Positions 1 through 62,473 of a stretch of 62,473 nt of DNA are shown here, in pieces. The notes under the pieces are model-generated. The model did no database searches, was not told the DNA's origin, and saw nothing but the letters and a program-made list of their open reading frames with translations. Made by a program: the position numbers and the translations under genes. The DNA is taken from NCBI GenBank assembly GCA_004102785.1, contig SCEJ01000013.1:1-62473 (forward strand), in the 5' to 3' direction. Source of the stretch: Muribaculaceae bacterium Isolate-013 (NCI) (lineage in GTDB: Bacteria > Bacteroidota > Bacteroidia > Bacteroidales > Muribaculaceae). Positions within the stretch are counted from its first letter, which is position 1; each line of letters starts with the position of its first letter.

Positions 1-93
1 ATCCGAATTGATAAATTTTTTAATGGTTTCCGCTTTACCGTATTTAACAATTACATCGCTTACGCTGTTTAATATTGTACTTAGTTCGGACAT
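1..93 (-). CDS. N-terminal fragment of an unrecognised small protein, cut by the window edge
   Basis: An ATG at 93-91 on the minus strand opens 31 codons that run without a stop to the first base. The peptide begins MSELSTILNSVSDVIVKYG and continues with lysine-rich residues (KAETIKKF), which looks like an amphipathic helix. I do not recognise the family. The codons are AT-richer than those of the neighbouring housekeeping genes, which could mean a mobile or phage-derived origin. The start codon lies inside a long inverted repeat (87-150). No convincing promoter was found close by; a TACCTTTG at 477-470 on the minus strand is a weak candidate. Whether the frame is translated cannot be decided from the fragment. 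Confidence 0.4.
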   Translation of the reverse strand, partial: MSELSTILNSVSDVIVKYGKAETIKKFINSD

Positions 94-150
94 GGCTCTG
101 TTGTTTATTACTGCTGATAAAATAATACAACAATCAAGCGGCCATGTCCG
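87..150. repeat. Inverted repeat with a T-run, overlapping the start codon of the edge gene
   Basis: CGGACATGGC at 87-96 is perfectly complementary to GCCATGTCCG at 141-150. An inner imperfect stem pairs 99-109 with about 121-132. On the plus strand the structure is followed by CTTTTTT at 151-157, as in an intrinsic terminator. On the minus strand the ATG at 93-91 is buried in the stem, so the same element could mask translation initiation. Confidence 0.6.
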
Positions 151-174
151 CTTTTTTCTTAAGTAAACAGCATT

Positions 175-240
175 GGGTCGCGACCTGTCGCGACCGCAAC
201 CAAACCGCCGCGACCACAACCATCCGGCCGCGACCACACA
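175..240. repeat. TCGCGACC palindrome cluster, related to the dnaX linker repeats
   Basis: GGGTCGCGACCTGTCGCGACC at 175-195 is followed by CGCAACC and two further CCGCGACCACA units. Copies at 7379-7404 and 7460-7485 inside dnaX share the GGGTCGCGRCC-x-GCCGCGACCGC pattern, so this belongs to a dispersed palindromic family and not to a gene. Confidence 0.6.
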
Positions 241-257
241 ATTAGCTTAATTGAAAA

Positions 258-335
258 TATCCGATTCTCCGTACGCTCCATGGAGCCGTCCCTACCGCCT
301 GATAGAATCCGGCCAATCTGATACACCCTCCTGCT
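258..335. repeat. Palindromic dispersed repeat, degenerate copy 1
   Basis: On the minus strand this reads GGATTCTATCAGGCGGTAGG followed by GACGGCTCCATGGAGCGTACGG. It matches the left halves of the copies at 1400-1500 and 3415-3530. The second half of the element is replaced by the TCGCGACC cluster. Confidence 0.55.
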
Positions 336-578
336 TCCACGCAGCATCACGCACTGCATGGCTGTTTCCGGCAACTTTGATGCGGAACGAACAGGTACAA
401 AAAAAAAATTACTCGTCGTCGCGACGAATAATCTTCTTACCTTAAATCTAATACCATGAAAAACTGATGCAAAGGTAGAGTTTTTATGTTTTACAGCATA
501 ATTTTTGACCAAGAAAATTGCTTGCATTAACATAAATTCACACTAAAACATCCATATCGGCCTTTTTGAAATGTATTT

Positions 579-1163
579 TCACATTTGGAAATATTCTTTG
601 ATAGCGTTGATATGGAGGTCGCGGATTGCGCGGCGCCCCTCGTCGGAGAGCAGGAAATCAACATCGTCGCGGTTATCCTGGAAGAGGTTTTCGGTGAGCA
701 CCGCCGGGCAGAGGGTGTGGCGGCAGATGTAAAGATTCTGCTCTACATATCCGGCAGGCAGAGGGGCCCGGTTGCCCGACAGGCCGGCGCTCCGGGCCCC
801 GGCATAAAGGATTGACGCCAGGCGACGCGAGGCCCGGGAGGCGTTGGGCGCCACCAGCGGCAGGAAACCGCGCGCCGAATGCCAGCAGCCGTCGGCTCCC
901 GCGGCATTATTGTGTACCGACACCAGCACCACGTTTGCGGCACCGTGCAGACGGCAGAGGGCGTTGACGCGGTTCACGCGCTGCAATAACGGAAGGTCAT
1001 ATTCCTCCGGCACGAGGGTGCGCGCGTCAATGCCTGTCTCGCGCAGGCCGTCAACAATAGAGCGCGCCATGGCACGGGTCCAGGCCCATTCGCGGAGTCG
1101 CCCGTCGGGCGACTGTTTGCCCGGAGTATCCACTCCGTGGCCATTGTCGATAAGTACAATCAT
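579..1163 (-). CDS. N-acetylmuramoyl-L-alanine amidase (Amidase_3 family)
   Basis: This 194-residue protein is a bare catalytic domain of the zinc-dependent Amidase_3 family, which cuts the amide bond between MurNAc and the stem peptide. It begins MIVLIDNGHG; the His of DNGHG, the Glu of LREWAW and the His of VSVHNNAA are the expected zinc ligands, and the Glu of LTENLF is the expected catalytic residue. It has no signal peptide, SH3 or SPOR domain, so it may be cytosolic, released by lysis, or derived from a phage lysin. A longer frame starting at 1334 would run back through the tRNA-Leu gene, so I chose the ATG at 1163. A TAATTTTG -7 box at 1195-1188 would give a short leader. The gene is monocistronic. 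Confidence 0.85.
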   Translation of the reverse strand: MIVLIDNGHGVDTPGKQSPDGRLREWAWTRAMARSIVDGLRETGIDARTLVPEEYDLPLLQRVNRVNALCRLHGAANVVLVSVHNNAAGADGCWHSARGFLPLVAPNASRASRRLASILYAGARSAGLSGNRAPLPAGYVEQNLYICRHTLCPAVLTENLFQDNRDDVDFLLSDEGRRAIRDLHINAIKEYFQM

Positions 1164-1187
1164 AAGTATGCGGATTTTGAAACACCG

Positions 1188-1195
1188 CAAAATTA
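1188..1195 (-). promoter_or_regulatory. -7 promoter element for the amidase gene
   Basis: TAATTTTG on the minus strand fits the Bacteroidetes TAnnTTTG -7 box, about 25 bases before the ATG at 1163. I see no good -33 TTTG, so this is a partial match. Confidence 0.4.
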
Positions 1196-1251
1196 TACCC
1201 GCGCTCCCCTCCCCCGGCTGCCATCCTCTTCCGCCCCACCCTGCCGCATAC

Positions 1252-1284
1252 AAAAAAGGTGCGCTCTGACTCTCAGAGCGCACC
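1252..1284 (-). terminator. Rho-independent terminator after tRNA-Leu
   Basis: On the minus strand a perfect 12-bp stem (GGTGCGCTCTGA, loop GAG, TCAGAGCGCACC) is followed directly by TTTTTTG. It lies ten bases past the end of the tRNA. Confidence 0.9.
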
Positions 1285-1293
1285 TCAAAAGGG

Positions 1294-1376
1294 TAGCCGA
1301 AGTGGGACTCGAACCCACACAGCCTAATGGCCAAGGGATTTTAAGTCCCTCGTGTCTACCATTCCACCATTCGGCC
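1294..1376 (-). tRNA. tRNA-Leu (anticodon UAA)
   Basis: Reading the minus strand from 1376, the acceptor strand GGCCGAA pairs with TTCGGCT near 1300-1295 (with a G-U at the end). The anticodon loop CTTAAAA sits between GGGA and TCCC and gives anticodon UAA. The T arm is GTGGG-TTCGAGT-CCCAC. The variable arm is long enough for a class II tRNA. The gene-encoded 3' end is ACCC, so CCA must be added after transcription. A strong promoter lies at 1573-1543, with a palindromic repeat between promoter and tRNA. Confidence 0.93.
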
Positions 1377-1382
1377 GACCGT

Positions 1383-1500
1383 GGCTGGAAGCTGCATCAA
1401 ATTTGCCGGATTCCGTCAGGCAGTAGGGACGCTCCGTGGAGCGTCCGGAGAACCAACTGATTTTCAACCTTTTGTGCAGACACTCCACGGAGTGTCCCTA
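1383..1500. repeat. Palindromic dispersed repeat, copy 2
   Basis: Contains GTAGGGACGCTCCGTGGAGC at 1425-1444 and the near-complement CACTCCACGGAGTGTCCCTAC at about 1480-1500, around a less conserved centre that includes AACTGATTTTC. It shares GGATTCCGTCAGGC and the palindromic arms with copies 1 and 3. It lies inside the leader of the tRNA-Leu transcript. Confidence 0.75.
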
Positions 1501-1542
1501 CTTCAAGGCTGTTTCCGGCTTTTTGACACACCCTCGACACTG

Positions 1543-1573
1543 CAAAATTACGCAGAATTCCGCTAACTACAAA
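1543..1573 (-). promoter_or_regulatory. Promoter for tRNA-Leu
   Basis: On the minus strand TTTG (1573-1570) is followed after 19 bases by TAATTTTG (1550-1543), an exact Bacteroidetes sigma-ABfr-type promoter. The expected start near 1536 gives a leader of about 160 bases that carries repeat copy 2. Confidence 0.7.
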
Positions 1574-1616
1574 ATTTTTATTGCTCCCGCCATTTTCACT
1601 CCGCAGGCCACCACCC

Positions 1617-3347
1617 CTATTTCACCTCATTCCCGTTCTTGTCAATATAAAACTCGCGGCCATTGAGCGTCACTTTGGCTTTACCATTTTTGAACCACCA
1701 AGCATCATCATATTTCGCAGGGATAACCAGTTTGTCGGTTTTATCAATAAAGCCATATTTCCCTTTGATTTTTACAAGAGCCAAGCCATCTGAAAAGCTC
1801 CATGCATCATCATATTTCACCGGGGTAACCTGTTTGCCGGCTTTATCGATAAAGCCACATTTCCCTTTGATTTTTACAAGAGCCAAGCCATCTGAAAAGC
1901 TCCATGCATCATCATATTTCACCGGGGTAACCTGTTTGCCGGCTTTATCGATAAAGCCATATTTCCCTTTGATTTTTACAAGAGCCAAGCCTTCGGAGAA
2001 AGGCCATGCACTATCATATTTCGCAGGGATAACCAGTTTGTCGGTTTTATCGATAAACCCGTATTTCCCATTGATTTCTACAAGAGCCAAGCCATCGGAG
2101 AAAGGCCATGCACTATCATATTTCGCAGGGATAACCAGTTTGTCTGTTTTATCGATAAAGCCACATTTTCCTTTGAATTTTACAAGAGCCAAGCCATCGG
2201 AGAAATCCAATGCATCATCATATTTCGCTGGGATAACGATATTGCCGTTTTCATCTTTGTAGCCATACTTCTTGGAGGTCTGATCATGAAAGCGTATGAG
2301 GTTGGTGGCGGCTTTGGTGAGGGAGCCGGTGAGGGTGGCCATTTCGGAGTCGGAGATGGTGGCGGTGAGGGTCTGCGGAGTGTGGCAGTCGGCGGCGATG
2401 GTTACGGAGTGGGTGCCGACAAGGAGGTTGTCGATTACGGCGGGGGTGGTGCCGCTGGCGGTGCCGTCGATGGTGATGGAGGCGCCGACAGGTTCGTAGT
2501 CAATGTTGAGCGAGCCGGTGATGGGTATGAGCGCCGGGAGGGTTACCGTGGCTGTCTGCCCGGTGGCTACGGTGACCACCTGCTCGGCGTTACGGTGGCC
2601 GGCGAGGCGACCTTCTATGGCGTAGGTGTCGGGGAACATTTCGCCGCTCCATGAGCCGACGCCCATACGGTCGCCGTTGACGTAGATTTCGGTGCCGGGA
2701 GTGGTGGTGCTTACGGCAAGGGTGCCCTTGGTGGAGCGGAGGGCGACGGTGAGCTCGGCGCGGTCGCTCCCTACGTTCACCCGGCCGTCCTCGGGGAGGT
2801 AGCCCGGGGCCTCTACGTGGTAGGAGTAGGTGCCGTGGCGCAGCAGTGTCTTCACCTTGCCATCGCGCACCTCACGCTCTACGCCCTCGACGGTGACCTT
2901 GGCGTTTGCCGGCGATACGTTCATCACCAGGTAATTGCGCCCCGAGGTGGCTGATTGCTGCTGCATGGCGCCGGCGGGTAGCGACAGGGTGATGACGTAT
3001 GTCACCATCGGCTGAAGGGCTTTGATGCCGTAGTCGTCGAAATTTATGAAAAGGGGCAGGAACGAGCGTGATTTTATCTGCAGCATCTTCGACCCTCCGG
3101 GCATATACACCCAGTAGTCGCCGGTCTTGTGCTCGACGGGGTTGACTACATCGCCGAAAAACTCCACATCGTCGGCCAGCACCTCCACGCGCACCAGCGC
3201 GCAGGCCTTGCCGTTGAGGTCAAGCCGCTGATATTTGCTCGCTGAGAGGTCCATCGGAGAAGGCTCCACGCGCTTCACCTTAGCCTCCTGCCCGAAAGCC
3301 GCCGTCACGGCCATCAACAACATCAAAAACACTGCAATTCTTTTCAC
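1617..3347 (-). CDS. Secreted PEGA-domain and WG-repeat protein
   Basis: A 576-residue exported protein of unknown function. Residues 1-19 form a signal peptide ending before QEAKVK. Residues about 140-345 hold three PEGA-like beta units (for example NYLVMNVSPANAKVTVEG and GTEIYVNGDRMGVGSW), a fold common in surface proteins. Residues about 350-576 hold a run of WG-type repeats with the pattern YGFIDK-x5-IPAKYDxAxxFSDGLA. The repeats are nearly identical in DNA with a 102-bp (34-residue) period, so unit number probably varies by recombination. The start codon is GTG (3347-3345), followed by KRIAVFLML. A promoter lies at 3404-3376. Probably a periplasmic or surface scaffold. Confidence 0.8.
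   Translation of the reverse strand: MKRIAVFLMLLMAVTAAFGQEAKVKRVEPSPMDLSASKYQRLDLNGKACALVRVEVLADDVEFFGDVVNPVEHKTGDYWVYMPGGSKMLQIKSRSFLPLFINFDDYGIKALQPMVTYVITLSLPAGAMQQQSATSGRNYLVMNVSPANAKVTVEGVEREVRDGKVKTLLRHGTYSYHVEAPGYLPEDGRVNVGSDRAELTVALRSTKGTLAVSTTTPGTEIYVNGDRMGVGSWSGEMFPDTYAIEGRLAGHRNAEQVVTVATGQTATVTLPALIPITGSLNIDYEPVGASITIDGTASGTTPAVIDNLLVGTHSVTIAADCHTPQTLTATISDSEMATLTGSLTKAATNLIRFHDQTSKKYGYKDENGNIVIPAKYDDALDFSDGLALVKFKGKCGFIDKTDKLVIPAKYDSAWPFSDGLALVEINGKYGFIDKTDKLVIPAKYDSAWPFSEGLALVKIKGKYGFIDKAGKQVTPVKYDDAWSFSDGLALVKIKGKCGFIDKAGKQVTPVKYDDAWSFSDGLALVKIKGKYGFIDKTDKLVIPAKYDDAWWFKNGKAKVTLNGREFYIDKNGNEVK
1700..2250 (-). repeat. Tandem 102-bp coding repeats (WG units)
   Basis: The phrase CATGCATCATCATATTTCAC recurs at 1801 and 1903, exactly 102 bases apart, and related phrases continue to about 2220. 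Each unit encodes 34 residues. Adjacent units differ by only a few bases, a sign of recent duplication or gene conversion. Confidence 0.8.
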
Positions 3348-3375
3348 GGCTCTTGCTATAAATTGGTTAATGATA

Positions 3376-3404
3376 CAAAATTACAAAAAAAGAGGTATAT
3401 CAAA
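3376..3404 (-). promoter_or_regulatory. Promoter for the PEGA/WG-repeat gene
   Basis: On the minus strand TTTG (3404-3401) is followed after 17 bases by TAATTTTG (3383-3376), close before the GTG start at 3347. Confidence 0.6.
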
Positions 3405-3414
3405 ATAGCCGCCT

Positions 3415-3530
3415 CCGCAGTAGGTACGCTCCGTGTATCGCCCGGAAAACGACTGATTTCCAGTTGTTTGCGCGGACGCTCCACGGAGCATCCCTACCGG
3501 GTGATGGAATCTGGCAAAGCTGGCGCACTC
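3415..3530. repeat. Palindromic dispersed repeat, copy 3
   Basis: Contains GTAGGTACGCTCCGTGTATC near the left and GGACGCTCCACGGAGCATCC near the right, with ACGACTGATTTCCAGTTG between them, then GATGGAATCTGGCAAA. It is the inverse-complement relative of copy 2. It lies just past the stop of the COG0523 GTPase gene (3540) and just upstream of the WG-repeat promoter. Confidence 0.75.
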
Positions 3531-3539
3531 CCCCCGTAA

Positions 3540-4826
3540 TCAGGGGTTGGTGGCGAGGCAGGAGTCGAGCAGGTCGGTGAGATGTTGGCGGGAGCAGTTG
3601 CGATAGATCAGCACGAGTTTTATCATGCGGTCGCCCAGTTCGGGGTCCCAGTCGCGGTCGAAGGAGGGGTCGGCGGCGCGTAGCTGCGCTATATCCCCGG
3701 CGGGAGCAGTGGCGTACCACAGTCCGGCCTGCGTGATCTTTTTCTGCCGTCCCACAGTCTCGAAAAGCACCGACATATCGGTGTTGTTCGAGAAATACAC
3801 CACCCCCTTGCAGCGTATCACCTCGCGGGGCCACTGCTGTGCGAGCATCCGGTCGAAGCGGTCGAAATCGAAAGGCGCGCGGCGGTAATACACGAAGGTC
3901 TGTATGCCGTATTCGTCGGTGTGGGAGTGGTGGTGCCCCTCTCCGTTATGGTGGTGGTGTCCGCAGGTGCATTCGCCATGGCATGAGCATTCGCCGTGGT
4001 GGTGATGATGGTCGTGGTCGTGTTCATGCTCATGGTCATGGTCATGCTCATGGTCATGGTGGTGGTGATGCCGGGCGCGGTGCTCCTCCTCGGGGGTCAT
4101 CTGCCGGTCGAGCCCCTGCACCCATGCCGCCTGCGTGGCCACACGGGGGAGCGAGAAGAGGTCGGTGTGGATAATCCGCCCGAGGGGCACGTCGGAGTAG
4201 TCGCATTCAATGATATCGGCGCCGGGATTCAGCGCCTTCACCACCTCGCGCGTGGAGGCGAGCCGGGCCGGGTCGACCGACGAGGCTTTGTTAAGGAGCA
4301 CGATGTTGCAAAACTCTATCTGATTGGCCACCAGTCGCTCTATGTCGTTGTCGGCCACATCGGCGGCGGTCAGCGCCGAGCCGCCGTCGAACTCGTCGGC
4401 CAGCCGCAGAGCGTCGACCACCGTCACTATGGCGTCGATGCGCGGAATGCCGTGGGCGCACATCTCCGGCCCCATCGCCGGGAAGGAGCACACAGTGCGG
4501 GCGATAGGCTCGGGCTCGCAGATGCCGGAGGCCTCGATAACGATGTAGTCGAAGCGCTCCGAAGCCATTATGGAGCGAAGCTGCTCCATGAGGTCGGTCT
4601 GGAGGGAGCAGCAGATGCAGCCGTTCTGGAGCGCCACGAGCGAGGAGTCGGCCTCGGTTACCACTCCCCCCTTCTCTATGAGTGATGCGTCGATGTTGAC
4701 CTCGCCTATATCATTGACTATTACAGCAAAGCGGATGCCGTCGCAGTTGCGGAGGATATTGTTTACAAGGGTAGTCTTGCCGCTGCCGAGGTAGCCGGTC
4801 AGGAGCAGTACGGGATTGAATTTCAT
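3540..4826 (-). CDS. COG0523/CobW-type metal-associated GTPase with a His-rich loop
   Basis: A 428-residue G3E-family GTPase. The P-loop GYLGSGKTT is at residues 11-19, the metal-binding CICC of NGCICCSL at about 70-73 and the NK of LLNKAS at about 179. A histidine/aspartate/glutamate-rich segment with extra cysteines (GECSCHGECTC) covers about residues 248-303. A CobW_C domain follows, with YYRRAPFDFDRF and a KGVVYFS strand. The family delivers zinc, cobalt or nickel to client enzymes at the cost of GTP; the His-rich loop fits zinc buffering and storage. It starts 7 bases after the stop of the alternative GlmU gene and is probably cotranscribed. No Zur-type operator was recognised. The metal is inferred. 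Confidence 0.88.
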   Translation of the reverse strand: MKFNPVLLLTGYLGSGKTTLVNNILRNCDGIRFAVIVNDIGEVNIDASLIEKGGVVTEADSSLVALQNGCICCSLQTDLMEQLRSIMASERFDYIVIEASGICEPEPIARTVCSFPAMGPEMCAHGIPRIDAIVTVVDALRLADEFDGGSALTAADVADNDIERLVANQIEFCNIVLLNKASSVDPARLASTREVVKALNPGADIIECDYSDVPLGRIIHTDLFSLPRVATQAAWVQGLDRQMTPEEEHRARHHHHHDHEHDHDHEHEHDHDHHHHHGECSCHGECTCGHHHHNGEGHHHSHTDEYGIQTFVYYRRAPFDFDRFDRMLAQQWPREVIRCKGVVYFSNNTDMSVLFETVGRQKKITQAGLWYATAPAGDIAQLRAADPSFDRDWDPELGDRMIKLVLIYRNCSRQHLTDLLDSCLATNP

Positions 4827-4833
4827 CGCTGTG

Positions 4834-6042
4834 TCACTTATAGTTTTCGGCCTGGCGGCGTATGTCGTTGAAAATGCGCACTTCGGCGTCGGTGAGGGCC
4901 TTGCCTCGGCGCGCCATCATCCGCTCGGCTATCGAGAAGAATTTCTGCATCGGCACATCGGCGAAGCCGGCGGCGCCCCCCTCCTGGAACGAAGCCACGA
5001 AGTTGCGCGGGAAGCCCGAGCCGTGGATGTTGCACCCCACGCCCACCACTGTGGCCGTGTTGAACATTGTGTTGATGCCGGCCTTGGAGTGGTCGGCCAT
5101 TATGAGGCCGCAGAACTGCAGGCCGGTGCGCAGGAAGCGGTGTGCCGGATAGTTCCAGAGTTTGATTTCGGTATAGTCGTTCTTGAGGTTGGAGGCCACG
5201 CATCCGGCGCCGAGATTGCACCACTGGCCGATTACGGCATTCCCCAGGAAGCCGTCGTGGGCTTTGTTGGAATAGCCGAACATCACCACATTGTTGAGCT
5301 CGCCACCGACCTTGCACCATGGGCCGATGGTGGTGCCGGGGTAGATTTTAGTGCCCATGTTGACTGTGGCGTGCTCCAGCAGGGCTATGGGGCCCCGCAG
5401 ACACGAGCCCTCCATCACCTCCACGTCGCGGCCAATGTAGATCGGGCCGTGCGAGGCGTTGAGCACCACGCCTTCAACCACCGCCCCGCTTTCAATGAAA
5501 ATCTGCTCGGGCGAGCCTATCACCACATTGCTCCGGTGCACGGGCTGCCCCTCGCGTCCCTGCGTGAGAAGCTCGAAGTCGGCCTCTATCCGGGCGGGGT
5601 TCATGCGGAAGATATCGGTGAGGGAGCGCACCTCGGCCACGCGGCCGTCATATTTGACGGCATTGACCTCCACCCCCTCGCGGCCGATGAGCTCCCTGAA
5701 GCTGCCGGCACTGCCGCGGTAGGCCACAAGCAGCTCGCGGCCGTCGGCATTGTCGGCCGTCAGGGCTGTGTCGGCGGCGAGGCCGGCGAGCGATTCGGCC
5801 AGTGCAGGCTCGGCCACAATGTGCGATGCAATGAAAAGAGTGTCGGGAGCCTCGGCCATCGGATATTTCTCGCTGAGATACGGGGCGGTGAAATAGGAGT
5901 ACTGCCCCGGCAGGAGCGCCTCCCACTTCTCGCGGAGGGTGCATGTGCCCAGCAGAAAGTCGGCCACCGGGCGGGTGTACGACAGCGGCAGGAGCTGGTC
6001 GTGTACGCCGGGCAGATCGAAAAGTACTATGTTGCGTGTCAT
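4834..6042 (-). CDS. Alternative GlmU-like sugar nucleotidyltransferase / acetyltransferase
   Basis: A 402-residue protein of the Bacteroidetes 'alternative GlmU' type, thought to make UDP-GlcNAc from glucosamine-1-phosphate for peptidoglycan and LPS. The N-terminal half starts NIVLFDLPGVHDQLLPLSYT; its RPVADFLLG segment follows the reduced nucleotidyltransferase fold of this family. The second half is a left-handed beta-helix of hexapeptide turns (IYIGRDVEVMEG, IYPGTTIGPWCKVGG, NAVIGQWCNLGAGC) with conserved NLKNDY and a C-terminal helix. An upstream extension to 6117 is possible, but the ATG at 6042 fits the family start and leaves a normal leader. A promoter at 6112-6081 reads into it. First gene of an operon with the COG0523 GTPase. 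Confidence 0.82.
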   Translation of the reverse strand: MTRNIVLFDLPGVHDQLLPLSYTRPVADFLLGTCTLREKWEALLPGQYSYFTAPYLSEKYPMAEAPDTLFIASHIVAEPALAESLAGLAADTALTADNADGRELLVAYRGSAGSFRELIGREGVEVNAVKYDGRVAEVRSLTDIFRMNPARIEADFELLTQGREGQPVHRSNVVIGSPEQIFIESGAVVEGVVLNASHGPIYIGRDVEVMEGSCLRGPIALLEHATVNMGTKIYPGTTIGPWCKVGGELNNVVMFGYSNKAHDGFLGNAVIGQWCNLGAGCVASNLKNDYTEIKLWNYPAHRFLRTGLQFCGLIMADHSKAGINTMFNTATVVGVGCNIHGSGFPRNFVASFQEGGAAGFADVPMQKFFSIAERMMARRGKALTDAEVRIFNDIRRQAENYK

Positions 6043-6080
6043 TATATCTTTATATCTATGATGTGAAAAGGAATTTATGG

Positions 6081-6112
6081 CAAAAATACTACATTTATAT
6101 GTGCATAACAAA
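6081..6112 (-). promoter_or_regulatory. Promoter for the alternative glmU operon
   Basis: On the minus strand TTTG (6112-6109), 20 bases, TATTTTTG (6088-6081). It is back to back with the dnaX promoter. Confidence 0.72.
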
Positions 6113-6118
6113 TCCACG

Positions 6119-6150
6119 TTGGGATAATCCGTAAAAAAAGCGTAAATTTG
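6119..6150 (+). promoter_or_regulatory. Promoter for dnaX
   Basis: TTGG (6119-6122), 20 bases, TAAATTTG (6143-6150). The leader to the ATG at 6182 would be about 25 bases. Confidence 0.6.
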
Positions 6151-6181
6151 CAGTTGACAACCAACTCCCTCCCCACTCCAT

Positions 6182-7990
6182 ATGGAAGAAAACTATATTG
6201 TATCGGCGCGCAAGTACAGGCCCTCGACCTTCTCCTCAGTGGTGGGGCAGAAGGCGCTCACGGCCACTCTGCGCAATGCCATAGCCACAAACCACCTGGC
6301 CCACGCCTACCTCTTCTGCGGCTCGCGGGGGGTGGGCAAGACCTCTTGCGCGCGTATCTTCGCCAAGACCATCAACTGCCAGAACCCCACTCCGCAGGGC
6401 GACCCCTGCAACGAGTGCGCCTCGTGCCGCGCCTTCAACGAGAACCGCTCGCTCAACATCATAGAGCTTGACGCCGCCTCGAACAACTCCGTCGACGACA
6501 TCCGCTCGCTGGTCGACCAGGTGCAGATACCACCTACCGACGGGCGCTATCGCGTGTTTATCGTCGACGAGGTGCACATGCTCTCCACGCAGGCCTTCAA
6601 CGCCTTCCTCAAGACTCTCGAGGAGCCGCCGGCGTATGTGATATTCATCCTGGCCACCACCGAGAAGCACAAGATTATCCCCACAATCCTGTCGCGCTGC
6701 CAGATCTACGATTTCAATCGCATAACCATCGCCGACATGATCGACCACCTGGAATACGTGGCCGCTCAGGAGGGATTCACCGCCGAGCGCCAGGCGCTCA
6801 ACGTGATAGCGCGAAAAGCCGACGGCGCCATGCGCGACGCCCTCTCGATTTTCGACCAGGTGGCGGCATCGTCGCGCGGAAACATCACCTACCAGTCGGC
6901 CATCGACAACCTCAATGTGCTCGACTCGCGCTATTACTCGCGCCTTGTGGAGGCTTTTGTGGCCGGCAATGTGCCCGACGCTCTGCTGATATACAAGGAG
7001 GTACGCGACCGCGGATTTGACTCGCTCTTCTTCCTAAACGGCCTGGCAGGCTATCTGCGCGACCTCATGGTGGCACGCGAGCCACGCACCCTGGGGCTGC
7101 TTGACACCGACGACGACGAGCGCGCCCTCATGGCGCGGCAAGGCGCCATGCTTCCCCCCGAATTCTACTATGCCGCCATGAGCCTCTGCAACGAGGCCGA
7201 CATGGCCTACCGCACCGCCTCATCCAAGACTTTCCTCATAGAGCTGCTGCTCATCAGGCTGTGCCAACAAAGCGGCCCCTCCCCCATCTCTGACGGCGCC
7301 GGGGAGGGGCGGAAACTGCGCCCAGTGTCGGGCGCCGCGCCAACAATAACCTCCACCCCACAACCGGCGCCCACCCCCGTAGGGTCGCGGCCCGCCGCGA
7401 CCGCAACCGCGCCACCGCAACCGGCACCGCAATCGGCACCGCAACCTACACCCGCCCCCGTAGGGTCGCGGCCTGCCGCGACCGCGAATCCACAACCGGC
7501 ACCGGCACGGCAGCGCCGCACACCGCTGCGCGCCGGAGGGAAACACATAAGCCTCTCATCCGCCCTTGACGACAAGCCCGAGGCCATCCAGGCCGAAGTG
7601 CAGGCCGCCACAGCGCCACGGCGCACCACCCCCTTTGTCGACGAGGCCCTGGTCTCGCTGTGGGAGGAGTTCGCGGCGGCACGGCCCACCGCGCACCTGC
7701 TGGTCAACACCATGCGCCAGAGCGCGCCCAGACGCCGCACCGAAGGTGAATGCCTCTTCGATGTGACGGTGGAGAACCAGGCCCAGGTCGATGTGATGAA
7801 CGAGACGGCACCCGAGCTCCTCGCTTTCCTGCGCGACAGGCTGAACAACGACCACATCACCCTGGAATTCCACATCAACCAGGGAGCATCCATGCCCTCG
7901 GCATGGAACGACCGCGAACTGCTGGCACACATCGTTGACCGGCACCCATATGCGGCGCGTTTCATCGCCGATTTCAAGCTCACACTCTAA
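6182..7990 (+). CDS. dnaX: DNA polymerase III subunit gamma/tau
   Basis: The clamp-loader ATPase, 602 residues. The AAA+ core shows Walker A GSRGVGKTS at 47-55, four zinc-ligand cysteines (66, 76, 79, 82 in NCQ, DPCNECASC), Walker B VDEVHML at about 128-134 and the SRC sensor motif at 171-173. Clamp-loader domains II and III follow to about residue 360. Residues about 363-456 are a low-complexity Pro/Ala linker that contains PVGSRPAATA twice; the DNA of these two copies matches an intergenic palindrome at 175-200. A C-terminal tau-like domain (about 480-602) ends the protein. I saw no A-rich slippery site, so a programmed frameshift product is not supported. Confidence 0.95.
   Translation: MEENYIVSARKYRPSTFSSVVGQKALTATLRNAIATNHLAHAYLFCGSRGVGKTSCARIFAKTINCQNPTPQGDPCNECASCRAFNENRSLNIIELDAASNNSVDDIRSLVDQVQIPPTDGRYRVFIVDEVHMLSTQAFNAFLKTLEEPPAYVIFILATTEKHKIIPTILSRCQIYDFNRITIADMIDHLEYVAAQEGFTAERQALNVIARKADGAMRDALSIFDQVAASSRGNITYQSAIDNLNVLDSRYYSRLVEAFVAGNVPDALLIYKEVRDRGFDSLFFLNGLAGYLRDLMVAREPRTLGLLDTDDDERALMARQGAMLPPEFYYAAMSLCNEADMAYRTASSKTFLIELLLIRLCQQSGPSPISDGAGEGRKLRPVSGAAPTITSTPQPAPTPVGSRPAATATAPPQPAPQSAPQPTPAPVGSRPAATANPQPAPARQRRTPLRAGGKHISLSSALDDKPEAIQAEVQAATAPRRTTPFVDEALVSLWEEFAAARPTAHLLVNTMRQSAPRRRTEGECLFDVTVENQAQVDVMNETAPELLAFLRDRLNNDHITLEFHINQGASMPSAWNDRELLAHIVDRHPYAARFIADFKLTL
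7379..7485 (+). repeat. Two in-frame copies of a GTAGGGTCGCGGCC palindrome within dnaX
   Basis: GTAGGGTCGCGGCCCGCCGC starts at 7379 and GTAGGGTCGCGGCCTGCCGC at 7460, 81 bases (27 codons) apart, both followed by GACCGC. Each encodes VGSRPAATA in the disordered linker. A close relative lies outside genes at 175-200. Confidence 0.7.
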
Positions 7991-8016
7991 GAGATTTTTT
8001 CCGCTAAGCAACTGAA

Positions 8017-10953
8017 ATGAAAAAGCATATACTCACAGCGGCCTTTGCGGCCGTCACTGCCATAACCCCTGCGGCGGCACAGTCGCCGGCCGCTCCCCTG
8101 CCGGGGGTTACCGCGGCCGCGGAGACCAACAGCGATGATGCCGCCGGATACATGGCCCGCGGACTGATGATGGAATCGACGGCCAACTACCGCGGCGCCG
8201 TCGACCAGCTTTCACACGCTCTGAAGCTTTACCCCTCGGCCGCCGACCGCGAGACGATAATGCTGCATCTCGCCTCGGCCTCGGCTCATATACCCGGCGC
8301 CGACGCCCGCACCCTCTACCGGCGTTTTCTTGACGAATATCCGGCCTCGCTCCACCGGCAGAATGCGCTTATGGGGCTGGCCGACACATATTTCGATGCC
8401 GCATCATGGGGAGAGGCCCTGATGGCCTACAACAGGGTCGACGCCGCGGCTCTCGATGACTCCGCCGCTGAAACGCTGCAATACCGCCGCGCATACTGTA
8501 TGCTCAAAACCGGCTCCTACGACAAGGCCGCCCGAATCTACTCCATCCTCGCCTCAACTAAAAAATATGGCTCCGCCGCGCGATTCTACCAGGGATACAT
8601 TGCCTATGCCAAAGGTGACCGCAAGGAGGCCGCAAGGCTCTTCGGCGAAGTGGCCGGAATACGCACCGCCCCCTGCGATGCCGCCCCATATTACCTGGCT
8701 CAGATAGCTTTCGCCGACAAGGATTACAAAAAAGCGGCCCGCGAGGGGAAACGCCTCCTTGACAACCCCGGCGTAAGCCCGGAATACCGCTCTGAGACGG
8801 AGCGCATCGTGGGCGAGTCGCTCTATTTCACCGGCCATGAGAAAGAGGGCGTGGCCTACCTCAGCCGCTATGTGGCTGAAGCCGAAGCCCCGCTGCCGTC
8901 GGCCACGTATCTGCTGGGCGTGGAGGAATACCGCGCCGGCCGCTACGCCAAGGCCATCGAATGGCTCACCCCGGCCTCCGGCGAACTGTCGGCGCTGGGG
9001 CAGAGCGCATGCCTCTACATCGGCCAGAGCTACCTTCAGCAAGGCAACTACGACGCCGCCTCAATGGCCCTTCAGAAAGCATGCCGGATGGATTTCGACG
9101 ACGCCACCCGCGAAATGGCCTACTACGACTATGCCGTGGCACACCTCCAGGGTGGACGCACACCGTTCGGGTCGTCGGTGGCTCTGTTCGAGGATTTCCT
9201 CCAGTGCTACCCCTCCAGCTCCATGGCTCCGCAGGTGCAAGACTATGTGGTGAGCGGATATGTCAACGACAACAACTATGAGGCCGCCCTGGTGGCTCTC
9301 GACCAGATAGCGCGCCCCACCGACAACCAGCGGCGCGCACGCCAGCAGGTGCTCTACCTCTCGGGCACACGCATGATGCAGAGCGGCGACACCCGCGGGG
9401 CAATACGCCGCCTCTCCGAAGCGCAGAACTACCGCAGCCTCGACCCCGCGCTCGGCGCTGAAACAGACCTTTGGCTCGGCGAATGCCACTACCGTACCGG
9501 CGATTACAACAAAGCCGACGAGCTGTTCACCTCTTACCTCCGCTCCGGCCACGCCAAAGGCTCGAACCTGCCCCTGGCCCGCTACGACCGCGGCTACACA
9601 CGCTTCGCCATGAAGCTGTTCGCCCCGGCAAAAGCCGATTTCAACAAATATCTCTCGCTGGCTTCGGCATCAGCTCCCGCCGCGCAGCGCGCCGACGCCC
9701 TCAACCGCGTGGCCGACTGTGAATATTACGCCCGCGATTTCGCCGCGGCCGCCGCAACCTACGCACGGGCCTACGACGCGGCGCCGGCGCAGGGCGACTA
9801 CCCCATATACCAGCAGGCTATGATGAAAGGGCTGCAAGGCGACAACGACGCAAAAATCGACCTCCTCGACAAGATGCGCCGCCAGTTCCCACAGTCGGCG
9901 CTGACTGCCTCGTCTCTCCTTGAGACCGCCGAAAGCTACGCCGCCACCGGACGCCACGAGCGCGCCCTGGAGGGATACACCGCCGTGGCCGAACGCTTCC
10001 CCTCCACCGAGCAGGGACGCCGCGGGCTGCTACTCTCGGCAATAACATATCTCAACCTGGGCAAGACCGCCCGGGCCAAAGAGTGCTACAAGAAAGTGAT
10101 TTCGCGCTACCCCTCCTCGGAGGAGGCGCGCGCGGCTGCCGACGACCTGAAGCATATCGCAGCCGACGAAGGCTCGCTTGCCGACTACACGGCATTCCTG
10201 GCCTCTGTGCCCGACGCTCCAAAACTCTCGGAAGGTGAGGCGGCCGCCCTGATGCTTGAAAGCGCGCAGAAAGCCGCCGACGAGGGACGCACGGCCGACG
10301 CCATAGCCCGCGCGGCCGAAATAGCCGACAACTACCCCGACTCGCCCGAATCGGTGAAAGCCCTGGCCATAAAGGCGCAGGCCGAGGCCGACAGCGGCAT
10401 GACCCCGCGCGCGTTTGACACCTATGTGCTCATGGCCGGGAAAGCCTCCAGCGCCGCCGACATCAACACCGCCCGCCAGGGTATAATGAATCTTGGCGTG
10501 CTGCTCGGCAGATACGACTCCGCCATCGAGGCCGCCGACGGTCTCCTTTCCTCCTCGGCCGTAGGGGCCGACGTGCAGGCACAGGCACAGTACACCAAAG
10601 CACTGGCGCTGAGCCGGCAGGGCAACACCGCCGAAGCTATGCGCCTCTGGAGCGCCCTGGCCACCGACCCCGAGAGCCTTTACGGTGCCATGAGTCTCTA
10701 CCAACTGGCGCAGACACAGTTCGACTCACGCCGCACCGCCGAGGCCGAGACTTCGGTCAACAGGCTCATCGACGCCAACCCGCCACACGACTACTGGCTG
10801 GCCCGCGGATTCATATTGCTGAGCGACATCTGCGCCGCCAAAGGCAACACCTTCGAGGCCGGAGAATACCTGCGCTCGCTGCGCGAGAACTATCCCGGCA
10901 CGGAAGAGGATATATTCCGCATGATCGACTCCCGTCTGGAGAAACTCAAATAA
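8017..10953 (+). CDS. Large exported tetratricopeptide-repeat protein
   Basis: A 978-residue protein with a signal peptide (about 1-21, ending ITPAAAQ) and TPR-type helical pairs over nearly its whole length, recognisable by repeated A-x3-Y/F and G-x2-A-Y-x-A patterns such as GDYNKADELFTSYL and GRHERALEGYTAVAERFP. The C-terminal third resembles the YbgF/BamD-like TPR family. It probably acts in the periplasm as a scaffold. It starts 26 bases after dnaX and is followed 17 bases later by an outer-membrane barrel gene, suggesting the two work together in the envelope. No enzymatic motif is visible. The function is unknown. Confidence 0.8.
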   Translation: MKKHILTAAFAAVTAITPAAAQSPAAPLPGVTAAAETNSDDAAGYMARGLMMESTANYRGAVDQLSHALKLYPSAADRETIMLHLASASAHIPGADARTLYRRFLDEYPASLHRQNALMGLADTYFDAASWGEALMAYNRVDAAALDDSAAETLQYRRAYCMLKTGSYDKAARIYSILASTKKYGSAARFYQGYIAYAKGDRKEAARLFGEVAGIRTAPCDAAPYYLAQIAFADKDYKKAAREGKRLLDNPGVSPEYRSETERIVGESLYFTGHEKEGVAYLSRYVAEAEAPLPSATYLLGVEEYRAGRYAKAIEWLTPASGELSALGQSACLYIGQSYLQQGNYDAASMALQKACRMDFDDATREMAYYDYAVAHLQGGRTPFGSSVALFEDFLQCYPSSSMAPQVQDYVVSGYVNDNNYEAALVALDQIARPTDNQRRARQQVLYLSGTRMMQSGDTRGAIRRLSEAQNYRSLDPALGAETDLWLGECHYRTGDYNKADELFTSYLRSGHAKGSNLPLARYDRGYTRFAMKLFAPAKADFNKYLSLASASAPAAQRADALNRVADCEYYARDFAAAAATYARAYDAAPAQGDYPIYQQAMMKGLQGDNDAKIDLLDKMRRQFPQSALTASSLLETAESYAATGRHERALEGYTAVAERFPSTEQGRRGLLLSAITYLNLGKTARAKECYKKVISRYPSSEEARAAADDLKHIAADEGSLADYTAFLASVPDAPKLSEGEAAALMLESAQKAADEGRTADAIARAAEIADNYPDSPESVKALAIKAQAEADSGMTPRAFDTYVLMAGKASSAADINTARQGIMNLGVLLGRYDSAIEAADGLLSSSAVGADVQAQAQYTKALALSRQGNTAEAMRLWSALATDPESLYGAMSLYQLAQTQFDSRRTAEAETSVNRLIDANPPHDYWLARGFILLSDICAAKGNTFEAGEYLRSLRENYPGTEEDIFRMIDSRLEKLK

Positions 10954-10970
10954 TAAGACTGATTATCACG

Positions 10971-12680
10971 ATGAAAACTATATATAAAGCCCTCCTTCCG
11001 GCGCTGATGCTCCTCCCCGCCGCCGCCCCGGCACAGGAGCAGCTCACCAAGGAGATCGACATAGAGCGCGAGATTGTGCCCGAGCTGCGCGCCGCCTCGC
11101 GCATGGAGGTGTTTCCCGCCACCATGCGCCCCGTGATGCCTCAGGTGAGTCTCACCCCCGGCGAGCTCACATCGGCCACCGACTACCTCCCCTTGGCGCT
11201 ACGCTACGAGCCTGCTTCGGCCGGAGCCGCTGCGCCGCTCACCCCCTACCGCGGATATGTCGATGCCGGATACTTCCCCCTGGCCGACTTCGGCGTGGCC
11301 GCCGGCTTCGCCGCCATAGCCCGGGAAAATACCTCGCTCAACATATGGGCAAACCTCAACCGCCGCAAATACAGTGACAGAACCGCACCCGATGAAAAAA
11401 ACAGCCCCTTCGACTACAAAACCATCGATGTGGCCGCCGGTGTGAATTTCACCCACCGCTTCTCAGCCAAAGGTGAACTCGGAATAGCCACCGATTTCGC
11501 TTTCTCATCGTTCAACAAGTCGATGATACACTGGGTCGACTATTTCACATATGAAGACCCGGCGCAGGATGTGACACGCTGGAATATACGTGCCGACTGG
11601 AAGGGAGCGGCCGACAACGGCCTGGTCTACAACATCGGCGCTTACGGCGGTATTTTCAATTTCTCCAAGGCGCTCCCCGAGCTCATGGGCATCGACGAAC
11701 TGTGGTTCCTTGAGGACAAGGACACCCCTCAGCGCCAGACCACATTCGGAGCCAGCGTCGGAGCCAGGCTCCCGATCAACGCCTCGTCGGACTTCGGAAT
11801 GGATATCGACACCGACTGGCAGCGGCTTGCGGCGGTATGGACACCTCACAAATATTTTTTCAGCTACTGGAATCAATGGACTGAATGGGAAGTTGAGTCC
11901 AAAACATTCGGAGTCACCTCTTTCACGCCATATTATTCATTCCGCAACGAAAAGGTAGACATTCACGCCGGGGTGCGGCTCGACCTCATGACCGGTAACT
12001 CCACCGATTTCAAGGTAGCACCCGACGTGAGACTGGCCTACAATCCTATGGCACAGTTCTGCGTATGGCTTAACGCTACCGGGGGCGGTAAACTCAACTA
12101 TCTGGAATCGGTTTATGCTCTGAGCAGGTATATGTTCCCCTCGCTGTCGGTGCGCTCCACTTCAAACCTGAAACTCGACAGCGAACTGGGCCTGCGCGTG
12201 GGGCCTTTCAAAGGGATAGCCCTCCGGGGTGGGGTGGCCTACGCCAACGCACACAACTGGATCACACCTGCGAACGGCCGCTTTTTCGCCCAACAGAACC
12301 TCCATGCATTCAAGATGTTCGCCGGGCTGACAGCCGCATGGCGCGACTATGTGAGCCTCACGGCGCGATATGACCGCCGGTTGGGCGACGGCAACGACAA
12401 CCTCTGGTATGCCTGGCGCGACAACACCCGCTCGGTGGTGTCGGCCTCGCTGACCGTAAGGCCGTTCTCCCCGCTGGAAATCACCGCCGGTTATACCGGC
12501 TGCTTCGAGCGCTTCCACGGCGACATCTCCAACCTCTCGGCCGGCGCCACCTACCGCATAATCGCCCCGCTGAGCGTTTTCGCCAAATTCGACAACCTGC
12601 TCAACCGCACGCAGTACGACATGCTGGGCTTCCAGACCCCCGGCTTCAACGGCCTCTTCGGTGTGGAATACAAGTTCTGA
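10971..12680 (+). CDS. Outer-membrane beta-barrel protein
   Basis: A 569-residue protein with a signal peptide (about 1-21, AAAPAQ) and a short N-terminal region (QLTKEIDIEREIVPELRAAS). The rest is alternating-residue beta strands rich in Tyr, Trp and Asn (SLNIWANLNRRKY, VDIHAGVRLDLMTGN) and ends in the aromatic VEYKF typical of barrels inserted by the BAM complex. It resembles the barrel part of TonB-dependent receptors but I see no plug domain and no carboxypeptidase-regulatory domain. It follows the TPR gene closely, so a joint envelope role is inferred. The ligand is unknown. Confidence 0.72.
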   Translation: MKTIYKALLPALMLLPAAAPAQEQLTKEIDIEREIVPELRAASRMEVFPATMRPVMPQVSLTPGELTSATDYLPLALRYEPASAGAAAPLTPYRGYVDAGYFPLADFGVAAGFAAIARENTSLNIWANLNRRKYSDRTAPDEKNSPFDYKTIDVAAGVNFTHRFSAKGELGIATDFAFSSFNKSMIHWVDYFTYEDPAQDVTRWNIRADWKGAADNGLVYNIGAYGGIFNFSKALPELMGIDELWFLEDKDTPQRQTTFGASVGARLPINASSDFGMDIDTDWQRLAAVWTPHKYFFSYWNQWTEWEVESKTFGVTSFTPYYSFRNEKVDIHAGVRLDLMTGNSTDFKVAPDVRLAYNPMAQFCVWLNATGGGKLNYLESVYALSRYMFPSLSVRSTSNLKLDSELGLRVGPFKGIALRGGVAYANAHNWITPANGRFFAQQNLHAFKMFAGLTAAWRDYVSLTARYDRRLGDGNDNLWYAWRDNTRSVVSASLTVRPFSPLEITAGYTGCFERFHGDISNLSAGATYRIIAPLSVFAKFDNLLNRTQYDMLGFQTPGFNGLFGVEYKF

Positions 12681-12685
12681 CCCTT

Positions 12686-13522
12686 ATGCACAGCAACACT
12701 GACACAACCCCGCGGCCGCTGCTGCTGCGCGAGACCGCCGAGATAGCACTCACCGAGGTGAAACGCTTCGTGGAGCCGCGTCTGTGCTCCGATTTCAACC
12801 TGCGCCGCGTGTCGGCGCCGTTGTGCCTCCCGGCCGGGAGCGGCCTCAACGGCCCGCAGGAACCGGTGAGGTTCAGGCTGCGGGAGTCGGATATGGAGAT
12901 GGAAATCGTAACCGGACTCGACCGCTGGCTCCGCGCCCAGCTCGTGCGCTACGACACGGCCGAAGGTTTCGGCGTGTTCGCCGTGATGAACGCCGTGCGC
13001 CCCGACATACCGCGCACAGCCGTGACCTCGCCCGACCTCTGCTCCTGGGCGTGGCAGCAGGTGCTCCGCGAGGATGCCGGAGCCGATGCCGAGGTGCTCA
13101 CAGGAACCATGCGGCGCCTTTACGCCATAATGCGCGATGCCGAGAAGATGATTCTCGAGAAGTTTCCCCACCTCCACTCAGTGCTGCCGCAGGAACTTGC
13201 CGTGGTCGACGAGGCCTCGCTCCCTGACGATGAAGCCGATGACTCCGGCCGCCGGCGCCGCGAGCATCTCTACATGAAGCAGCACAGCGACAAAGCCGTG
13301 GTGTTCACCGCCGCCGCCGCCAGCAACGATGACGATGACAATGGCGAAATCCCCCGTGCGCGCCTCTTGGTATGGAACGAGATGCTGCGCACCCACCTCG
13401 AGCTTGCATCGGTGGCCATCTTCCCTCCCGGCTCCGACGCCCCGCTGGAATCGGCGGGGGGCAACATATGGCGCGACACACTGGCACTTCACATACTTCA
13501 CCAGACAGAAATCCTGAAATGA
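12686..13522 (+). CDS. Degenerate AsnA-like protein (aspartate-ammonia ligase fold), probable pseudoenzyme
   Basis: At 278 residues this aligns by eye with ammonia-dependent asparagine synthetase AsnA of about 330 residues. Shared segments include [14 protein letters not shown] (AsnA: EVVHSLAKWKRQTL), VMNAVRPD (HMKALRPD), SWAWQQVL (QWDWERVM) and [18 protein letters not shown] (DILVWNPVLEDAFELSSM). The key catalytic positions, as I recall the E. coli protein, are lost: DGTQDNLSG becomes SGLNGPQ, the Gln and Asp of DQWDWE are Ser and Ala, and GGGIGQSR becomes GGNIWRDT. Two active-site loops are shortened, one replaced by an acidic DDDDN stretch. It starts 5 bases after the barrel gene and overlaps trmD by four bases (ATGA). 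A regulatory or structural role is inferred. Confidence 0.7.
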
Positions 13523-14193
13523 GAATAGATATACTTACCGTACTACCCGAAATGTTCGACTCACCCCTGAACTGCTCCATCCTGAAAAGGGCGCAGAACA
13601 AGGGGCTGGTGGAATTCCACGTACACAACCTGCGCGACTACTCCACCAACAAGCACCGAAAGGTCGACGACTACCCCTTCGGCGGCGAGGCCGGCATGGT
13701 GATGCAGGTTGAGCCTATCGACCGCGCCATTTCGGCACTGAAAGCCGAACGCGAATACGACGAGGTGATTTTCACTTCGCCCGACGGCGAGCGATTCGAC
13801 CAGCCGATGGCCAACCGTATGTCGCTGATGCAAAACATCATAATCCTTGCCGGGCACTACAAGGGGGTCGACTACCGTGTGCGCGAGCATCTGATAACCA
13901 AGGAAATATCAGTGGGCGACTATGTGCTCACCGGCGGCGAACTACCGGCTATAATAATATCCGACGCCCTGGTGCGGCTCATTCCCGGAGCCATCGGCGA
14001 CGAGCAGAGCGCCCTCAGCGACTCTTTCCAGGATAACCTCCTGGCAGCCCCCGACTATACCCGCCCGGCCGAATACAACGGCTGGCGCGTGCCCGACATA
14101 CTCCTTTCGGGCCATGAGGCCAAAATAAAGGAATGGCAGCACGAACAGGCCCTCGAGCGCACACGCCGCCTGCGCCCCGACCTGCTGAAATAG
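13519..14193 (+). CDS. trmD: tRNA (guanosine(37)-N1)-methyltransferase
   Basis: A 224-residue SPOUT-class methyltransferase that makes m1G37 in tRNAs and prevents +1 frameshifting. It begins [17 protein letters not shown], shows [30 protein letters not shown], and the knot motif [16 protein letters not shown] that binds S-adenosylmethionine, then [12 protein letters not shown] and a C-terminal helical domain. The start overlaps the stop of the AsnA-like gene in ATGA, suggesting translational coupling. An in-frame extension to 13372 is just read-through of the preceding gene in another frame. Confidence 0.97.
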
Positions 14194-14207
14194 CAGCTAT
14201 CATCGAG

Positions 14208-14225
14208 TTATAATTCTTATAAAAA
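14208..14225 (+). repeat. 18-bp AT repeat upstream of queG
   Basis: TTATAATTCTTATAAAAA occurs here and again, base for base, at 41717-41734 upstream of leuS. A small dispersed motif of unknown meaning. Confidence 0.5.
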
Positions 14226-14234
14226 AATAATTAG

Positions 14235-15164
14235 ATGGCCGTGACCGCCGATTTCAGGGAGCAGGTGCGCCGCATGGCTATTGAGGCCGGGGCGGTGGCG
14301 GCAGGATTTGCCCGCGCCGGAGCGGTGGCAGAGGCCGACGCCTCGCGCTTCAATGCCTACCTGTCGGCCGGAGGGCATTTCTCCATGCGCTACATGGAGA
14401 ATTACCGCGAAATCAGGTTGAACCCTCTGCGGCTTTTCACTCCTGCAGCAGAGGCCGCTACGGTGATTTCGATGGCGTTCCCCTATTACCACCCCGGTGC
14501 CAACCCGCTGTTTGCCCGCTACGCGCAGGGGGAGGACTACCACAAAGTGCTGCGGCGCAGGCTCAGACCTCTGGCAAGATACATTTCAGAAAACTCCGGA
14601 GGTGCCCGATGCCGGATCTGCACCGACACGGCGCCGATTCTTGAGCGTTATTGGGCGGTAGCAGCCGGAGTGGGGTTTATAGGGCGCAACCATTGCCTGA
14701 TTGTGCCGGGAGCGGGATCGTTCTGCTTCCTGGCCGAGATTGTGACAGAGGCGCAGTTCGAGCCCGACGCGCCATCCCTTCTCGGCTGCGGCGACTGCGG
14801 AGCCTGCAAGCGCGGATGCCCCGGCGGAGCGCTGGAGGCTCAGTGCGGCTTTGACTCCGGCAAATGCCTGAGCTGCCTCACGATAGAGCACCGCGGCGCA
14901 TGGCCCGATGATGCCCCCGGGCTGCCCGGACCGGCCATATACGGATGCGACCTCTGCCAGCAGCGGTGTCCGCACAACGCCGCCCCCGCGCCCGGGCTGC
15001 CGGAATTCGCGCCCTCTGCGGCGATGCGCTCGCTGACAACCGATTCCCTGGCGGCTCTCGATGCCTCCGGATATGAGTCGCTTTTTGCCTCATCGGCGGT
15101 GACCCGCTGCCCCGCGGAGCAGCTCCGCCGCAATGCCGAAAAACTCAAAAATAACAATAACTGA
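14235..15164 (+). CDS. queG: Epoxyqueuosine reductase
   Basis: A 309-residue cobalamin- and iron-sulfur-dependent enzyme that converts epoxyqueuosine to queuosine at the wobble position of tRNA. The N-terminal domain has HFSMRYMENYREIRLNP. The two [4Fe-4S] clusters are bound by CGDCGACKRGCP (with CLSCLTIEHRG in the family's usual CISYLTIE position) and by GCDLCQQRCPHN. The length is at the short end for the family because the C-terminal HEAT-like region is reduced. It follows trmD by about 40 bases, and coaD starts inside its last codons. Confidence 0.93.
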   Translation: MAVTADFREQVRRMAIEAGAVAAGFARAGAVAEADASRFNAYLSAGGHFSMRYMENYREIRLNPLRLFTPAAEAATVISMAFPYYHPGANPLFARYAQGEDYHKVLRRRLRPLARYISENSGGARCRICTDTAPILERYWAVAAGVGFIGRNHCLIVPGAGSFCFLAEIVTEAQFEPDAPSLLGCGDCGACKRGCPGGALEAQCGFDSGKCLSCLTIEHRGAWPDDAPGLPGPAIYGCDLCQQRCPHNAAPAPGLPEFAPSAAMRSLTTDSLAALDASGYESLFASSAVTRCPAEQLRRNAEKLKNNNN

Positions 15165-15603
15165 CGTGGTTACAGCTTTTTATGCCGGGTCGTTCGACCC
15201 CTTTACAACAGGACACAAGTCGATAGTCGACCGCGCTTTGCCCCTCTTCGGCAAGGTGGTGATAGGCATCGGCGTAAACACTGCCAAACGCGGATGGCAG
15301 CCGGTAGAGGAGCGCCTTGACGCTATCCGCGCGATTTATGCCGGAGAGCCGCGCGTGGAGGTGGTGGCATATTCCGGCCTTACATGCGATGCAGCGCGCG
15401 CCGCAGGCGCCGCTGTGCTGCTTCGCGGGGTACGCTCCTGCGCCGACTTCGAGTATGAGCGCAACATCGCCGACGTGAACCGCAACATTTCCGGGCTGGA
15501 GAGCGTTTTTATTTTGGCACACCCTGCCCTGGCCTGCGTGAGCTCCTCGCTGGTGCGCGAGCTGGCCGCCTTCGGCCATGATTATTCACAGTATATACCT
15601 TGA
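15133..15603 (+). CDS. coaD: Pantetheine-phosphate adenylyltransferase
   Basis: A 156-residue nucleotidyltransferase that makes dephospho-CoA from 4'-phosphopantetheine and ATP. Shows FYAGSFDPFTTGHKSIVDRA with the family's TxGH motif, LLRGVRSCADFEYERNIAD (substrate binding) and CVSSSLVREL (ISSTxVR motif). The ATG at 15133 overlaps queG by 32 bases; a GTG at 15166 just after the queG stop would give a protein starting nearer to the conserved core and is a real alternative. Either way it is translationally coupled to queG. Confidence 0.95.
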   Translation: MPKNSKITITDVVTAFYAGSFDPFTTGHKSIVDRALPLFGKVVIGIGVNTAKRGWQPVEERLDAIRAIYAGEPRVEVVAYSGLTCDAARAAGAAVLLRGVRSCADFEYERNIADVNRNISGLESVFILAHPALACVSSSLVRELAAFGHDYSQYIP

Positions 15604-15607
15604 AAGG

Positions 15608-17248
15608 ATGAAACGTTTCAACTTATTGATAATATCGGGGCTGGCGCTTATAGGCGCTTCCGGGCAACTGCGCGGCGCGCAGCCACAGCCGTCGTCGGAC
15701 GCTCCAACGGAGATGCCGGCATATCAGAAACTGGGATATGCCGAGCGTATAATCGAGTCGTTTTACGTCGATTCGGTGGCTTCCGACAAACTCGTGGAGG
15801 AGGCTATCGTGTCGATGCTTCACACCCTCGACCCCCACTCCACATACTCCGACCCCGAGGAGACAAAGGAACTGACCACTCCGCTCGACGGCAATTTCTC
15901 CGGCATCGGCGTGCAGTTCCAGATGATAAAGGATACACTCCAGGTTATCCAGACCACCGCCGGAGGCCCCTCTGAAAAGGTGGGGATTCTGCCGGGCGAC
16001 CGCATACTCCAGGCCGGTGATTCGGTGATTTCGGGAGCAAAGAGCCCTAACTCGCGCATACTCAAGATACTGCGCGGGCCAAAAGGCACTCAGGTGGAGC
16101 TCAAAGTGCTGCGCCGGGGTGTTGACCGCCCGCTGACCTTCAACGTAACCCGCGACGACATCCCTATCTATTCGGTCGACGCCTCATATATGGCCGACCC
16201 CGCCACGGGCTACATCCGCATATCACGCTTTGCCGAGAGCACCCCCGAAGAGGTGGAGAAAGCGCTCCGCTCCCTGAAAAAACAGGGAATGAAGAACCTG
16301 CTCATCGACCTCGAGGATAACGGCGGAGGCTACCTCGGAGCCGCACACTCGCTGTCGTCGATGTTCCTCGAAAAGGGGGATACGGTGGTCTACACCGCCT
16401 CGCCGAAGATGGGCGACAAATATTACACCGTGCGCTCGCGCGGCGACTTCCCCGCCGACGGCCGCGTGGTGGTGATGGCCAACCAGTATTCGGCCTCGGC
16501 CTCGGAGATTACAGCCGGAGCCATACAGGATAACGACCGGGGGCTGGTGGTGGGCCGGCGCACATTCGGCAAAGGACTCGTGCAGCGCCCCTTCCCCTTC
16601 CCCGACGGCTCAATGATACGCCTAACGGTGTCGAAATATTTCACCCCTTCCGGACGATGCATACAGAAACCCTACACCAAAGGGGACGAGGATGATTACC
16701 GGCGCGACATGCTCAACCGCTACAAGGCCGGCGAATTTTCCTCGGCCGACTCCGTACATATCGACAAGAGCGAGGTATATCACACCCGCCGTAACGGCCG
16801 TGAGGTGTATGGCGGAGGCGGCATCATGCCCGACGTGTTTGTGCCGATCGACACCACGATGTACTCCGATTTCTACCGCGACCTCGTGGCCAAAGGGATT
16901 GTGAACCGCTTTGCCGCCACCTACGTCGACGACAACCGCAAAGAGCTGCACCGCCGTTACCCCGACGAGAAAGCATTCATCGACAGATTCACTGTCGACG
17001 AGGCCATGCTCCGCCAGGTGGTGGAGATGGGTGTGGCCGATTCAGTGAAATACGACGACAGCCAGTTCATCACCTCGCGCCCCATGATGGAGGCCGTGCT
17101 CAAAGGGCTCATAGGCCGCGACCTTTTCGAGCAGTCAACCTACTACAAGGTGGTCAACCCGGTGCTCAATCCCATATTCCGTGAATCGCTGGCCCTTATC
17201 AACGACCCGGAACGCTACGCCCGCCTTCTCGCCGGCGAAAAGGAGTGA
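15608..17248 (+). CDS. Carboxy-terminal processing protease (S41 family), copy 1
   Basis: A 546-residue periplasmic serine protease of the CtpA/Prc type. A signal peptide (MKRFNLLIISGLALIGASG) comes first, then a helical N-terminal region (YSDPEETKELTTPL), a PDZ domain (about 80-170, GGPSEKVGILPGDRILQAGD) and the S41 protease domain. The catalytic pair is the middle serine of YSASASEI and the lysine of FGKGLVQ, 25 residues apart as expected. A C-terminal helical extension follows. I chose the ATG at 15608 (signal peptide starts there) over an ATG at 15578 inside coaD. A paralogue of similar length lies at 48544-50202. Substrates are unknown. Confidence 0.93.
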   Translation: MKRFNLLIISGLALIGASGQLRGAQPQPSSDAPTEMPAYQKLGYAERIIESFYVDSVASDKLVEEAIVSMLHTLDPHSTYSDPEETKELTTPLDGNFSGIGVQFQMIKDTLQVIQTTAGGPSEKVGILPGDRILQAGDSVISGAKSPNSRILKILRGPKGTQVELKVLRRGVDRPLTFNVTRDDIPIYSVDASYMADPATGYIRISRFAESTPEEVEKALRSLKKQGMKNLLIDLEDNGGGYLGAAHSLSSMFLEKGDTVVYTASPKMGDKYYTVRSRGDFPADGRVVVMANQYSASASEITAGAIQDNDRGLVVGRRTFGKGLVQRPFPFPDGSMIRLTVSKYFTPSGRCIQKPYTKGDEDDYRRDMLNRYKAGEFSSADSVHIDKSEVYHTRRNGREVYGGGGIMPDVFVPIDTTMYSDFYRDLVAKGIVNRFAATYVDDNRKELHRRYPDEKAFIDRFTVDEAMLRQVVEMGVADSVKYDDSQFITSRPMMEAVLKGLIGRDLFEQSTYYKVVNPVLNPIFRESLALINDPERYARLLAGEKE

Positions 17249-17297
17249 CCCCAGCGCACAGCGGCACCCTCCGGCCAGCCGCAGCCACACCACAAAC

Positions 17298-17337
17298 AAA
17301 ACAAGCACCTCGCCGATAATCGGCGAGGTGCTTGTTT
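17298..17337. terminator. Strong bidirectional terminator
   Basis: A near-perfect hairpin with arms AAGCACCTCGCCGA and TCGGCGAGGTGCTT, a 3-base loop, A-rich on the left and TTTT on the right. It separates the convergent ctp and stomatin genes. Confidence 0.92.
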
Positions 17338-17354
17338 TATGAGTGATTAAATCA

Positions 17355-17390
17355 GTCCCGCAGGCTCCACAAGTCCCGCCGGTCCCCCGC
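17355..17390. repeat. Half copy of the 9-bp tandem repeat element
   Basis: GTCCCGCAGGCTCCACAAGT followed by CCCGCCGGTCCCCCGC. Units are of the CCCACAAGT / CCCACCGGT type seen at 43325, 44075 and 52851. It abuts the stop codon of the stomatin gene (17391). Only one arm is present. Confidence 0.55.
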
Positions 17391-18365
17391 TCACTCCTTG
17401 AAGAGTGACTTGATGGAGCCGATTGAAGAGAGCACTGAGCTGGCCTCGTAGGGGATGTAGACCGTCTTGTTATCCTGGCCGGAGGTCATCTCGCGCAGAG
17501 TGTCGATATACTTCATGGCGAGCATGTAGGTGGCGGGGTCGGTCTTGCCGGCAGCCACAGCCTCGGCCACACGGCGTATAGCCTCGGCTTCGGCCTCTGC
17601 ATTGAGGATGATAGCCTTGGCCTCACCTTCGGCACGGAGAATCTCCGACTGCTTATGGGCCTCCGCCTCGTTTATTCGCGAAGCTTTCTCACCCTCCGAA
17701 CGGAGAATGAGCGACTGCTTCTCACCCTCGGCATTGAGGATTTCGGCGCGGCGGTTGCGCTCGGCCTGCATCTGCTTCTCCATTGCCACTCGCACACTTT
17801 CGGGAGGAGTGATATCCTGGAGCTCTACGCGGTTCACTTTCACACCCCACTTGTTGGTGGCATCGTCGAGGATGGCCTGGAGCTTGGTGTTTATTGTGTC
17901 GCGTGAGGTGAGAGTCTCGTCGAGCTCGAGTTCGCCGATAACGTTACGCAGCGAAGTCTGTGTGAGCTTTTCGATGGCGTTGGGGAGGTTGTCGATTTCG
18001 TAGACCGCCTTTTTGGGGTCGGTAATCTGGAAATAGAGCAGGGCGTTGATTTCGGTAGTCACATTGTCGCGGGTGATAACCTGCTGCGAGGGGAAATCGT
18101 AGACCTGCTCGCGGAGGTCGATAACCTTTGTGGCCACCGTGCGGATATAGCTCCGCGCGCCGATTGACTCCATGCGGCGGGTGTAGATTGTCTTGGGGCG
18201 GTCAACGAACGGGATGATGAAGTTCAGACCCGGAGCGAGCACGCTGTGGAAGCGCCCCAGGCGCTCTATCACGCGCGTCTCCGACTGCGGCACGACCTTT
18301 ACTCCTGCCGAGATTATCACGATGGCAAGCAGAATCACTATGCCGAGAATGATGTAGGTTGTCAT
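17391..18365 (-). CDS. SPFH/stomatin-family membrane protein (QmcA-like)
   Basis: A 324-residue membrane protein with one N-terminal transmembrane helix (residues 3-25, YIILGIVILLAIVIISAGV), an SPFH/Band 7 domain (about 26-180, GRFHSVLAPGLNFIIPFVDR) and a long alanine/glutamate-rich coiled coil (about 185-275) with repeats such as LNAEGEKQS and LRAEGEAKA. The family forms large oligomeric cages or belts in the inner membrane, often with proteases such as FtsH. It follows the NfeD gene with an 8-base gap; the stomatin-NfeD pairing is widespread. The role here is inferred from that pairing. Confidence 0.9.
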   Translation of the reverse strand: MTTYIILGIVILLAIVIISAGVKVVPQSETRVIERLGRFHSVLAPGLNFIIPFVDRPKTIYTRRMESIGARSYIRTVATKVIDLREQVYDFPSQQVITRDNVTTEINALLYFQITDPKKAVYEIDNLPNAIEKLTQTSLRNVIGELELDETLTSRDTINTKLQAILDDATNKWGVKVNRVELQDITPPESVRVAMEKQMQAERNRRAEILNAEGEKQSLILRSEGEKASRINEAEAHKQSEILRAEGEAKAIILNAEAEAEAIRRVAEAVAAGKTDPATYMLAMKYIDTLREMTSGQDNKTVYIPYEASSVLSSIGSIKSLFKE

Positions 18366-18373
18366 ATGGCGTA

Positions 18374-18820
18374 TTATTGTTTAGTGAGGGGGGTGACGGT
18401 TAGGATGATGCTGTCGTAGGATGTAACCACAACCTCGTTGCCGGCCGGAATTTCGGCGGTTGATTCGGGGCAGCGCACCTGCCAGTTGTCGCCGTCGATG
18501 CGCGCGCGTCCCAGGTGCCCCGGGCGAATGGCGTGGGTCACCGTGGCGCGGCGTCCGAGCAGGGCGTCCATGCCGGTACGGGCCTCGCGTGCGTCGTGGC
18601 GCTCATGCCAGCGGCGGAACACTGGCAGAAGCACGATATATGCCACTATGCCGAGAACTGCCATTGCCGCCACCTGCCATTTAAGGTCAAGGCCGCAGAG
18701 GGCGCAGACCATGGCGCCTGCAGCGCCTATGGTGAGACACAGCGCCCACATCATTTGAGTGAGCACCTCGATTGTGAGCAACAGCGCGGCTGCTGTCAGC
18801 CATATAATCCAGACTTCCAT
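18374..18820 (-). CDS. NfeD-like membrane protein
   Basis: A 148-residue protein with three to four hydrophobic segments in the first 75 residues (VWIIWLTAAALLLTIEVLT, WALCLTIGAAGAMVCALC, VAAMAVLGIVAYIVLLPVF) and a C-terminal OB-fold (about 88-146; LLGRRATVTHAIRPGHLGRA, WQVRCPES). This is the short NfeD form without the protease domain. It lies directly upstream of the stomatin gene and is the usual partner of SPFH proteins. Confidence 0.85.
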   Translation of the reverse strand: MEVWIIWLTAAALLLTIEVLTQMMWALCLTIGAAGAMVCALCGLDLKWQVAAMAVLGIVAYIVLLPVFRRWHERHDAREARTGMDALLGRRATVTHAIRPGHLGRARIDGDNWQVRCPESTAEIPAGNEVVVTSYDSIILTVTPLTKQ

Positions 18821-18940
18821 ATCAGATAAGGGGTTAGAGGTTAGGGGTTAGAGTAGCCATCCGGGGGGAGAAAGGGATAGAGGGAGAGTAGCCATACGGG
18901 GAGGGGGCTTTGGGGGTATTTTTTGGGGGGACGGCGAGGG
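18821..18940. other. G-rich spacer between lpxA and nfeD
   Basis: The plus strand is unusually G-rich here, with GAGTAGCCATCCGGGG and GAGTAGCCATACGGGG as a repeated phrase (about 18850 and 18885), two GGGGTTAGAG copies and the run TTTTTTGGGGGG. No gene. Its C-rich complement would lie in the lpxA transcript. Confidence 0.5.
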
Positions 18941-19732
18941 TCAGTCGAGCATGTCGATGGGGAGGGCCACCAGGCGGCGGTTGTTGTTCTCTATGAAATC
19001 AACAATCTCGGAACGCATCCGGCATGGCTCGATGTCGGCCTTGATGCGGCGCAGAGCGTTGAACACCGATATGCCCGACTGGTAGACGTTGCGGTAGGCC
19101 TTGGCTATGATGTCGATATCCTCCGACGAGAATCCGTGCTTGCTCATCACCACGGCGTTGACGCCGAAATACGCGGCGGGATTGTGGGCGATGATAACGA
19201 ACGGGGGCACGTTGCCCGATATGCGGCAGCCTCCCTTTACGAGCGCCCATTTGCCTATCTTTGACTTCTCATGCACCACGGCGTTGGATGAGAGTATCAC
19301 ACATTCGTCGATGAAGCAATCGCCGGCTACGGTGACGCCGTTGCCCAGCACGCCTTTCCCTTTGACCACGGTGTCGTGGCCGATGTGGGAGTCGGCGAGG
19401 ATGAACGAGTCGTCGCCGATAACGGTGCCTTCGGTCTCGGGGCGTATGCCGCGGTTGATGATTACATGTTCGCGGATGGTGACGTTATTGCCGATATGGC
19501 AGTAGGTGAAGCCCCCTTTCCATCGGAAGTCCTGGGGCTCGGCACCCACGATGGCGCCCTGGAACATACGGCAGCCTGTCCCCATGCGCGTGCCGCGCAT
19601 CACCGAGGCATAGGGCATGATTTCGCAGCCGGAACCTATCTCCACATCCTTGTCGATGAATGCGAAGGGGTGTATTTTAACGTCGTCGGCAATTTTTGCC
19701 GAGGGGTCGACATAAGCGAGATTGGATATCAT
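18941..19732 (-). CDS. lpxA: Acyl-ACP--UDP-N-acetylglucosamine O-acyltransferase
   Basis: A 263-residue trimeric left-handed beta-helix enzyme that performs the first step of lipid A synthesis. Hexapeptide turns run from VDPSAKIADDVKIHP to about residue 190; the catalytic histidine is in ADSHIGHDTVV (about residue 119), and the family's GAEPQDFRWKG loop is at 63-73. A helical C-terminal domain follows. Here it stands alone: the usual lpxC/fabZ partner is not in the neighbourhood. A large inverted repeat (19773-19846) lies upstream. Confidence 0.95.
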   Translation of the reverse strand: MISNLAYVDPSAKIADDVKIHPFAFIDKDVEIGSGCEIMPYASVMRGTRMGTGCRMFQGAIVGAEPQDFRWKGGFTYCHIGNNVTIREHVIINRGIRPETEGTVIGDDSFILADSHIGHDTVVKGKGVLGNGVTVAGDCFIDECVILSSNAVVHEKSKIGKWALVKGGCRISGNVPPFVIIAHNPAAYFGVNAVVMSKHGFSSEDIDIIAKAYRNVYQSGISVFNALRRIKADIEPCRMRSEIVDFIENNNRRLVALPIDMLD

Positions 19733-19772
19733 GGCAGTAGTCTTTTTAGGATTTCAAAAATGTACTTATACT

Positions 19773-19846
19773 ATTAATGATTGTAATAGCGGTTATGATT
19801 GCAAATATATAAAATTTTTTGCAATCCCGCTATTACAATCATTAAT
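19773..19846. repeat. Long near-perfect inverted repeat upstream of lpxA
   Basis: ATTAATGATTGTAATAGCGG (19773-19792) is a perfect 20-base complement of 19827-19846. A second stem, GATTGCAAA (19797-19805) with TTTGCAATC (19818-19826), extends it to 29 pairs with one 4-base bulge and a 12-base AT loop. No T-run follows on either strand. It could be a terminator for the efflux operon, a protein-binding dyad or a miniature transposable element. Confidence 0.8.
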
Positions 19847-19878
19847 TCAGATAAAATTCAATGTGCGGGGGCGTGATG

Positions 19879-21264
19879 TCATCGTCCGCCGCCGAGAGCC
19901 TGATAGAGTGTAATCAGGTCGGTCTGACGGTTGAGTTCGGTTGAAAGACGTCCCATCTGGGCCTGAAGGAGCGACGACTGCGCGGTGAGCACCTCCAGGT
20001 ATGTGGTGTTCTGGTCGTGGGCCATAAGCAGGTTGGTGTACTCCACGGCTTTCTGGAGGCTCTCCTCCTGCTTGGCGAGCATCTCGGCCTTGGTGGTGTT
20101 GTTGGCCAGCGACACCAGCGCGTTGTCGATTTCAGCGGCGGCGTTGAGCAGGGTGTACTTGAAGTTGTTGAGGCTCTGCTCCTGCTGCACCTTGGCGCCT
20201 TTGAGGCGGGCGATGTTCTGCCCGCGGGCGAAGAGGGGCGCCGTGAGCTGCCCGGCAAGCTGTATGAACCAGTCGCCGGGGTTCTTGATGAACGAGCCGA
20301 GAAGGTTTGTGAAACCACCCTGGGCCGAGATTGTCAGGCCGGGATAGAAAGCGGCGCGGGCAAGGTTGGTGTTGTAGTATGCGGCGGCAAGATTCTTTTC
20401 AGCCACACGCACATCGGGGCGCTGGGCTATCTCGCGCAGGGCAATGCCGTCGCGTAGAATGGCAGGCACCTCCAGGCGCGCGTCGGCGGGCACGGAGTAG
20501 GTCTGCGGCTGCTCGTTGAGCAGGAGCGACATTGAGTTGTTGGCCTGCCTCAGAGCAGTCTCAAGGTCGGATATGGAGGCGAGGATTGAATAATACTGGG
20601 CCTCTGACTGCACCACGGCGGCCTCGGTGACGCGGCCGGCCTCCTTGAAGTCGCGCATGGTCTGCACCGACTGCGCCCATATTTCGGAAGTCTGCTTCGA
20701 GAGGGCGAGCTGCGACTCGATGGTGGCGATGGAATAGTAGCATGAAGCCACACCGCCAATGATTTGCGAACGCACTGCCTGGGCGTAGTCGCCCTGGAGC
20801 TCAACGTTAACCTCGGCGGCACGTTTGTTGTTGAGAATCTTGCCGAACACATCAATCTCCCACGAGGCGGCCAAAGGCAGAGTATAGGTCCATGTCATCG
20901 AAGCGCCGGGGAGGTTGTACTTTGCTCCGGCCCCGTTGGGGTTGAACGCCAGCGAGGGGAGGTAGCTGAGTTTAGCTCCCAGAAGGTTTGCGCGGGCTAT
21001 GTCGATGTTGAGGCGAGCGTTCTCGAGGTTTACGTTGTTGGCCAGCGCACGCGAGATATAATCCTGGAGCAGTGGGTCGGTGAAAACCTGCTGCCACTGG
21101 AGGTTGCCGTAGGCCGAGGAGTCGGGAGCTTCGGCGGCCACGCGGGCGTACTCGGACGTAGCGGGGTCGTCGGAGGGCATCTCGAACTTCTTGTATATGT
21201 GGCAGGAGGATAGCATCGAAAGGCACAACGAGCCTGCCACTATGAATTTTGCGAAATTTTTCAT
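19879..21264 (-). CDS. RND efflux outer-membrane channel lipoprotein (OprM/NodT type)
   Basis: A 461-residue outer-membrane factor that forms the exit duct of a tripartite efflux pump. It has a lipoprotein signal with lipobox LSSC (Cys 21) and two repeats of the TolC-type helical hairpin (for example ALANNVNLENARLNIDIARANLLGAK and RAAFYPGLTISAQGGF). Third gene of a minus-strand operon: adaptor, permease, channel. A 10-bp hairpin at 21287-21313 lies between it and the permease gene. Confidence 0.92.
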   Translation of the reverse strand: MKNFAKFIVAGSLCLSMLSSCHIYKKFEMPSDDPATSEYARVAAEAPDSSAYGNLQWQQVFTDPLLQDYISRALANNVNLENARLNIDIARANLLGAKLSYLPSLAFNPNGAGAKYNLPGASMTWTYTLPLAASWEIDVFGKILNNKRAAEVNVELQGDYAQAVRSQIIGGVASCYYSIATIESQLALSKQTSEIWAQSVQTMRDFKEAGRVTEAAVVQSEAQYYSILASISDLETALRQANNSMSLLLNEQPQTYSVPADARLEVPAILRDGIALREIAQRPDVRVAEKNLAAAYYNTNLARAAFYPGLTISAQGGFTNLLGSFIKNPGDWFIQLAGQLTAPLFARGQNIARLKGAKVQQEQSLNNFKYTLLNAAAEIDNALVSLANNTTKAEMLAKQEESLQKAVEYTNLLMAHDQNTTYLEVLTAQSSLLQAQMGRLSTELNRQTDLITLYQALGGGR

Positions 21265-21286
21265 TTCCGGTTTATATGGTAAGGGG

Positions 21287-21313
21287 GTGTGCCGGGTGAT
21301 GGTCCCGGCACAC
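21287..21313. repeat. Intercistronic hairpin between the RND permease and channel genes
   Basis: GTGTGCCGGG (21287-21296) pairs perfectly with CCCGGCACAC (21304-21313) across a 7-base loop. No T-run follows on the minus strand, so it is more likely an mRNA stability or partial attenuation element than a full terminator. Confidence 0.55.
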
Positions 21314-21327
21314 TGCCCGTTGGTTTG

Positions 21328-24300
21328 TTAACGCGAATACTGCTCGATTTCCGATTCTATGCCGGCATTGTTGGTATCCTCCCATTTCATCGGGGTGAAT
21401 TTCTCCTGGAGGAACTGGAAGGCCACGAACATGGCGGGCACGATGAAAATCTGGAGTATCATGCCGATGAGCATACCGCCCACGGAGCCTACACCCAGGG
21501 CGCGGTTGCCGTTGGCGCCCACACCGGAGGCGAACATCATCGGCAGCAGACCGATGATAAGGGCCAGCGAGGTCATAAGAATCGGGCGCAGACGGGCCTC
21601 GGCGCCTGCCACGGCGGCGTTGAATATCGACATGCCGCCACGACGGCGCTCAAGCGCGAACTCAACGATAAGGATGGCATTCTTGGCAAGAAGACCGATA
21701 AGCATGATAAGAGCAATCTGGAGGTATATACTGTTCTGTATAATCTTCAGGAAGTTGCCTGTGGCGAGGTTGGCGAGGTTGAAAATCCATACCATGATGA
21801 ACGAGCCCATCAGACCGAACGGAATGGAGAGGATAACCGCCCAGGGGATAACGTAGCTTTCATACTGCGCCGAGAGGAGCAGATATACGAACAGCAGCGA
21901 CAGACCGAAGATCATCGCCGTCTGGCCTGAGCCCTGCGAGCCCTCCTCACGGGTCATACCGGCGTACTCAAAGCCATAGCCTGTGGGGAGCGCCTCGGAA
22001 GCAACGCGCTCGATGGCCTCAAGAGCCTGCGCCGAAGAGAAACCTGCGGCGGGGCTGCCGGTCACGGAGATGGAGGTGAAGAGGTTAAAGCGGTTGAGAA
22101 GGTCGGGACCGTAGACCTTTGTGAGGGTCACGAAATTCTCAAGCGAAGCCATGGTGCCTGAGGCTGTGCGCACTTTTATATCCTTGAGGGTCTCGGGAGA
22201 CACACGTGCTTCGGGGGGCGACTGCATCATCACTCGGTAAATCTTGCCGAATCGGTTGAAGTTCGACACATACATCGAGCCATAGTAGCCCTGGAGTGTG
22301 GAGAGTATTGACGATGTGCTCAGACCGGCCTGCTGCGCCTTGGCCGCGTCGATGTCGATGCGGTACTGGGGGAAGGAGGGGTTGAACGTGGTTGTGGCGC
22401 TCTGTATCTCAGGCTGTTCGGAGAGCTTCTGGAGGAAGTTCTGGGTGATGGCGAAGAAGTCGTCGATAGAGCCGCCGGTTTTGTCCTGGAGTTTGAGCTC
22501 GAAACCGTCGGTCACCGAGTAACCCGAAATCATGGGTGGCTGGAAAGCAATCACACGGCCATCCTTGATTTTGGCGGCTGCCTGCTTGAACACTTCCATC
22601 ACCACGTTGGTCGAACTCTCGGTCGACTCGTCGCGTTCCGACCAGTCCTTGAGCTTTACGATGAAAGTACCGTAGGTCGGGCCGGCGCCGGCAATGAAGC
22701 TGTAACCGTTGATAATCTGGCGGTACTGCACCGCAGGCATGGCTGCCAACATTTCGTCGACCTGGTCAAGCACTTCGGTGGTTCGCTCCTGCGATGTGCC
22801 CGGAGGCATGTCGACCATCACGAATACCGTACCGGTATCTTCGGTAGGCACCAGGGTGGTGGGTGTAATGGCCATAAGTCCGACGAGAATCGCTACCGAC
22901 AGACCTACCAGCGAGAAAGATAGCACCTTATGGCGGGTGAAGAATCCGACTTTCTTGTTATACCCCTTGAGAGTACGGTCAAATACCTTCTCGAAAGCCT
23001 GGTGGAAACGCGAGCCGAACAGGCCGAGGATGGCTACCAGCGCGCACGCAAGGGCTATGCAACCCTTCATCACATTCTCGAAAGCGAACCAGCCGAGCAC
23101 CATGAAGGTGATGGTGGCGCAGAGGAATATAAGGGTGAGCATGGGGTGGAAGTTTACGCCAAAAGAGCGTTTTGCTTTCCTGGCCATAGCCTGACCGGCT
23201 GCCTTGTAGGCGTCGCCCATGCGCTCTTTGAGCGATTTTTCAGGTTCACCCTCTGTTTTATGGGGTTTGAGGAAGAGGGCACAGAGTGCAGGCGAGAGAG
23301 TAAGGGCGTTCAGAGCCGAGAAACCGATGGCGATGGCCATTGTGATACCGAACTGCTGGTAGAAAATACCTGATGTGCCGGGCATGAACGACACGGGGAT
23401 GAATACCAGCATCATTACCAGAGTGATGGATATGATGGCCGATCCGATTTCGCTCATGGCGTCGATGGCGGCGTGGCGCGAGCTCTTGTAGCCGGCATCG
23501 AGCTTGGCATGGACGGCCTCGACCACCACAATGGCGTCGTCGACCACAATGGCGATCGCAAGGACGAGCGCCGAGAGGGTGATGAGGTTAATCGAGAATC
23601 CGATAATGTTCATCACGAAGAAGGTACCCACCAGAGCCACGGGGATGGCGATGGCCGGGATGAGGGTGGAGCGGAAATCCTGGAGGAAGATGTAAACCAC
23701 GAAGAACACCAGGATGAAGGCCTCGATGAGGGTGTCGATTACCTTATGTATGGATGCATAGAGGAAGTCGTTGTTGTTCATCGGGATGGCGAAGTGCAGA
23801 CCGTCGGGGAGGTCGGCCTTCATCTTTTCAACCTCGGCCAGACAGTCGTTGATAATCTGGGTGGCGTTGGAGCCGGCGGTCTGGAACACGATGGCCATGG
23901 TGCCGGGGTGGCCGTTGAGCGATGAAGAGTAGTCGTAGGTTACTTTTCCGAGCTCTACATCAGCAACATCCTTGAGGTAAAGCACCTCGCCGTTTGGGGT
24001 GGCGCGCACCACGATGTTCTCGAATTCCTCGGGAGTGATGTAGCGGCCGCGGTATTTCATCGTGTACTGGAACGACTGGTCGCCCTGTGCGCCGAACGAA
24101 CCGGGGGCTGCCTCAACGTTCTGGTCGCTGAGAGCTGCCGCTATGTCGGTGGGATTCAGCCCGTACTGTGCCATAACGTCAGGCTTGATCCATATACGCA
24201 TGGAGTAATCGCCGCCGAACGACATCACGTCGCCCACACCGTTGACACGCTGAAGCACGGGGATTACATTGATTTTCATGTAGTTGTCGAGGAATTCTCC

Positions 24301-24753
24301 GTCATAGTCGGGTGAATCCGAATAGAGAGCCACACCCACAAGCATCGACGACTGGCGTTTCTGCGTGAGCACACCCACCTTGGTTACCTCGGCGGGGAGA
24401 AGGTTCTGGGCCTTGGCCACACGGTTCTGCACGTCGACGGCTGCCATATCGGGGTCGAAACCCTGCTTGAAGTGCACGTTGATTGTAGCCGAACCGGTGT
24501 TTGTGGCAGTTGATTCGATATATGTCATACCCTCGGCGCCGTTGATCGACTCTTCCAGAGGGGCGATTACGGAGTTGAGCACGGCCTGGGCGTTGGCGCC
24601 GTTGTAGGTGGTGCTCACCGAAATCGTAGGCGGTGCGATGTCGGGATACTGGGTGATGGGGAGTGAAGTCAGCCCGATCAGACCCAGCAGCACGATGAAG
24701 ATGGATATCACCGTGGAAAGCACCGGCCTTTTAATAAAGGTGTCAAGTTTCAT
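21328..24753 (-). CDS. RND efflux permease (AcrB/HAE1 type) with an inserted membrane segment
   Basis: The proton-driven inner-membrane pump, 1141 residues against about 1050 for typical AcrB. It has the hydrophobic N-terminus (LSTVISIFIVLLGLIGLTSL), the two periplasmic porter halves, the proton-relay Asp pair in IAIVVDDAIVV (about residue 401) and the relay lysine in GLLAKNAILIVEF (about 1023). Between TM6 and TM7 (about residues 495-590) the cytoplasmic linker is enlarged and carries two extra hydrophobic stretches, TLIFLCATITFMVLGWF and IALACALVAILGLFGS. Middle gene of the tripartite operon. Substrates are unknown. Confidence 0.94.
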   Translation of the reverse strand: MKLDTFIKRPVLSTVISIFIVLLGLIGLTSLPITQYPDIAPPTISVSTTYNGANAQAVLNSVIAPLEESINGAEGMTYIESTATNTGSATINVHFKQGFDPDMAAVDVQNRVAKAQNLLPAEVTKVGVLTQKRQSSMLVGVALYSDSPDYDGEFLDNYMKINVIPVLQRVNGVGDVMSFGGDYSMRIWIKPDVMAQYGLNPTDIAAALSDQNVEAAPGSFGAQGDQSFQYTMKYRGRYITPEEFENIVVRATPNGEVLYLKDVADVELGKVTYDYSSSLNGHPGTMAIVFQTAGSNATQIINDCLAEVEKMKADLPDGLHFAIPMNNNDFLYASIHKVIDTLIEAFILVFFVVYIFLQDFRSTLIPAIAIPVALVGTFFVMNIIGFSINLITLSALVLAIAIVVDDAIVVVEAVHAKLDAGYKSSRHAAIDAMSEIGSAIISITLVMMLVFIPVSFMPGTSGIFYQQFGITMAIAIGFSALNALTLSPALCALFLKPHKTEGEPEKSLKERMGDAYKAAGQAMARKAKRSFGVNFHPMLTLIFLCATITFMVLGWFAFENVMKGCIALACALVAILGLFGSRFHQAFEKVFDRTLKGYNKKVGFFTRHKVLSFSLVGLSVAILVGLMAITPTTLVPTEDTGTVFVMVDMPPGTSQERTTEVLDQVDEMLAAMPAVQYRQIINGYSFIAGAGPTYGTFIVKLKDWSERDESTESSTNVVMEVFKQAAAKIKDGRVIAFQPPMISGYSVTDGFELKLQDKTGGSIDDFFAITQNFLQKLSEQPEIQSATTTFNPSFPQYRIDIDAAKAQQAGLSTSSILSTLQGYYGSMYVSNFNRFGKIYRVMMQSPPEARVSPETLKDIKVRTASGTMASLENFVTLTKVYGPDLLNRFNLFTSISVTGSPAAGFSSAQALEAIERVASEALPTGYGFEYAGMTREEGSQGSGQTAMIFGLSLLFVYLLLSAQYESYVIPWAVILSIPFGLMGSFIMVWIFNLANLATGNFLKIIQNSIYLQIALIMLIGLLAKNAILIVEFALERRRGGMSIFNAAVAGAEARLRPILMTSLALIIGLLPMMFASGVGANGNRALGVGSVGGMLIGMILQIFIVPAMFVAFQFLQEKFTPMKWEDTNNAGIESEIEQYSR

Positions 24754-24792
24754 TTATAGTATTACAAAAAAATTGTAAGTAACTGGTCGAAA

Positions 24793-26004
24793 TTATTTTG
24801 TGGCTGTTGTGTCAGCGACGGCGGCATCGGCGGCGGCAAGTGATTTCACCGGGCGGGGTTTTACTTCCTTGCCTGCGGAGTTAATCGATGAGCCTACACC
24901 CTCCACAACCACACGCTGGCCGGCCTTGAGCCCGGCTGTGACAACGTAGTTCTTGCCGTCATCGATAGGCTGCACGGTGATGGCGGTGGGCACGGTCTTG
25001 TTGGAGTCATTGAGCACATACACGAAGCGGCGGTCCTGCACCTCGTAAGTGGCTTTCTGCGGGATGAGGATAACATTCTCCTCATGCTGGGGCACGAGTA
25101 TGGTGCCTGTGGCGCCGGATACGAGCATCCCCGAGGGGTTGGCGAAGCGTGCGCGCACGTTGGCAGAGCCGGTGGTCTGGTCGATAACGCCGGTCATGGT
25201 GGCCACCTTGCCGGGGAGGGCATAGAGCTGGCCGTCACTGAGGCGGAGCTGCACGGCAGGGAATGCCGCGATGGCCTGGGCCATGGTGCGGGCGCCGTTG
25301 TCGGTGAGTTTCAGCAGGTCCTTTTCGTTGAGCGAGAAATATGCGAAGATTTCAGAATTGTCGCTCACGGTGGTGAGAGGAGTCATCATCGAGGGGGATG
25401 CCAGCGAGCCCTCCTTGTTGGGGATGGAGCCGATTACGCCCGAAGATGGAGCTGTGACAACGCAGTAGCTCAGATTCTTGCGGGCTGAGGTGAGACTGGC
25501 CTGCGCCGTGGCGAGCTGGCTTTGGGCTGTGGCGAGCTGATTGCGCGCCACGGTATATGCATATTCTGAGATGATGTTTTTCTCGAAGAGCTGACGCTGG
25601 TTCTCGCAGAGGAGCTTGGCGTTGTCCACTGCTATTTTTGCGGAAGCCACCTGGGCCTGGGCCTGCTCCACGGCGGCCTGGTACTGCACTTGATCAAGAG
25701 TGAAGAGGGTCTGTCCTTTTGTAACGTGCTGGCCTTCCTGCACAAGCACCTGGGTGATGAAGCCCGAAACGAGGGGGCGGATTTCAATGTCGGTCTTGCC
25801 TTTGAGTGTGGCGGGATACGACAGGGAGAGGTCGGAGTTGCCCGGTTCCACGGTGAGAACGTCAACCTCGGGGGTCTGCGACATCGCTGCGGCCATAGCG
25901 GCACGGGGGTCGCCCGAGCCACCGCACGAAGATAACGCTGCCGCGGCCATAGTGCCGCACAAAGCCAGCGCCGAATAAAGCCGGATGCTTTTCTTCATTT
26001 TCAT
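24793..26004 (-). CDS. RND efflux periplasmic adaptor lipoprotein
   Basis: A 403-residue membrane-fusion protein linking the permease to the outer-membrane channel. Lipobox LSSC puts the lipid on Cys 27. The lipoyl-like half motifs (GFITQVLVQEGQHVTKGQTLF and CVVTAPSSGVIG) flank a coiled-coil hairpin rich in Gln and Ala (VEQAQAQVASAKIAVDNAK, LATAQSQLATAQASL). Beta-barrel and membrane-proximal domains follow. A second ATG two codons later is an alternative start. First gene of the operon; two -7-like boxes and a palindrome lie upstream. Confidence 0.93.
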   Translation of the reverse strand: MKMKKSIRLYSALALCGTMAAAALSSCGGSGDPRAAMAAAMSQTPEVDVLTVEPGNSDLSLSYPATLKGKTDIEIRPLVSGFITQVLVQEGQHVTKGQTLFTLDQVQYQAAVEQAQAQVASAKIAVDNAKLLCENQRQLFEKNIISEYAYTVARNQLATAQSQLATAQASLTSARKNLSYCVVTAPSSGVIGSIPNKEGSLASPSMMTPLTTVSDNSEIFAYFSLNEKDLLKLTDNGARTMAQAIAAFPAVQLRLSDGQLYALPGKVATMTGVIDQTTGSANVRARFANPSGMLVSGATGTILVPQHEENVILIPQKATYEVQDRRFVYVLNDSNKTVPTAITVQPIDDGKNYVVTAGLKAGQRVVVEGVGSSINSAGKEVKPRPVKSLAAADAAVADTTATK

Positions 26005-26062
26005 GTGATTAAAATGCTGTGTTATGATGTTGTTTTGTTTTATCGTGATGATGTGTTGCCCG

Positions 26063-26100
26063 CAAAAATATGTTATTGAGCAATTTCGGCCACAAAATTA
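26063..26100 (-). promoter_or_regulatory. Candidate promoter boxes for the efflux operon
   Basis: On the minus strand TAATTTTG (26100-26093) and TATTTTTG (26070-26063) both fit TAnnTTTG. For the second, the TTTG at 26096-26093 is a possible -33 element at 22 bases. Which one is used cannot be told. Confidence 0.45.
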
Positions 26101-26120
26101 CGGAAAATCAATAGGGTAAA

Positions 26121-26138
26121 ATATGATATATATCATAT
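26121..26138. promoter_or_regulatory. 18-bp perfect palindrome, candidate operator
   Basis: ATATGATATATATCATAT is fully self-complementary, with GGG at 26114-26116 and CCC at 26139-26141 extending the dyad loosely. It sits between the divergent efflux operon and the DUF4836 gene, about 20 bases upstream of the outer -7-like box of the efflux operon. No regulator gene is next to it. Confidence 0.5.
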
Positions 26139-26216
26139 CCCTCCAAAATTTAACAACATTTAAGCCTGCCGGGAAGCCTGCCGGGTTCAGGTGCGGATGG
26201 ATTTTAATACAGGAGT

Positions 26217-26247
26217 TTTGGGGTTTGACGGCAAATGGTTAACTTTG
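26217..26247 (+). promoter_or_regulatory. Promoter for the DUF4836-ABC operon
   Basis: TTTG (26217-26220), 19 bases, TAACTTTG (26240-26247): an exact Bacteroidetes promoter with a leader of about 25 bases to the ATG at 26278. Confidence 0.75.
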
Positions 26248-26277
26248 TGGTGAAAGAAATCTCTAACCCGTATCTCT

Positions 26278-27756
26278 ATGAAAAAACTAAGTTTGTGGAG
26301 CATCCTCCTTGTGGCGGCCATCGCCATGGGTCTGTCGTCATGCTCCAGATCATCAGCTACCCTCGACTATATCGCCGCCGATGCCGATTTCGTGATGAGC
26401 CTCAATGTGCGCGCCATCCTCGAAAATGCCGGATGCGCCAAAAGCGGTGAAGGCGTGGCATTGCAGGGACCTATGGCCAAGCTCCTGAACAGCAGCCCGG
26501 AAGAGGGCGCCAGTTTCCGGGAGTTCCTCGAAGAGGGATTCGTTGACCTCGACGCAGTGTTCGCCACCGGCACTTTCAAAGGTGATGCCTTCATGATCGC
26601 CGGACTCAAAAACGAGGAAAAACTCCGTAAATTTCTCAAGGACAACGACTGCGAGATAGAGCCCCTCGGCGACTTCTCCTACTCCCAGATAGGATCCGGC
26701 CCGACAATATTCTGGAATTCAGACATCGCCGCCATCCCCTTCCGCACATGGGGCCAGCCCGAGAAGCTCCTCGCCCCGGTGAAGGATATGATACGCCGCG
26801 CCGAAAAGAATCCAATATCGAAAGTAAGCTGGAAAACCGACATCCTTTCCTCCGACCACGCCTTCGGAGCCTTCGTCAACATGCAGAATCTCCCCTCCAT
26901 CGTCAAGACAATGATGCGCCAGCAGGGGCTCGGAGCAGCCACCGAGATTCTCGACGCCACTCTCTGCGCAACCTTTGACCTCTCCGGTGCCAAAGCCATA
27001 ATGAAATTCGGCTATCGCGACGCCGACGGCAAGCCCATGACTCCCGGCAAGGAATTCCAGAAATATCTCGCAAAAATCGACACCGGGATGATGGAGTACC
27101 TCAACAAATACGATGTGGCCATGGCGGCCGGAGCCATCAAAGGCGACTTCCCCTGGAAAGATATTATAGAGCCGGTAATCAAGGCATCGCTCGGCGCCGG
27201 CGCAACCACGCAGATTGCCATGATTCTTCCCTATCTCGAAGCCCTCGACGGCACCATGATTGTGGCCGGCGGCCCGCGCAACGGCCTGAATTCATTCAAC
27301 GCCATAGCCAGTGAATTCAACCAGAACTGGGATATCATCTTCGCCGCACAGCTCAAGGACGGCAAGGCCGCAACCTTCGTAACCGACCTGCGCGACCTTA
27401 TCCAGAGCCTCGGCGACAGCTCTATTGCCTACTCAGAGGAGGACGGCACTATGAAAGTCGACATTCTGGGCGGACCGTCGTTCTTCATGAAAGCCGACGG
27501 CAACAACTTCATCATCGCCAACCGCACCATCACAAAAGAGGGTGGCTCGTCGGTGAAATCCGATGTTGTAAGCGGCGAGAAATCTGTATTCGCCATGAAT
27601 CTCCCCAAAGGCTACCCCGCGCTCAAGGAAATCGGCGCCGAATGGGGTGTGCGCCTCGCATCGAAAATGAGCGGCGACGACCAGACCGTCACCGAACTGG
27701 AAGTCTACGGCACCGACAAGCCCCTGCTCGAAACGGTGCTCTCTACCGTATTATGA
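26278..27756 (+). CDS. DUF4836-family lipoprotein
   Basis: A 492-residue lipoprotein (lipobox GLSSC, Cys 22) of a family that appears confined to Bacteroidales and has no known function. It starts SSATLDYIAADADFVMSLNVRAILENAG, which reads like the first of two similar half domains (compare ADGNNFIIANR near the C-terminus). No enzymatic motif is visible. The stop overlaps the start of an ABC ATPase gene (ATGA at 27753), and that gene overlaps a permease gene the same way, so the three products are probably made together. It may be a lipoprotein partner or cargo of that transporter. Confidence 0.75.
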   Translation: MKKLSLWSILLVAAIAMGLSSCSRSSATLDYIAADADFVMSLNVRAILENAGCAKSGEGVALQGPMAKLLNSSPEEGASFREFLEEGFVDLDAVFATGTFKGDAFMIAGLKNEEKLRKFLKDNDCEIEPLGDFSYSQIGSGPTIFWNSDIAAIPFRTWGQPEKLLAPVKDMIRRAEKNPISKVSWKTDILSSDHAFGAFVNMQNLPSIVKTMMRQQGLGAATEILDATLCATFDLSGAKAIMKFGYRDADGKPMTPGKEFQKYLAKIDTGMMEYLNKYDVAMAAGAIKGDFPWKDIIEPVIKASLGAGATTQIAMILPYLEALDGTMIVAGGPRNGLNSFNAIASEFNQNWDIIFAAQLKDGKAATFVTDLRDLIQSLGDSSIAYSEEDGTMKVDILGGPSFFMKADGNNFIIANRTITKEGGSSVKSDVVSGEKSVFAMNLPKGYPALKEIGAEWGVRLASKMSGDDQTVTELEVYGTDKPLLETVLSTVL

Positions 27757-28412
27757 TTGAAACCATAACACTCGACAATCTGTTGCCAGAGGTGTTTGCC
27801 GGAGCTGAAAACCAGCCGCCGGTGAGCACCTCCGGCGTATGGATGCGCCAACTGGAGCTGCGGCGCGGCCGGCGGGTGCTGGTGGCCGCCGAGTCGGGCA
27901 CCGGCAAATCGTCGATGTGCAGCTACATCTACGGCGCCCGCTCCGACTATCGCGGGCGCATCCTCTTCGACGGCACCGACATACGCACCCTCACCCCCGC
28001 CCGGTGGTGCGAGCTGCGGCGCCGCTCACTGGCATGGCTGCCGCAGGAGATGCGCCTCTTCCCGGAGCTCTCGGTGATTGACAACATCCTGATAAAGAAC
28101 CGGCTCACAGACCGCTATTCGGAGCCGGAGCTGCGCGCCATGCTCGCACGCCTGGAGATCGACAACAAGGCATCCTCCCTGGCAGGGCATCTCTCGGTGG
28201 GGCAGCAGCAGCGCGTGGCGCTGGTGCGCGCCCTGGCCCAGCCGTTCGATTTCATCATTCTCGACGAGCCTGTATCGCATCTCGACGCCCGCAACAACGC
28301 CGCCTGCGCCGCCCTTGTGCAGGAGGTGGCCTCCGCCCAGGGCGCGGCAATCATCGCCACATCGGTGGGCAACCACCTGCAGCTCTCCAATTCTATGACA
28401 ATATCGTTATGA
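27753..28412 (+). CDS. ABC transporter ATP-binding protein with atypical motifs
   Basis: A 219-residue ATPase of the LolD/MacB/FtsE type. The Walker A reads AESGTGKSS (46-54) with Ala in place of the first Gly, the Q-loop is in LAWLPQEMRLFPELSV, the signature is LSVGQQQRVAL (Val for the usual Gly), and Walker B with catalytic Glu is FIILDEPVSHLD. The usual switch His in a THD-type motif is not found; the segment reads IIATSVGNHL. Start at 27753 overlaps the DUF4836 stop, and the stop overlaps the permease start. It should energise the permease at 28409 to move or extract an envelope substrate, provided it still hydrolyses ATP well. Confidence 0.85.
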   Translation: MIETITLDNLLPEVFAGAENQPPVSTSGVWMRQLELRRGRRVLVAAESGTGKSSMCSYIYGARSDYRGRILFDGTDIRTLTPARWCELRRRSLAWLPQEMRLFPELSVIDNILIKNRLTDRYSEPELRAMLARLEIDNKASSLAGHLSVGQQQRVALVRALAQPFDFIILDEPVSHLDARNNAACAALVQEVASAQGAAIIATSVGNHLQLSNSMTISL

Positions 28413-29614
28413 GCAATAAACCCAAGTCGCCGGTGGGGCGCCTGCTGCGCCGCAACATCTCGGCCGCACAGCTTGCCGCATACGCCCTGGCCAACTTCGC
28501 CGGGCTGGCGATAGTGCTGTGCGCCATGCAGTTCTACCGCGATGTCAACAGCGCGTTCGACTCCGCCTCCGACTCCTTCATCAACCGCGATTTCCTCGTT
28601 ATCTCGCCCGAAATATCCTCGCTCGGCACCCTCACCGGCGGCCAGGCGGCATTCACGCCCGAGGCCGTGGCCGACCTTGAGAGCCAGCCGTGGGCACGCC
28701 GCGTGGGAGCGTTCACCAACGCCGGTTTCCGCGTGTCGGCCTCGGTCGACTTCGGCGCGCGCGGCATGCAGACCTTCCTCTTCTTCGAGTCGATTCCCGA
28801 CGAGTTTTTCGACGTCCGGCCGCCCGGATGGAGTTTCGACCCCAAGAAAGGGGAGATACCCATCATAGTGTCAAAAGATTACCTCGCCCTCTATAATTTC
28901 GGCTTCGCATCCACACGGGGCCTGCCGCAACTGAGCGAGAACGTTATAAACAAAGTGCCCCTGCGCATCACCCTGGCAGGCAACGGACGCATCGAGACCT
29001 TCTCCGGACGCATTGCCGGATTCTCCTCGCGGTTCAACACCATAGCCGTGCCACAGCGGTTTATGGACTGGGCCAACTCCCGCTTCGGCGAAAACGACAC
29101 CCCCTCCTACCCCTCGCGGCTGATACTCGAGGTCGACAATCCGGGCTCGCCCGAAGTCACCGGCTACCTCGCCTCGCACGGATATGAAGTGGCCGGCGAC
29201 AAAACCGACTCATCGCGGGCATCATATTTCCTCTCGGTGGTGTCGGGCATCATCATCGCCGTAGGCGGCGTAATAACCCTGCTCGCTTTTGTGATACTGC
29301 TTCTGTCGCTGAGCCTGCTGCTCCAGAAAAACCGGCGCAAACTCACCGACCTGATGCTTCTGGGCTACTCTCCGGCGCAGGCTGCCCGCGGCTACCTGTC
29401 AATCATTATGTGGATCAACGCCGCCGTGCTTGCCTGCGTCCTCGCCACAGTGACCCTGGCCTCCTCCTGGTGGGAAAACCGCCTGGAATCGGCATCGGTG
29501 GGGGTGGCGCCCCTCTGGCCCACACTTCTGTGCGGCTTCATAGCCCTGGCCGCAATCACCCTCCTGGGCTATATCCGCATACGCCACACCCTGCGCCGCT
29601 ACTTCCGCCCATAA
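28409..29614 (+). CDS. FtsX/MacB-type ABC permease
   Basis: A 401-residue membrane protein with one N-terminal transmembrane helix (QLAAYALANFAGLAIVLCA), a periplasmic domain of about 230 residues, and three C-terminal helices (IIIAVGGVITLLAFVILLLS, INAAVLACVLATVTLASS, LLCGFIALAAITLLGY). This is the FtsX-like topology of mechanotransmission transporters such as LolCDE and MacB. It overlaps the ATPase gene by four bases. The direction of transport and the substrate are unknown. Confidence 0.87.
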   Translation: MSNKPKSPVGRLLRRNISAAQLAAYALANFAGLAIVLCAMQFYRDVNSAFDSASDSFINRDFLVISPEISSLGTLTGGQAAFTPEAVADLESQPWARRVGAFTNAGFRVSASVDFGARGMQTFLFFESIPDEFFDVRPPGWSFDPKKGEIPIIVSKDYLALYNFGFASTRGLPQLSENVINKVPLRITLAGNGRIETFSGRIAGFSSRFNTIAVPQRFMDWANSRFGENDTPSYPSRLILEVDNPGSPEVTGYLASHGYEVAGDKTDSSRASYFLSVVSGIIIAVGGVITLLAFVILLLSLSLLLQKNRRKLTDLMLLGYSPAQAARGYLSIIMWINAAVLACVLATVTLASSWWENRLESASVGVAPLWPTLLCGFIALAAITLLGYIRIRHTLRRYFRP

Positions 29615-29701
29615 CCTCGGCAGCGTATGCCGACCGTGCCGCCGGCAATCAAAAATTACGTTAAAAGGGGTTGTGTAAATGATAGTTTGCTGACTTTTAG
29701 T

Positions 29702-29709
29702 TAATTTTG
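29702..29709 (+). promoter_or_regulatory. -7 element for the BspA-like gene
   Basis: TAATTTTG, an exact TAnnTTTG match. The nearest TTTG upstream (29686) is only 12 bases away, so the -33 part is uncertain. Confidence 0.45.
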
Positions 29710-29744
29710 CACATTAAAATCACGCGTCCGGACGTTATTACTAC

Positions 29745-31019
29745 ATGAAGTCAGTTTATTACAGATTCACGGCATGGATGATTCTGCTCGCGGCCTCTAT
29801 GGCCGGAGCGGCCGGAGCCTTTGCGGCTTATCCCGAAACTTCATATACCCTCCAGGGGCGACGACTGGTGAGCTGGCACGGGCCGGAACGCTCTGTGGAT
29901 TTCCGCGATGACCCTGCCCTGGCTCGCGTGAACTCCATTGCCGACTATGCTTTCGCGCAGACCGATATAGAAGAGGTAGCCCTCCCCGACCGGCTCATGA
30001 CCGTGCCGGCAGGCGCGTTCGAGGGGTGCGTGCATCTGAGGCGTGTGCGCCTCGGCGACAACACACGGTTCATACGCGAGGCTGCCTTTGCCGGATGCAA
30101 AAGCCTGGAAAACATCGATTTTCCTCGCAAGCTGCTATATATTGGCCCGTTCGCCTTCGACGGCTCCGGACTCACCACTCTTGACCTGGCCGACACCGAA
30201 GTGCTCGAATACGGCGACGATGCTTTCGCCCGCTGCACGGCTCTGACCTCCGTCACTCTCTCCGACACCAGGCCGCTCGAACTGGGTGCCAATCTTTTCC
30301 GCGACTGCACTCGCCTGCCGCAGTTCACCCTCCCGCAGGCATGGACAGCCACCGCAGCCTCCATGTTCGCCGGATGCACCTCCCTGGCCGAAGTCACCCT
30401 TGAAGGTGACCTCCGCACTGTGGCCGACAGCGCATTCACCGGATGCTCCGCTCTGCGGGCACTCGACTTCGGCGAGCGCCTCGAAGCAATCGGCGCCGAC
30501 GCCTTCGAGGGTTGCTCGTCGCTGCGGCTGCTGTATCTTCCGGAATCCCTGCGCAGCATCGCAGACGGCGCCTTTGCCGGATGCTCGTCGCTTGAAATGC
30601 TATTTCTCGGCGACCGGCTCGAAAAGGTGGGCGACAGAGCCTTTGCCGACTGCACCTCACTGCGCCACATATCGCTGGGAACCGAAGAGCCCCCGATAAC
30701 CTGGGGCGACTCTTTTGCCGGCGTATATGAGCCGGATGTGCTGCTGTCGGTGCCCTCGCAGGCCGAGGATACATACTGGGGCTCGCAGCAATGGAGCCGA
30801 TTCAACATCAACCCGCTCAGCGCCATCGACGCCGATTTCCCCTATACCGACAGTGATTCGGGCGCGCCGGCGGTGCTCTTCTCGCTCGAAGGGCACCGGC
30901 TCTCACTCCCGGCGCACGTCAAGGCCGAAGAGGCCGCCACCCTCACCGGCTATGCCCCCGCCGGATTCTACATACTCTGCCGCCCGGGGATGCGGCCGGT
31001 CAAGATAATAATACGATAA
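29745..31019 (+). CDS. BspA-type leucine-rich-repeat surface protein
   Basis: A 424-residue exported protein with a signal peptide (about 1-28, ending GAAGAFA) and about ten LRR_5 (BspA/Treponema type) repeats of about 23 residues with the pattern IxxxAFxGCxSLxxIxLPxxLxxI, for example VPAGAFEGCVHLRRVRLG and IGADAFEGCSSLRLLYLP. The C-terminus (PAVLFSLEGHRLSLP and AGFYILCRPGMRPVKIIIR) resembles a shortened sorting-domain tail, similar to the end of the protein at 46321-48291. Such proteins often bind host or bacterial surfaces; the ligand here is unknown. Confidence 0.88.
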   Translation: MKSVYYRFTAWMILLAASMAGAAGAFAAYPETSYTLQGRRLVSWHGPERSVDFRDDPALARVNSIADYAFAQTDIEEVALPDRLMTVPAGAFEGCVHLRRVRLGDNTRFIREAAFAGCKSLENIDFPRKLLYIGPFAFDGSGLTTLDLADTEVLEYGDDAFARCTALTSVTLSDTRPLELGANLFRDCTRLPQFTLPQAWTATAASMFAGCTSLAEVTLEGDLRTVADSAFTGCSALRALDFGERLEAIGADAFEGCSSLRLLYLPESLRSIADGAFAGCSSLEMLFLGDRLEKVGDRAFADCTSLRHISLGTEEPPITWGDSFAGVYEPDVLLSVPSQAEDTYWGSQQWSRFNINPLSAIDADFPYTDSDSGAPAVLFSLEGHRLSLPAHVKAEEAATLTGYAPAGFYILCRPGMRPVKIIIR

Positions 31020-31043
31020 AACTTTTCAACTCTATATATATTT

Positions 31044-31811
31044 ATGAGCCGGAACAACGCAGAGGGCACACGCCGCGACTCGGTGGTGATAATCCCGATG
31101 TACAATGAAAAGGAGAACGCCGCAGCTATCATAGAGGCGGTGCTCGCCCTGCCACATGGCTTCGACATACTGGTGGTCGACGACAATTCGCCCGACGGCA
31201 CAGCAACTATCGTGCGCTCGAAAATGGAGGAGCATCCCGGACGCGTGCATATCATAGAGCGCGCAGGCAAACTCGGGCTCGGCACCGCCTACATCACCGG
31301 TTTTCGCTATGCCCTTGATGCAGGATATGACTACATATTCGAGATGGACGCCGACTTCTCGCACGACCCCAAGGACCTCGAACGCCTCTACCAGGCATGT
31401 GCCTCGGGGGAGATGGATGTGGCCGTGGGTTCACGCTATCTTACGGGCGTAAACGTAGTTAACTGGCCGATGGGGCGCGTGCTGATGTCGTACTTCGCCT
31501 CAAAATACGTGCGCTTTGTCACCGGGCTCGACGTGCACGACACCACCGCCGGATTCTGCTGTTACCGGCGCCAGGTGCTCGAAACGATGGAACTCGACAA
31601 AATCCGCTTCAAAGGCTACGCCTTCCAGATTGAAATGAAATTCACCGCCGACAAATGCGGCTTCACCGTGGGCGAGGTGCCGATTGTGTTCGTGAACCGT
31701 ATGATGGGCACGTCAAAAATGTCGTCGGGCATCTTCGGCGAAGCTCTTTTCGGCGTAATAAAACTCAAAACCTCATCCTGGGGGCGCAAATTTCCGCAGA
31801 AAAAAGGATAA
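31044..31811 (+). CDS. Polyprenol-phosphate mannosyltransferase-like glycosyltransferase (GT2)
   Basis: A 255-residue GT2 enzyme of the dolichyl-phosphate mannose synthase type, transferring a sugar from a nucleotide to polyprenyl phosphate at the cytoplasmic face. It shows VVIIPMYNEKENAAAII, LVVDDNSPDGTA, the metal-binding EMDADFSHDP, AVGSRY, and DTTAGFCCYRR. There is no C-terminal transmembrane anchor, as in the soluble bacterial forms. It is 22 bases upstream of the dihydroorotase gene. The sugar is inferred, not read from sequence. Confidence 0.88.
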   Translation: MSRNNAEGTRRDSVVIIPMYNEKENAAAIIEAVLALPHGFDILVVDDNSPDGTATIVRSKMEEHPGRVHIIERAGKLGLGTAYITGFRYALDAGYDYIFEMDADFSHDPKDLERLYQACASGEMDVAVGSRYLTGVNVVNWPMGRVLMSYFASKYVRFVTGLDVHDTTAGFCCYRRQVLETMELDKIRFKGYAFQIEMKFTADKCGFTVGEVPIVFVNRMMGTSKMSSGIFGEALFGVIKLKTSSWGRKFPQKKG

Positions 31812-31833
31812 TCAACCGGTCGAAATTACTTCA

Positions 31834-33189
31834 ATGAACAATTTTATACTTGCCGGCGGAATGGTCTACACCGGCGATGACGCGTTTACCGGTTCGGTAA
31901 TTATCGAAGGGGAGAAAATCGCCGCGGTGGTGCCGGGCATCCCCGACGAATCCGCATATTCCCCCGACCGATATCAGACCATCGACTGCCGCGGCAGGAT
32001 GGTGATGCCCGGAGCTATTGACGAACATGTGCATTTCCGCGACCCCGGACTCACCGAAAAAGGCGACATGGCAACAGAAAGCCGTGCCGCCGTGGCCGGA
32101 GGTGTCACCTCGTTTTTCGATATGCCCAACACCAGGCCGCAGACCACCACACGCAGCGCTTGGGAAGCCAAAATGAGCCGCGCCGCCGAAGTGTCGGCCG
32201 CCAACTACGCTTTCTTTCCCGGAGCCACCAACTCAAACGCCTCCGAACTTCTGGCGATGGATACCTCCCGGATTCCGGGCATTAAGGTTTTCATGGGTTC
32301 CTCAACCGGCGATATGCTCGTCGACAGCAACTCCACCCTGAGCCGGCTCTTCTCTGAATTCAAGGGGGTGATTGCCGTACATGCCGAAAGCGAAAGCATC
32401 ATCCGGGCCAACACCGAATCGCTCCGCAGCCGCTACGGCGATGAAATACCACTGGGCGCCCACCACCTGCTGCGCTCGCGCCGGGCATGCCTGGAGGCCA
32501 CGGCAAAAGCCGTGGAACTTGCACGCCACACCGGAGCCCGCCTGCATGTGATGCACCTGACAACGGCTGACGAACTGGCCCTTTTCTCACCCGGACAGGT
32601 GGAAAACAAACAGATTACCTGCGAGACCTGCCCGCACTACCTGGTGTTTACCGCCGACTCCGTAGAGGCCACAGGCGGCCTCACCAAATGCAACCCCGCC
32701 ATAAAAGAGGAGGAGGACCGCCGTGCGCTCCTCCGGGCCGTGCGCCTGGGGGCGATTGATGTGGTGGCCACCGACCATGCCCCGCACCTGCGCTCACAGA
32801 AAAGCGGTAACGCCCTGACAGCCACTTCCGGAATGCCCTCGGTGCAGTTCTCACTTCCGGTTATGCTCCAGCTTGCCGCTGAAGGGAACTTCAGCTACGA
32901 CACGGTGGTGGAACGCATGTGCACCGCCCCGGCACGCCTTTTCGGCATCGAGGGACGAGGATTCCTCCGCCCCGGCTACTGGGCCGATGTGGCCGTAGTG
33001 GCGCCCTGCGCTCCCTACGAAATCACCGACGAGATGGTAGTGAGCCGGTGCGGATGGACCCCATATGCCGGCAAACGCCTGGAATTCAAAGTAGAACAGA
33101 CATGGGTCAACGGCCACTGCGCATGGCGCGACGGACGTTTCGACGATAGCGTGCACGCCGCACGCCCCCTGACATTCAACAATCACTGA
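31834..33189 (+). CDS. pyrC: Dihydroorotase
   Basis: A 451-residue zinc amidohydrolase that closes carbamoyl aspartate to dihydroorotate in pyrimidine synthesis. The metal-binding HxH is in DEHVHFRDPGLTEKGD; GGVTSFFDMPNTRP, the lysine in IKVFMGSS and the histidines of VIAVHAES and LHVMHLTTADE follow, then VATDHAPH with the catalytic Asp. It is of the longer class I type. The next gene, rlmN, starts one base after its stop. Confidence 0.9.
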   Translation: MNNFILAGGMVYTGDDAFTGSVIIEGEKIAAVVPGIPDESAYSPDRYQTIDCRGRMVMPGAIDEHVHFRDPGLTEKGDMATESRAAVAGGVTSFFDMPNTRPQTTTRSAWEAKMSRAAEVSAANYAFFPGATNSNASELLAMDTSRIPGIKVFMGSSTGDMLVDSNSTLSRLFSEFKGVIAVHAESESIIRANTESLRSRYGDEIPLGAHHLLRSRRACLEATAKAVELARHTGARLHVMHLTTADELALFSPGQVENKQITCETCPHYLVFTADSVEATGGLTKCNPAIKEEEDRRALLRAVRLGAIDVVATDHAPHLRSQKSGNALTATSGMPSVQFSLPVMLQLAAEGNFSYDTVVERMCTAPARLFGIEGRGFLRPGYWADVAVVAPCAPYEITDEMVVSRCGWTPYAGKRLEFKVEQTWVNGHCAWRDGRFDDSVHAARPLTFNNH

Positions 33190-33190
33190 A

Positions 33191-34240
33191 ATGGAAGAAA
33201 ATAAAGCACTTATAGGACTCACCCTCGAAGGCCTGCGCCGTGTGGCGGCTGAAAACGGCATGCCGCCGTTCACCGCCAAACAGATGGCGCGCCGTCTCTA
33301 TGTGGGGCGCGTGACCGAGCTCGACCAGATGACCGAACTCTCGAAAAACGCCCGCGCACGCCTGGCAGAAGCCGGCTACTCCACCGGACGGCACAAACCC
33401 ATATCATGCGTGCGTTCGGCCGACGGCACGGTCAAATACCTCTTCCCCGGCGTGGGCGGACACAATGTGGAGACTGTGATGATACCCGACGGCGACCGCT
33501 TCACTCTCTGCGTGTCATCGCAGGCCGGATGCAAGATGAACTGCTCCTTCTGCATGACAGGGCGACAGGGCTTCCACGGCTCCCTCTCGGCCGCACAGAT
33601 CATCAACCAGATTCTTTCGGTGCCGGAGGCAGAGAAGCTGACCAACATCGTATTCATGGGGATGGGCGAGCCCACCGACAACCTCCCCGCTGTGCTCGAC
33701 GCCATAGAGATTCTGACCGCTCCCTGGGGCATGGCGTGGAGTCCGAAACGCATCACTGTGTCGTCGGTAGGAGCCAACGCGCGCACCCTGCGCCAGCTTC
33801 TCGACCTCACAAAGGTGCACATAGCCATTTCGCTCCACTCCCCCTTCCCCGCCGAACGAAAAGAGATGATGCCGGCCGAGGGCGCGCTCCCTGCCACGGA
33901 GATGATGGAGATTCTGCGACAGTATGACTTCTCGCATCAGCGGCGCCTCTCGTTTGAATATATCCTTTTCAAAGGGGTAAACGACGATGCACGCCACGGA
34001 CGGGCGCTCACCCGACTGCTGCGCGGACTCGACTGCCGGGTGAACCTAATACGCTTCCATGCCATTCCGGGGAGCGACCTCCAGCCGTCGTCGCAGAGGA
34101 TAATGGAGGAGTTCCGCGACCGCCTCAACGACGACGGAATCACCGCCACAATACGCGCCTCAAGGGGCGAGGATGTGAGCGCGGCATGCGGGATGCTTGC
34201 CGGTAAGAAATCCGACAGCAAAAACCGCGCCGGGATCTGA
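33191..34240 (+). CDS. rlmN: Dual-specificity 23S rRNA/tRNA adenine C2-methyltransferase
   Basis: A 349-residue radical-SAM enzyme that methylates A2503 of 23S rRNA and A37 of some tRNAs. The cluster cysteines are in CKMNCSFCMTGRQG (CxxxCxxC), with ETVMIPDGDRFTLCVSSQAG before and NIVFMGMGEPTDN after; the second catalytic cysteine is in AACGML near the C-terminus. The N-terminal helical domain includes FTAKQMARRLY. It begins one base after pyrC, so the pair is cotranscribed. Confidence 0.96.
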   Translation: MEENKALIGLTLEGLRRVAAENGMPPFTAKQMARRLYVGRVTELDQMTELSKNARARLAEAGYSTGRHKPISCVRSADGTVKYLFPGVGGHNVETVMIPDGDRFTLCVSSQAGCKMNCSFCMTGRQGFHGSLSAAQIINQILSVPEAEKLTNIVFMGMGEPTDNLPAVLDAIEILTAPWGMAWSPKRITVSSVGANARTLRQLLDLTKVHIAISLHSPFPAERKEMMPAEGALPATEMMEILRQYDFSHQRRLSFEYILFKGVNDDARHGRALTRLLRGLDCRVNLIRFHAIPGSDLQPSSQRIMEEFRDRLNDDGITATIRASRGEDVSAACGMLAGKKSDSKNRAGI

Positions 34241-34361
34241 CAGATAGCCCGTTTGCAAGAAAAATTTTAAACGTGTAAGATTTTAACATTTCAAAAGTAA
34301 TCTATCACAGCACTTCATTTGTTATATATCAAGCACTTAATATAACTCAAAAGTAACCGTC

Positions 34362-34772
34362 ATGAAACACTTAATGCTGCTGCTGTCAGTTTTTTTTATC
34401 AGCATAGCCACATGCGGAGCAAAAAAACAGGATAATAACGGTACACCCGACATACTCTTCGAGGAGGTTTCGCACGACTTCGGACGCATTCCGGAAAAAG
34501 GTGGAAATGTGACCCACGATTTCTATTTCACAAACACAGGCACCGCTCCGCTGGTGATTGTCACCGTGTCGGCTTCGTGCGGATGCACCACCCCTAAATT
34601 CACTGAAAAACCTATCGCGCCGGGAAAACGGGAGAAAATATCGATAACATACTCTCCCAACCAGCGTCCGGGCGAATTCTCCAAGAACGCCTACGTGCGC
34701 ACCAACATAAAAGGTCCGAATAAAAAGATTACACTCAAGATAAAAGGGTTTGTAGTGCCCGCCAACAAATGA
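34362..34772 (+). CDS. DUF1573 protein, single domain
   Basis: A 136-residue exported protein with a signal peptide (MKHLMLLLSVFFISIATCG) and one DUF1573 domain, an immunoglobulin-like fold with the signatures DFGRIPEKGG, FYFTNTGTAPLVI and SASCGCTTPKF. The family is common in Bacteroidetes and of unknown function. Its last codon overlaps the start of a larger DUF1573 gene in ATGA, so the two are translationally coupled. Confidence 0.88.
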   Translation: MKHLMLLLSVFFISIATCGAKKQDNNGTPDILFEEVSHDFGRIPEKGGNVTHDFYFTNTGTAPLVIVTVSASCGCTTPKFTEKPIAPGKREKISITYSPNQRPGEFSKNAYVRTNIKGPNKKITLKIKGFVVPANK

Positions 34773-35848
34773 TACATCCGATGAAGACAGGACGCATACT
34801 CTTCCTGCTTTTTGCAGTCTCGATAATGCCGCTGATGCGCAGCGAGACCCGCTGGCTTGAGACAGAGCACAATTTCGGCGCTTTCGACGAGGATGACGGA
34901 AAGGTCACCTGCTCGTTCCGGATGATAAACAAGGGCCCCGACGATGTGTCGGTGCGCTCGGCGCGCGCATCATGCGGATGCACTACCCCCTCCTACACCA
35001 AAAGCGCCATCGCCCCCGGCGACACCGCAGTAGTCAATGTGGCATACAACCCCACCGGCCGACCGGGACGTTTCTCCAAGACAGTAAAGCTGACCCTCAG
35101 CGACGGCTCGCAGCACACCCTTACCATTTCGGGGGTGGTGATAGGCTCGCAGAACACTCTTCGCTCGCGTTATCCCGTACAGGCCGGAGCACTGAAATTC
35201 AGGTCGGACAAACTGCTGTTCGGCTCCGTGCTAAAGGGGAGGGCCAAATCATGCTTCATGGAGGTCTACAACGCATCCACATCCGAAGTAAAACCCGAAA
35301 TATCGGGACTCCCCACATATATGCGCGCCACCCCCTCGGCAGAGACTGTGCCTCCCGGCGAGCAGGTTATCTACACCATGACCCTTACCCCCGCCTCTAC
35401 CGACCTCTACGGTGTGATAACCGACTCGCTCTCCGTAACCGACCCCGCATCGGGCAAATCACAGACTATCCACGTGGCAGCCATCCTCGAAGAGGATTTC
35501 TCAACCCTCACCCCGGCACAGCGACAGCAGGCTCCGGTGATAGCGGTGGAACCTGGCCTCATCGACCTGGGACACCTCTCTGACAGCAGCGACACTCCGC
35601 TCACACGCACCTTCATCATTGAGAACCGCGGCCGCTCTCCCCTGCTCATACGCCGTCTGCACTCGCCCGATCCGGCAGTCAGCGCCGAAATATCCTCCAA
35701 CAAAATCAAGAAAGGGAAACGGGCCACAGTAACTGTAACAGTCGACCCCGGCGCGGTGACCTCCGAACTTCTCAACGCCCGCATACAGATTATCGCCAAC
35801 GACCCGGAGCAGCCACTCACAATAGTGCGCGTGGTAGGTGAAAGATAA
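34769..35848 (+). CDS. DUF1573 protein, two to three domains
   Basis: A 359-residue exported protein. The ATG at 34769 overlaps the previous stop; an ATG four codons later gives a cleaner signal peptide (MKTGRILFLLFAVSIMPLM). The first DUF1573 unit shows NFGAFDEDDGKVTCSF and RASCGCTTPSY, a middle Ig-like unit follows, and the third has DLGHLSDSSDTP and FIIENRGRSPLLIRRL but lacks the CGC motif. Unknown function; probably periplasmic. Confidence 0.85.
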   Translation: MIHPMKTGRILFLLFAVSIMPLMRSETRWLETEHNFGAFDEDDGKVTCSFRMINKGPDDVSVRSARASCGCTTPSYTKSAIAPGDTAVVNVAYNPTGRPGRFSKTVKLTLSDGSQHTLTISGVVIGSQNTLRSRYPVQAGALKFRSDKLLFGSVLKGRAKSCFMEVYNASTSEVKPEISGLPTYMRATPSAETVPPGEQVIYTMTLTPASTDLYGVITDSLSVTDPASGKSQTIHVAAILEEDFSTLTPAQRQQAPVIAVEPGLIDLGHLSDSSDTPLTRTFIIENRGRSPLLIRRLHSPDPAVSAEISSNKIKKGKRATVTVTVDPGAVTSELLNARIQIIANDPEQPLTIVRVVGER

Positions 35849-35875
35849 ACGTCTACACTAAAAAAATGTTAATGA

Positions 35876-35923
35876 TGGCCGGATTGTGGAGAAAATCACC
35901 CCGTTCGGCCATTATGATTTGAT
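35876..35923. terminator. Possible terminator after the DUF1573 pair
   Basis: ATGGCCG near 35876 is complementary to CGGCCAT near 35909, with GTGGAGAAAATCACC forming part of the inner stem. There is no clear T-run, so this is tentative. Confidence 0.35.
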
Positions 35924-36014
35924 TGGCATTAAACATTCAGCCTCATAAAAACTCTATATAGGTGAATTGTGAAACCGCTTTTATAGAAACTTTCAACTAT
36001 TCCAAAGCTATCAG

Positions 36015-38837
36015 ATGAAAATTTCAAGATTGCGCCCCTCTGCCGTTATTCTTTCCGCCTTGGTGGCGGGAGCGGCCGCATGGGCCTACAATATTTCCGG
36101 TATCGTGACCGACAATTACTCCGAACCTCTCCCCGGAGCCACTGTGCGTGTGCTCGCCACTGCCGACAGCGCCTTTGTGAAAGGCGGAATTACCGATGCC
36201 GACGGCAAATACACCATAGCCGGTGTGAATTCAGGCAACTACATTCTTGAGGCTACATACGTGGGATATGACCGGGCAACACGCAACGTGCGCGTCTCGG
36301 CCGCAAATCTCCGAACCGACACCCTCCGCCTGGGCGAAGGCTCGGTGATGCTTAAGGAAACCACCGTGATAGGCGTGAAAACTCCTATAAAGGTGATGCA
36401 GGACACCATCGAATACAACGCCGACACCTACAAGACACAGCCCAACGCCGTGGTGGAGGACCTCCTCAAGCGTCTGCCGGGCGTCGAAGTGGATACCGAC
36501 GGCAAAATAACCGCCAACGGCAAGGAGGTGACCAAAATCCTCATCGACGGCAAGGAATTCTTCTCCGACGACCCCAAGGTGGCCTCGAAGAACCTGCCGG
36601 TCGACATGATCGACAAGCTGCAGGTAGTTGACCGCAAAAGCGACCTGGCCCGCCTCACCGGCGTGGACGACGGCGAGGATGAGACCGTAATCAACCTCAC
36701 CGTGAAGAAAGGGATGCAGAACGGATGGTTTGGCACGGTCGAGGCCGGCTACGGCACCGACGACCGCTATAAGGCCACTTTCAATGTAAACCGTTTCTGG
36801 AACGGAAACCAGATTACATTCATAGGCAACGCCAACAACACCAACGAACTCGGATTCACCGACGGCAACGGCTCGCGTTTCCGCCGGTTCGGAGGAGACC
36901 GTGGCATAAACAACTCGCAGAGCTTCGGCGTGAACTTCTCCGTAGGCAAAGAAGAACGCCTGCGCATAGGCGGCGATGTGATGTACTCCCATACTGACCG
37001 CGACACCTACACCCGGCAGCGCCGACAATATATTTTTCCCGACTCCGCCTCATACGAAAACTCTTATAAGGAAGCCAACGACCGCGGACACAACGTGCGC
37101 GCCGACTTCCGGGTGGAATGGAAACCCGACTCGTTCAACACATTCGATTTCCGTCCCAACTTCTCCTACAACCAGAACGATTCCCGCTCATGGAGCGCCG
37201 ACACCCTCCTGGCAGGCTCTCCGGGGCTCCCTATGGTCAACCGCTCCTACAACCGGTCGTCGTCGCACGGCACTTCATGGGAGGCCGGAGGACGCCTCAT
37301 ATACACCCATAACTTCGCCTCGCACCGCGGACGCTCCTTCTCTGTGATGGCCAACTACCGCATGAGCAACGTGCGCGAACGTGAAGACGCTTTCTCGCAC
37401 AATATATTCTACCGTCTGCTGAACCTGGCAGGCACCGACTCAATCGACTCTTACGAGCAATTTACCGATTCGCACACATGGAGCAACTCCACTATGGCTC
37501 GCCTGAGCTGGACCGAGCCGCTGGGAAATGTGAAAAACGGACGTTTCCTCACATTCGCCTACCGGATGCGTTACAACTGGAACAATGCAGACCGTAGCGT
37601 CGACAAGGCCCTCGCCTCGTTCCCCGATGGTCCCGAATATATCGACAACGTAATCTTCGGCCCCCGGCAATATGTGGACTCACTCTCCAACTCTTTCCGC
37701 AACAACTTCTTCTCGCAGGATATACGCGTGGGGTTCAAGCAGGTGCGTTCCACCTACAACCTTGACGCCGGTATCTCGCTGATTCCATCGATGTCGAAAT
37801 CAACAAACCTCAGCCACTCCGAGCGCTCCATTCCGGAGCGGTGGGTATGGAATTTCGCGCCGTTCCTGCGTTTCCGCTATAAATTCTCGAAGGTGTCGTC
37901 GATGATGATGTTCTACCGCGGACGCTCCTCGCAACCCACAATGACTCAGCTCCAGCCAGTGCCCGACTACACCAATCCGCTCAACATCGTGATCGGTAAC
38001 CCGGCCCTCAACCCCTCCTTCAACCACCACCTGATGCTGCGCTACAACTCGTTCCATACCGAATCACAGCGCTCTATCATGCTGATGATGGATGTGGATA
38101 TGACCCAGAACTCCATCATTTCACGCACCGACTTCAATTCCACTACCGGCGGACGCACAACGACCTATGAGAATGTCAACGGCGTATGGTCCGGACGCAT
38201 CATGAACATGTTCTCCCAGCCTTTCGGCCACAACAAGATGTGGACATTCAACAACAACATCTTCGTGATGTATAACCGCAACGTGGGCTACAACAACGGT
38301 CTGCGCAATAATTCCGGCTCGCTGATGCTGGCCGAATCACCCTCGCTCGCTTTCCGTCCGCACTCCCTCGAACTGGAGCTGCGTCCGTTCTACCGCCTTA
38401 ACAACACCCACAATTCCCTCCCCAATGTGCCCGTGACCACAATCCACAACTATGGCGGCGGATTCAACGCCACATGGTATGCCCCCCTGGGCATCGTGCT
38501 CGCCTCCGACCTCAACTACACCGCCTCAAAGGGCTACGCCGAGGGTTTCAACGAGAACCAATGGATGTGGAACGCCTCAATCTCCTACCAGTTCCTCCGC
38601 AACCAGGCCGCCACAGTGCAGCTCAAGGTCTACGATATACTCCAGCAGAAACAGACGGTGACCCGCAACATCACCGCCAACTATATCGACGACACCGAGT
38701 ATAACACCCTGACGCGCTACTTCATGTTCTCGTTCACCTACCGTTTCAACACATTCGGCAAGGGTAACGAGCCGGCCTCCCGCACCTTCGGTCGCTGGGG
38801 CGGCCCCGGCGGCCCCCCTCCGGGAATGCGCCACTGA
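36015..38837 (+). CDS. Outer-membrane receptor with carboxypeptidase-regulatory domain and large beta barrel
   Basis: A 940-residue outer-membrane protein. Signal peptide (about 1-24), a carboxypeptidase-regulatory-like Ig domain (NISGIVTDNYSEPLPGATVRV to about residue 105), a plug domain (VVEDLLKRLPGVEVD, ITANGKEVTKILIDGKEFF) and a barrel of the OMP_b-brl_3 type. After the last strand (FMFSFTYRFNTF) comes a Gly/Pro/Arg tail ending GPPPGMRH, so the terminal residue is not the usual aromatic. It has no SusD partner, so it is not a classic SusC. It may be TonB-dependent. The ligand is unknown. Confidence 0.85.
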   Translation: MKISRLRPSAVILSALVAGAAAWAYNISGIVTDNYSEPLPGATVRVLATADSAFVKGGITDADGKYTIAGVNSGNYILEATYVGYDRATRNVRVSAANLRTDTLRLGEGSVMLKETTVIGVKTPIKVMQDTIEYNADTYKTQPNAVVEDLLKRLPGVEVDTDGKITANGKEVTKILIDGKEFFSDDPKVASKNLPVDMIDKLQVVDRKSDLARLTGVDDGEDETVINLTVKKGMQNGWFGTVEAGYGTDDRYKATFNVNRFWNGNQITFIGNANNTNELGFTDGNGSRFRRFGGDRGINNSQSFGVNFSVGKEERLRIGGDVMYSHTDRDTYTRQRRQYIFPDSASYENSYKEANDRGHNVRADFRVEWKPDSFNTFDFRPNFSYNQNDSRSWSADTLLAGSPGLPMVNRSYNRSSSHGTSWEAGGRLIYTHNFASHRGRSFSVMANYRMSNVREREDAFSHNIFYRLLNLAGTDSIDSYEQFTDSHTWSNSTMARLSWTEPLGNVKNGRFLTFAYRMRYNWNNADRSVDKALASFPDGPEYIDNVIFGPRQYVDSLSNSFRNNFFSQDIRVGFKQVRSTYNLDAGISLIPSMSKSTNLSHSERSIPERWVWNFAPFLRFRYKFSKVSSMMMFYRGRSSQPTMTQLQPVPDYTNPLNIVIGNPALNPSFNHHLMLRYNSFHTESQRSIMLMMDVDMTQNSIISRTDFNSTTGGRTTTYENVNGVWSGRIMNMFSQPFGHNKMWTFNNNIFVMYNRNVGYNNGLRNNSGSLMLAESPSLAFRPHSLELELRPFYRLNNTHNSLPNVPVTTIHNYGGGFNATWYAPLGIVLASDLNYTASKGYAEGFNENQWMWNASISYQFLRNQAATVQLKVYDILQQKQTVTRNITANYIDDTEYNTLTRYFMFSFTYRFNTFGKGNEPASRTFGRWGGPGGPPPGMRH

Positions 38838-38859
38838 TATTCCGACTCCATATACAACA

Positions 38860-38896
38860 ATACCCCCTCAGGCTCAGTTTCAGCCTGAGGGGGTAT
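38860..38896. terminator. Bidirectional terminator
   Basis: ATACCCCCTCAGGCT (38860-38874) pairs perfectly with 38882-38896 over a 7-base loop. It separates the convergent receptor and leuS genes. Confidence 0.88.
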
Positions 38897-38921
38897 CGTT
38901 ATCTATATATAACCGCGGTCG

Positions 38922-41693
38922 TCAGCCTACCACTATATTCACTATCTTGCCGGGAACCACGATTACCTTGCGCACGGTCTTGCCGTCAAGCCATTTCGCG
39001 GCCCCGGGATCGGCCATGGCGGCCGCCTCAACCTCCTCTTTCGTAGCCGAAGCAGGGAGGGTGAGCGTATAGCGCACTTTGCCGTTGAACGATACGGGAT
39101 ATTTCACGCTGTTCTCAACGAGATATTTCTCATCATGTTCGGGCCAGGAAGCCACTGTGACGCTCTCCCGGTGGCCGAGCTGATGCCAGAGCTCCTCGGC
39201 GATGTGCGGAGCGAACGGCGCAAGGAGCACCACAAGCGGCTCGAGCACAGCGCGCGAGTTGCATTTCATGGAGGTAAGCTCGTTGACGCATATCATGAAA
39301 GCCGCCACCGAGGTGTTGTAGCTGAAGGTCTCGATGTCGCCGGTAACTTTCTTTATCAGCTTGTGCACCGATTTGAGGGCGTCGGCCGAGGGATCCGTGT
39401 CGGTCACGAGCCACTGCTCCCCTTTCCAGAATAGGTTCCAGAATTTGCGGAGGAAGCGGTTCACACCGTCGATACCGTTTGTATCCCACGGCTTCGACTG
39501 CTCTACCGGACCGAGGAACATTTCGTAGAGACGCAGCGTGTCGGCGCCGTAGCGCTCCACTATATCGTCGGGATTCACTACGTTGAACATCGATTTCGAC
39601 ATCTTTTCAACAGCCCATCCACAGATGTATCTGCCATCCTCGAGCACAAACTCGGCGTCGGCGTACTCGGGGCGCCAGGCGCGGAAGGCATCGGTGTCGA
39701 GCACATCGTTCTGCACTATGTTGACATCCACGTGTATCGGGGTGGTGTCGTACTGTTTGCGCAGGCCGGCCGACACGAAGGTGTTCGTATCCTTGATGCG
39801 GTACACAAAGTTGCTCCTGCCCTGAATCATGCCCTGGTTCACGAGCTTGCGGAAGGGTTCGGGCTCACACACGCGGCCCAGATCGTAGAGGAATTTATTC
39901 CAGAAACGCGAGTAGATGAGGTGGCCGGTGGCGTGCTCGGTGCCCCCTACGTAGAGGTCCACCTGGCGCCAGTAGCCGTTGGCCTCGGCCGAAACCAGGG
40001 CCTCGCTGTTGCGCGGATCCATATAGCGCAGATAGTAGGCCGACGAGCCTGCGAAACCGGGCATGGTGTTGAGTTCAAGGGGATATCCCTCTGGGGTACA
40101 CCAGTCCTTGGCACGTCCCAGCGGGGGCTCGCCGCTCTCTGTGGGGAGATATTTGTCAATCTCGGGGAGCTGCAGCGGCAGCGACTCCAGCGGCAGCACC
40201 TGAGGTATGCCGTCCTTATAATATACGGGGAAAGGCTCGCCCCAGTAGCGCTGACGCGAGAAGATGGCATCGCGCAGACGGTAGTTTACCTTCACGCGGC
40301 CTATTCCTTTCTCCTCGATGAATTTCTTGGTGGCCGCTATGGCCTCCTTCACCTCCATGCCGTTGAGGTCGAGCTCGGGGCCGCAGGAATTGGTCATGCG
40401 CCCTTCCTTGGCGTCGAAACTCTCCTCCGACACATCGGCACCCTCGATCAGAGGCACTATCGGGAGGTCGAAATGGCGCGCGAAAGCATAGTCGCGAGAG
40501 TCATGCGCGGGCACAGCCATGATGGCGCCTGTACCGTAGCCGGCAAGCACGTAGTCGCTCACATACACCGGAATCTTCTTGCCCGAAAGGGGATTGATGG
40601 CATAGGCGCCGGTGAACACGCCGCTCACCTTCTTATCCATAAGGCGCTCGCGCTCCGTCTTGCGCTTCACCTCGGTGCGGTAGGCCTCCACAGCCTCGCG
40701 CTGAGCGTCGGTGGTGATCATATCCACATATTTGCTCTCGGGAGCGAGCACCATGAAGGTGACTCCGAACACGGTGTCGGCCCTGGTGGTGAAGATGGTC
40801 ATCTCCACATCCGAGCCGTCGATGCAGAACTGCATCTCGGCGCCCTCCGAGCGCCCTATCCAGTTGCGCTGGGTCTCCTTGATGGAGTCGGACCACTCGA
40901 TAGTCTCCAGGTCGTCGAGCAGACGCGGAGCGTAGGCGCTCACGCGCAGACACCACTGGTACATCAGCTTCTGCTCCACGGGGTAGCCGCCACGCACCGA
41001 TACCCCCTCGCTTACCTCGTCGTTGGCCAGCACAGTGCCGAGTTTGGGGCACCAGTTCACCATCGTGTTGCCAAGGTAGGCGATGCGGTAGTTCATCAGA
41101 GTGTCGCTCTTCTCCTTGTCGGTCATCGCTTTCCACTCCTCGGCTGTAAATTTAAGAGGCTTGGTCTCAGCGGCATGAATCCCCTCCGAACCGTGCTTAT
41201 CAAAGTTTTCAACAAGTTTATCAACAGGCATGGCGCGCTGAAGTTCCGTGTCGTAATAGTGGCCGAACATCTCGATGAAAGCCCACTGTGTCCACTTGTA
41301 ATATTCGGGGTCGCAGGTGCGTATCTCCCGGTCCCAGTCAAACGAGAATCCTATGCGGTCGAGCTGCGAGCGGTAGCGGGCTATGTTCTCGGTAGTGGTT
41401 TTCTCGGGGTGCTGCCCGGTCTGTATTGCATACTGTTCGGCAGGGAGGCCGTAGGCATCGTAGCCCATCGGGTGAAGCACGTTGAAACCCTTCTGGCGCT
41501 TGTAGCGCGCGAAAATATCCGAGGCGATGTAGCCCAGAGGGTGGCCTACGTGCAGCCCTGCACCCGACGGGTAGGGAAACATGTCAAGCACATAGAATTT
41601 GGGCTTTGACTCATCAACCGACACCCGGTAGGTGCCCTCATCTTTCCAGCGCTGCTGCCAGCGCCGCTCTATATCTTTGTGATTATATTCCAT
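38922..41693 (-). CDS. leuS: Leucyl-tRNA synthetase
   Basis: A 923-residue class I synthetase. The HIGH motif is HVGH in [14 protein letters not shown] (about 42-54), the editing domain contains [14 protein letters not shown] and [16 protein letters not shown], and the KMSKS motif is in [11 protein letters not shown] (about residue 696). The anticodon-binding and C-terminal domains are complete. It lies 51 bases downstream of nadA and is probably cotranscribed. Repeated TTCTTATAA units lie between the two genes. Confidence 0.98.
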
Positions 41694-41704
41694 TCAGTTT
41701 TAGG

Positions 41705-41734
41705 TTCTTATAATTCTTATAATTCTTATAAAAA
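41705..41734. repeat. Three tandem TTCTTATAA units upstream of leuS
   Basis: TTCTTATAA occurs three times in a row (9-bp period), followed by AAAATTATGA. The last 18 bases are identical to the motif at 14208-14225 before queG. Confidence 0.6.
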
Positions 41735-41744
41735 TTATGATTGA

Positions 41745-42677
41745 TTACGAAAGCGCGAGCATACGCTCGATGGGGCGCACGGCCCTGGCGGCAACCTCCG
41801 GGTCTACCTCTATGGCCGGTGCAAGGTCGCGCAGGCAGTCGCGCAGCTTCTCCATGGTGTTGAGCTTCATGAACGAGCAATCGTTGCAGGCGCAGCCTGC
41901 CTCCTGCGGAGGTGCCGGAATAAACTCTTTGCCGGGGCACTCCTTGCGCATCTGATGGAGTATGCCGCTTTCGGTGACAACTATGAAGCGGCGGGCATCC
42001 GAAGCCTTGGCGAAATCGAGGAGCGCCTTTGTCGAGCCTACCTTGTCGGCAAGGAGGAGCAGGGGCTTCTTGCACTCGGGGTGTGCCAGCACAAGGGCGT
42101 CGGGGTTCTCGCGCTTCAGCTCCATGAGTTTCTCCAGCGAGAACTGCTCGTGCACATGGCAGGCGCCATCCCACAGCAGCATCTGCCGTCCGGTCACCGA
42201 ATTTATATAATTTCCGAGATTCCGGTCGGGTCCGAATATTATTTTCTCGTCGGCGGGAAGCGACTCCACTATTTTGCGGGCGTTCGACGATGTCACCACC
42301 ACATCGGTGAGCGCTTTCACCGCCGCCGATGTGTTGACGTAGCTTACCACCGTGTGCCCCGGATGAGCCTTGATGAAAGCCTCGAACTCATCGGCCGGAC
42401 ACGAGTCGGCCAGCGAGCATCCGGCATTGACGTCGGGCACCAGCACCGTCTTGTCGGGGCAGAGAATCTTCGCCGTCTCCCCCATGAAGTGAACGCCGCA
42501 GAGCACTATCACCCGGTTGGGAAGCGTGCGGGCAATCTGCGCCAGGGCCAGGGAGTCGCCGATAAAATCGGCCACATCCTGGATTTCCCCTTTCTGGTAA
42601 TAATGGGCCAGGATCACGGCGTCGCGTTCCTCTTTCAGACGGAGCACCTCGGAGCGCAGAGAGTTTTCAACATCCAT
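41745..42677 (-). CDS. nadA: Quinolinate synthase
   Basis: A 310-residue [4Fe-4S] enzyme that condenses iminoaspartate with dihydroxyacetone phosphate in NAD synthesis. It shows VILAHYYQKGEIQDVADFIGD, and its three cluster cysteines fall in LCGVHFMGETAKIL, LAHPECKKPLL and GCACNDCSFM. It is upstream of leuS in the same direction; nadB and nadC are not in the window. Its start faces the putative origin. Confidence 0.96.
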   Translation of the reverse strand: MDVENSLRSEVLRLKEERDAVILAHYYQKGEIQDVADFIGDSLALAQIARTLPNRVIVLCGVHFMGETAKILCPDKTVLVPDVNAGCSLADSCPADEFEAFIKAHPGHTVVSYVNTSAAVKALTDVVVTSSNARKIVESLPADEKIIFGPDRNLGNYINSVTGRQMLLWDGACHVHEQFSLEKLMELKRENPDALVLAHPECKKPLLLLADKVGSTKALLDFAKASDARRFIVVTESGILHQMRKECPGKEFIPAPPQEAGCACNDCSFMKLNTMEKLRDCLRDLAPAIEVDPEVAARAVRPIERMLALS

Positions 42678-43320
42678 TTTTTTATATTTTCAATATTTTC
42701 TAAAAAAGAGAAAAATTCTTCCTTCCTGAAAAATCCTCCTCAATAGTAATAAAGGGTGTTGATAACGGTGATAACTTTTCGCCCGCAAATTTGCATTTTC
42801 GGGTTATTGATGCCGAATACCGGGTTATCCGAGGTTATCAACATTGCCATATAATGAGCATCAGCCGATTAATATGGTTATCAACATCTTGTTAAGAATA
42901 TGCAAAGTTAGTAACTTTCCATCATATACACTATTGATAACTCCGGATTTTTGCGTTCAAAACCCTCTGAAATCTCAGGCTGCCTAAATTTGGAGATTCA
43001 CTCCCCCTTGTTTATACGCTCTTCAGGGCTGAACCTCCAAATTTCAGCATCCTTTTCTTTCAATATTCTTTTATCCACCTTTTCCACACACTTATCAACA
43101 TTATCAACACCCCCGCCGGAACTGTCTATTCATTAATTCACGAAGAAACAGCCATACCGCCAAATCAACTTATCCACATCTGATTTCAACACCGTTTTCA
43201 ATATGTTATCAACAATATAAAATTCTGAAACAAAGAGCGCTACATGCTTTATCAACACATTGTTGATAATTGTTTTCAACTTATCAACATTAAAATCAAC
43301 GGTGTCTGGAGGAAGAAAAT
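42678..43320. other. Putative chromosomal replication origin (oriC): DnaA-box cluster
   Basis: This gene-free stretch holds nine exact TTATCAACA (42757 and 43261 on the minus strand; 42835, 42878, 43092, 43101, 43206, 43249 and 43281 on the plus strand) and one TTATCCACA (43170). Near matches are TTATCAATA (42932, minus), TTATCCACC (43071) and TTTTCCACA (43080). Two boxes at 43092 and 43101 are directly adjacent. An AT-rich tract at 42680-42720 could be the unwinding element. A stem-loop candidate lies between two box clusters (42986-43044). The boxes fit the DnaA consensus TTATNCACA with A for C at position 6. parE and nadA flank; dnaA is not in the window. Confidence 0.75.
42986..43044. repeat. 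Inverted repeat in the middle of the putative origin
   Basis: AAATTTGGAG (42986-42995) is a perfect complement of CTCCAAATTT (43035-43044); the match continues imperfectly (ATTCA against TGAAC). The loop is about 40 bases and separates the left and right DnaA-box groups. Confidence 0.6.
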
Positions 43321-43324
43321 TATG

Positions 43325-43475
43325 TAGGACCGGTAGGACTCGTGGGACTTGTGGGACTTGTGGGACTTGTGGGACCTGTGGGACCTGTGGGAGATTTAAT
43401 CAGAACCGGATGGTTCCTACAAGTCCTACAAGTCCTACAAGTCCCACCGGTCCTACCGGTCCCACAACTCCCACC
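43325..43475. repeat. 9-bp tandem repeat hairpin, copy 1
   Basis: The left arm is a run of 9-base units of the GGACTTGTG type (GGACCGGTA, GGACTCGTG, GGACTTGTG three times, GGACCTGTG). The right arm is the complementary run of TCCTACAAG / TCCCACCGG units. The loop reads GAGATTTAATCAGAACCGGA. The arms can pair over about 60 bases. It lies between the DnaA boxes and the stop of the four-helix-bundle gene (43487). Confidence 0.88.
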
Positions 43476-43486
43476 GCCTCGTCGGT

Positions 43487-44038
43487 CTATCGGTTTTGTT
43501 TGCGGTAATCGAGGCGGGCGCGGGTCATCTGCTCGCGTATGCCTCCCTCGGTGAGAAACTGTTGTTGCTGGCGGTCGATGAGTCGCCGCAGCATATATGT
43601 GGCCTGCTGAATAAGGGTGATAGCGAGGTTGGCCGTCTCTTCATCAGACAGACGTGCGATAACATCGTTATAGTCTGAGTTTATTCTTTCGGATGCGGCA
43701 TACCGGCGCATGGATTCATAGCGCGGGTGGCCCTGGCTCCAGCACTCCAGTTGCCGCACACGCAGATAGTCGGTGTAGTCTATAAGCAGTTCTTCGAGAC
43801 TGGCTTTAGCCACGTTTGTGAGTTTTATTTCTGTTTCACGCGAAGTGGTGGAAGCCTCGCTCCCTTCGGCAATGTTCTGTTTGCCCGACCTGGCGGCCTG
43901 AATCATCTGGTCGATTGTGCGGTCACCCTTCCCGAGAAAACGGTTGGCGAAAAAGAAAGTGATATCGTAGATAATCTCTGCCTTGCGATATACTTTCAGT
44001 TTGCGGTAACCGCCGCGATTGGGAAGAAATCCGGCCAT
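43487..44038 (-). CDS. Four-helix-bundle protein with suffix domain
   Basis: A 183-residue protein of the four-helix-bundle family related to proteins encoded in 23S rRNA intervening sequences. It shows YRKLKVYRKAEIIYDITFFF, RTIDQMIQAARSGKQNIAEGSE (the family's hallmark), and SLEELLIDYTDYLRVRQLECW, then a C-terminal helix pair (the suffix) with LIQQATYMLRRLIDRQQQQF. The function is not known; structures are pentameric and nucleic-acid binding has been proposed. Here the gene stands alone between the putative origin and parE and is bracketed by two related hairpin repeats. Confidence 0.85.
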   Translation of the reverse strand: MAGFLPNRGGYRKLKVYRKAEIIYDITFFFANRFLGKGDRTIDQMIQAARSGKQNIAEGSEASTTSRETEIKLTNVAKASLEELLIDYTDYLRVRQLECWSQGHPRYESMRRYAASERINSDYNDVIARLSDEETANLAITLIQQATYMLRRLIDRQQQQFLTEGGIREQMTRARLDYRKQNR

Positions 44039-44074
44039 AGCATCTGTGATTTTAATTGTTAATTATAAATTGAG

Positions 44075-44183
44075 GTGGGACTTGTGGGACTTGTAGGACT
44101 TGTAGGACGGGTGGGAGATTTAAGAGCAGAACCGGATGGCTCCTACAAGTCCTACCGGTCCCACAAGTCCCACTGGTCCCACC
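44075..44183. repeat. 9-bp tandem repeat hairpin, copy 2
   Basis: GTGGGACTTGTGGGACTTGT leads into AGGACTTGTAGGACGGGTGG; the loop GAGATTTAAGAGCAGAACCGG is nearly the same as in copy 1; the right arm is built of TCCTACAAG, TCCTACCGG and TCCCACAAG units. It ends 5 bases before the parE stop (44188). Confidence 0.88.
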
Positions 44184-44187
44184 GGCA

Positions 44188-46155
44188 TCATTCCTCCACC
44201 ACGAGGTTGTCGATTATGAAGAGCTGGCGGTCGGAAGTGTTTTTGCCCATGTAGAATTCGAGCAGCTCCGACACGGCGTCCTCTTTCTTGAGGGTCACGC
44301 GGTCGAGGCGCATGTCGGGGCCGATGAAGCCGCGGAACTCGTCGGGCGAGATTTCGCCCAGACCTTTGAAGCGGGTGATTTCGGCATTGGCTCCCAGGGC
44401 GTCGATGGCGGCCTGGCGCTCGGCGTCGGAGTAGCAGTATGTATCGGCTGATTCGCCGGAGGCGGCGTTTTTGCGGCGAGCCGCGCGTTTGTCGCGCACG
44501 CGGAACAGGGGTGTCTGGAGCACGTAGACGTGCCCTTTCTTCACCATGTCGGGGAAGAACTGGAGGAAGAATGTGAGCAGCAGCAGACGTATGTGCATGC
44601 CGTCGACGTCGGCGTCGGTGGCTATGATCACGTTGTTGTAGCGCAGGCCGTCGATACCGTCCTCTATGTTGAGGGCGGCCTGGAGCAGGTTGAATTCCTC
44701 GTTTTCGTACACCACCTTGCGTGTGAGGCCGAACGAGTTGAGCGGTTTGCCGCGCAGCGAGAACACGGCCTGGGTGTCAACATCGCGTATCTTCGTAATA
44801 GAGCCGGAGGCGGAGTCGCCCTCGGTGATGAATATCGACGATGCGAGTTTCTTTTTCTCCAGTTCGGCGGCGCGCTCCTCGTCCTTGAAATTGTTGGGGT
44901 CGTTGAGGTGTATGCGGCAGTCGCGCAGCTTCGAGTTGTGGAGGTTCACTTTTTTTGCTCTTTCGCGGGCAAGTTTGGTCACTCCGGCCATAGCTTTGCG
45001 CTCGCGTTCGCTCTCCTGTATCTTTTTCTGGAGAATCTCGGCAGTGTCGAGATTTTTGTGCAGATAGTTGTCGAGCTCTTTCTTGAGGAAGTCGCTGATG
45101 AATTTGGCCACTGTCACGCCGCCGGGACTCATCTCGCGCGAGCCCAGCTTGGTTTTTGTCTGCGATTCAAACACCGGCTCCTCAACCTTCACCGACACTG
45201 CGGCAATCATGCCGTTGCGTATGTCGGAGTATTCAAAGTTGCGGCTGAAAAATTCTTTGATAGTGCGCGACACCGACTCCTTGAAGGCTGTAAGGTGCGT
45301 GCCCCCCTGGGTGGTGTGCTGCCCGTTGACGAAGGAGTAGTACTCTTCGCCGTACTGGTTGGCGTGGGTGAGTGCTATCTCTATGTCGTCTCCCCGCAGG
45401 TGTATCACCGGATAGAGGGGGTCCTTGGTCATGTTGGCTTTCAGAAGGTCGAGCAGGCCGTTGCGCGACACGAATTTCTTGCCGTTGAAATATATCGCCA
45501 GCCCGGTGTTGAGATAGGTGTAGTTGCGTATCAGCGTCACGATATATTCCTGGTTGAAGCTGAATCCGCGGAACACCGTGGGGTCGGGGGTGAATTCCAC
45601 ATATGTGCCGTTGGGCTGGTCGGTGTCGGTTTCGGGAGTCTCCTCCACCAGGGCGCCGCGGGCGAAGGTGGCCGTGCGCATGCGTCCGTCGCGGCAGGCG
45701 CGTATCACGAACGAGGTCGACAGGGCATTTACGGCCTTGATGCCCACGCCGTTTAGACCTACCGATTTCTTGAATACCTTGGAATCATATTTGGCGCCGG
45801 TGTTCATGCGCGAGGCCACATCGACGATTTTGCCCAGGGGCACGCCGCGCCCGTAGTCGCGCACCGACACGGTGCCGGTGTCGGGGTCGAGCGTCACGTC
45901 TACCTGGCGTCCGTAGCCCATCATGAACTCGTCGATGGCATTGTCGAGCACCTCCTTTAGCAGCACGTAGATACCGTCGTCAGAATCGGTGCCGTCGCCG
46001 AGCTTGCCTATATACATGCCCGGGCGCAGGCGTATGTGCTCTTTCCAGTCGAGTGTGCGTATGGTTTCCTCGCCGTAGTCGGCCTGCGGCGCGGAGGTGT
46101 CGGGAGCCGTCTGGGCGGCCTGGAATATATCTTTTTCCTCAGAGTTCTCTGGCAT
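44188..46155 (-). CDS. parE: DNA topoisomerase IV subunit B
   Basis: A 655-residue type IIA topoisomerase ATPase subunit needed to unlink daughter chromosomes. GHKL ATPase motifs are [15 protein letters not shown] and [13 protein letters not shown]; the transducer has [11 protein letters not shown]; the Toprim domain has [16 protein letters not shown] and [34 protein letters not shown] matches the ParE type of Bacteroidetes; GyrB has a different N-terminus. I chose the ATG at 46155, since the frame before it opens with TTG. A perfect promoter lies at 46213-46182. parC is not adjacent. Confidence 0.92.
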
Positions 46156-46181
46156 ATTCAAGTCTTTCAGTTAGATTCACA

Positions 46182-46213
46182 CAAAGTTACGAATTTTCAC
46201 CTTAATACCCAAA
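46182..46213 (-). promoter_or_regulatory. Promoter for parE
   Basis: On the minus strand TTTG (46213-46210), 20 bases, TAACTTTG (46189-46182): an exact match, about 27 bases before the ATG. Confidence 0.75.
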
Positions 46214-46239
46214 ATAACCCTCTCCCAAAAATCACACCG

Positions 46240-46306
46240 GCGCAAAACCGCGGATGCCTGCCGGGGAGCGACGTGCTCCCGCAGTATTGCATCCGCGGTT
46301 TTGTGC
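46240..46306. terminator. Long hairpin terminator
   Basis: GCGCAAAACCGCGGATGC (46240-46257) pairs with 46289-46306 with one G-T mismatch, and an inner stem (CTGCCGGGGAGC with GCTCCCGCAG) extends it. It ends transcripts of the secreted protein gene before parE. Confidence 0.8.
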
Positions 46307-46320
46307 AGGGTGATGAGATT

Positions 46321-48291
46321 TCAGCGCATTGTCTTGCGCACGGTGCCGTCGTCCATGCGCAGCAGCACAACTCCGCGGGCCGCTGCTGCATCCACACGCC
46401 TCCCGGTGAGGTCGAAGGCATCGGTAACCACGGCTCCGGAAGCTTCGGTGGCGGGGATGGCGCTGTATTTCAGTCCCTCATCCTCGAAATCGGAAGTGGA
46501 GCGCGGGCTGATATGTATCGGATAGTAGTTGTTTACGATTCCGGTAAGTGTCCAGCGATGGTCGAAATACCCTTCGGTTGAGGTTTTGAAATAATCCGCC
46601 GCCTTGTTGCACCACATCCATGCCAGGCCATCGTAGTCGTCGAGTGTGCCGTCGAAAATCTGGTATTTCTGCGAATTCCAGAGGCCGTGGTAGTCGCCGG
46701 CCTCATAGTATTCGTCGGGGAAGGTCACATTCTTGATCTTTACAAGCTGGTTGCCATAGGTATAGCCGTCAGCGGCAAGGGCTATCTGGCGCAGTGTCAG
46801 TTCAATTGGCTCCACGGTGTTTCCTTCCGAGGCTATTTCCCAGGCGGAGGCTGTGCGTGGCACCATGGTCAGCCCGCTGTCACCGAAAATAAGGTAGCCC
46901 GCTATATTGGTGATGTTGTCACCGATCTTCACGCCGGTTATGTCGATTTCATCATATCCGCAGCCGGTGGCCGACCGCAGTTCCACCCCCCCGGTGGCAT
47001 CCTGTGCGAATATGGAGTTTACCACTCTGTCATAGCTGAAGTCATAGTAGCTTTCAACAAAGGTCACCGTGGCTTCGCCGGTGTAGATATAGACCGAAAC
47101 CATGTCGTTGACATCCTCGTCGCAGAGCTGGCTCAGCGTGCCGGCCACAAGTGTGGGCACAGGATGCCACTGCACCTGGAGCACTTTGTCGCTCATGCCG
47201 GGGGTGCTTACTGTGATTTTGTCGCTGAAGAATCGCGATTCAACTGCCGTGAGTGTCAGTGTGAGCTGTGCGCCGGCTTCGCTCATGGCGTCATCCATGG
47301 CGATTGTGAGTGATGACAGTGCTACCTGGCCAGATTCGCCCGGCGTGAGGGTTATGTCGCCCTCAAGGTCGGTGGCCCTGAGGCATACCGTGCGTTCAAC
47401 CGGGATATTGCAGTAGACCTGTCCGAAATCAATCGGATTCTCGGATATTGTGATGTTCGGCACCGTCACAGGGGGTGTCTCTCCGGTGAAGATTTCATCA
47501 AGACCGGTGGCCACACGCAGTTCGTCAACGGTGCATGCGGCTATCTTGCTTGTCAGGGCCGAGCGCTGACACAGTTGTATGCCGCGGATGTCGGTGAGGG
47601 TGTCGTCCACATCGCTGATGTCGGCTATTGTCACTGACGGCGTGGCGGCGGCATCGGCCGGATTTACGTACAACTCCATAATATCGTCGGCTGCGCCCGG
47701 CTGCTGACGGTAGCGCACAATCAGCAGGGCCGTCTCGCCCACTGGAATCTCAGTGTCGTCCCACTCTACGTATGTTGCTGTGATTCCGTTGGGCGACGAC
47801 GCTTTTGATATTCCGAATACAGCCGTGGCGTCGGCCTCCCCTTTTTTCACGAAAAGTCCGCCACCCTCCGATGAGGCTATGGCATCACCGATCTCTCCGC
47901 TGTATGAATTGCTTCCGGTAAGGGAGATTATGGCGCCTGGCTTGCCGAGAGCCGGCGGAAATTCGTCGACACGCACCAGTGCCGAATAATAGATGTCGCC
48001 CTCGATAGCGTCACTGCCCGTAGGCGCGAATATCGACTGCAATGCGTTCCGGCCCATATCCATCGATATGCACACACTGTTGCCCGACGGCTCTTCCTGA
48101 TAGCCTGAGTGAGTCAGCGATCCTTCGATGATATTGATGGGGTAAGAACCCGGTGAGCCGTTTGCCTCCCATGTGCCCTGCGATGCGAGGCTCCCCGGCG
48201 AGTGTGCGAACGATTCGTTGAGCAGCATTTCGGCATTGGCGGTTCCTAATCCGAATAAGGCTGCGGCTGTAATAGTAAAAATCTTTTTCAT
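46321..48291 (-). CDS. Large secreted multidomain protein
   Basis: A 656-residue exported protein with a signal peptide (MKKIFTITAAALFGLGTANA). The N-terminal third (LLNESFAHSPGSLASQGTWE to about 250) looks like a concanavalin-type beta sandwich. A DUF1573/Ig-like segment follows (TISENPIDFGQVYCNIPVERT), then an OB-like segment (VSVYIYTGEATVTFVESYYD, GVKIGDNITNIAGYLIF). The last 35 residues (DAFDLTGRRVDAAAARGVVL, RMDDGTVRKTM) resemble a type IX-like sorting tail and the end of the BspA-like protein at 29745. The ATG at 48291 is chosen over an upstream start because the signal peptide begins there. Function unknown. Confidence 0.7.
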   Translation of the reverse strand: MKKIFTITAAALFGLGTANAEMLLNESFAHSPGSLASQGTWEANGSPGSYPINIIEGSLTHSGYQEEPSGNSVCISMDMGRNALQSIFAPTGSDAIEGDIYYSALVRVDEFPPALGKPGAIISLTGSNSYSGEIGDAIASSEGGGLFVKKGEADATAVFGISKASSPNGITATYVEWDDTEIPVGETALLIVRYRQQPGAADDIMELYVNPADAAATPSVTIADISDVDDTLTDIRGIQLCQRSALTSKIAACTVDELRVATGLDEIFTGETPPVTVPNITISENPIDFGQVYCNIPVERTVCLRATDLEGDITLTPGESGQVALSSLTIAMDDAMSEAGAQLTLTLTAVESRFFSDKITVSTPGMSDKVLQVQWHPVPTLVAGTLSQLCDEDVNDMVSVYIYTGEATVTFVESYYDFSYDRVVNSIFAQDATGGVELRSATGCGYDEIDITGVKIGDNITNIAGYLIFGDSGLTMVPRTASAWEIASEGNTVEPIELTLRQIALAADGYTYGNQLVKIKNVTFPDEYYEAGDYHGLWNSQKYQIFDGTLDDYDGLAWMWCNKAADYFKTSTEGYFDHRWTLTGIVNNYYPIHISPRSTSDFEDEGLKYSAIPATEASGAVVTDAFDLTGRRVDAAAARGVVLLRMDDGTVRKTMR

Positions 48292-48326
48292 TGGCAAATT
48301 GGCTGGTATTTTATTTATGTGGTTTG

Positions 48327-48334
48327 CAAATGTA
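48327..48334 (-). promoter_or_regulatory. -7 element for the secreted protein gene
   Basis: TACATTTG on the minus strand, an exact TAnnTTTG match about 36 bases before the ATG. No clear TTTG at -33. Confidence 0.45.
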
Positions 48335-48482
48335 AATATAAAAATGCTAATTTTTATCATTTTTTGGAATAAAATTTGAATAATAATCTATTTTTGCCAT
48401 AATCTGATGCTGAATGTATGATGCCGGCAATGTGCTGCGGGCTCTGCCGTAAATTTTTTTAGGATAATTTAGGCCGGTATGG

Positions 48483-48514
48483 TTTCAGAATTGTTAATAT
48501 TTTGCGTAACTTCG
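48483..48514 (+). promoter_or_regulatory. Weak promoter candidate for the second protease operon
   Basis: TTTC (48483-48486), 20 bases, TAACTTCG (48507-48514). Each box has one mismatch to the consensus. Confidence 0.4.
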
Positions 48515-48543
48515 TTGGTTAAAAGGAAAAACAAAGATTTTCA

Positions 48544-50202
48544 ATGAGAAAACTACCTGTAATACTCGCTGCGGTGGCCCTGATTCTCGTCTCGGCTTCT
48601 GCCGCCACACGTTCTCCGAAAGGAGATATAGCCCGCGGCCTGGATATTTTCACCGCTGTCTACAAGAATCTCCAGACCTCTTATGTCGACACTGTCGATG
48701 CCGAGAAGTCAATCAACACGGCTATCGCGGCCATGCTCGACGAGATTGACCCTTACACCGAATATATCCCCGAAAGCGAGCAGCAGGATTTCCGTTCGAT
48801 ATCCACAGGTGAATATGGCGGCATAGGCTCATACATCACCCAGCGGGGTGGTAAGGTGATGGTGTCGGAGCCACGAGAGGGTGCGCCGGCACAGCGCGCC
48901 GGCCTCCGTCCGGGCGATGTGTTCTTCATCATCGACGGCGACACCGTGACCTCGAAACAGTCCGACGAGATTTCACGTATGCTCAAGGGCCAGGCCGGCA
49001 CCGTGGTGAAGGTCACGGTAAAACGCCCCTATGCCTCGCCCGACTCAATACTGTCGTTCGACATCACGCGCGAGAAAATCGAAATCGACCCTGTGCCGTA
49101 TTATGGTGTGGTGAAAGGCGATATAGGCTATATCGAGCTTACCACTTTCAACGAAAAATCATTCGAGAAGGTGCGCGACGCTCTTCTGGAGCTGAAAAAG
49201 AATCCGGCTGTGAAGTCGATTGTGCTTGACCTGCGCAACAACGGCGGCGGCCTGCTCGAGAGCGCCGTGCAGATTACCGGGCTGTTCGTGCCCAAAGGCA
49301 CTGAGGTGGTGCGCACCCGCGGCCGCGGACTCCTCAACGAGCGTATATACAAGACTACGCAGAAACCTGTCGACACTGAGATTCCGCTGGCGGTACTCGT
49401 CAACGGAGCATCGGCATCGGCCGCTGAAATCGTGACCGGAGCCCTCCAGGACCTCGACCGTGCCGTGATTGTGGGCGACCGCTCTTTCGGCAAGGGGCTG
49501 GTGCAGGCCACACGCTCCCTCCCTTATAACGGACTGATGAAGACCACCATAGCCAAATATTATATCCCCTCGGGGCGCTGCATCCAGGCCATAGACTACT
49601 CGCACCGGAACCCCGACGGCTCGGTGGCCCGCATACCCGACTCGCTTACTACCGTATGGCACACCGCGGCAGGGCGTCCCGTGCGCGACGGCGGCGGCAT
49701 CACCCCAGATGTCAAAGTGGAGTATCCGGAGGGTAACCGATTGGTCTATAATATAGTAAGCGACGGATGGAGCTTTGATTTCGCCACCCGCTACGCTCAC
49801 CGCAACCCCACAATTCCGGCGCCGGAGGATTTTGAAATCACCGATACTATCTTCTCTGAATTCAAGGCTTTTATCGACCCGGAAAAATTCAAGTACGACC
49901 GCGCCTGCGAGCTGGTGCTCGACCAGCTTGAGAAATCGGCCAAAACCGAGGGATACCTCGACGACCGCGTACAGTCGCAGATTGACACTCTGCGTGCCAC
50001 TCTGCGACACGACCTGGCCCACGACCTCGACCTCAACCGCGAGATGATTTCAAGCTATCTCGCCCCTGAGATTCTCCAGCGCTATTATTATACGCGCGGT
50101 GCCACTATACAAGGGTTGCGCCACGACCGCGACCTCGATTCGGCCGCCACTGTGCTCCATACCCCCGGCCGCCACCGCGAAATTTTAACCAAGAAAGACT
50201 GA
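48544..50202 (+). CDS. Carboxy-terminal processing protease (S41 family), copy 2
   Basis: A 552-residue periplasmic serine protease, paralogue of the protein at 15608. Signal peptide (MRKLPVILAAVALILVSASA), helical N-terminus (AMLDEIDPYTEYIPESEQQDF), PDZ domain (EGAPAQRAGLRPGDVFFIIDG), and protease domain with the catalytic serine in GASASAAEIVTG and lysine in SFGKGLVQ. A long C-terminal region continues to residue 552. Its stop shares a base with the hflX start, so hflX and dgt may be in the same transcript. Confidence 0.93.
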   Translation: MRKLPVILAAVALILVSASAATRSPKGDIARGLDIFTAVYKNLQTSYVDTVDAEKSINTAIAAMLDEIDPYTEYIPESEQQDFRSISTGEYGGIGSYITQRGGKVMVSEPREGAPAQRAGLRPGDVFFIIDGDTVTSKQSDEISRMLKGQAGTVVKVTVKRPYASPDSILSFDITREKIEIDPVPYYGVVKGDIGYIELTTFNEKSFEKVRDALLELKKNPAVKSIVLDLRNNGGGLLESAVQITGLFVPKGTEVVRTRGRGLLNERIYKTTQKPVDTEIPLAVLVNGASASAAEIVTGALQDLDRAVIVGDRSFGKGLVQATRSLPYNGLMKTTIAKYYIPSGRCIQAIDYSHRNPDGSVARIPDSLTTVWHTAAGRPVRDGGGITPDVKVEYPEGNRLVYNIVSDGWSFDFATRYAHRNPTIPAPEDFEITDTIFSEFKAFIDPEKFKYDRACELVLDQLEKSAKTEGYLDDRVQSQIDTLRATLRHDLAHDLDLNREMISSYLAPEILQRYYYTRGATIQGLRHDRDLDSAATVLHTPGRHREILTKKD

Positions 50203-51440
50203 TGAAAGAATTCGACAATACCTCACTCGAAGCCACCACTGAGCGTACTGTGCTGGTGGGGCTCGTGACCCGCGACCAGAACGAGACACGCATGAACGAA
50301 TATCTCGACGAACTGGATTTCCTGGCCGATACGGCCGGGGCCGTCGTGGTAAGGCGCTTCACACAGAAACTCGACTATCCCAACTCCCGCACCTTCGTGG
50401 GGCAGGGAAAGCTTGCCGAGATAAAGGAGTATGTGGAGAAAAACGACATTGGCCTGGTGATTTTCGACGATGACCTGTCGTCGAAACAGGTGGCGAACAT
50501 AGAGCGCGAGCTCCAGATCAAGGTACTCGACCGCTCGTCGCTGATTCTCGACATCTTCGCCAAACGGGCGCAGACAGCGACAGCGAAAACCCAGGTGGAG
50601 CTGGCTCAGTACCAGTACCTCCTGCCCAGGCTCACCCGAATGTGGACCCACCTCGAGCGACAGAAAGGCGGTATCGGTATGCGCGGACCAGGCGAGACTC
50701 AGATCGAAACCGACCGGCGTATCATTCAGCGGCGCATATCACTACTTAAGGAGCAGCTACGCGACATCGACCGCCAGAAAACCCTCCAGCGTAAAAACCG
50801 CGGCAAACTCACCCGCGTGGCCCTCGTGGGATATACCAACGTGGGGAAATCCACCCTTATGAACCTGCTTAGCAAGAGCGATGTCTTCGCCGAAAACAAG
50901 CTCTTCGCCACTCTCGACACCACGGTGCGGAAGGTTACCATAGAGAATCTCCCCTTCCTGCTGACAGACACCGTGGGCTTCATACGCAAGCTCCCCCACA
51001 ATCTCGTCGAGTCGTTCAAATCCACGCTCGACGAGGTGCGCGACGCCGACCTGCTGGTGCATGTTGTCGATATCTCCCATCCCCAGTTCGAGGAGCAGAT
51101 CGAGGTGGTCAACAAGACTCTTGCCGAGGTATGCCAGAGCGCCGACAAACCTATGATTATGGTTTTCAACAAGATTGACGCCTATACCCACACTCCTAAG
51201 GATGATGACGACCTCACCGAGAGTACCCGCGAGAACATCCCCCTCGAAGAGCTGAAACAGACCTGGATGAACCGCCTGTCGCCCGGCAACTGCGTGTTCG
51301 TATCGGCCAAGGCCGGCACCAATATCGATGAGCTGAAGGATAAAATCTACACCAAGGCCCGCGAAATCCATGCCGAGCGCTTCCCCTACAACGATTTCCT
51401 GTATCAGCGCTACGACCAGGATATGGATACCCTCTCGTAA
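50202..51440 (+). CDS. hflX: Ribosome-associated GTPase HflX
   Basis: A 412-residue GTPase that splits stalled ribosomes after stress. It has the HflX N-terminal domain (TFVGQGKLAEIKEYV, LIFDDDLSSKQVANIE, VLDRSSLILDIFA), the linker GGIGMRGPGETQIETDRR, the G1 motif GYTNVGKST, G3 DTVGFIRKLPHNLVESF and G4 NKID. Its ATG overlaps the last base of the protease stop codon. Confidence 0.96.
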   Translation: MKEFDNTSLEATTERTVLVGLVTRDQNETRMNEYLDELDFLADTAGAVVVRRFTQKLDYPNSRTFVGQGKLAEIKEYVEKNDIGLVIFDDDLSSKQVANIERELQIKVLDRSSLILDIFAKRAQTATAKTQVELAQYQYLLPRLTRMWTHLERQKGGIGMRGPGETQIETDRRIIQRRISLLKEQLRDIDRQKTLQRKNRGKLTRVALVGYTNVGKSTLMNLLSKSDVFAENKLFATLDTTVRKVTIENLPFLLTDTVGFIRKLPHNLVESFKSTLDEVRDADLLVHVVDISHPQFEEQIEVVNKTLAEVCQSADKPMIMVFNKIDAYTHTPKDDDDLTESTRENIPLEELKQTWMNRLSPGNCVFVSAKAGTNIDELKDKIYTKAREIHAERFPYNDFLYQRYDQDMDTLS

Positions 51441-51461
51441 TCCGGTCGCGGGGCGAATGAA

Positions 51462-52835
51462 ATGAGCCCCTTACATTATCATCAATCCCCCCTTTCTGCT
51501 ATGGAATGGCCTCGCCTTATCTCCGACCTACGCTTCGGCATGGAGCACTACCGCGACCCCAAGAGCCGCGGCGTGCGCTCCGATTTCAGGCGTGATTTCG
51601 ACCGCCTGGTGTTCTCCTCACCTTTCCGGCGCCTGCAGAACAAGACCCAGGTCTTTCCGCTCCCGGGCAGCGTGTTTGTGCACAATCGCCTCACCCATTC
51701 GCTTGAGGTGGCTTCCGTGGGACGTTCGCTGGCCTCGGAAGTGGCTCTTCTGCTGGCGCCTAAATATGCCGGCGATGCCGCCACGCTGGCTGCCCTGGAG
51801 TCGGCTCAGGAGATTGTGGCCGCAGCCTGCCTGGCTCACGACCTGGGCAACCCGCCGTTCGGACATTCAGGCGAGAAGGCTATCTCCACCTTCTTCTCCG
51901 AAGGTGCCGGAGCACCGCTGAAAGAGGAGCTTACGGAGGCGCAGTGGGCTGATCTGGTGCATTTCGAGGGGAATGCCAACGCCCTGCGGCTGCTCACGCA
52001 CCAGTTCGCCGGGCGGCGCCGGGGCGGTTTCGCGATGACCTACTCCACCCTCGCCTCGATTGTGAAATACCCCTTCTCGTCGCGCCTGGCAGGCGACCGC
52101 AACAAGTTCGGATTCTTTACGTCCGAGGAGGAGACCTTCGTGCGAATCGCCGATGAACTGGGGCTTGTGCGCCGTCCGGGGGCTCTTGTGAGCTATTGCC
52201 GCCACCCGCTGGTTTATCTTGTGGAGGCTGCCGACGATATCTGCTACGAGGTGATGGATATAGAGGATGCCCACAAGCTCAAGATTCTATCCTCAGAGGA
52301 GGTAATCACCCTTTTCCTCGGATTTTTCCCCGGCGGCCGGCAGGAGCGGATGCGGCAGGTGATGGATATGCTCGACGACCCCAACGAGAAGGTCTCATAC
52401 CTGCGGTCGTCGGTAATCGGAGCGCTTGTCAACGCCTGCGCCGCTACTTTCGTAAGGCATGAGGAGGAGATTCTTGCCGGCAATTTCGCCGGCGAGCTGC
52501 TCGACCATGTGCCGCAGCTTGAACGCGACGCCTACCGCGCCTGCAACGTCTTGTCGTGGGATAAGATATATCGCGCGCGCGAGGTGGTCGATGTGGAACT
52601 TGGCGGTAACCGCATCATCACCTTCCTGCTTGAGAAACTGATACACGCCGTGCGCTATCCCGAACTCAACTATTCGCGCCTGCTGCTGTCGCAGGTGCCA
52701 TCGCAGTACGACGTCAATTCCCCCACCCTTTTCGGAAAGATACAGGCTGTGCTCGACCACGTCTCGGCCATGACCGACGTCTACGCCCTCGACCTCTACC
52801 GCAAGCTCAACGGCCTCTCGCTCCCCGCGGTTTAG
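51462..52835 (+). CDS. dgt: Deoxyguanosinetriphosphate triphosphohydrolase
   Basis: A 457-residue HD-domain enzyme that splits dGTP (and probably other dNTPs) to nucleoside and tripolyphosphate. The metal ligands are in HNRLTHSLEVASVGR and ACLAHDLGNPPFGHSGEKA, with EAADDICYEVMDIEDAHK further on. The family start resembles MEWPRLISDLRFG, so the ATG at 51501 is a good alternative to 51462. It is 21 bases after hflX. Confidence 0.92.
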   Translation: MSPLHYHQSPLSAMEWPRLISDLRFGMEHYRDPKSRGVRSDFRRDFDRLVFSSPFRRLQNKTQVFPLPGSVFVHNRLTHSLEVASVGRSLASEVALLLAPKYAGDAATLAALESAQEIVAAACLAHDLGNPPFGHSGEKAISTFFSEGAGAPLKEELTEAQWADLVHFEGNANALRLLTHQFAGRRRGGFAMTYSTLASIVKYPFSSRLAGDRNKFGFFTSEEETFVRIADELGLVRRPGALVSYCRHPLVYLVEAADDICYEVMDIEDAHKLKILSSEEVITLFLGFFPGGRQERMRQVMDMLDDPNEKVSYLRSSVIGALVNACAATFVRHEEEILAGNFAGELLDHVPQLERDAYRACNVLSWDKIYRAREVVDVELGGNRIITFLLEKLIHAVRYPELNYSRLLLSQVPSQYDVNSPTLFGKIQAVLDHVSAMTDVYALDLYRKLNGLSLPAV

Positions 52836-52850
52836 CGGCGGCAGCGGCGG

Positions 52851-52938
52851 TGGGACGGGTAGGACCGGTAGGACTTGTAGGAGCAGTGGGAGCCTCCCAC
52901 CAGTCCTACAAGTCCCACAAGTCCCACTGGTCCTACTA
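52851..52938. repeat. 9-bp tandem repeat hairpin, copy 3
   Basis: GTGGGACGGGTAGGACCGGT then AGGACTTGTAGGA; loop GCAGTGGGAGCCTCC; right arm CAGTCCTACAAGTCCCACAA then GTCCCACTGGTCCTAC. It sits exactly between the convergent stops of dgt (52835) and the lipoprotein gene (52947). The loop differs from copies 1 and 2. Confidence 0.85.
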
Positions 52939-52946
52939 TCCCTTTG

Positions 52947-53723
52947 TTATTTCGCGGGGTAATACTCTATTGTGCGGGTCTCGATGGTATATTCGGGTAT
53001 TGCTCCGGTTGAGGGAGTCTCGTTGCCGGAATCATCCACGATGGATGTCTGACGGCGCGTGGTGGTGCGCACTGTCCAGTTGCCGTTGTCATCGAATGCG
53101 GGATATGTGTAGGTCTCGTCGCTCTTGTATTCCTCGCCCATATCGCTGGAAACCTGTTTTGCCGAGGTGCGGAGGCCTTTGTCATCGAAGTTGTAGCGGT
53201 GTTCTACGGCCCATTCGCAGCCCGTGAAATACTCGGATGTGATGCGTCCCTGGTCGTCCCATTCCCAGGTGACGTTGCGGCTCATCTCGCTGTAATCGTC
53301 GTAAGCGTACTCGAATTTCACAATGTGCCCTTTATCGTCGAAGGTGAGGCGCACAGGGAGGGCGGCCTCCTCGTTGGCGAGGATGTTGCGTGCCACCCCG
53401 ATGGAATCGGCCTGGTAGTCCACCTGATAGCTCAGTAATGGTTTCTCCTCGAATGCTTCGGTGTATGTTTTCAGGCGCCCCTCTTCGTCGAATGTGTAGG
53501 TTACGGAGCTGTTGTAGAAGTCATTTTCGGCGGCTACGATGGAGTCGCCCTTGAGTTCGGCCGAGGAGGTGGTGACATTGATTGATTTCACATGGCCGTG
53601 TGCGTCGGCGAAAGTGAGTCCGGGGGTGGTGAAGCTGCCGGTTTCGGCGCTTTCGTTTGAGCCGGAGCATGCTGTCAGAATCATCGCGGCAGCAGCGGCG
53701 CCCATAAGATAGGTTTTCATCAT
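52947..53723 (-). CDS. Lipoprotein with YD-like repeats
   Basis: A 258-residue lipoprotein (lipobox LTAC, Cys about 19). The mature part has several imperfect repeats of the RHS/YD type, FDEEGRLKTYTEAF, FDDKGHIVKFEYAYDD, WDDQGRITSEYFTG, FDDKGLRTSAKQV and FDDNGNWTVRTTTRR. These short repeats form beta strands and are common in Bacteroidales lipoproteins. It ends with EYTIETRTIEYYPAK. Function unknown. It is followed by repeat copy 3. Confidence 0.75.
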   Translation of the reverse strand: MMKTYLMGAAAAAMILTACSGSNESAETGSFTTPGLTFADAHGHVKSINVTTSSAELKGDSIVAAENDFYNSSVTYTFDEEGRLKTYTEAFEEKPLLSYQVDYQADSIGVARNILANEEAALPVRLTFDDKGHIVKFEYAYDDYSEMSRNVTWEWDDQGRITSEYFTGCEWAVEHRYNFDDKGLRTSAKQVSSDMGEEYKSDETYTYPAFDDNGNWTVRTTTRRQTSIVDDSGNETPSTGAIPEYTIETRTIEYYPAK

Positions 53724-53756
53724 TTAGGTAAAGGTTAAAGTATTTGATAATTGACA

Positions 53757-53797
53757 CAGCCCCTGCTGTCACGCTTTGCAGGTGATGGCAGGGGCTG
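53757..53797. terminator. Hairpin terminator after pnp
   Basis: CAGCCCCTGCTGTCAC (53757-53772) pairs with GTGATGGCAGGGGCTG (53782-53797) with two mismatches. It lies 37 bases past the pnp stop. There is little T-run on the minus strand. Confidence 0.6.
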
Positions 53798-53833
53798 CGG
53801 TTATAGTGTTGTCAGAGTTGACGCGGTTTGATG

Positions 53834-56095
53834 TCAGTCGCGGCGGGGACCACGGTCGCGGCGGGGACCGCGGTCGCCGTCACGGCGAGGCCCACGGTCA
53901 CCTCTCTCACCCCTCTCCCCTCTCTCGGGGCGCTCACCTCTGGGGCGGCGCGGACGCTCGGCCGGCTCCACCCATCCTTCGGGTTTGGGCTGGAGGGCGC
54001 GGAGGCTCAGGCGGTATTTGCCTGTCTTGGGGTCGATTTCGATGAGTTTGACAGTGAGTTCGTCACCCTCCTTGATGCCCGACGATTCCATGTCGGCCAC
54101 ACGCTCCCAGGAGATTTCCGAGATGTGGAGCAGACCGTCGCGGTTGGGCATGAATTCAACGAAAGCGCCGAAATCCTGGATGGTCTTCACCTTGCCGGTG
54201 TATACCTTGTCGACTTCGGGAAGCTCTACGATGCGGTTGATAAGCTCCAGAGCCTTGTCGATGGAAGCCTTGTTGGCGGCGGCAACTTCGATGTGGCCCC
54301 CTTCGGGGATTTCGTCGATGCTGACGGTGGCGCCGGATTCCTCCTGGATGCCCTGGATAACTTTTCCGCCCGGGCCGATAACGGCGCCGATAAGCTCTTT
54401 GGGGATGAGCATGGTGACGATGCGGGGCACGTGGGGCTTGTAGTCCTCGCGGGGAGCGGCGATGGTCTCCTCGATTTTCTCAAGGATGTGGAGGCGGCCG
54501 TCGCGGGCCTGGTTGAGGGCGCGCTCGAGGATTTCGTAGCTCAGGCCGTCGCACTTGATGTCCATCTGTGTGGCGGTGATACCTTTGCGGGTACCGGTAA
54601 CCTTGAAGTCCATGTCGCCCAGGTGGTCCTCATCGCCGAGAATATCGGAGAGGATGGCGTATTTGGGCGAGTTGTCGTCGTGGATCAGACCCATGGCGAT
54701 ACCGGTCACGGGGCGCTTTATCTGCACGCCGGCGTCCATAAGGGCCAGGGTGCCGGCGCATACGGTGGCCATCGACGAGGAGCCGTTGCTCTCGAGGATA
54801 TCCGAAACCACGCGGCACACGTAGGGGAAGTTGTCGGGGAACATACGCTTGAGGGCGCGGTGGGCCAGGTTGCCGTGGCCGATTTCGCGGCGCCCTACAC
54901 CGCGCTGTGCCTTGGCCTCGCCGGTGGAGAAGGGGGGGAAGTTATAGTGCAGCAGGAAGCGCTCGCGGCCCTGGTTGAGCACGTCGTCGAGAATCTTCTC
55001 GTCGAGCTTGGTGCCGAGGGTCACGGTGGCGAGGCTCTGTGTCTCGCCGCGGGTGAACACTGCCGAGCCGTGGGGGCCGGGCACGTAGTCTACCTCGCAC
55101 CAGATGGGGCGGATTTCGGTGGTCTTGCGGCCGTCAAGACGCATACCCTCGTCGAGGATGCAGCGGCGCACGGCGTCGCGCTCCACGTCGTGGTAGTAGC
55201 GCTTCACAAGGGGTGTCTTCTCGTCGCGTTCCTCTTCGGGGAGGGCGGCGATGTATTCCTCGCAGATGGCGTCAAAGGCCTGCTGGCGCCAGTGCTTGTC
55301 GGCGTTGCCGGCCTTGGCTACTGCGTAGGCTTTTTCGTAGCACTTCTCGCGTACGTCGGCGCGGAGGGCTTCGTCGTTTACTTCGTGGCAGTATTCGCGC
55401 TTTACGGTGGCGCCGGCCATCTCGGCCAGCTCTTCCTGCGCCTTGCACTGCACCTTGATGGCGTCGTGGGCCACTTTGAGGGCTTCCAGAAGGTCGGCTT
55501 CCGAAACTTCGTCCATCTCGCCTTCCACCATCATGATGTTGTCGTATGTGGCGCCTACCATCAGCTCCATGTCGGCGCGCTCAAGCTGCTCGAAGGTGGG
55601 GTCGATGACGAACTGGCCGTCAACGCGGGCCACACGCACTTCGGAGATGGGGCCGTGGAAGGGGATGTCGCTCACGGCGATGGCGGCTGAGGCTGCAAGG
55701 CCGGCAAGAGCGTCGGGCATATCGTTGCCGTCGGCAGAGAACATGATTATCTGCACGAATGTGTCGGCATGGTAATTGTCGGGGAAGAGGGGGCGGAGCA
55801 CGCGGTCAACAAGGCGTGAGGTCAGCACTTCGTAGTCGGAGGCGCGGCCTTCGCGCTTGAGGAAACCGCCGGGAAAACGGCCCGCCGAAGAGAATTTCTC
55901 TTTGTAATCGACCTGCAGGGGCATGAAATCAACGCCTTCGCCGGCTTCCTTGGCCGAAACAACTGTGGCCAGGAGCATGGTGTTGCCCATGCGGAGCTCC
56001 ACTGCGCCGTCGGCCTGCTTGGCCAGTTTACCCGTTTCGAGGGTGATGGTGCGCCCGTCGGGAAGCTCGATGGTCTTCTTGATAGGGTTAAGCAT
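53834..56095 (-). CDS. pnp: Polyribonucleotide nucleotidyltransferase (PNPase)
   Basis: A 753-residue 3'-5' exoribonuclease. Two RNase PH domains ([20 protein letters not shown] and [16 protein letters not shown]), a KH domain ([20 protein letters not shown]) and an S1 domain ([32 protein letters not shown]) are complete. After the S1 domain comes a tail of about 40 residues made of Arg, Gly, Asp and Glu repeats ([18 protein letters not shown]), probably an RNA- or protein-binding extension. It has its own promoter at 56164-56133. Confidence 0.97.
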
Positions 56096-56132
56096 TCTGA
56101 GTATTAATGTGTTTAAACGTCTTAAATTCGCG

Positions 56133-56164
56133 CAAAGATACGAATTTCCCCCCGAACTTCCAAA
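56133..56164 (-). promoter_or_regulatory. Promoter for pnp
   Basis: On the minus strand TTTG (56164-56161), 20 bases, TATCTTTG (56140-56133): an exact match. The leader to the ATG at 56095 is about 30 bases. Confidence 0.75.
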
Positions 56165-56227
56165 AAAATAATCAGTTGCACTGCCGGCACCCCCGCATCA
56201 CACCCCGCTCGTCTCTCCCGCTCGCCG

Positions 56228-57106
56228 CTATTCCAGCGGGATGTGGTAGATCGGGCACCCTTCGCGGAAGGGGGCTATCGTGCCCTGCGGATAGGAGAAT
56301 ACCAGGTCGTCGCCGATGCGCGCCACGTAGTAGACGGGGAAGTTGTCGGCGGTGAGCGATACCGAGCTGTCGGGGTTGCGGTAGGTGCTCACGTCGTGGA
56401 GATACTGCTCGGGCGAGAGGTTGCGCGAGGCGGCTATTTCACTGACCAGGCGCCGGCGCATGGCCAGGCGTGCCGGTGCGTCGGGCAGCAGGGTATCGAA
56501 TGTCTGTCGTTTGCCGGTGGAGGTGTCGAATGAGAGATAGTAGGCGTCGACGTCGCACACGGCTCCGCCGCACGATTCCACATATGAGGAGTAGGTTATC
56601 AGCCCCTTTCCGTCGGTCCATGCCGGGCGCAGGTCCATGTTCATGAAGAATCCGTATTTCACCGATTCGCGCAACTGCGGCAGGATGGTGTCGGTGAACA
56701 CCATGCCGTAGTAGTCCATCTGGCGCTCCACGGCGCGGGCGGTGTTGTCGTGCGGGTCATAGTGCACGTCGCCGCCGCTCACAATGTCGTAGTTCTCGGA
56801 GATTATGCGCGAGAGGGAGATGTTGACCGGCGAGTCGCCGCGCAGGGCGAACACGCGCATCGAGATATACACGTCGTCGTGCTCGGTGGGGAATATCCTT
56901 GCTATCTCGAGCGATCTGACGCTGTCGGCTCCGAAAACGAACACGGTGTCGGCCGTGTAGCATGTGTCGACGGTCTCGGCCTGCTCGCCGAGGTCGCGGT
57001 CGTCGGCGAATGTCACCTCGCGGGCTTTTTTCCCGAAGCACGACACTGCCGCCGCGGCCAGGGCGGCCAGGGCAAGAGTGTGGAATAATCTTCGATAGGG
57101 GGTCAT
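56228..57106 (-). CDS. DUF3298-type lipoprotein
   Basis: A 292-residue lipoprotein with signal MTPYRRLFHTLALAALAAAAVSC (Cys at the end). The middle contains the pattern of DUF4163/DUF3298 proteins (RsiV-like): a segment with LITYSSYVESCGGAVCDVDAYYLSFDTSTGKRQTFDTLL and, near the end, NFPVYYVARIGDDLVFSYPQGTIAPF, which matches the family's 'F.l...GI.F.y..yeIap...G' signature. The ATG at 57106 is preferred to an upstream TTG. A perfect 15-bp inverted repeat ends 7 bases before the start. Confidence 0.75.
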   Translation of the reverse strand: MTPYRRLFHTLALAALAAAAVSCFGKKAREVTFADDRDLGEQAETVDTCYTADTVFVFGADSVRSLEIARIFPTEHDDVYISMRVFALRGDSPVNISLSRIISENYDIVSGGDVHYDPHDNTARAVERQMDYYGMVFTDTILPQLRESVKYGFFMNMDLRPAWTDGKGLITYSSYVESCGGAVCDVDAYYLSFDTSTGKRQTFDTLLPDAPARLAMRRRLVSEIAASRNLSPEQYLHDVSTYRNPDSSVSLTADNFPVYYVARIGDDLVFSYPQGTIAPFREGCPIYHIPLE

Positions 57107-57112
57107 ATGAAT

Positions 57113-57148
57113 GCGGCGTTTAAACAATTTCTGTTGTTTAAACGCCGC
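57113..57148. repeat. 15-bp inverted repeat just before the DUF3298 lipoprotein start
   Basis: GCGGCGTTTAAACAA (57113-57127) is the exact complement of 57134-57148 over a 6-base loop. It lies between the aroB stop and the lipoprotein ATG at 57106, in the mRNA leader. No T-run follows. It may end aroB transcripts or control translation of the lipoprotein. Confidence 0.7.
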
Positions 57149-57193
57149 GGGCGATTATAAGGTTGACTTTTCTGCGATGTTTTTCGGCAGGTG

Positions 57194-58252
57194 TCACAGC
57201 ACCATGTCGCGGTATATCTCGAGGGCGGCCCGTATGTTGGAGCGCGATGCCGGGCGGTTTATCTCCACCTGCCCCACGTTGCGGAGCAGGGTGAAGTTTA
57301 TTCTCCCGGCGGTGGTGTTCTTCTTGTCGTGGAGCATCAGCGCCACGAGGCGGTCGGTGTCGCGGCAGTCGAAGGCGAACCCTCCGTAGTTCTCCTTGAC
57401 GAAGGTCACATAGCGGTTGAGCCATTCGGTGGGGAAATCGAGCTCGAGGTGGGAGAGTATGAGGGCCGCCACCATGCCGAAGGCCACGGCATAGCCGTGC
57501 GAAAGGGGTGTGCCGCGCTCCATGGCCATCGACTCGAAGGCGTGGCCGAAGGTGTGGCCCAGGTTCAGGGCGTGGCGGCAGCCGCGGTCGCCGGGGTCGG
57601 CCTCCACGTAGTGCACCTTCACCCCCACGTTCTCTTTCAGCAGGTTGAGCAGCGGCTCTGGGGTGTAGCCGGTGATGTCGTAGGCCAGCAGCCGCGCTGT
57701 CATCTCCTGCGATGATATGAGGGCGTGCTTGAGCATCTCGGCATATCCGTCGAGTAGCTGCTGTGAGGTCAGGGTGTTGAAGAATGTGGTGGAGATGATT
57801 GTGAGGGCGGCGTCGCTGAAAAGTCCGATCTCGTTTTTGAGCCCGGCGAAGTTTATGCCGTTCTTCCCCCCTACCGAGGCGTCGACGGCGCCCAGCAGCG
57901 AGGTTGGCACATTGATGAAGTTCATGCCGCGCTTGAAGGTGGCGGCGGCGAAGGCGCCGATGTCGGTCACAACCCCTCCGCCGAGATTGATGAGCACCGA
58001 CGAGCGTGTGGCCCCCTTTTCGGTGAGTTCGCGCCATATTGCCGAGAGGGAGTCGAGGTTCTTGTGGTCGTCGCCTGCCGGTATCACAATGGCTTTCCCC
58101 TCCCCTACGGCCCTGGATATGCCCTGGAGGCGGGGCAGCACGAACGAGGCGGTGTTTGAGTCGGTGAGCACGAAAACTCCTGACGGGGCCAGGGTGTCGA
58201 CAGCCCGGTCGAGAGCCTGCTCCACATGGTTTGTAAAGAGAAGTTCTGCCAT
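57194..58252 (-). CDS. aroB: 3-dehydroquinate synthase
   Basis: A 352-residue NAD- and zinc-dependent enzyme, second step of the shikimate pathway. It shows IPAGDDHKNLDSLSAIW, INLGGGVVTDIGAFAAATFKRG, VPTSLLGAVDASVGGKNGIN and the zinc ligands in DGYAEMLKHALI and ALNLGHTFGHAFES. It is 33 bases after the HAD phosphatase gene and is the last gene of the long minus-strand operon. Confidence 0.96.
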   Translation of the reverse strand: MAELLFTNHVEQALDRAVDTLAPSGVFVLTDSNTASFVLPRLQGISRAVGEGKAIVIPAGDDHKNLDSLSAIWRELTEKGATRSSVLINLGGGVVTDIGAFAAATFKRGMNFINVPTSLLGAVDASVGGKNGINFAGLKNEIGLFSDAALTIISTTFFNTLTSQQLLDGYAEMLKHALISSQEMTARLLAYDITGYTPEPLLNLLKENVGVKVHYVEADPGDRGCRHALNLGHTFGHAFESMAMERGTPLSHGYAVAFGMVAALILSHLELDFPTEWLNRYVTFVKENYGGFAFDCRDTDRLVALMLHDKKNTTAGRINFTLLRNVGQVEINRPASRSNIRAALEIYRDMVL

Positions 58253-58285
58253 GTCGTTGGGTTGTTAGCGGGTTTTTATGCCATT

Positions 58286-59038
58286 TCAACGCCGTGGCGC
58301 GGCGCTTTGTTTAAGGAGCAGCGGCAGGGCGTCGGCAAAGGCTTCCATGGAGGGGAAAATGATGTCGGCGCCGGCTTTCTCCATCTCGGAGCGGGGTATG
58401 GGGCCTGTGGTCACGGCCACGGTGAAGGCACCGGCGTCGTGGCCCGATTTCACCCCCAGCGGGGCGTTCTCTATCACGATTGTAGAGGCGGGGGCGGTGC
58501 CGGCCATGGCCATGCCGCGCAGATATGGCTCGGGGTGTGGCTTGCAGCGTGTCACGTCGGCCGAGGTTATCCTCATCCCTTCCCCGAAAGCTCCGGGGAA
58601 GTCGGTGTCGAGCCGGTTGAGCAGCGACGACTGCCCCGACCCTGTGACAAGCACTCTTTTCATCCCGGCGTCCGCGAGAATCCGCAGCATCCTTGCGGCC
58701 CCGGGCATTGCCTCCGGACGCGGCAGGGAGTTGAAGTTGGCCGACTTTATGGCGTAGAGGTCGCGGCGCTCCTGTTCGGTGGCCTGGCGTCCGCGTTCGC
58801 GGAGCATGATGTTGTTGATGGTCTCGCCGCCGGTCATCCCTTCCACCAGGAAGAATTCCTCCTCGGTGCAGTGCATCCCCTGGCCGGTGACCATCATGTG
58901 CCAGGCGCGGGCATGGTTGCGCATGGAGTCGTAGAGGGTGCCGTCCATGTCGATCAGGGCGGCGGCGGGTGTGAAGGCCTCCGCTCCGGTGCGGGCCAGG
59001 TAGCGGCCGATGGCCTGTGTGATATATTCTGCTGTCAT
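58286..59038 (-). CDS. HAD-family phosphatase (beta-phosphoglucomutase-like)
   Basis: A 250-residue HAD hydrolase. Motif I is LIDMDGTLYDSM with the nucleophile Asp and acid/base Asp, motif II is VLVTGSGQS, motif III the lysine of RCKPHPEPYLRG, and motif IV IVIENAPLGVKSG (Glu for the usual Asp). The helical cap includes FLVEGMTGGETI. About 23 residues precede the core. It follows the Crp-type regulator by 19 bases. The substrate is unknown. Confidence 0.87.
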   Translation of the reverse strand: MTAEYITQAIGRYLARTGAEAFTPAAALIDMDGTLYDSMRNHARAWHMMVTGQGMHCTEEEFFLVEGMTGGETINNIMLRERGRQATEQERRDLYAIKSANFNSLPRPEAMPGAARMLRILADAGMKRVLVTGSGQSSLLNRLDTDFPGAFGEGMRITSADVTRCKPHPEPYLRGMAMAGTAPASTIVIENAPLGVKSGHDAGAFTVAVTTGPIPRSEMEKAGADIIFPSMEAFADALPLLLKQSAAPRR

Positions 59039-59057
59039 TTCACGGTGTCGTTTGTTA

Positions 59058-59642
59058 TCAGTATTTTCCGGCGCGTATGCGGTAGAGTGTCTCTTTTGTC
59101 ACTCCCAGGAATGAGGCTATCTGGGTGATTGTGGCGCGCTCGAGTATGCGCGGATACCGCTCCAGCACCCAGGAGTATTTCTCTTCCGACGAAAGGTTCT
59201 GCACCATGTTGAGCCGCTCCTCGAGCACGGCGTTGTAGCTCATCACGGCGGCGTTGAGGAAGAGCAGCGCCTGGTAGTTGTCGACGCTCCCCTTCCCTTT
59301 CAGGAAATCCTTGATGCGGAGGTGCGGCAGGTAGATGATTCGTGATTTCTCGAGAAACTGCACTGTCACCGTGTCGGGGCATTTCTGGAGTATGATGCTG
59401 GGCACGATGATGAAGCCGTTGTCGAAAATGAAGTCGATGGTGTGCTCTTTCCCTTTTATGATATAGAACATCCGGGCCGCCCCTTCGGCAAGGAAGAAGG
59501 CGAAGGTGGTGAGGTTGACGGTGCCGCGTATTGTCTCCCCTTTCTTCATTGTGCGCTCCACCATCATATCGCGCAGGGCGCTCTCCTCTTCGGGCCGGAG
59601 CGACACAAACTGCTTTATATGTTCGATCGGGTGCTTTATCAT
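59058..59642 (-). CDS. Crp/Fnr-family transcriptional regulator
   Basis: A 194-residue regulator with a cyclic-nucleotide-binding-like jelly roll (about 1-115, EGAARMFYIIKGKEHTIDFIFDNGFI) and a C-terminal helix-turn-helix (ATITQIASFLGVTKETLYRIR). The effector-binding residues of CRP are not recognisable, as is usual for this Bacteroidetes subgroup. Its ATG overlaps the stop of the upstream gene by four bases. It may control the operon it sits in. Confidence 0.88.
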   Translation of the reverse strand: MIKHPIEHIKQFVSLRPEEESALRDMMVERTMKKGETIRGTVNLTTFAFFLAEGAARMFYIIKGKEHTIDFIFDNGFIIVPSIILQKCPDTVTVQFLEKSRIIYLPHLRIKDFLKGKGSVDNYQALLFLNAAVMSYNAVLEERLNMVQNLSSEEKYSWVLERYPRILERATITQIASFLGVTKETLYRIRAGKY

Positions 59643-60115
59643 TGTTCGGCCACGGCTTTGGGTGAGCTGACTTTTATGGTGTAGGGTATGGCGGAAACCC
59701 GCGGGCGGGGGCCGCCGCTGAAGTAGGTGGTGTGCTGGGTGTCCCAGGCGGCGAAGTCGAGCCGGCGTGTCTCTCCGGCGGGGAGGTCGGTGTGCCGGCT
59801 TACGGTGCGGCTGTGGAGCTGGCGCCCTGCTGCGTCGTAATATGTGATGGTGAAGATTACGGTGCAGAGGCTGCGTGTGCCGCGGTTGGTCACGAAAAGT
59901 GTCTCTTTCGATGAGCGCAGTGTCTTCTCGTAGCCGCTGAATATCAGCAGCGAGTCAGCCGCGGCTCCCTGTATGGTGTCGGGCGCGGCGGTGTCTGCCC
60001 CGGCCGAGGGTGCGGGGCGAAGTGGGCGCACCGTGGTGCGCTGCCCTGCTGCGGCAGGTGCGGCCAGTGCCGCGGCCGTGGCTGTTGCGGTCAGTAGCTT
60101 CTTAAATGGAATCAT
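59639..60115 (-). CDS. Small exported protein of unknown function
   Basis: A 158-residue protein with a signal peptide (MIPFKKLLTATATAAALAAPAAA). The mature part is a beta-sandwich-like domain (LLIFSGYEKTLRSSKETLFV, TRSLCTVIFTITYYDAAGRQ, VSRHTDLPAGETRRLDFAAWD), similar in style to proteins that stabilise surface structures. I do not recognise the family. It overlaps the genes on both sides by four bases and so belongs to the DUF3078-Crp operon. Confidence 0.7.
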   Translation of the reverse strand: MIPFKKLLTATATAAALAAPAAAGQRTTVRPLRPAPSAGADTAAPDTIQGAAADSLLIFSGYEKTLRSSKETLFVTNRGTRSLCTVIFTITYYDAAGRQLHSRTVSRHTDLPAGETRRLDFAAWDTQHTTYFSGGPRPRVSAIPYTIKVSSPKAVAEQ

Positions 60116-60756
60116 AGATACACTGGTGTGACGGGCGGAGTGTCGGCCGACGGCGGCCAGAGGCGCAGCAGCCCGTCGAGCCCGTCGGGGGGCGCCGTCT
60201 CGCGCACTCCGGCACGGAATATATATGGCATCATGCGCCACAGCGAGATTTTTATGCCTGATGATGCCGGGGTGAAGGTGATGTGGTTGTCGTCGGCCAG
60301 GGTGAGCGTGAACCGCCGTGGGGTGTGCAGCTCGCGGCCGTCGGTGCGGGTGAAGATGCGGGCGTCCCATTTGCCGGGGGTTGCCGCCGGGGAGGCCCAC
60401 CCCATCACGGTGCCCGGTCGCATGCCGGGCCGCGGCGAGTCGACGATCACCATCAGCAGGCGCCGTGTGGCGGAGTACCCGTCGCTGTCGGCTGCGTCGC
60501 GCCACAGGCCGGGAGCATCGCCGCCGATGAGCGCCACGAGGGCGCCGTCGGCTGTGGCCTGCCATATCCCTTCGGCGCGGCCGGCCCGGCTCTCCCCTAT
60601 CGCTGCGCGCGCCGCATCGGCTGTCATGCCGTCGATTACCCACGAACGCCCGGGGCCGTCGCCCTCCGAGGCGAAGAGACGCCGCTGCCCCGGGGCGGGC
60701 ATTGCCGCCAGCAGCGCGATGAGTGCCGCCGCCATATGCCGCCACACCGCTGTCAT
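60112..60756 (-). CDS. Exported protein of unknown function
   Basis: A 214-residue protein; after a short N-terminus (MTAVWRH) comes a hydrophobic signal segment (MAAALIALLAAMPAPG). The mature part has AIGESRAGRAEGIWQATADG and RLLMVIVDSPRPGMRPGTVM, plausibly a lipocalin- or beta-rich domain. No family is recognised. The ATG at 60756 overlaps the DUF3078 stop by four bases; an internal ATG at 60735 is an alternative. Confidence 0.65.
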   Translation of the reverse strand: MTAVWRHMAAALIALLAAMPAPGQRRLFASEGDGPGRSWVIDGMTADAARAAIGESRAGRAEGIWQATADGALVALIGGDAPGLWRDAADSDGYSATRRLLMVIVDSPRPGMRPGTVMGWASPAATPGKWDARIFTRTDGRELHTPRRFTLTLADDNHITFTPASSGIKISLWRMMPYIFRAGVRETAPPDGLDGLLRLWPPSADTPPVTPVYL

Positions 60757-62222
60757 CCGCGCTGGAATTTATATGCGAACCCTATCGAGAGTATCTCTTT
60801 GAGCTGCCATTGGTGCCAGCGGGTGCCTTCGGTGCGTGGAGTCGAGGAGTCGTAGCGCAGGTGGGCGTAGATTTTTGTGGAGAGGAAGCGCGATATGTTG
60901 AATGTCACGGTGTTCTCCCAGTCGCCCTGCATGTAGGAGTAGTTGGTGAAGAGGAAAAGGCGCGAGAAATATTCGATGTTCCAGGCCATTTTCCAGCGCA
61001 GGGTAAGCTCAGCCGACGAACCGTACTGGCTCACTGACGTCTTTCCGGCGTCGATGCCGAACTGTGTCGGGTCGATGTTGGGGTTGGTGCAGGTCTTCAG
61101 GTTATAGGAGCCGGGGGCAATGGATGCCTTGAAATCAACTGTTTTACGGGCGTTCTCGTAGGTGTAGGTCATACCGAGACCTAAGTTGAGCTCCGCCGGC
61201 GAGAGAAATGCCGCCGCAAGGTCGTTGGAGTTTTTCTTGTAGTTGTTCAGGAGCTGGGTCTTGAACTGCCCGGTGACGGAATAGAACCACCGCTTGGCCG
61301 CGCGCACGCCGAAGTTGGCGTTGACCTGGAAAAGGTCCTCCGATATGTTGTACTGGTGCACGGAGTCGTCGGGGGCGTTGTTGGCTCCTAATTTGTAGGA
61401 GGCGGTCATCTCGAAAATCAGGTTGGGATGAAACGCCGGGTTGAGCTTCACATTGTAGAGGATGTTGGCGATGGCGTTGAGGTTGGAGTTGCCACCCTGG
61501 TACCAGTTGGGCGACAGGTAGGCCTGCGAGAACTGCACCGTGCCGTCAAACGTATGCAGCCAGTTTATGCGGCTGATGTTGGCCTCGATCTGGTTGGCGT
61601 TTTTCAGCGTGGAGGCCGAGGTGTCGAACTCCTGCACTGTGATTTGCGCCGTGGCCGGGTCCACGCTCATTATGAATTCGCGAGGCGGCTCGGCCATTGT
61701 TGCCGTGTTGTAGGGCACCAGCTCCGGATGCTTCAGCATCCACTGCTGTTGCATCAGTCTGAAACGCGAGTCGCGCGCCACAGCGCCGTCGGCCCATGCG
61801 CTCCATGCCGGTGATGCGCCGGGATAACTGTCGGTCAGAGGGTTGTAAGCCTGTTCCGGCAGGGTGATGCTCACCCGCGAGAACACCGCCGGCAGCTTCA
61901 TCCGTACGGGCACACTCATGTACGACACATCAAGAGTGGTGTCGGCCACCAGCTCCTCCGGTTTCCAGCGGCGCAGTTGCTCGGCCAGTGTCTCGCGGCG
62001 CTCGCGGTGATTGCGGGGCGCCACCGGCACTGTTATTGCAGGCTTGGGAGTAATGTGAAGTGTATCAGGTGTTTCGCGGGGCTGAGGGGTGGGTGAGCTG
62101 AGCAACTCCAGCAGAGCGTCGTTGCTGAGTATCGCGTTGACCGAGTCGGGCAACTGCTGCGCCACGGCGCACACCGTGGCCGCCGTCATCATCCCTATAT
62201 ATATCAATAATTTTCTGAGCAT
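60753..62222 (-). CDS. DUF3078-type outer-membrane protein
   Basis: A 489-residue exported protein (signal peptide MLRKLLIYIGMMTAATVCAVA). An N-terminal region with coiled character (HRERRETLAEQLRRWKPEELV) is followed by a barrel-like part; LSPNWYQGGNSNLNAIANIL is the hallmark of DUF3078, a Bacteroidetes outer-membrane family. Later strands include FSRLFLFTNYSYMQGDWE and the protein ends near IGFAYKFQRG. The ATG at 62222 is chosen because the signal peptide begins there. First gene of an operon continuing through aroB. Confidence 0.8.
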   Translation of the reverse strand: MLRKLLIYIGMMTAATVCAVAQQLPDSVNAILSNDALLELLSSPTPQPRETPDTLHITPKPAITVPVAPRNHRERRETLAEQLRRWKPEELVADTTLDVSYMSVPVRMKLPAVFSRVSITLPEQAYNPLTDSYPGASPAWSAWADGAVARDSRFRLMQQQWMLKHPELVPYNTATMAEPPREFIMSVDPATAQITVQEFDTSASTLKNANQIEANISRINWLHTFDGTVQFSQAYLSPNWYQGGNSNLNAIANILYNVKLNPAFHPNLIFEMTASYKLGANNAPDDSVHQYNISEDLFQVNANFGVRAAKRWFYSVTGQFKTQLLNNYKKNSNDLAAAFLSPAELNLGLGMTYTYENARKTVDFKASIAPGSYNLKTCTNPNIDPTQFGIDAGKTSVSQYGSSAELTLRWKMAWNIEYFSRLFLFTNYSYMQGDWENTVTFNISRFLSTKIYAHLRYDSSTPRTEGTRWHQWQLKEILSIGFAYKFQRG

Positions 62223-62279
62223 AATGCAATAAGATCCATCGTGTTTTACCACTGCGGCGAGCCTCCTCTCCGCACATTG

Positions 62280-62311
62280 CAAAATTACCAAATTTTTCCC
62301 TAACCCCCAAA
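62280..62311 (-). promoter_or_regulatory. Promoter for the DUF3078-to-aroB operon
   Basis: On the minus strand TTTG (62311-62308), 20 bases, TAATTTTG (62287-62280): an exact match, with a leader of about 50 bases. Confidence 0.75.
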
Positions 62312-62329
62312 TCATTCCTCTTCCGCTCT

Positions 62330-62473
62330 ATGGCTGACGCTTACGTTGTCCGTTCCTGAAAATGGTTGACTCGATTTGGTATGTTTACTGATATTGGTTT
62401 ACCCTATCTCTGGAGAGGGTTGACTGACCGGGTCCTATCCCTGGGCGGAGTTGACTGAGGGCGTAGCCCGAAG
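62330..62473. mobile_element. Probable end of an insertion sequence with multiple short repeats (IS21-like)
   Basis: The last 144 bases carry GGTTGACT at 62364 and 62418 and AGTTGACT at 62449. The last two lie in a 32-base imperfect tandem unit (CCTATCTCTGGAGAGGGTTG and CCTATCCCTGGGCGGAGTTG, each followed by ACTGA). Repeated transposase-binding units at the ends are typical of the IS21 family. No transposase gene is in the window, and the family is inferred. Confidence 0.45.

Follow-up and report, generated by a model that had tools for sequence, protein, structure and literature searches.

The window, which is the whole 62,473-nucleotide stretch of DNA analysed from a Muribaculaceae bacterium, contains a gene-free interval bounded by the start of nadA at 42677 and by the end of the next likely gene at 43487, leaving aside a mechanical open reading frame (ORF), antisense to nadA, that extends to 42746. 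The genes and features of the locus are collected in Table 1. On one side nadA is followed by leuS, and the same order is present in a relative assembled as one contig (G117), whose leuS ORF was identified by eye because it resembles that of the window. On the other side, an ORF for a four-helix-bundle protein separates the proposed origin from a type IIA topoisomerase gene. For the latter, the best NCBIfam models are GyrB and then ParE, every one scoring under its curated cut-off. The site had originally been placed beside nadA and parE; the first neighbour stands, but the four-helix-bundle ORF intervenes before the second, for which the name parE is not settled.

Table 1. Genes and sequence features around the proposed origin (positions in the window).
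Feature	Position	Strand	Remarks
leuS	38922..41693	-	NCBIfam equivalog above cut-off; after nadA here and in G117
nadA, quinolinate synthase	41745..42677	-	NCBIfam equivalog above cut-off; Pfam; conserved origin neighbour
Proposed chromosomal origin (oriC)	42678..43290		From nadA start to repeat array; box cluster and relatives' skew switch
AT-rich tract, candidate duplex-unwinding element	42680..42740		Putative role
DnaA-trio-like triplets TTA TTA CTA TTG	42741..42752	-	After 4-nt CCCT spacer
DnaA box TTATCAACA	42757..42765	-	Next to trio-like triplets; candidate unwinding-system box
DnaA box TTATCAACA, left group	42835..42843	+	Spacing to neighbour boxes recurs in relatives
DnaA box TTATCAACA	42878..42886	+	Sits within 33-nt conserved core
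33-nt conserved core TAACTTTGCA-N14-TGTTGATAA	42878..42910	-	Contains box 42878-42886
Imperfect inverted repeat	42968..43062		Between the two box groups; arms 42968-43000 / 43030-43062
Right group: TTTTCCACA and tandem TTATCAACA	43080..43109	+	TTTTCCACA at 43080; TTATCAACA at 43092 and 43101
Sole classical DnaA box TTATCCACA in cluster	43170..43178	+
Right group TTATCAACA	43206..43289		At 43206+, 43249+, 43261- and 43281+
Four-helix-bundle ORF (23S IVP-like, suffix domain)	43487..44038	-	TIGR04258 81 bits, cut-off 40; PF05635 below cut-off
Type IIA topoisomerase B subunit, parE/gyrB-like	44188..46161	-	Pfam; below NCBIfam cut-offs

A 9-nt unit, GTGGGACTT or a variant of it, is repeated in arrays that form facing inverted pairs in the window at approximately 43324-43476, 44074-44185, and 52850-52936, and the four-helix-bundle ORF next to the proposed origin stands between two of these pairs. 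A 20-mer of the repeat has 40 matches with at most one mismatch on 11 contigs of the same genome, and its reversed control has 0.

The original prediction described ten DnaA boxes in about 530 bases of a gene-free region, in two groups parted by an inverted repeat and adjoining an AT-rich tract, and this description proved accurate. Nine exact copies of TTATCAACA and one of TTATCCACA fall within the 533 bp between 42757 and 43289, and the inverted repeat has a DNA fold z-score of -3.85, which was equalled by 1 of 200 shuffles. The AT content is 88% at 42680-42719 and 62% at 42720-42759; by sequence composition, an AT-rich element of the kind expected of an oriC adjoins the boxes. The near matches, of which at least three had been announced, were located as TTATCAATA at 42932, TTTTCCACA at 43080, and TTTTCAACA at 42664, but the last one lies inside nadA. 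An extra (tenth) TTATCAACA at 41218, within leuS, is not part of the cluster.

The rarity of such an assemblage by chance was also borne out: TTATCAACA is expected 0.25 times in the full 62-kb window (shuffle mean), with a maximum of 2 over 100 shuffles. The genome of the isolate (3,306,093 bases in 385 contigs) holds 86 exact TTATCMACA versus 49 for the reversed-pattern control, and 10 of the 86 fall in these 533 bp, the sole dense exact-box cluster genome-wide. Inspection of the 86 exact matches gave no second site with more than two per 500 bp, and the only other box pairs at most 500 bp apart among those listed are C53:25797/25817 and C100:24451/24827. A box density as high as this at many other places between genes had been named as grounds for giving up the origin, and for exact boxes it is not seen genome-wide; what is present is an intergenic cluster of DnaA boxes beyond chance, as looked for in an oriC. 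The loci datA and DARS titrate or reactivate DnaA, and the many boxes in so short a stretch could belong to a locus of this type, near the origin but not at it. Such an identity is highly improbable, as the genome would be left without another dense exact-box cluster to serve as origin and as the GC skew of two relatives, G084 and G117, switches 2-3 kb from nadA (described below).

The boxes recur at the same place in related genomes. In the best 80 of 594 named NadA loci, nearly all from Bacteroidales (one, L050, is labelled Ruminococcus), TTATC[AC]ACA occurs at 70 sites within 500 bp upstream of nadA, which corresponds to 1.84 per kb, and at 0-0.14 per kb in every downstream bin and more than 2 kb upstream. 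Box variants were counted over 700 bp upstream in 75 of the 80 loci, 5 loci with short flanks being dropped. TTATCAACA was found 64 times versus 3.9 expected and TTATCCACA just 7 times versus 1.2 expected, in agreement with the lineage preference for A that had been suspected, and the variants TTATTAACA, TTTTCAACA, and TTATCTACA were found 48 (2.2 expected), 45 (2.6), and 26 (0.8) times. At position 6 these boxes take A, T, or G, and the C of the classical box is rare there. In the family, 119 genomes including that of the isolate were searched for NadA and 113 were positive; from these 113 the 30 best-scoring loci were drawn, the isolate's own among them. At least one exact box lies within 1.5 kb upstream of nadA in 25 of the 30 and none in 5; the comparison across relatives that had been proposed thus confirms the recurrence of the boxes, but not at every locus. 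Inter-box distances, such as 43 and 78 bp, also recur among the 30 loci.

The basal unwinding system (BUS) is defined as a box that has three or more 3'-NAN-5' triplets no farther than 16 bp away, the gap being GC-rich and about 4 long (PMC8287927), and the trio motif that follows the GC cluster is given as 3'-[G/A]A[T/A]-5' (PMC7561715). In the window, a box, a 4-nt spacer, and trio-like triplets span 42741-42765 and are oriented to the AT-rich DNA. Three strict trios and four consecutive loose NAN triplets are present behind the spacer of 4 (shuffle P 0.004), so that a box has three or more 3'-NAN-5' trios inside the 16-bp limit. The triplets with a middle A are the complementary-strand reading of TTATTA.

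The trios were aligned in 20 of the 30 best-scoring family nadA loci, the window included; 5 loci without boxes, 3 duplicating a box layout already kept, and 2 of another layout were left out. The order of nadA-proximal box, short spacer, and TTATTA is found in 15 of the 20 aligned loci. At least three strict trios occur in 13 of the 20 selected loci (mean 2.85 versus 0.99 in shuffles) and fewer in 7, with none in L111 and L114, and at least three loose triplets occur in 18 of the 20, a count made without shuffle comparison. Of 75 loci, 20 have the pattern TYNACA-N2-6-TTATTAY in the 600 bp upstream of nadA, the expectation being 0.006 per locus. A BUS-like element thus appears to be kept at the same place in relatives, clearly but not universally, and the layout of box, spacer, trios, and AT-rich DNA fits, as far as sequence goes, the published system. 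According to the excerpted accounts of the BUS of Bacillus subtilis and others (PMC8287927, PMC7561715), it has in common with the window the box, the GC-rich spacer of about 4, the middle-A triplets, and the AT-rich DNA. Unlike the Bacillus subtilis type, the element predicted from the sequence of the window has only three strict triplets and no adjacent dnaA.

A second conserved element is the 33-nt core. The core pattern TAACTTYGYR-N10-16-TGTNNATAA is matched in 85 of the 119 genomes, mostly with a length of 33 nt, and its reversed control gives 5 matches. Of the 91 core matches, 76 are on the nadA strand and less than 600 bp upstream of the gene, and 15 lie elsewhere; the core is found at nadA in 76 of the 113 nadA-bearing family genomes, and in its exact pattern it is missing there in 37, including G084 and the same-genus G004, G008, and G012. 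The Bacteroides -7 promoter element is TAnnTTTG, and TAACTTTG inside the core presumably resembles it. Furthermore, a core-related word, TTATTAACTTYGY, has the nadA-sense orientation in all 40 of its matches close to nadA. The conserved core may hold the nadA promoter; a scan for sigma-70 promoters and terminators gave nothing clearly over shuffles. From the -7-like word and the uniform orientation it could be argued that the region is a DnaA-regulated nadA promoter, through which DnaA would control NAD synthesis, and not an origin. We consider this very unlikely, given that ten boxes and a trio-like element would exceed the needs of a promoter. The nadA promoter may instead lie inside oriC, both readings then being true.

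The dispersed 9-nt repeat arrays and the four-helix-bundle ORF alongside could in turn be taken as marks of an integrated element or plasmid that brought its own origin. Synteny contradicts this, with nadA-leuS on the flank and the core conserved at nadA in the family, and no plasmid or phage initiator was found among the seven neighbouring proteins scanned; such a provenance is scarcely credible.

GC skew was examined in relatives because the assembly of the isolate, with its 385 contigs, cannot be ordered. Twenty 20-kb stretches were sampled in each of G117 (1 contig) and G084 (3 contigs), and in both genomes the skew flips sign 2-3 kb upstream of nadA. In G084, 9 of 9 stretches are negative over 1.40-2.88 Mb and 9 of 10 are positive on the other arm, the stretch straddling the nadA site being left out of the arm counts; when gene strands are balanced, the figures become 9 of 9 negative and 10 of 10 positive. 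The 1-kb bins are negative in 12 of 12 cases at 2934-2945 kb and positive in 8 of 8 at 2946-2953 kb, so that the sign changes from the 2945 to the 2946 kb bin, some 2 kb away from position 2,944,226, where nadA starts. The reverse change falls somewhere in the interval 1.22-1.40 Mb, roughly half a chromosome from nadA. In G117, 8 of 9 stretches are negative to the left of the site and 8 of 8 are positive at 1.45-2.59 Mb, two stretches close to the presumed terminus being mixed, and 1-kb bins are negative in 6 of 7 cases up to 1377 kb and positive in 13 of 13 beyond. Four boxes of this genome lie at 1376669-1377033 beside pgi and two at 1380067-1380140 directly upstream of nadA (1380238); the boxes of G117 and G084 are those among the matches listed (50 and 100 places), and denser clusters elsewhere are possible.

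Among the other relatives, Bacteroides oleiciplenus (contig NZ_JH992941.1) has 7 of 7 stretches negative up to 1.06 Mb and 2 of 2 positive after 1.20 Mb, and its nadA, at about 1.111 Mb, falls within this coarse switch interval. Around nadA in G119 and G121, the stretches sampled gave no clear large-scale switch, and in G020 the skew switches locally in the opposite direction, with boxes absent at nadA. Five stretches of a further genome, G142, were set aside because the contig they come from lacks nadA. The skew supports an origin near nadA in 3 of the 6 relatives sampled around that gene, including both assemblies of one to three contigs. Within the window itself, cumulative skew reaches its minimum at 42-44 kb and is almost as low at 50-52 kb, which is weak evidence, and the local gene-strand-balanced skew is -0.023 on the left and +0.060 on the right, a small contrast.

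The region 42678-43290 is very probably the chromosomal replication origin, oriC, of this Bacteroidales bacterium, our confidence being slightly tempered because only three of the six sampled relatives give clear support. The original prediction of a putative origin is supported mostly by the relatives' skew and by box conservation upstream of nadA; the GC-skew minimum that it called for was found at the orthologous place in G117 and G084 and, coarsely, in Bacteroides oleiciplenus. At this origin, DnaA, encoded on another contig, would bind both groups of boxes, which are mostly TTATCAACA. Starting at the box at 42757-42765, DnaA would polymerise over the 4-nt spacer onto the triplets at 42741-42752, toward nadA, and would open the AT-rich tract at 42680-42740 on the nadA side. 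Helicases would then load at the opened tract and two forks would depart in opposite directions, while the right box group and the hairpin may serve accessory or regulatory roles.

The DnaA of the isolate (TIGR00362, 454 bits) is encoded on contig C230. An origin beside dnaA was considered and rejected, as the gene lies on a contig other than that of the cluster and is far from nadA in G117 (about 0.60 Mb) and in G084 (about 1.05 Mb if the main contig is circular). The site had correctly been described as away from dnaA and as one that dnaA-anchored searches would miss, but the latter point is not new. In the excerpted report on Prevotella intermedia (PMC4755523), which cites DoriC, oriC is stated to lie commonly far from dnaA in the phylum Bacteroidetes, and because dnaA-distant origins have already been reported there, the oriC described here is a further case of a known type. 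The first-chromosome oriC of Prevotella intermedia OMA14 in that report likewise has multiple boxes at a GC-skew transition and a distant dnaA; it was predicted with the Escherichia coli box, one mismatch being allowed, and the excerpt mentions neither a nadA neighbour nor an A-type box nor a trio, so that the two origins are likened by description. The cyanobacterial TTTTCCACA origins, as portrayed in the part of PMC6323995 concerned, likewise use a lineage-specific DnaA box, but this is another box and they are usually adjacent to dnaN. For the present origin, the arrangement of the locus is now mapped, together with its altered DnaA-binding word and a likely unwinding element, and no description of the nadA link, the 33-nt core, or the parA pair (see below) was recognised in a literature search of limited depth.

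The altered word has a possible counterpart in the protein. The segment SRNHATV of the isolate's DnaA aligns to GRDHTTV of the best PDB match, 8btg, in which the residues concerned are named D433, H434, and T435 (Escherichia coli numbering) in the excerpted PMC7561715. Residue 433 is N, T, or S and residue 435 is A in 3 of 3 family members (L001, L135, and L136). D433 and A435 are present in 4 of 4 DnaA proteins of other Bacteroidales (three Bacteroides and one Paludibacter). Elsewhere in the phylum, 29 of 30 loci (the 30 best-scoring from 61 genomes, one being unreadable) have D at 433 and S or T at 435. According to the part of PMC8235120 concerned, D433 is highly conserved among all classes and is assigned to box position 7. 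The boxes differ at position 6 instead, so that a causal tie between the change of DnaA and that of the box is only a possibility.

Another conserved box arrangement lies upstream of parA. The 260 bp upstream of parA contain the pair TTATCAACA-N11-TTATCAACA, with at most two mismatches, in 21 of the 29 family loci that could be used, where it lies approximately 105-160 bp from the gene; the isolate's own parA-like gene is G000:C342:80069-80821. The sample comprised the 30 best-scoring parA-like loci from 59 family genomes (L157, L158, and L287-L314), 29 of them with enough flank, and the query protein scores under the ParA model cut-offs. In the control, one shuffle per locus always left 4 or more mismatches, and each of the remaining spacer lengths between 5 and 20 was found in at most 3 loci. 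The pair made parA a second candidate for the origin, which was rejected, since the skew has the same sign on both sides of parA, 0.93 Mb from nadA in G117 and 0.59 Mb in G084. With conserved pairs of DnaA boxes at parA too, the presence of boxes is not in itself proof of an origin. The pair upstream of parA, a gene that in G084 and G117 is not where the skew switches, would also suit the view that DnaA merely regulates nadA, but in both genomes the sign changes close to nadA rather than at parA.

The pair suggests, on its conservation and spacing, that chromosome segregation could be under DnaA control through parA. A broader proposal is that the DnaA and the origin of the family have changed their binding word together and that the altered pair with its 11-nt gap puts parA under DnaA control, tying segregation to initiation; we offer it tentatively, as an idea that is possible but rather doubtful. 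The origin itself is ordinary but well marked, and the two testable side findings, DnaA residue 433 and the parA pair, are more interesting, the altered DnaA residues together with the altered box constituting a natural test of DnaA specificity. In practical terms, nadA-leuS together with the 33-nt core provides an anchor for finding origins in fragmented Bacteroidales assemblies. Read-depth methods for estimating growth rate need origin positions, and the exact bases are named here for testing.

Two further observations may be recorded. In G117, the DnaA ATPase model has 25 weak matches, all equal in length, which probably represent IstB-like helper proteins belonging to one IS element. At G000:C53:25797-25825 (L104), the same box pair with an 11-nt gap occurs beside a lysozyme-like ORF (named by eye), with parA absent, and this region is possibly a prophage or mobile element.
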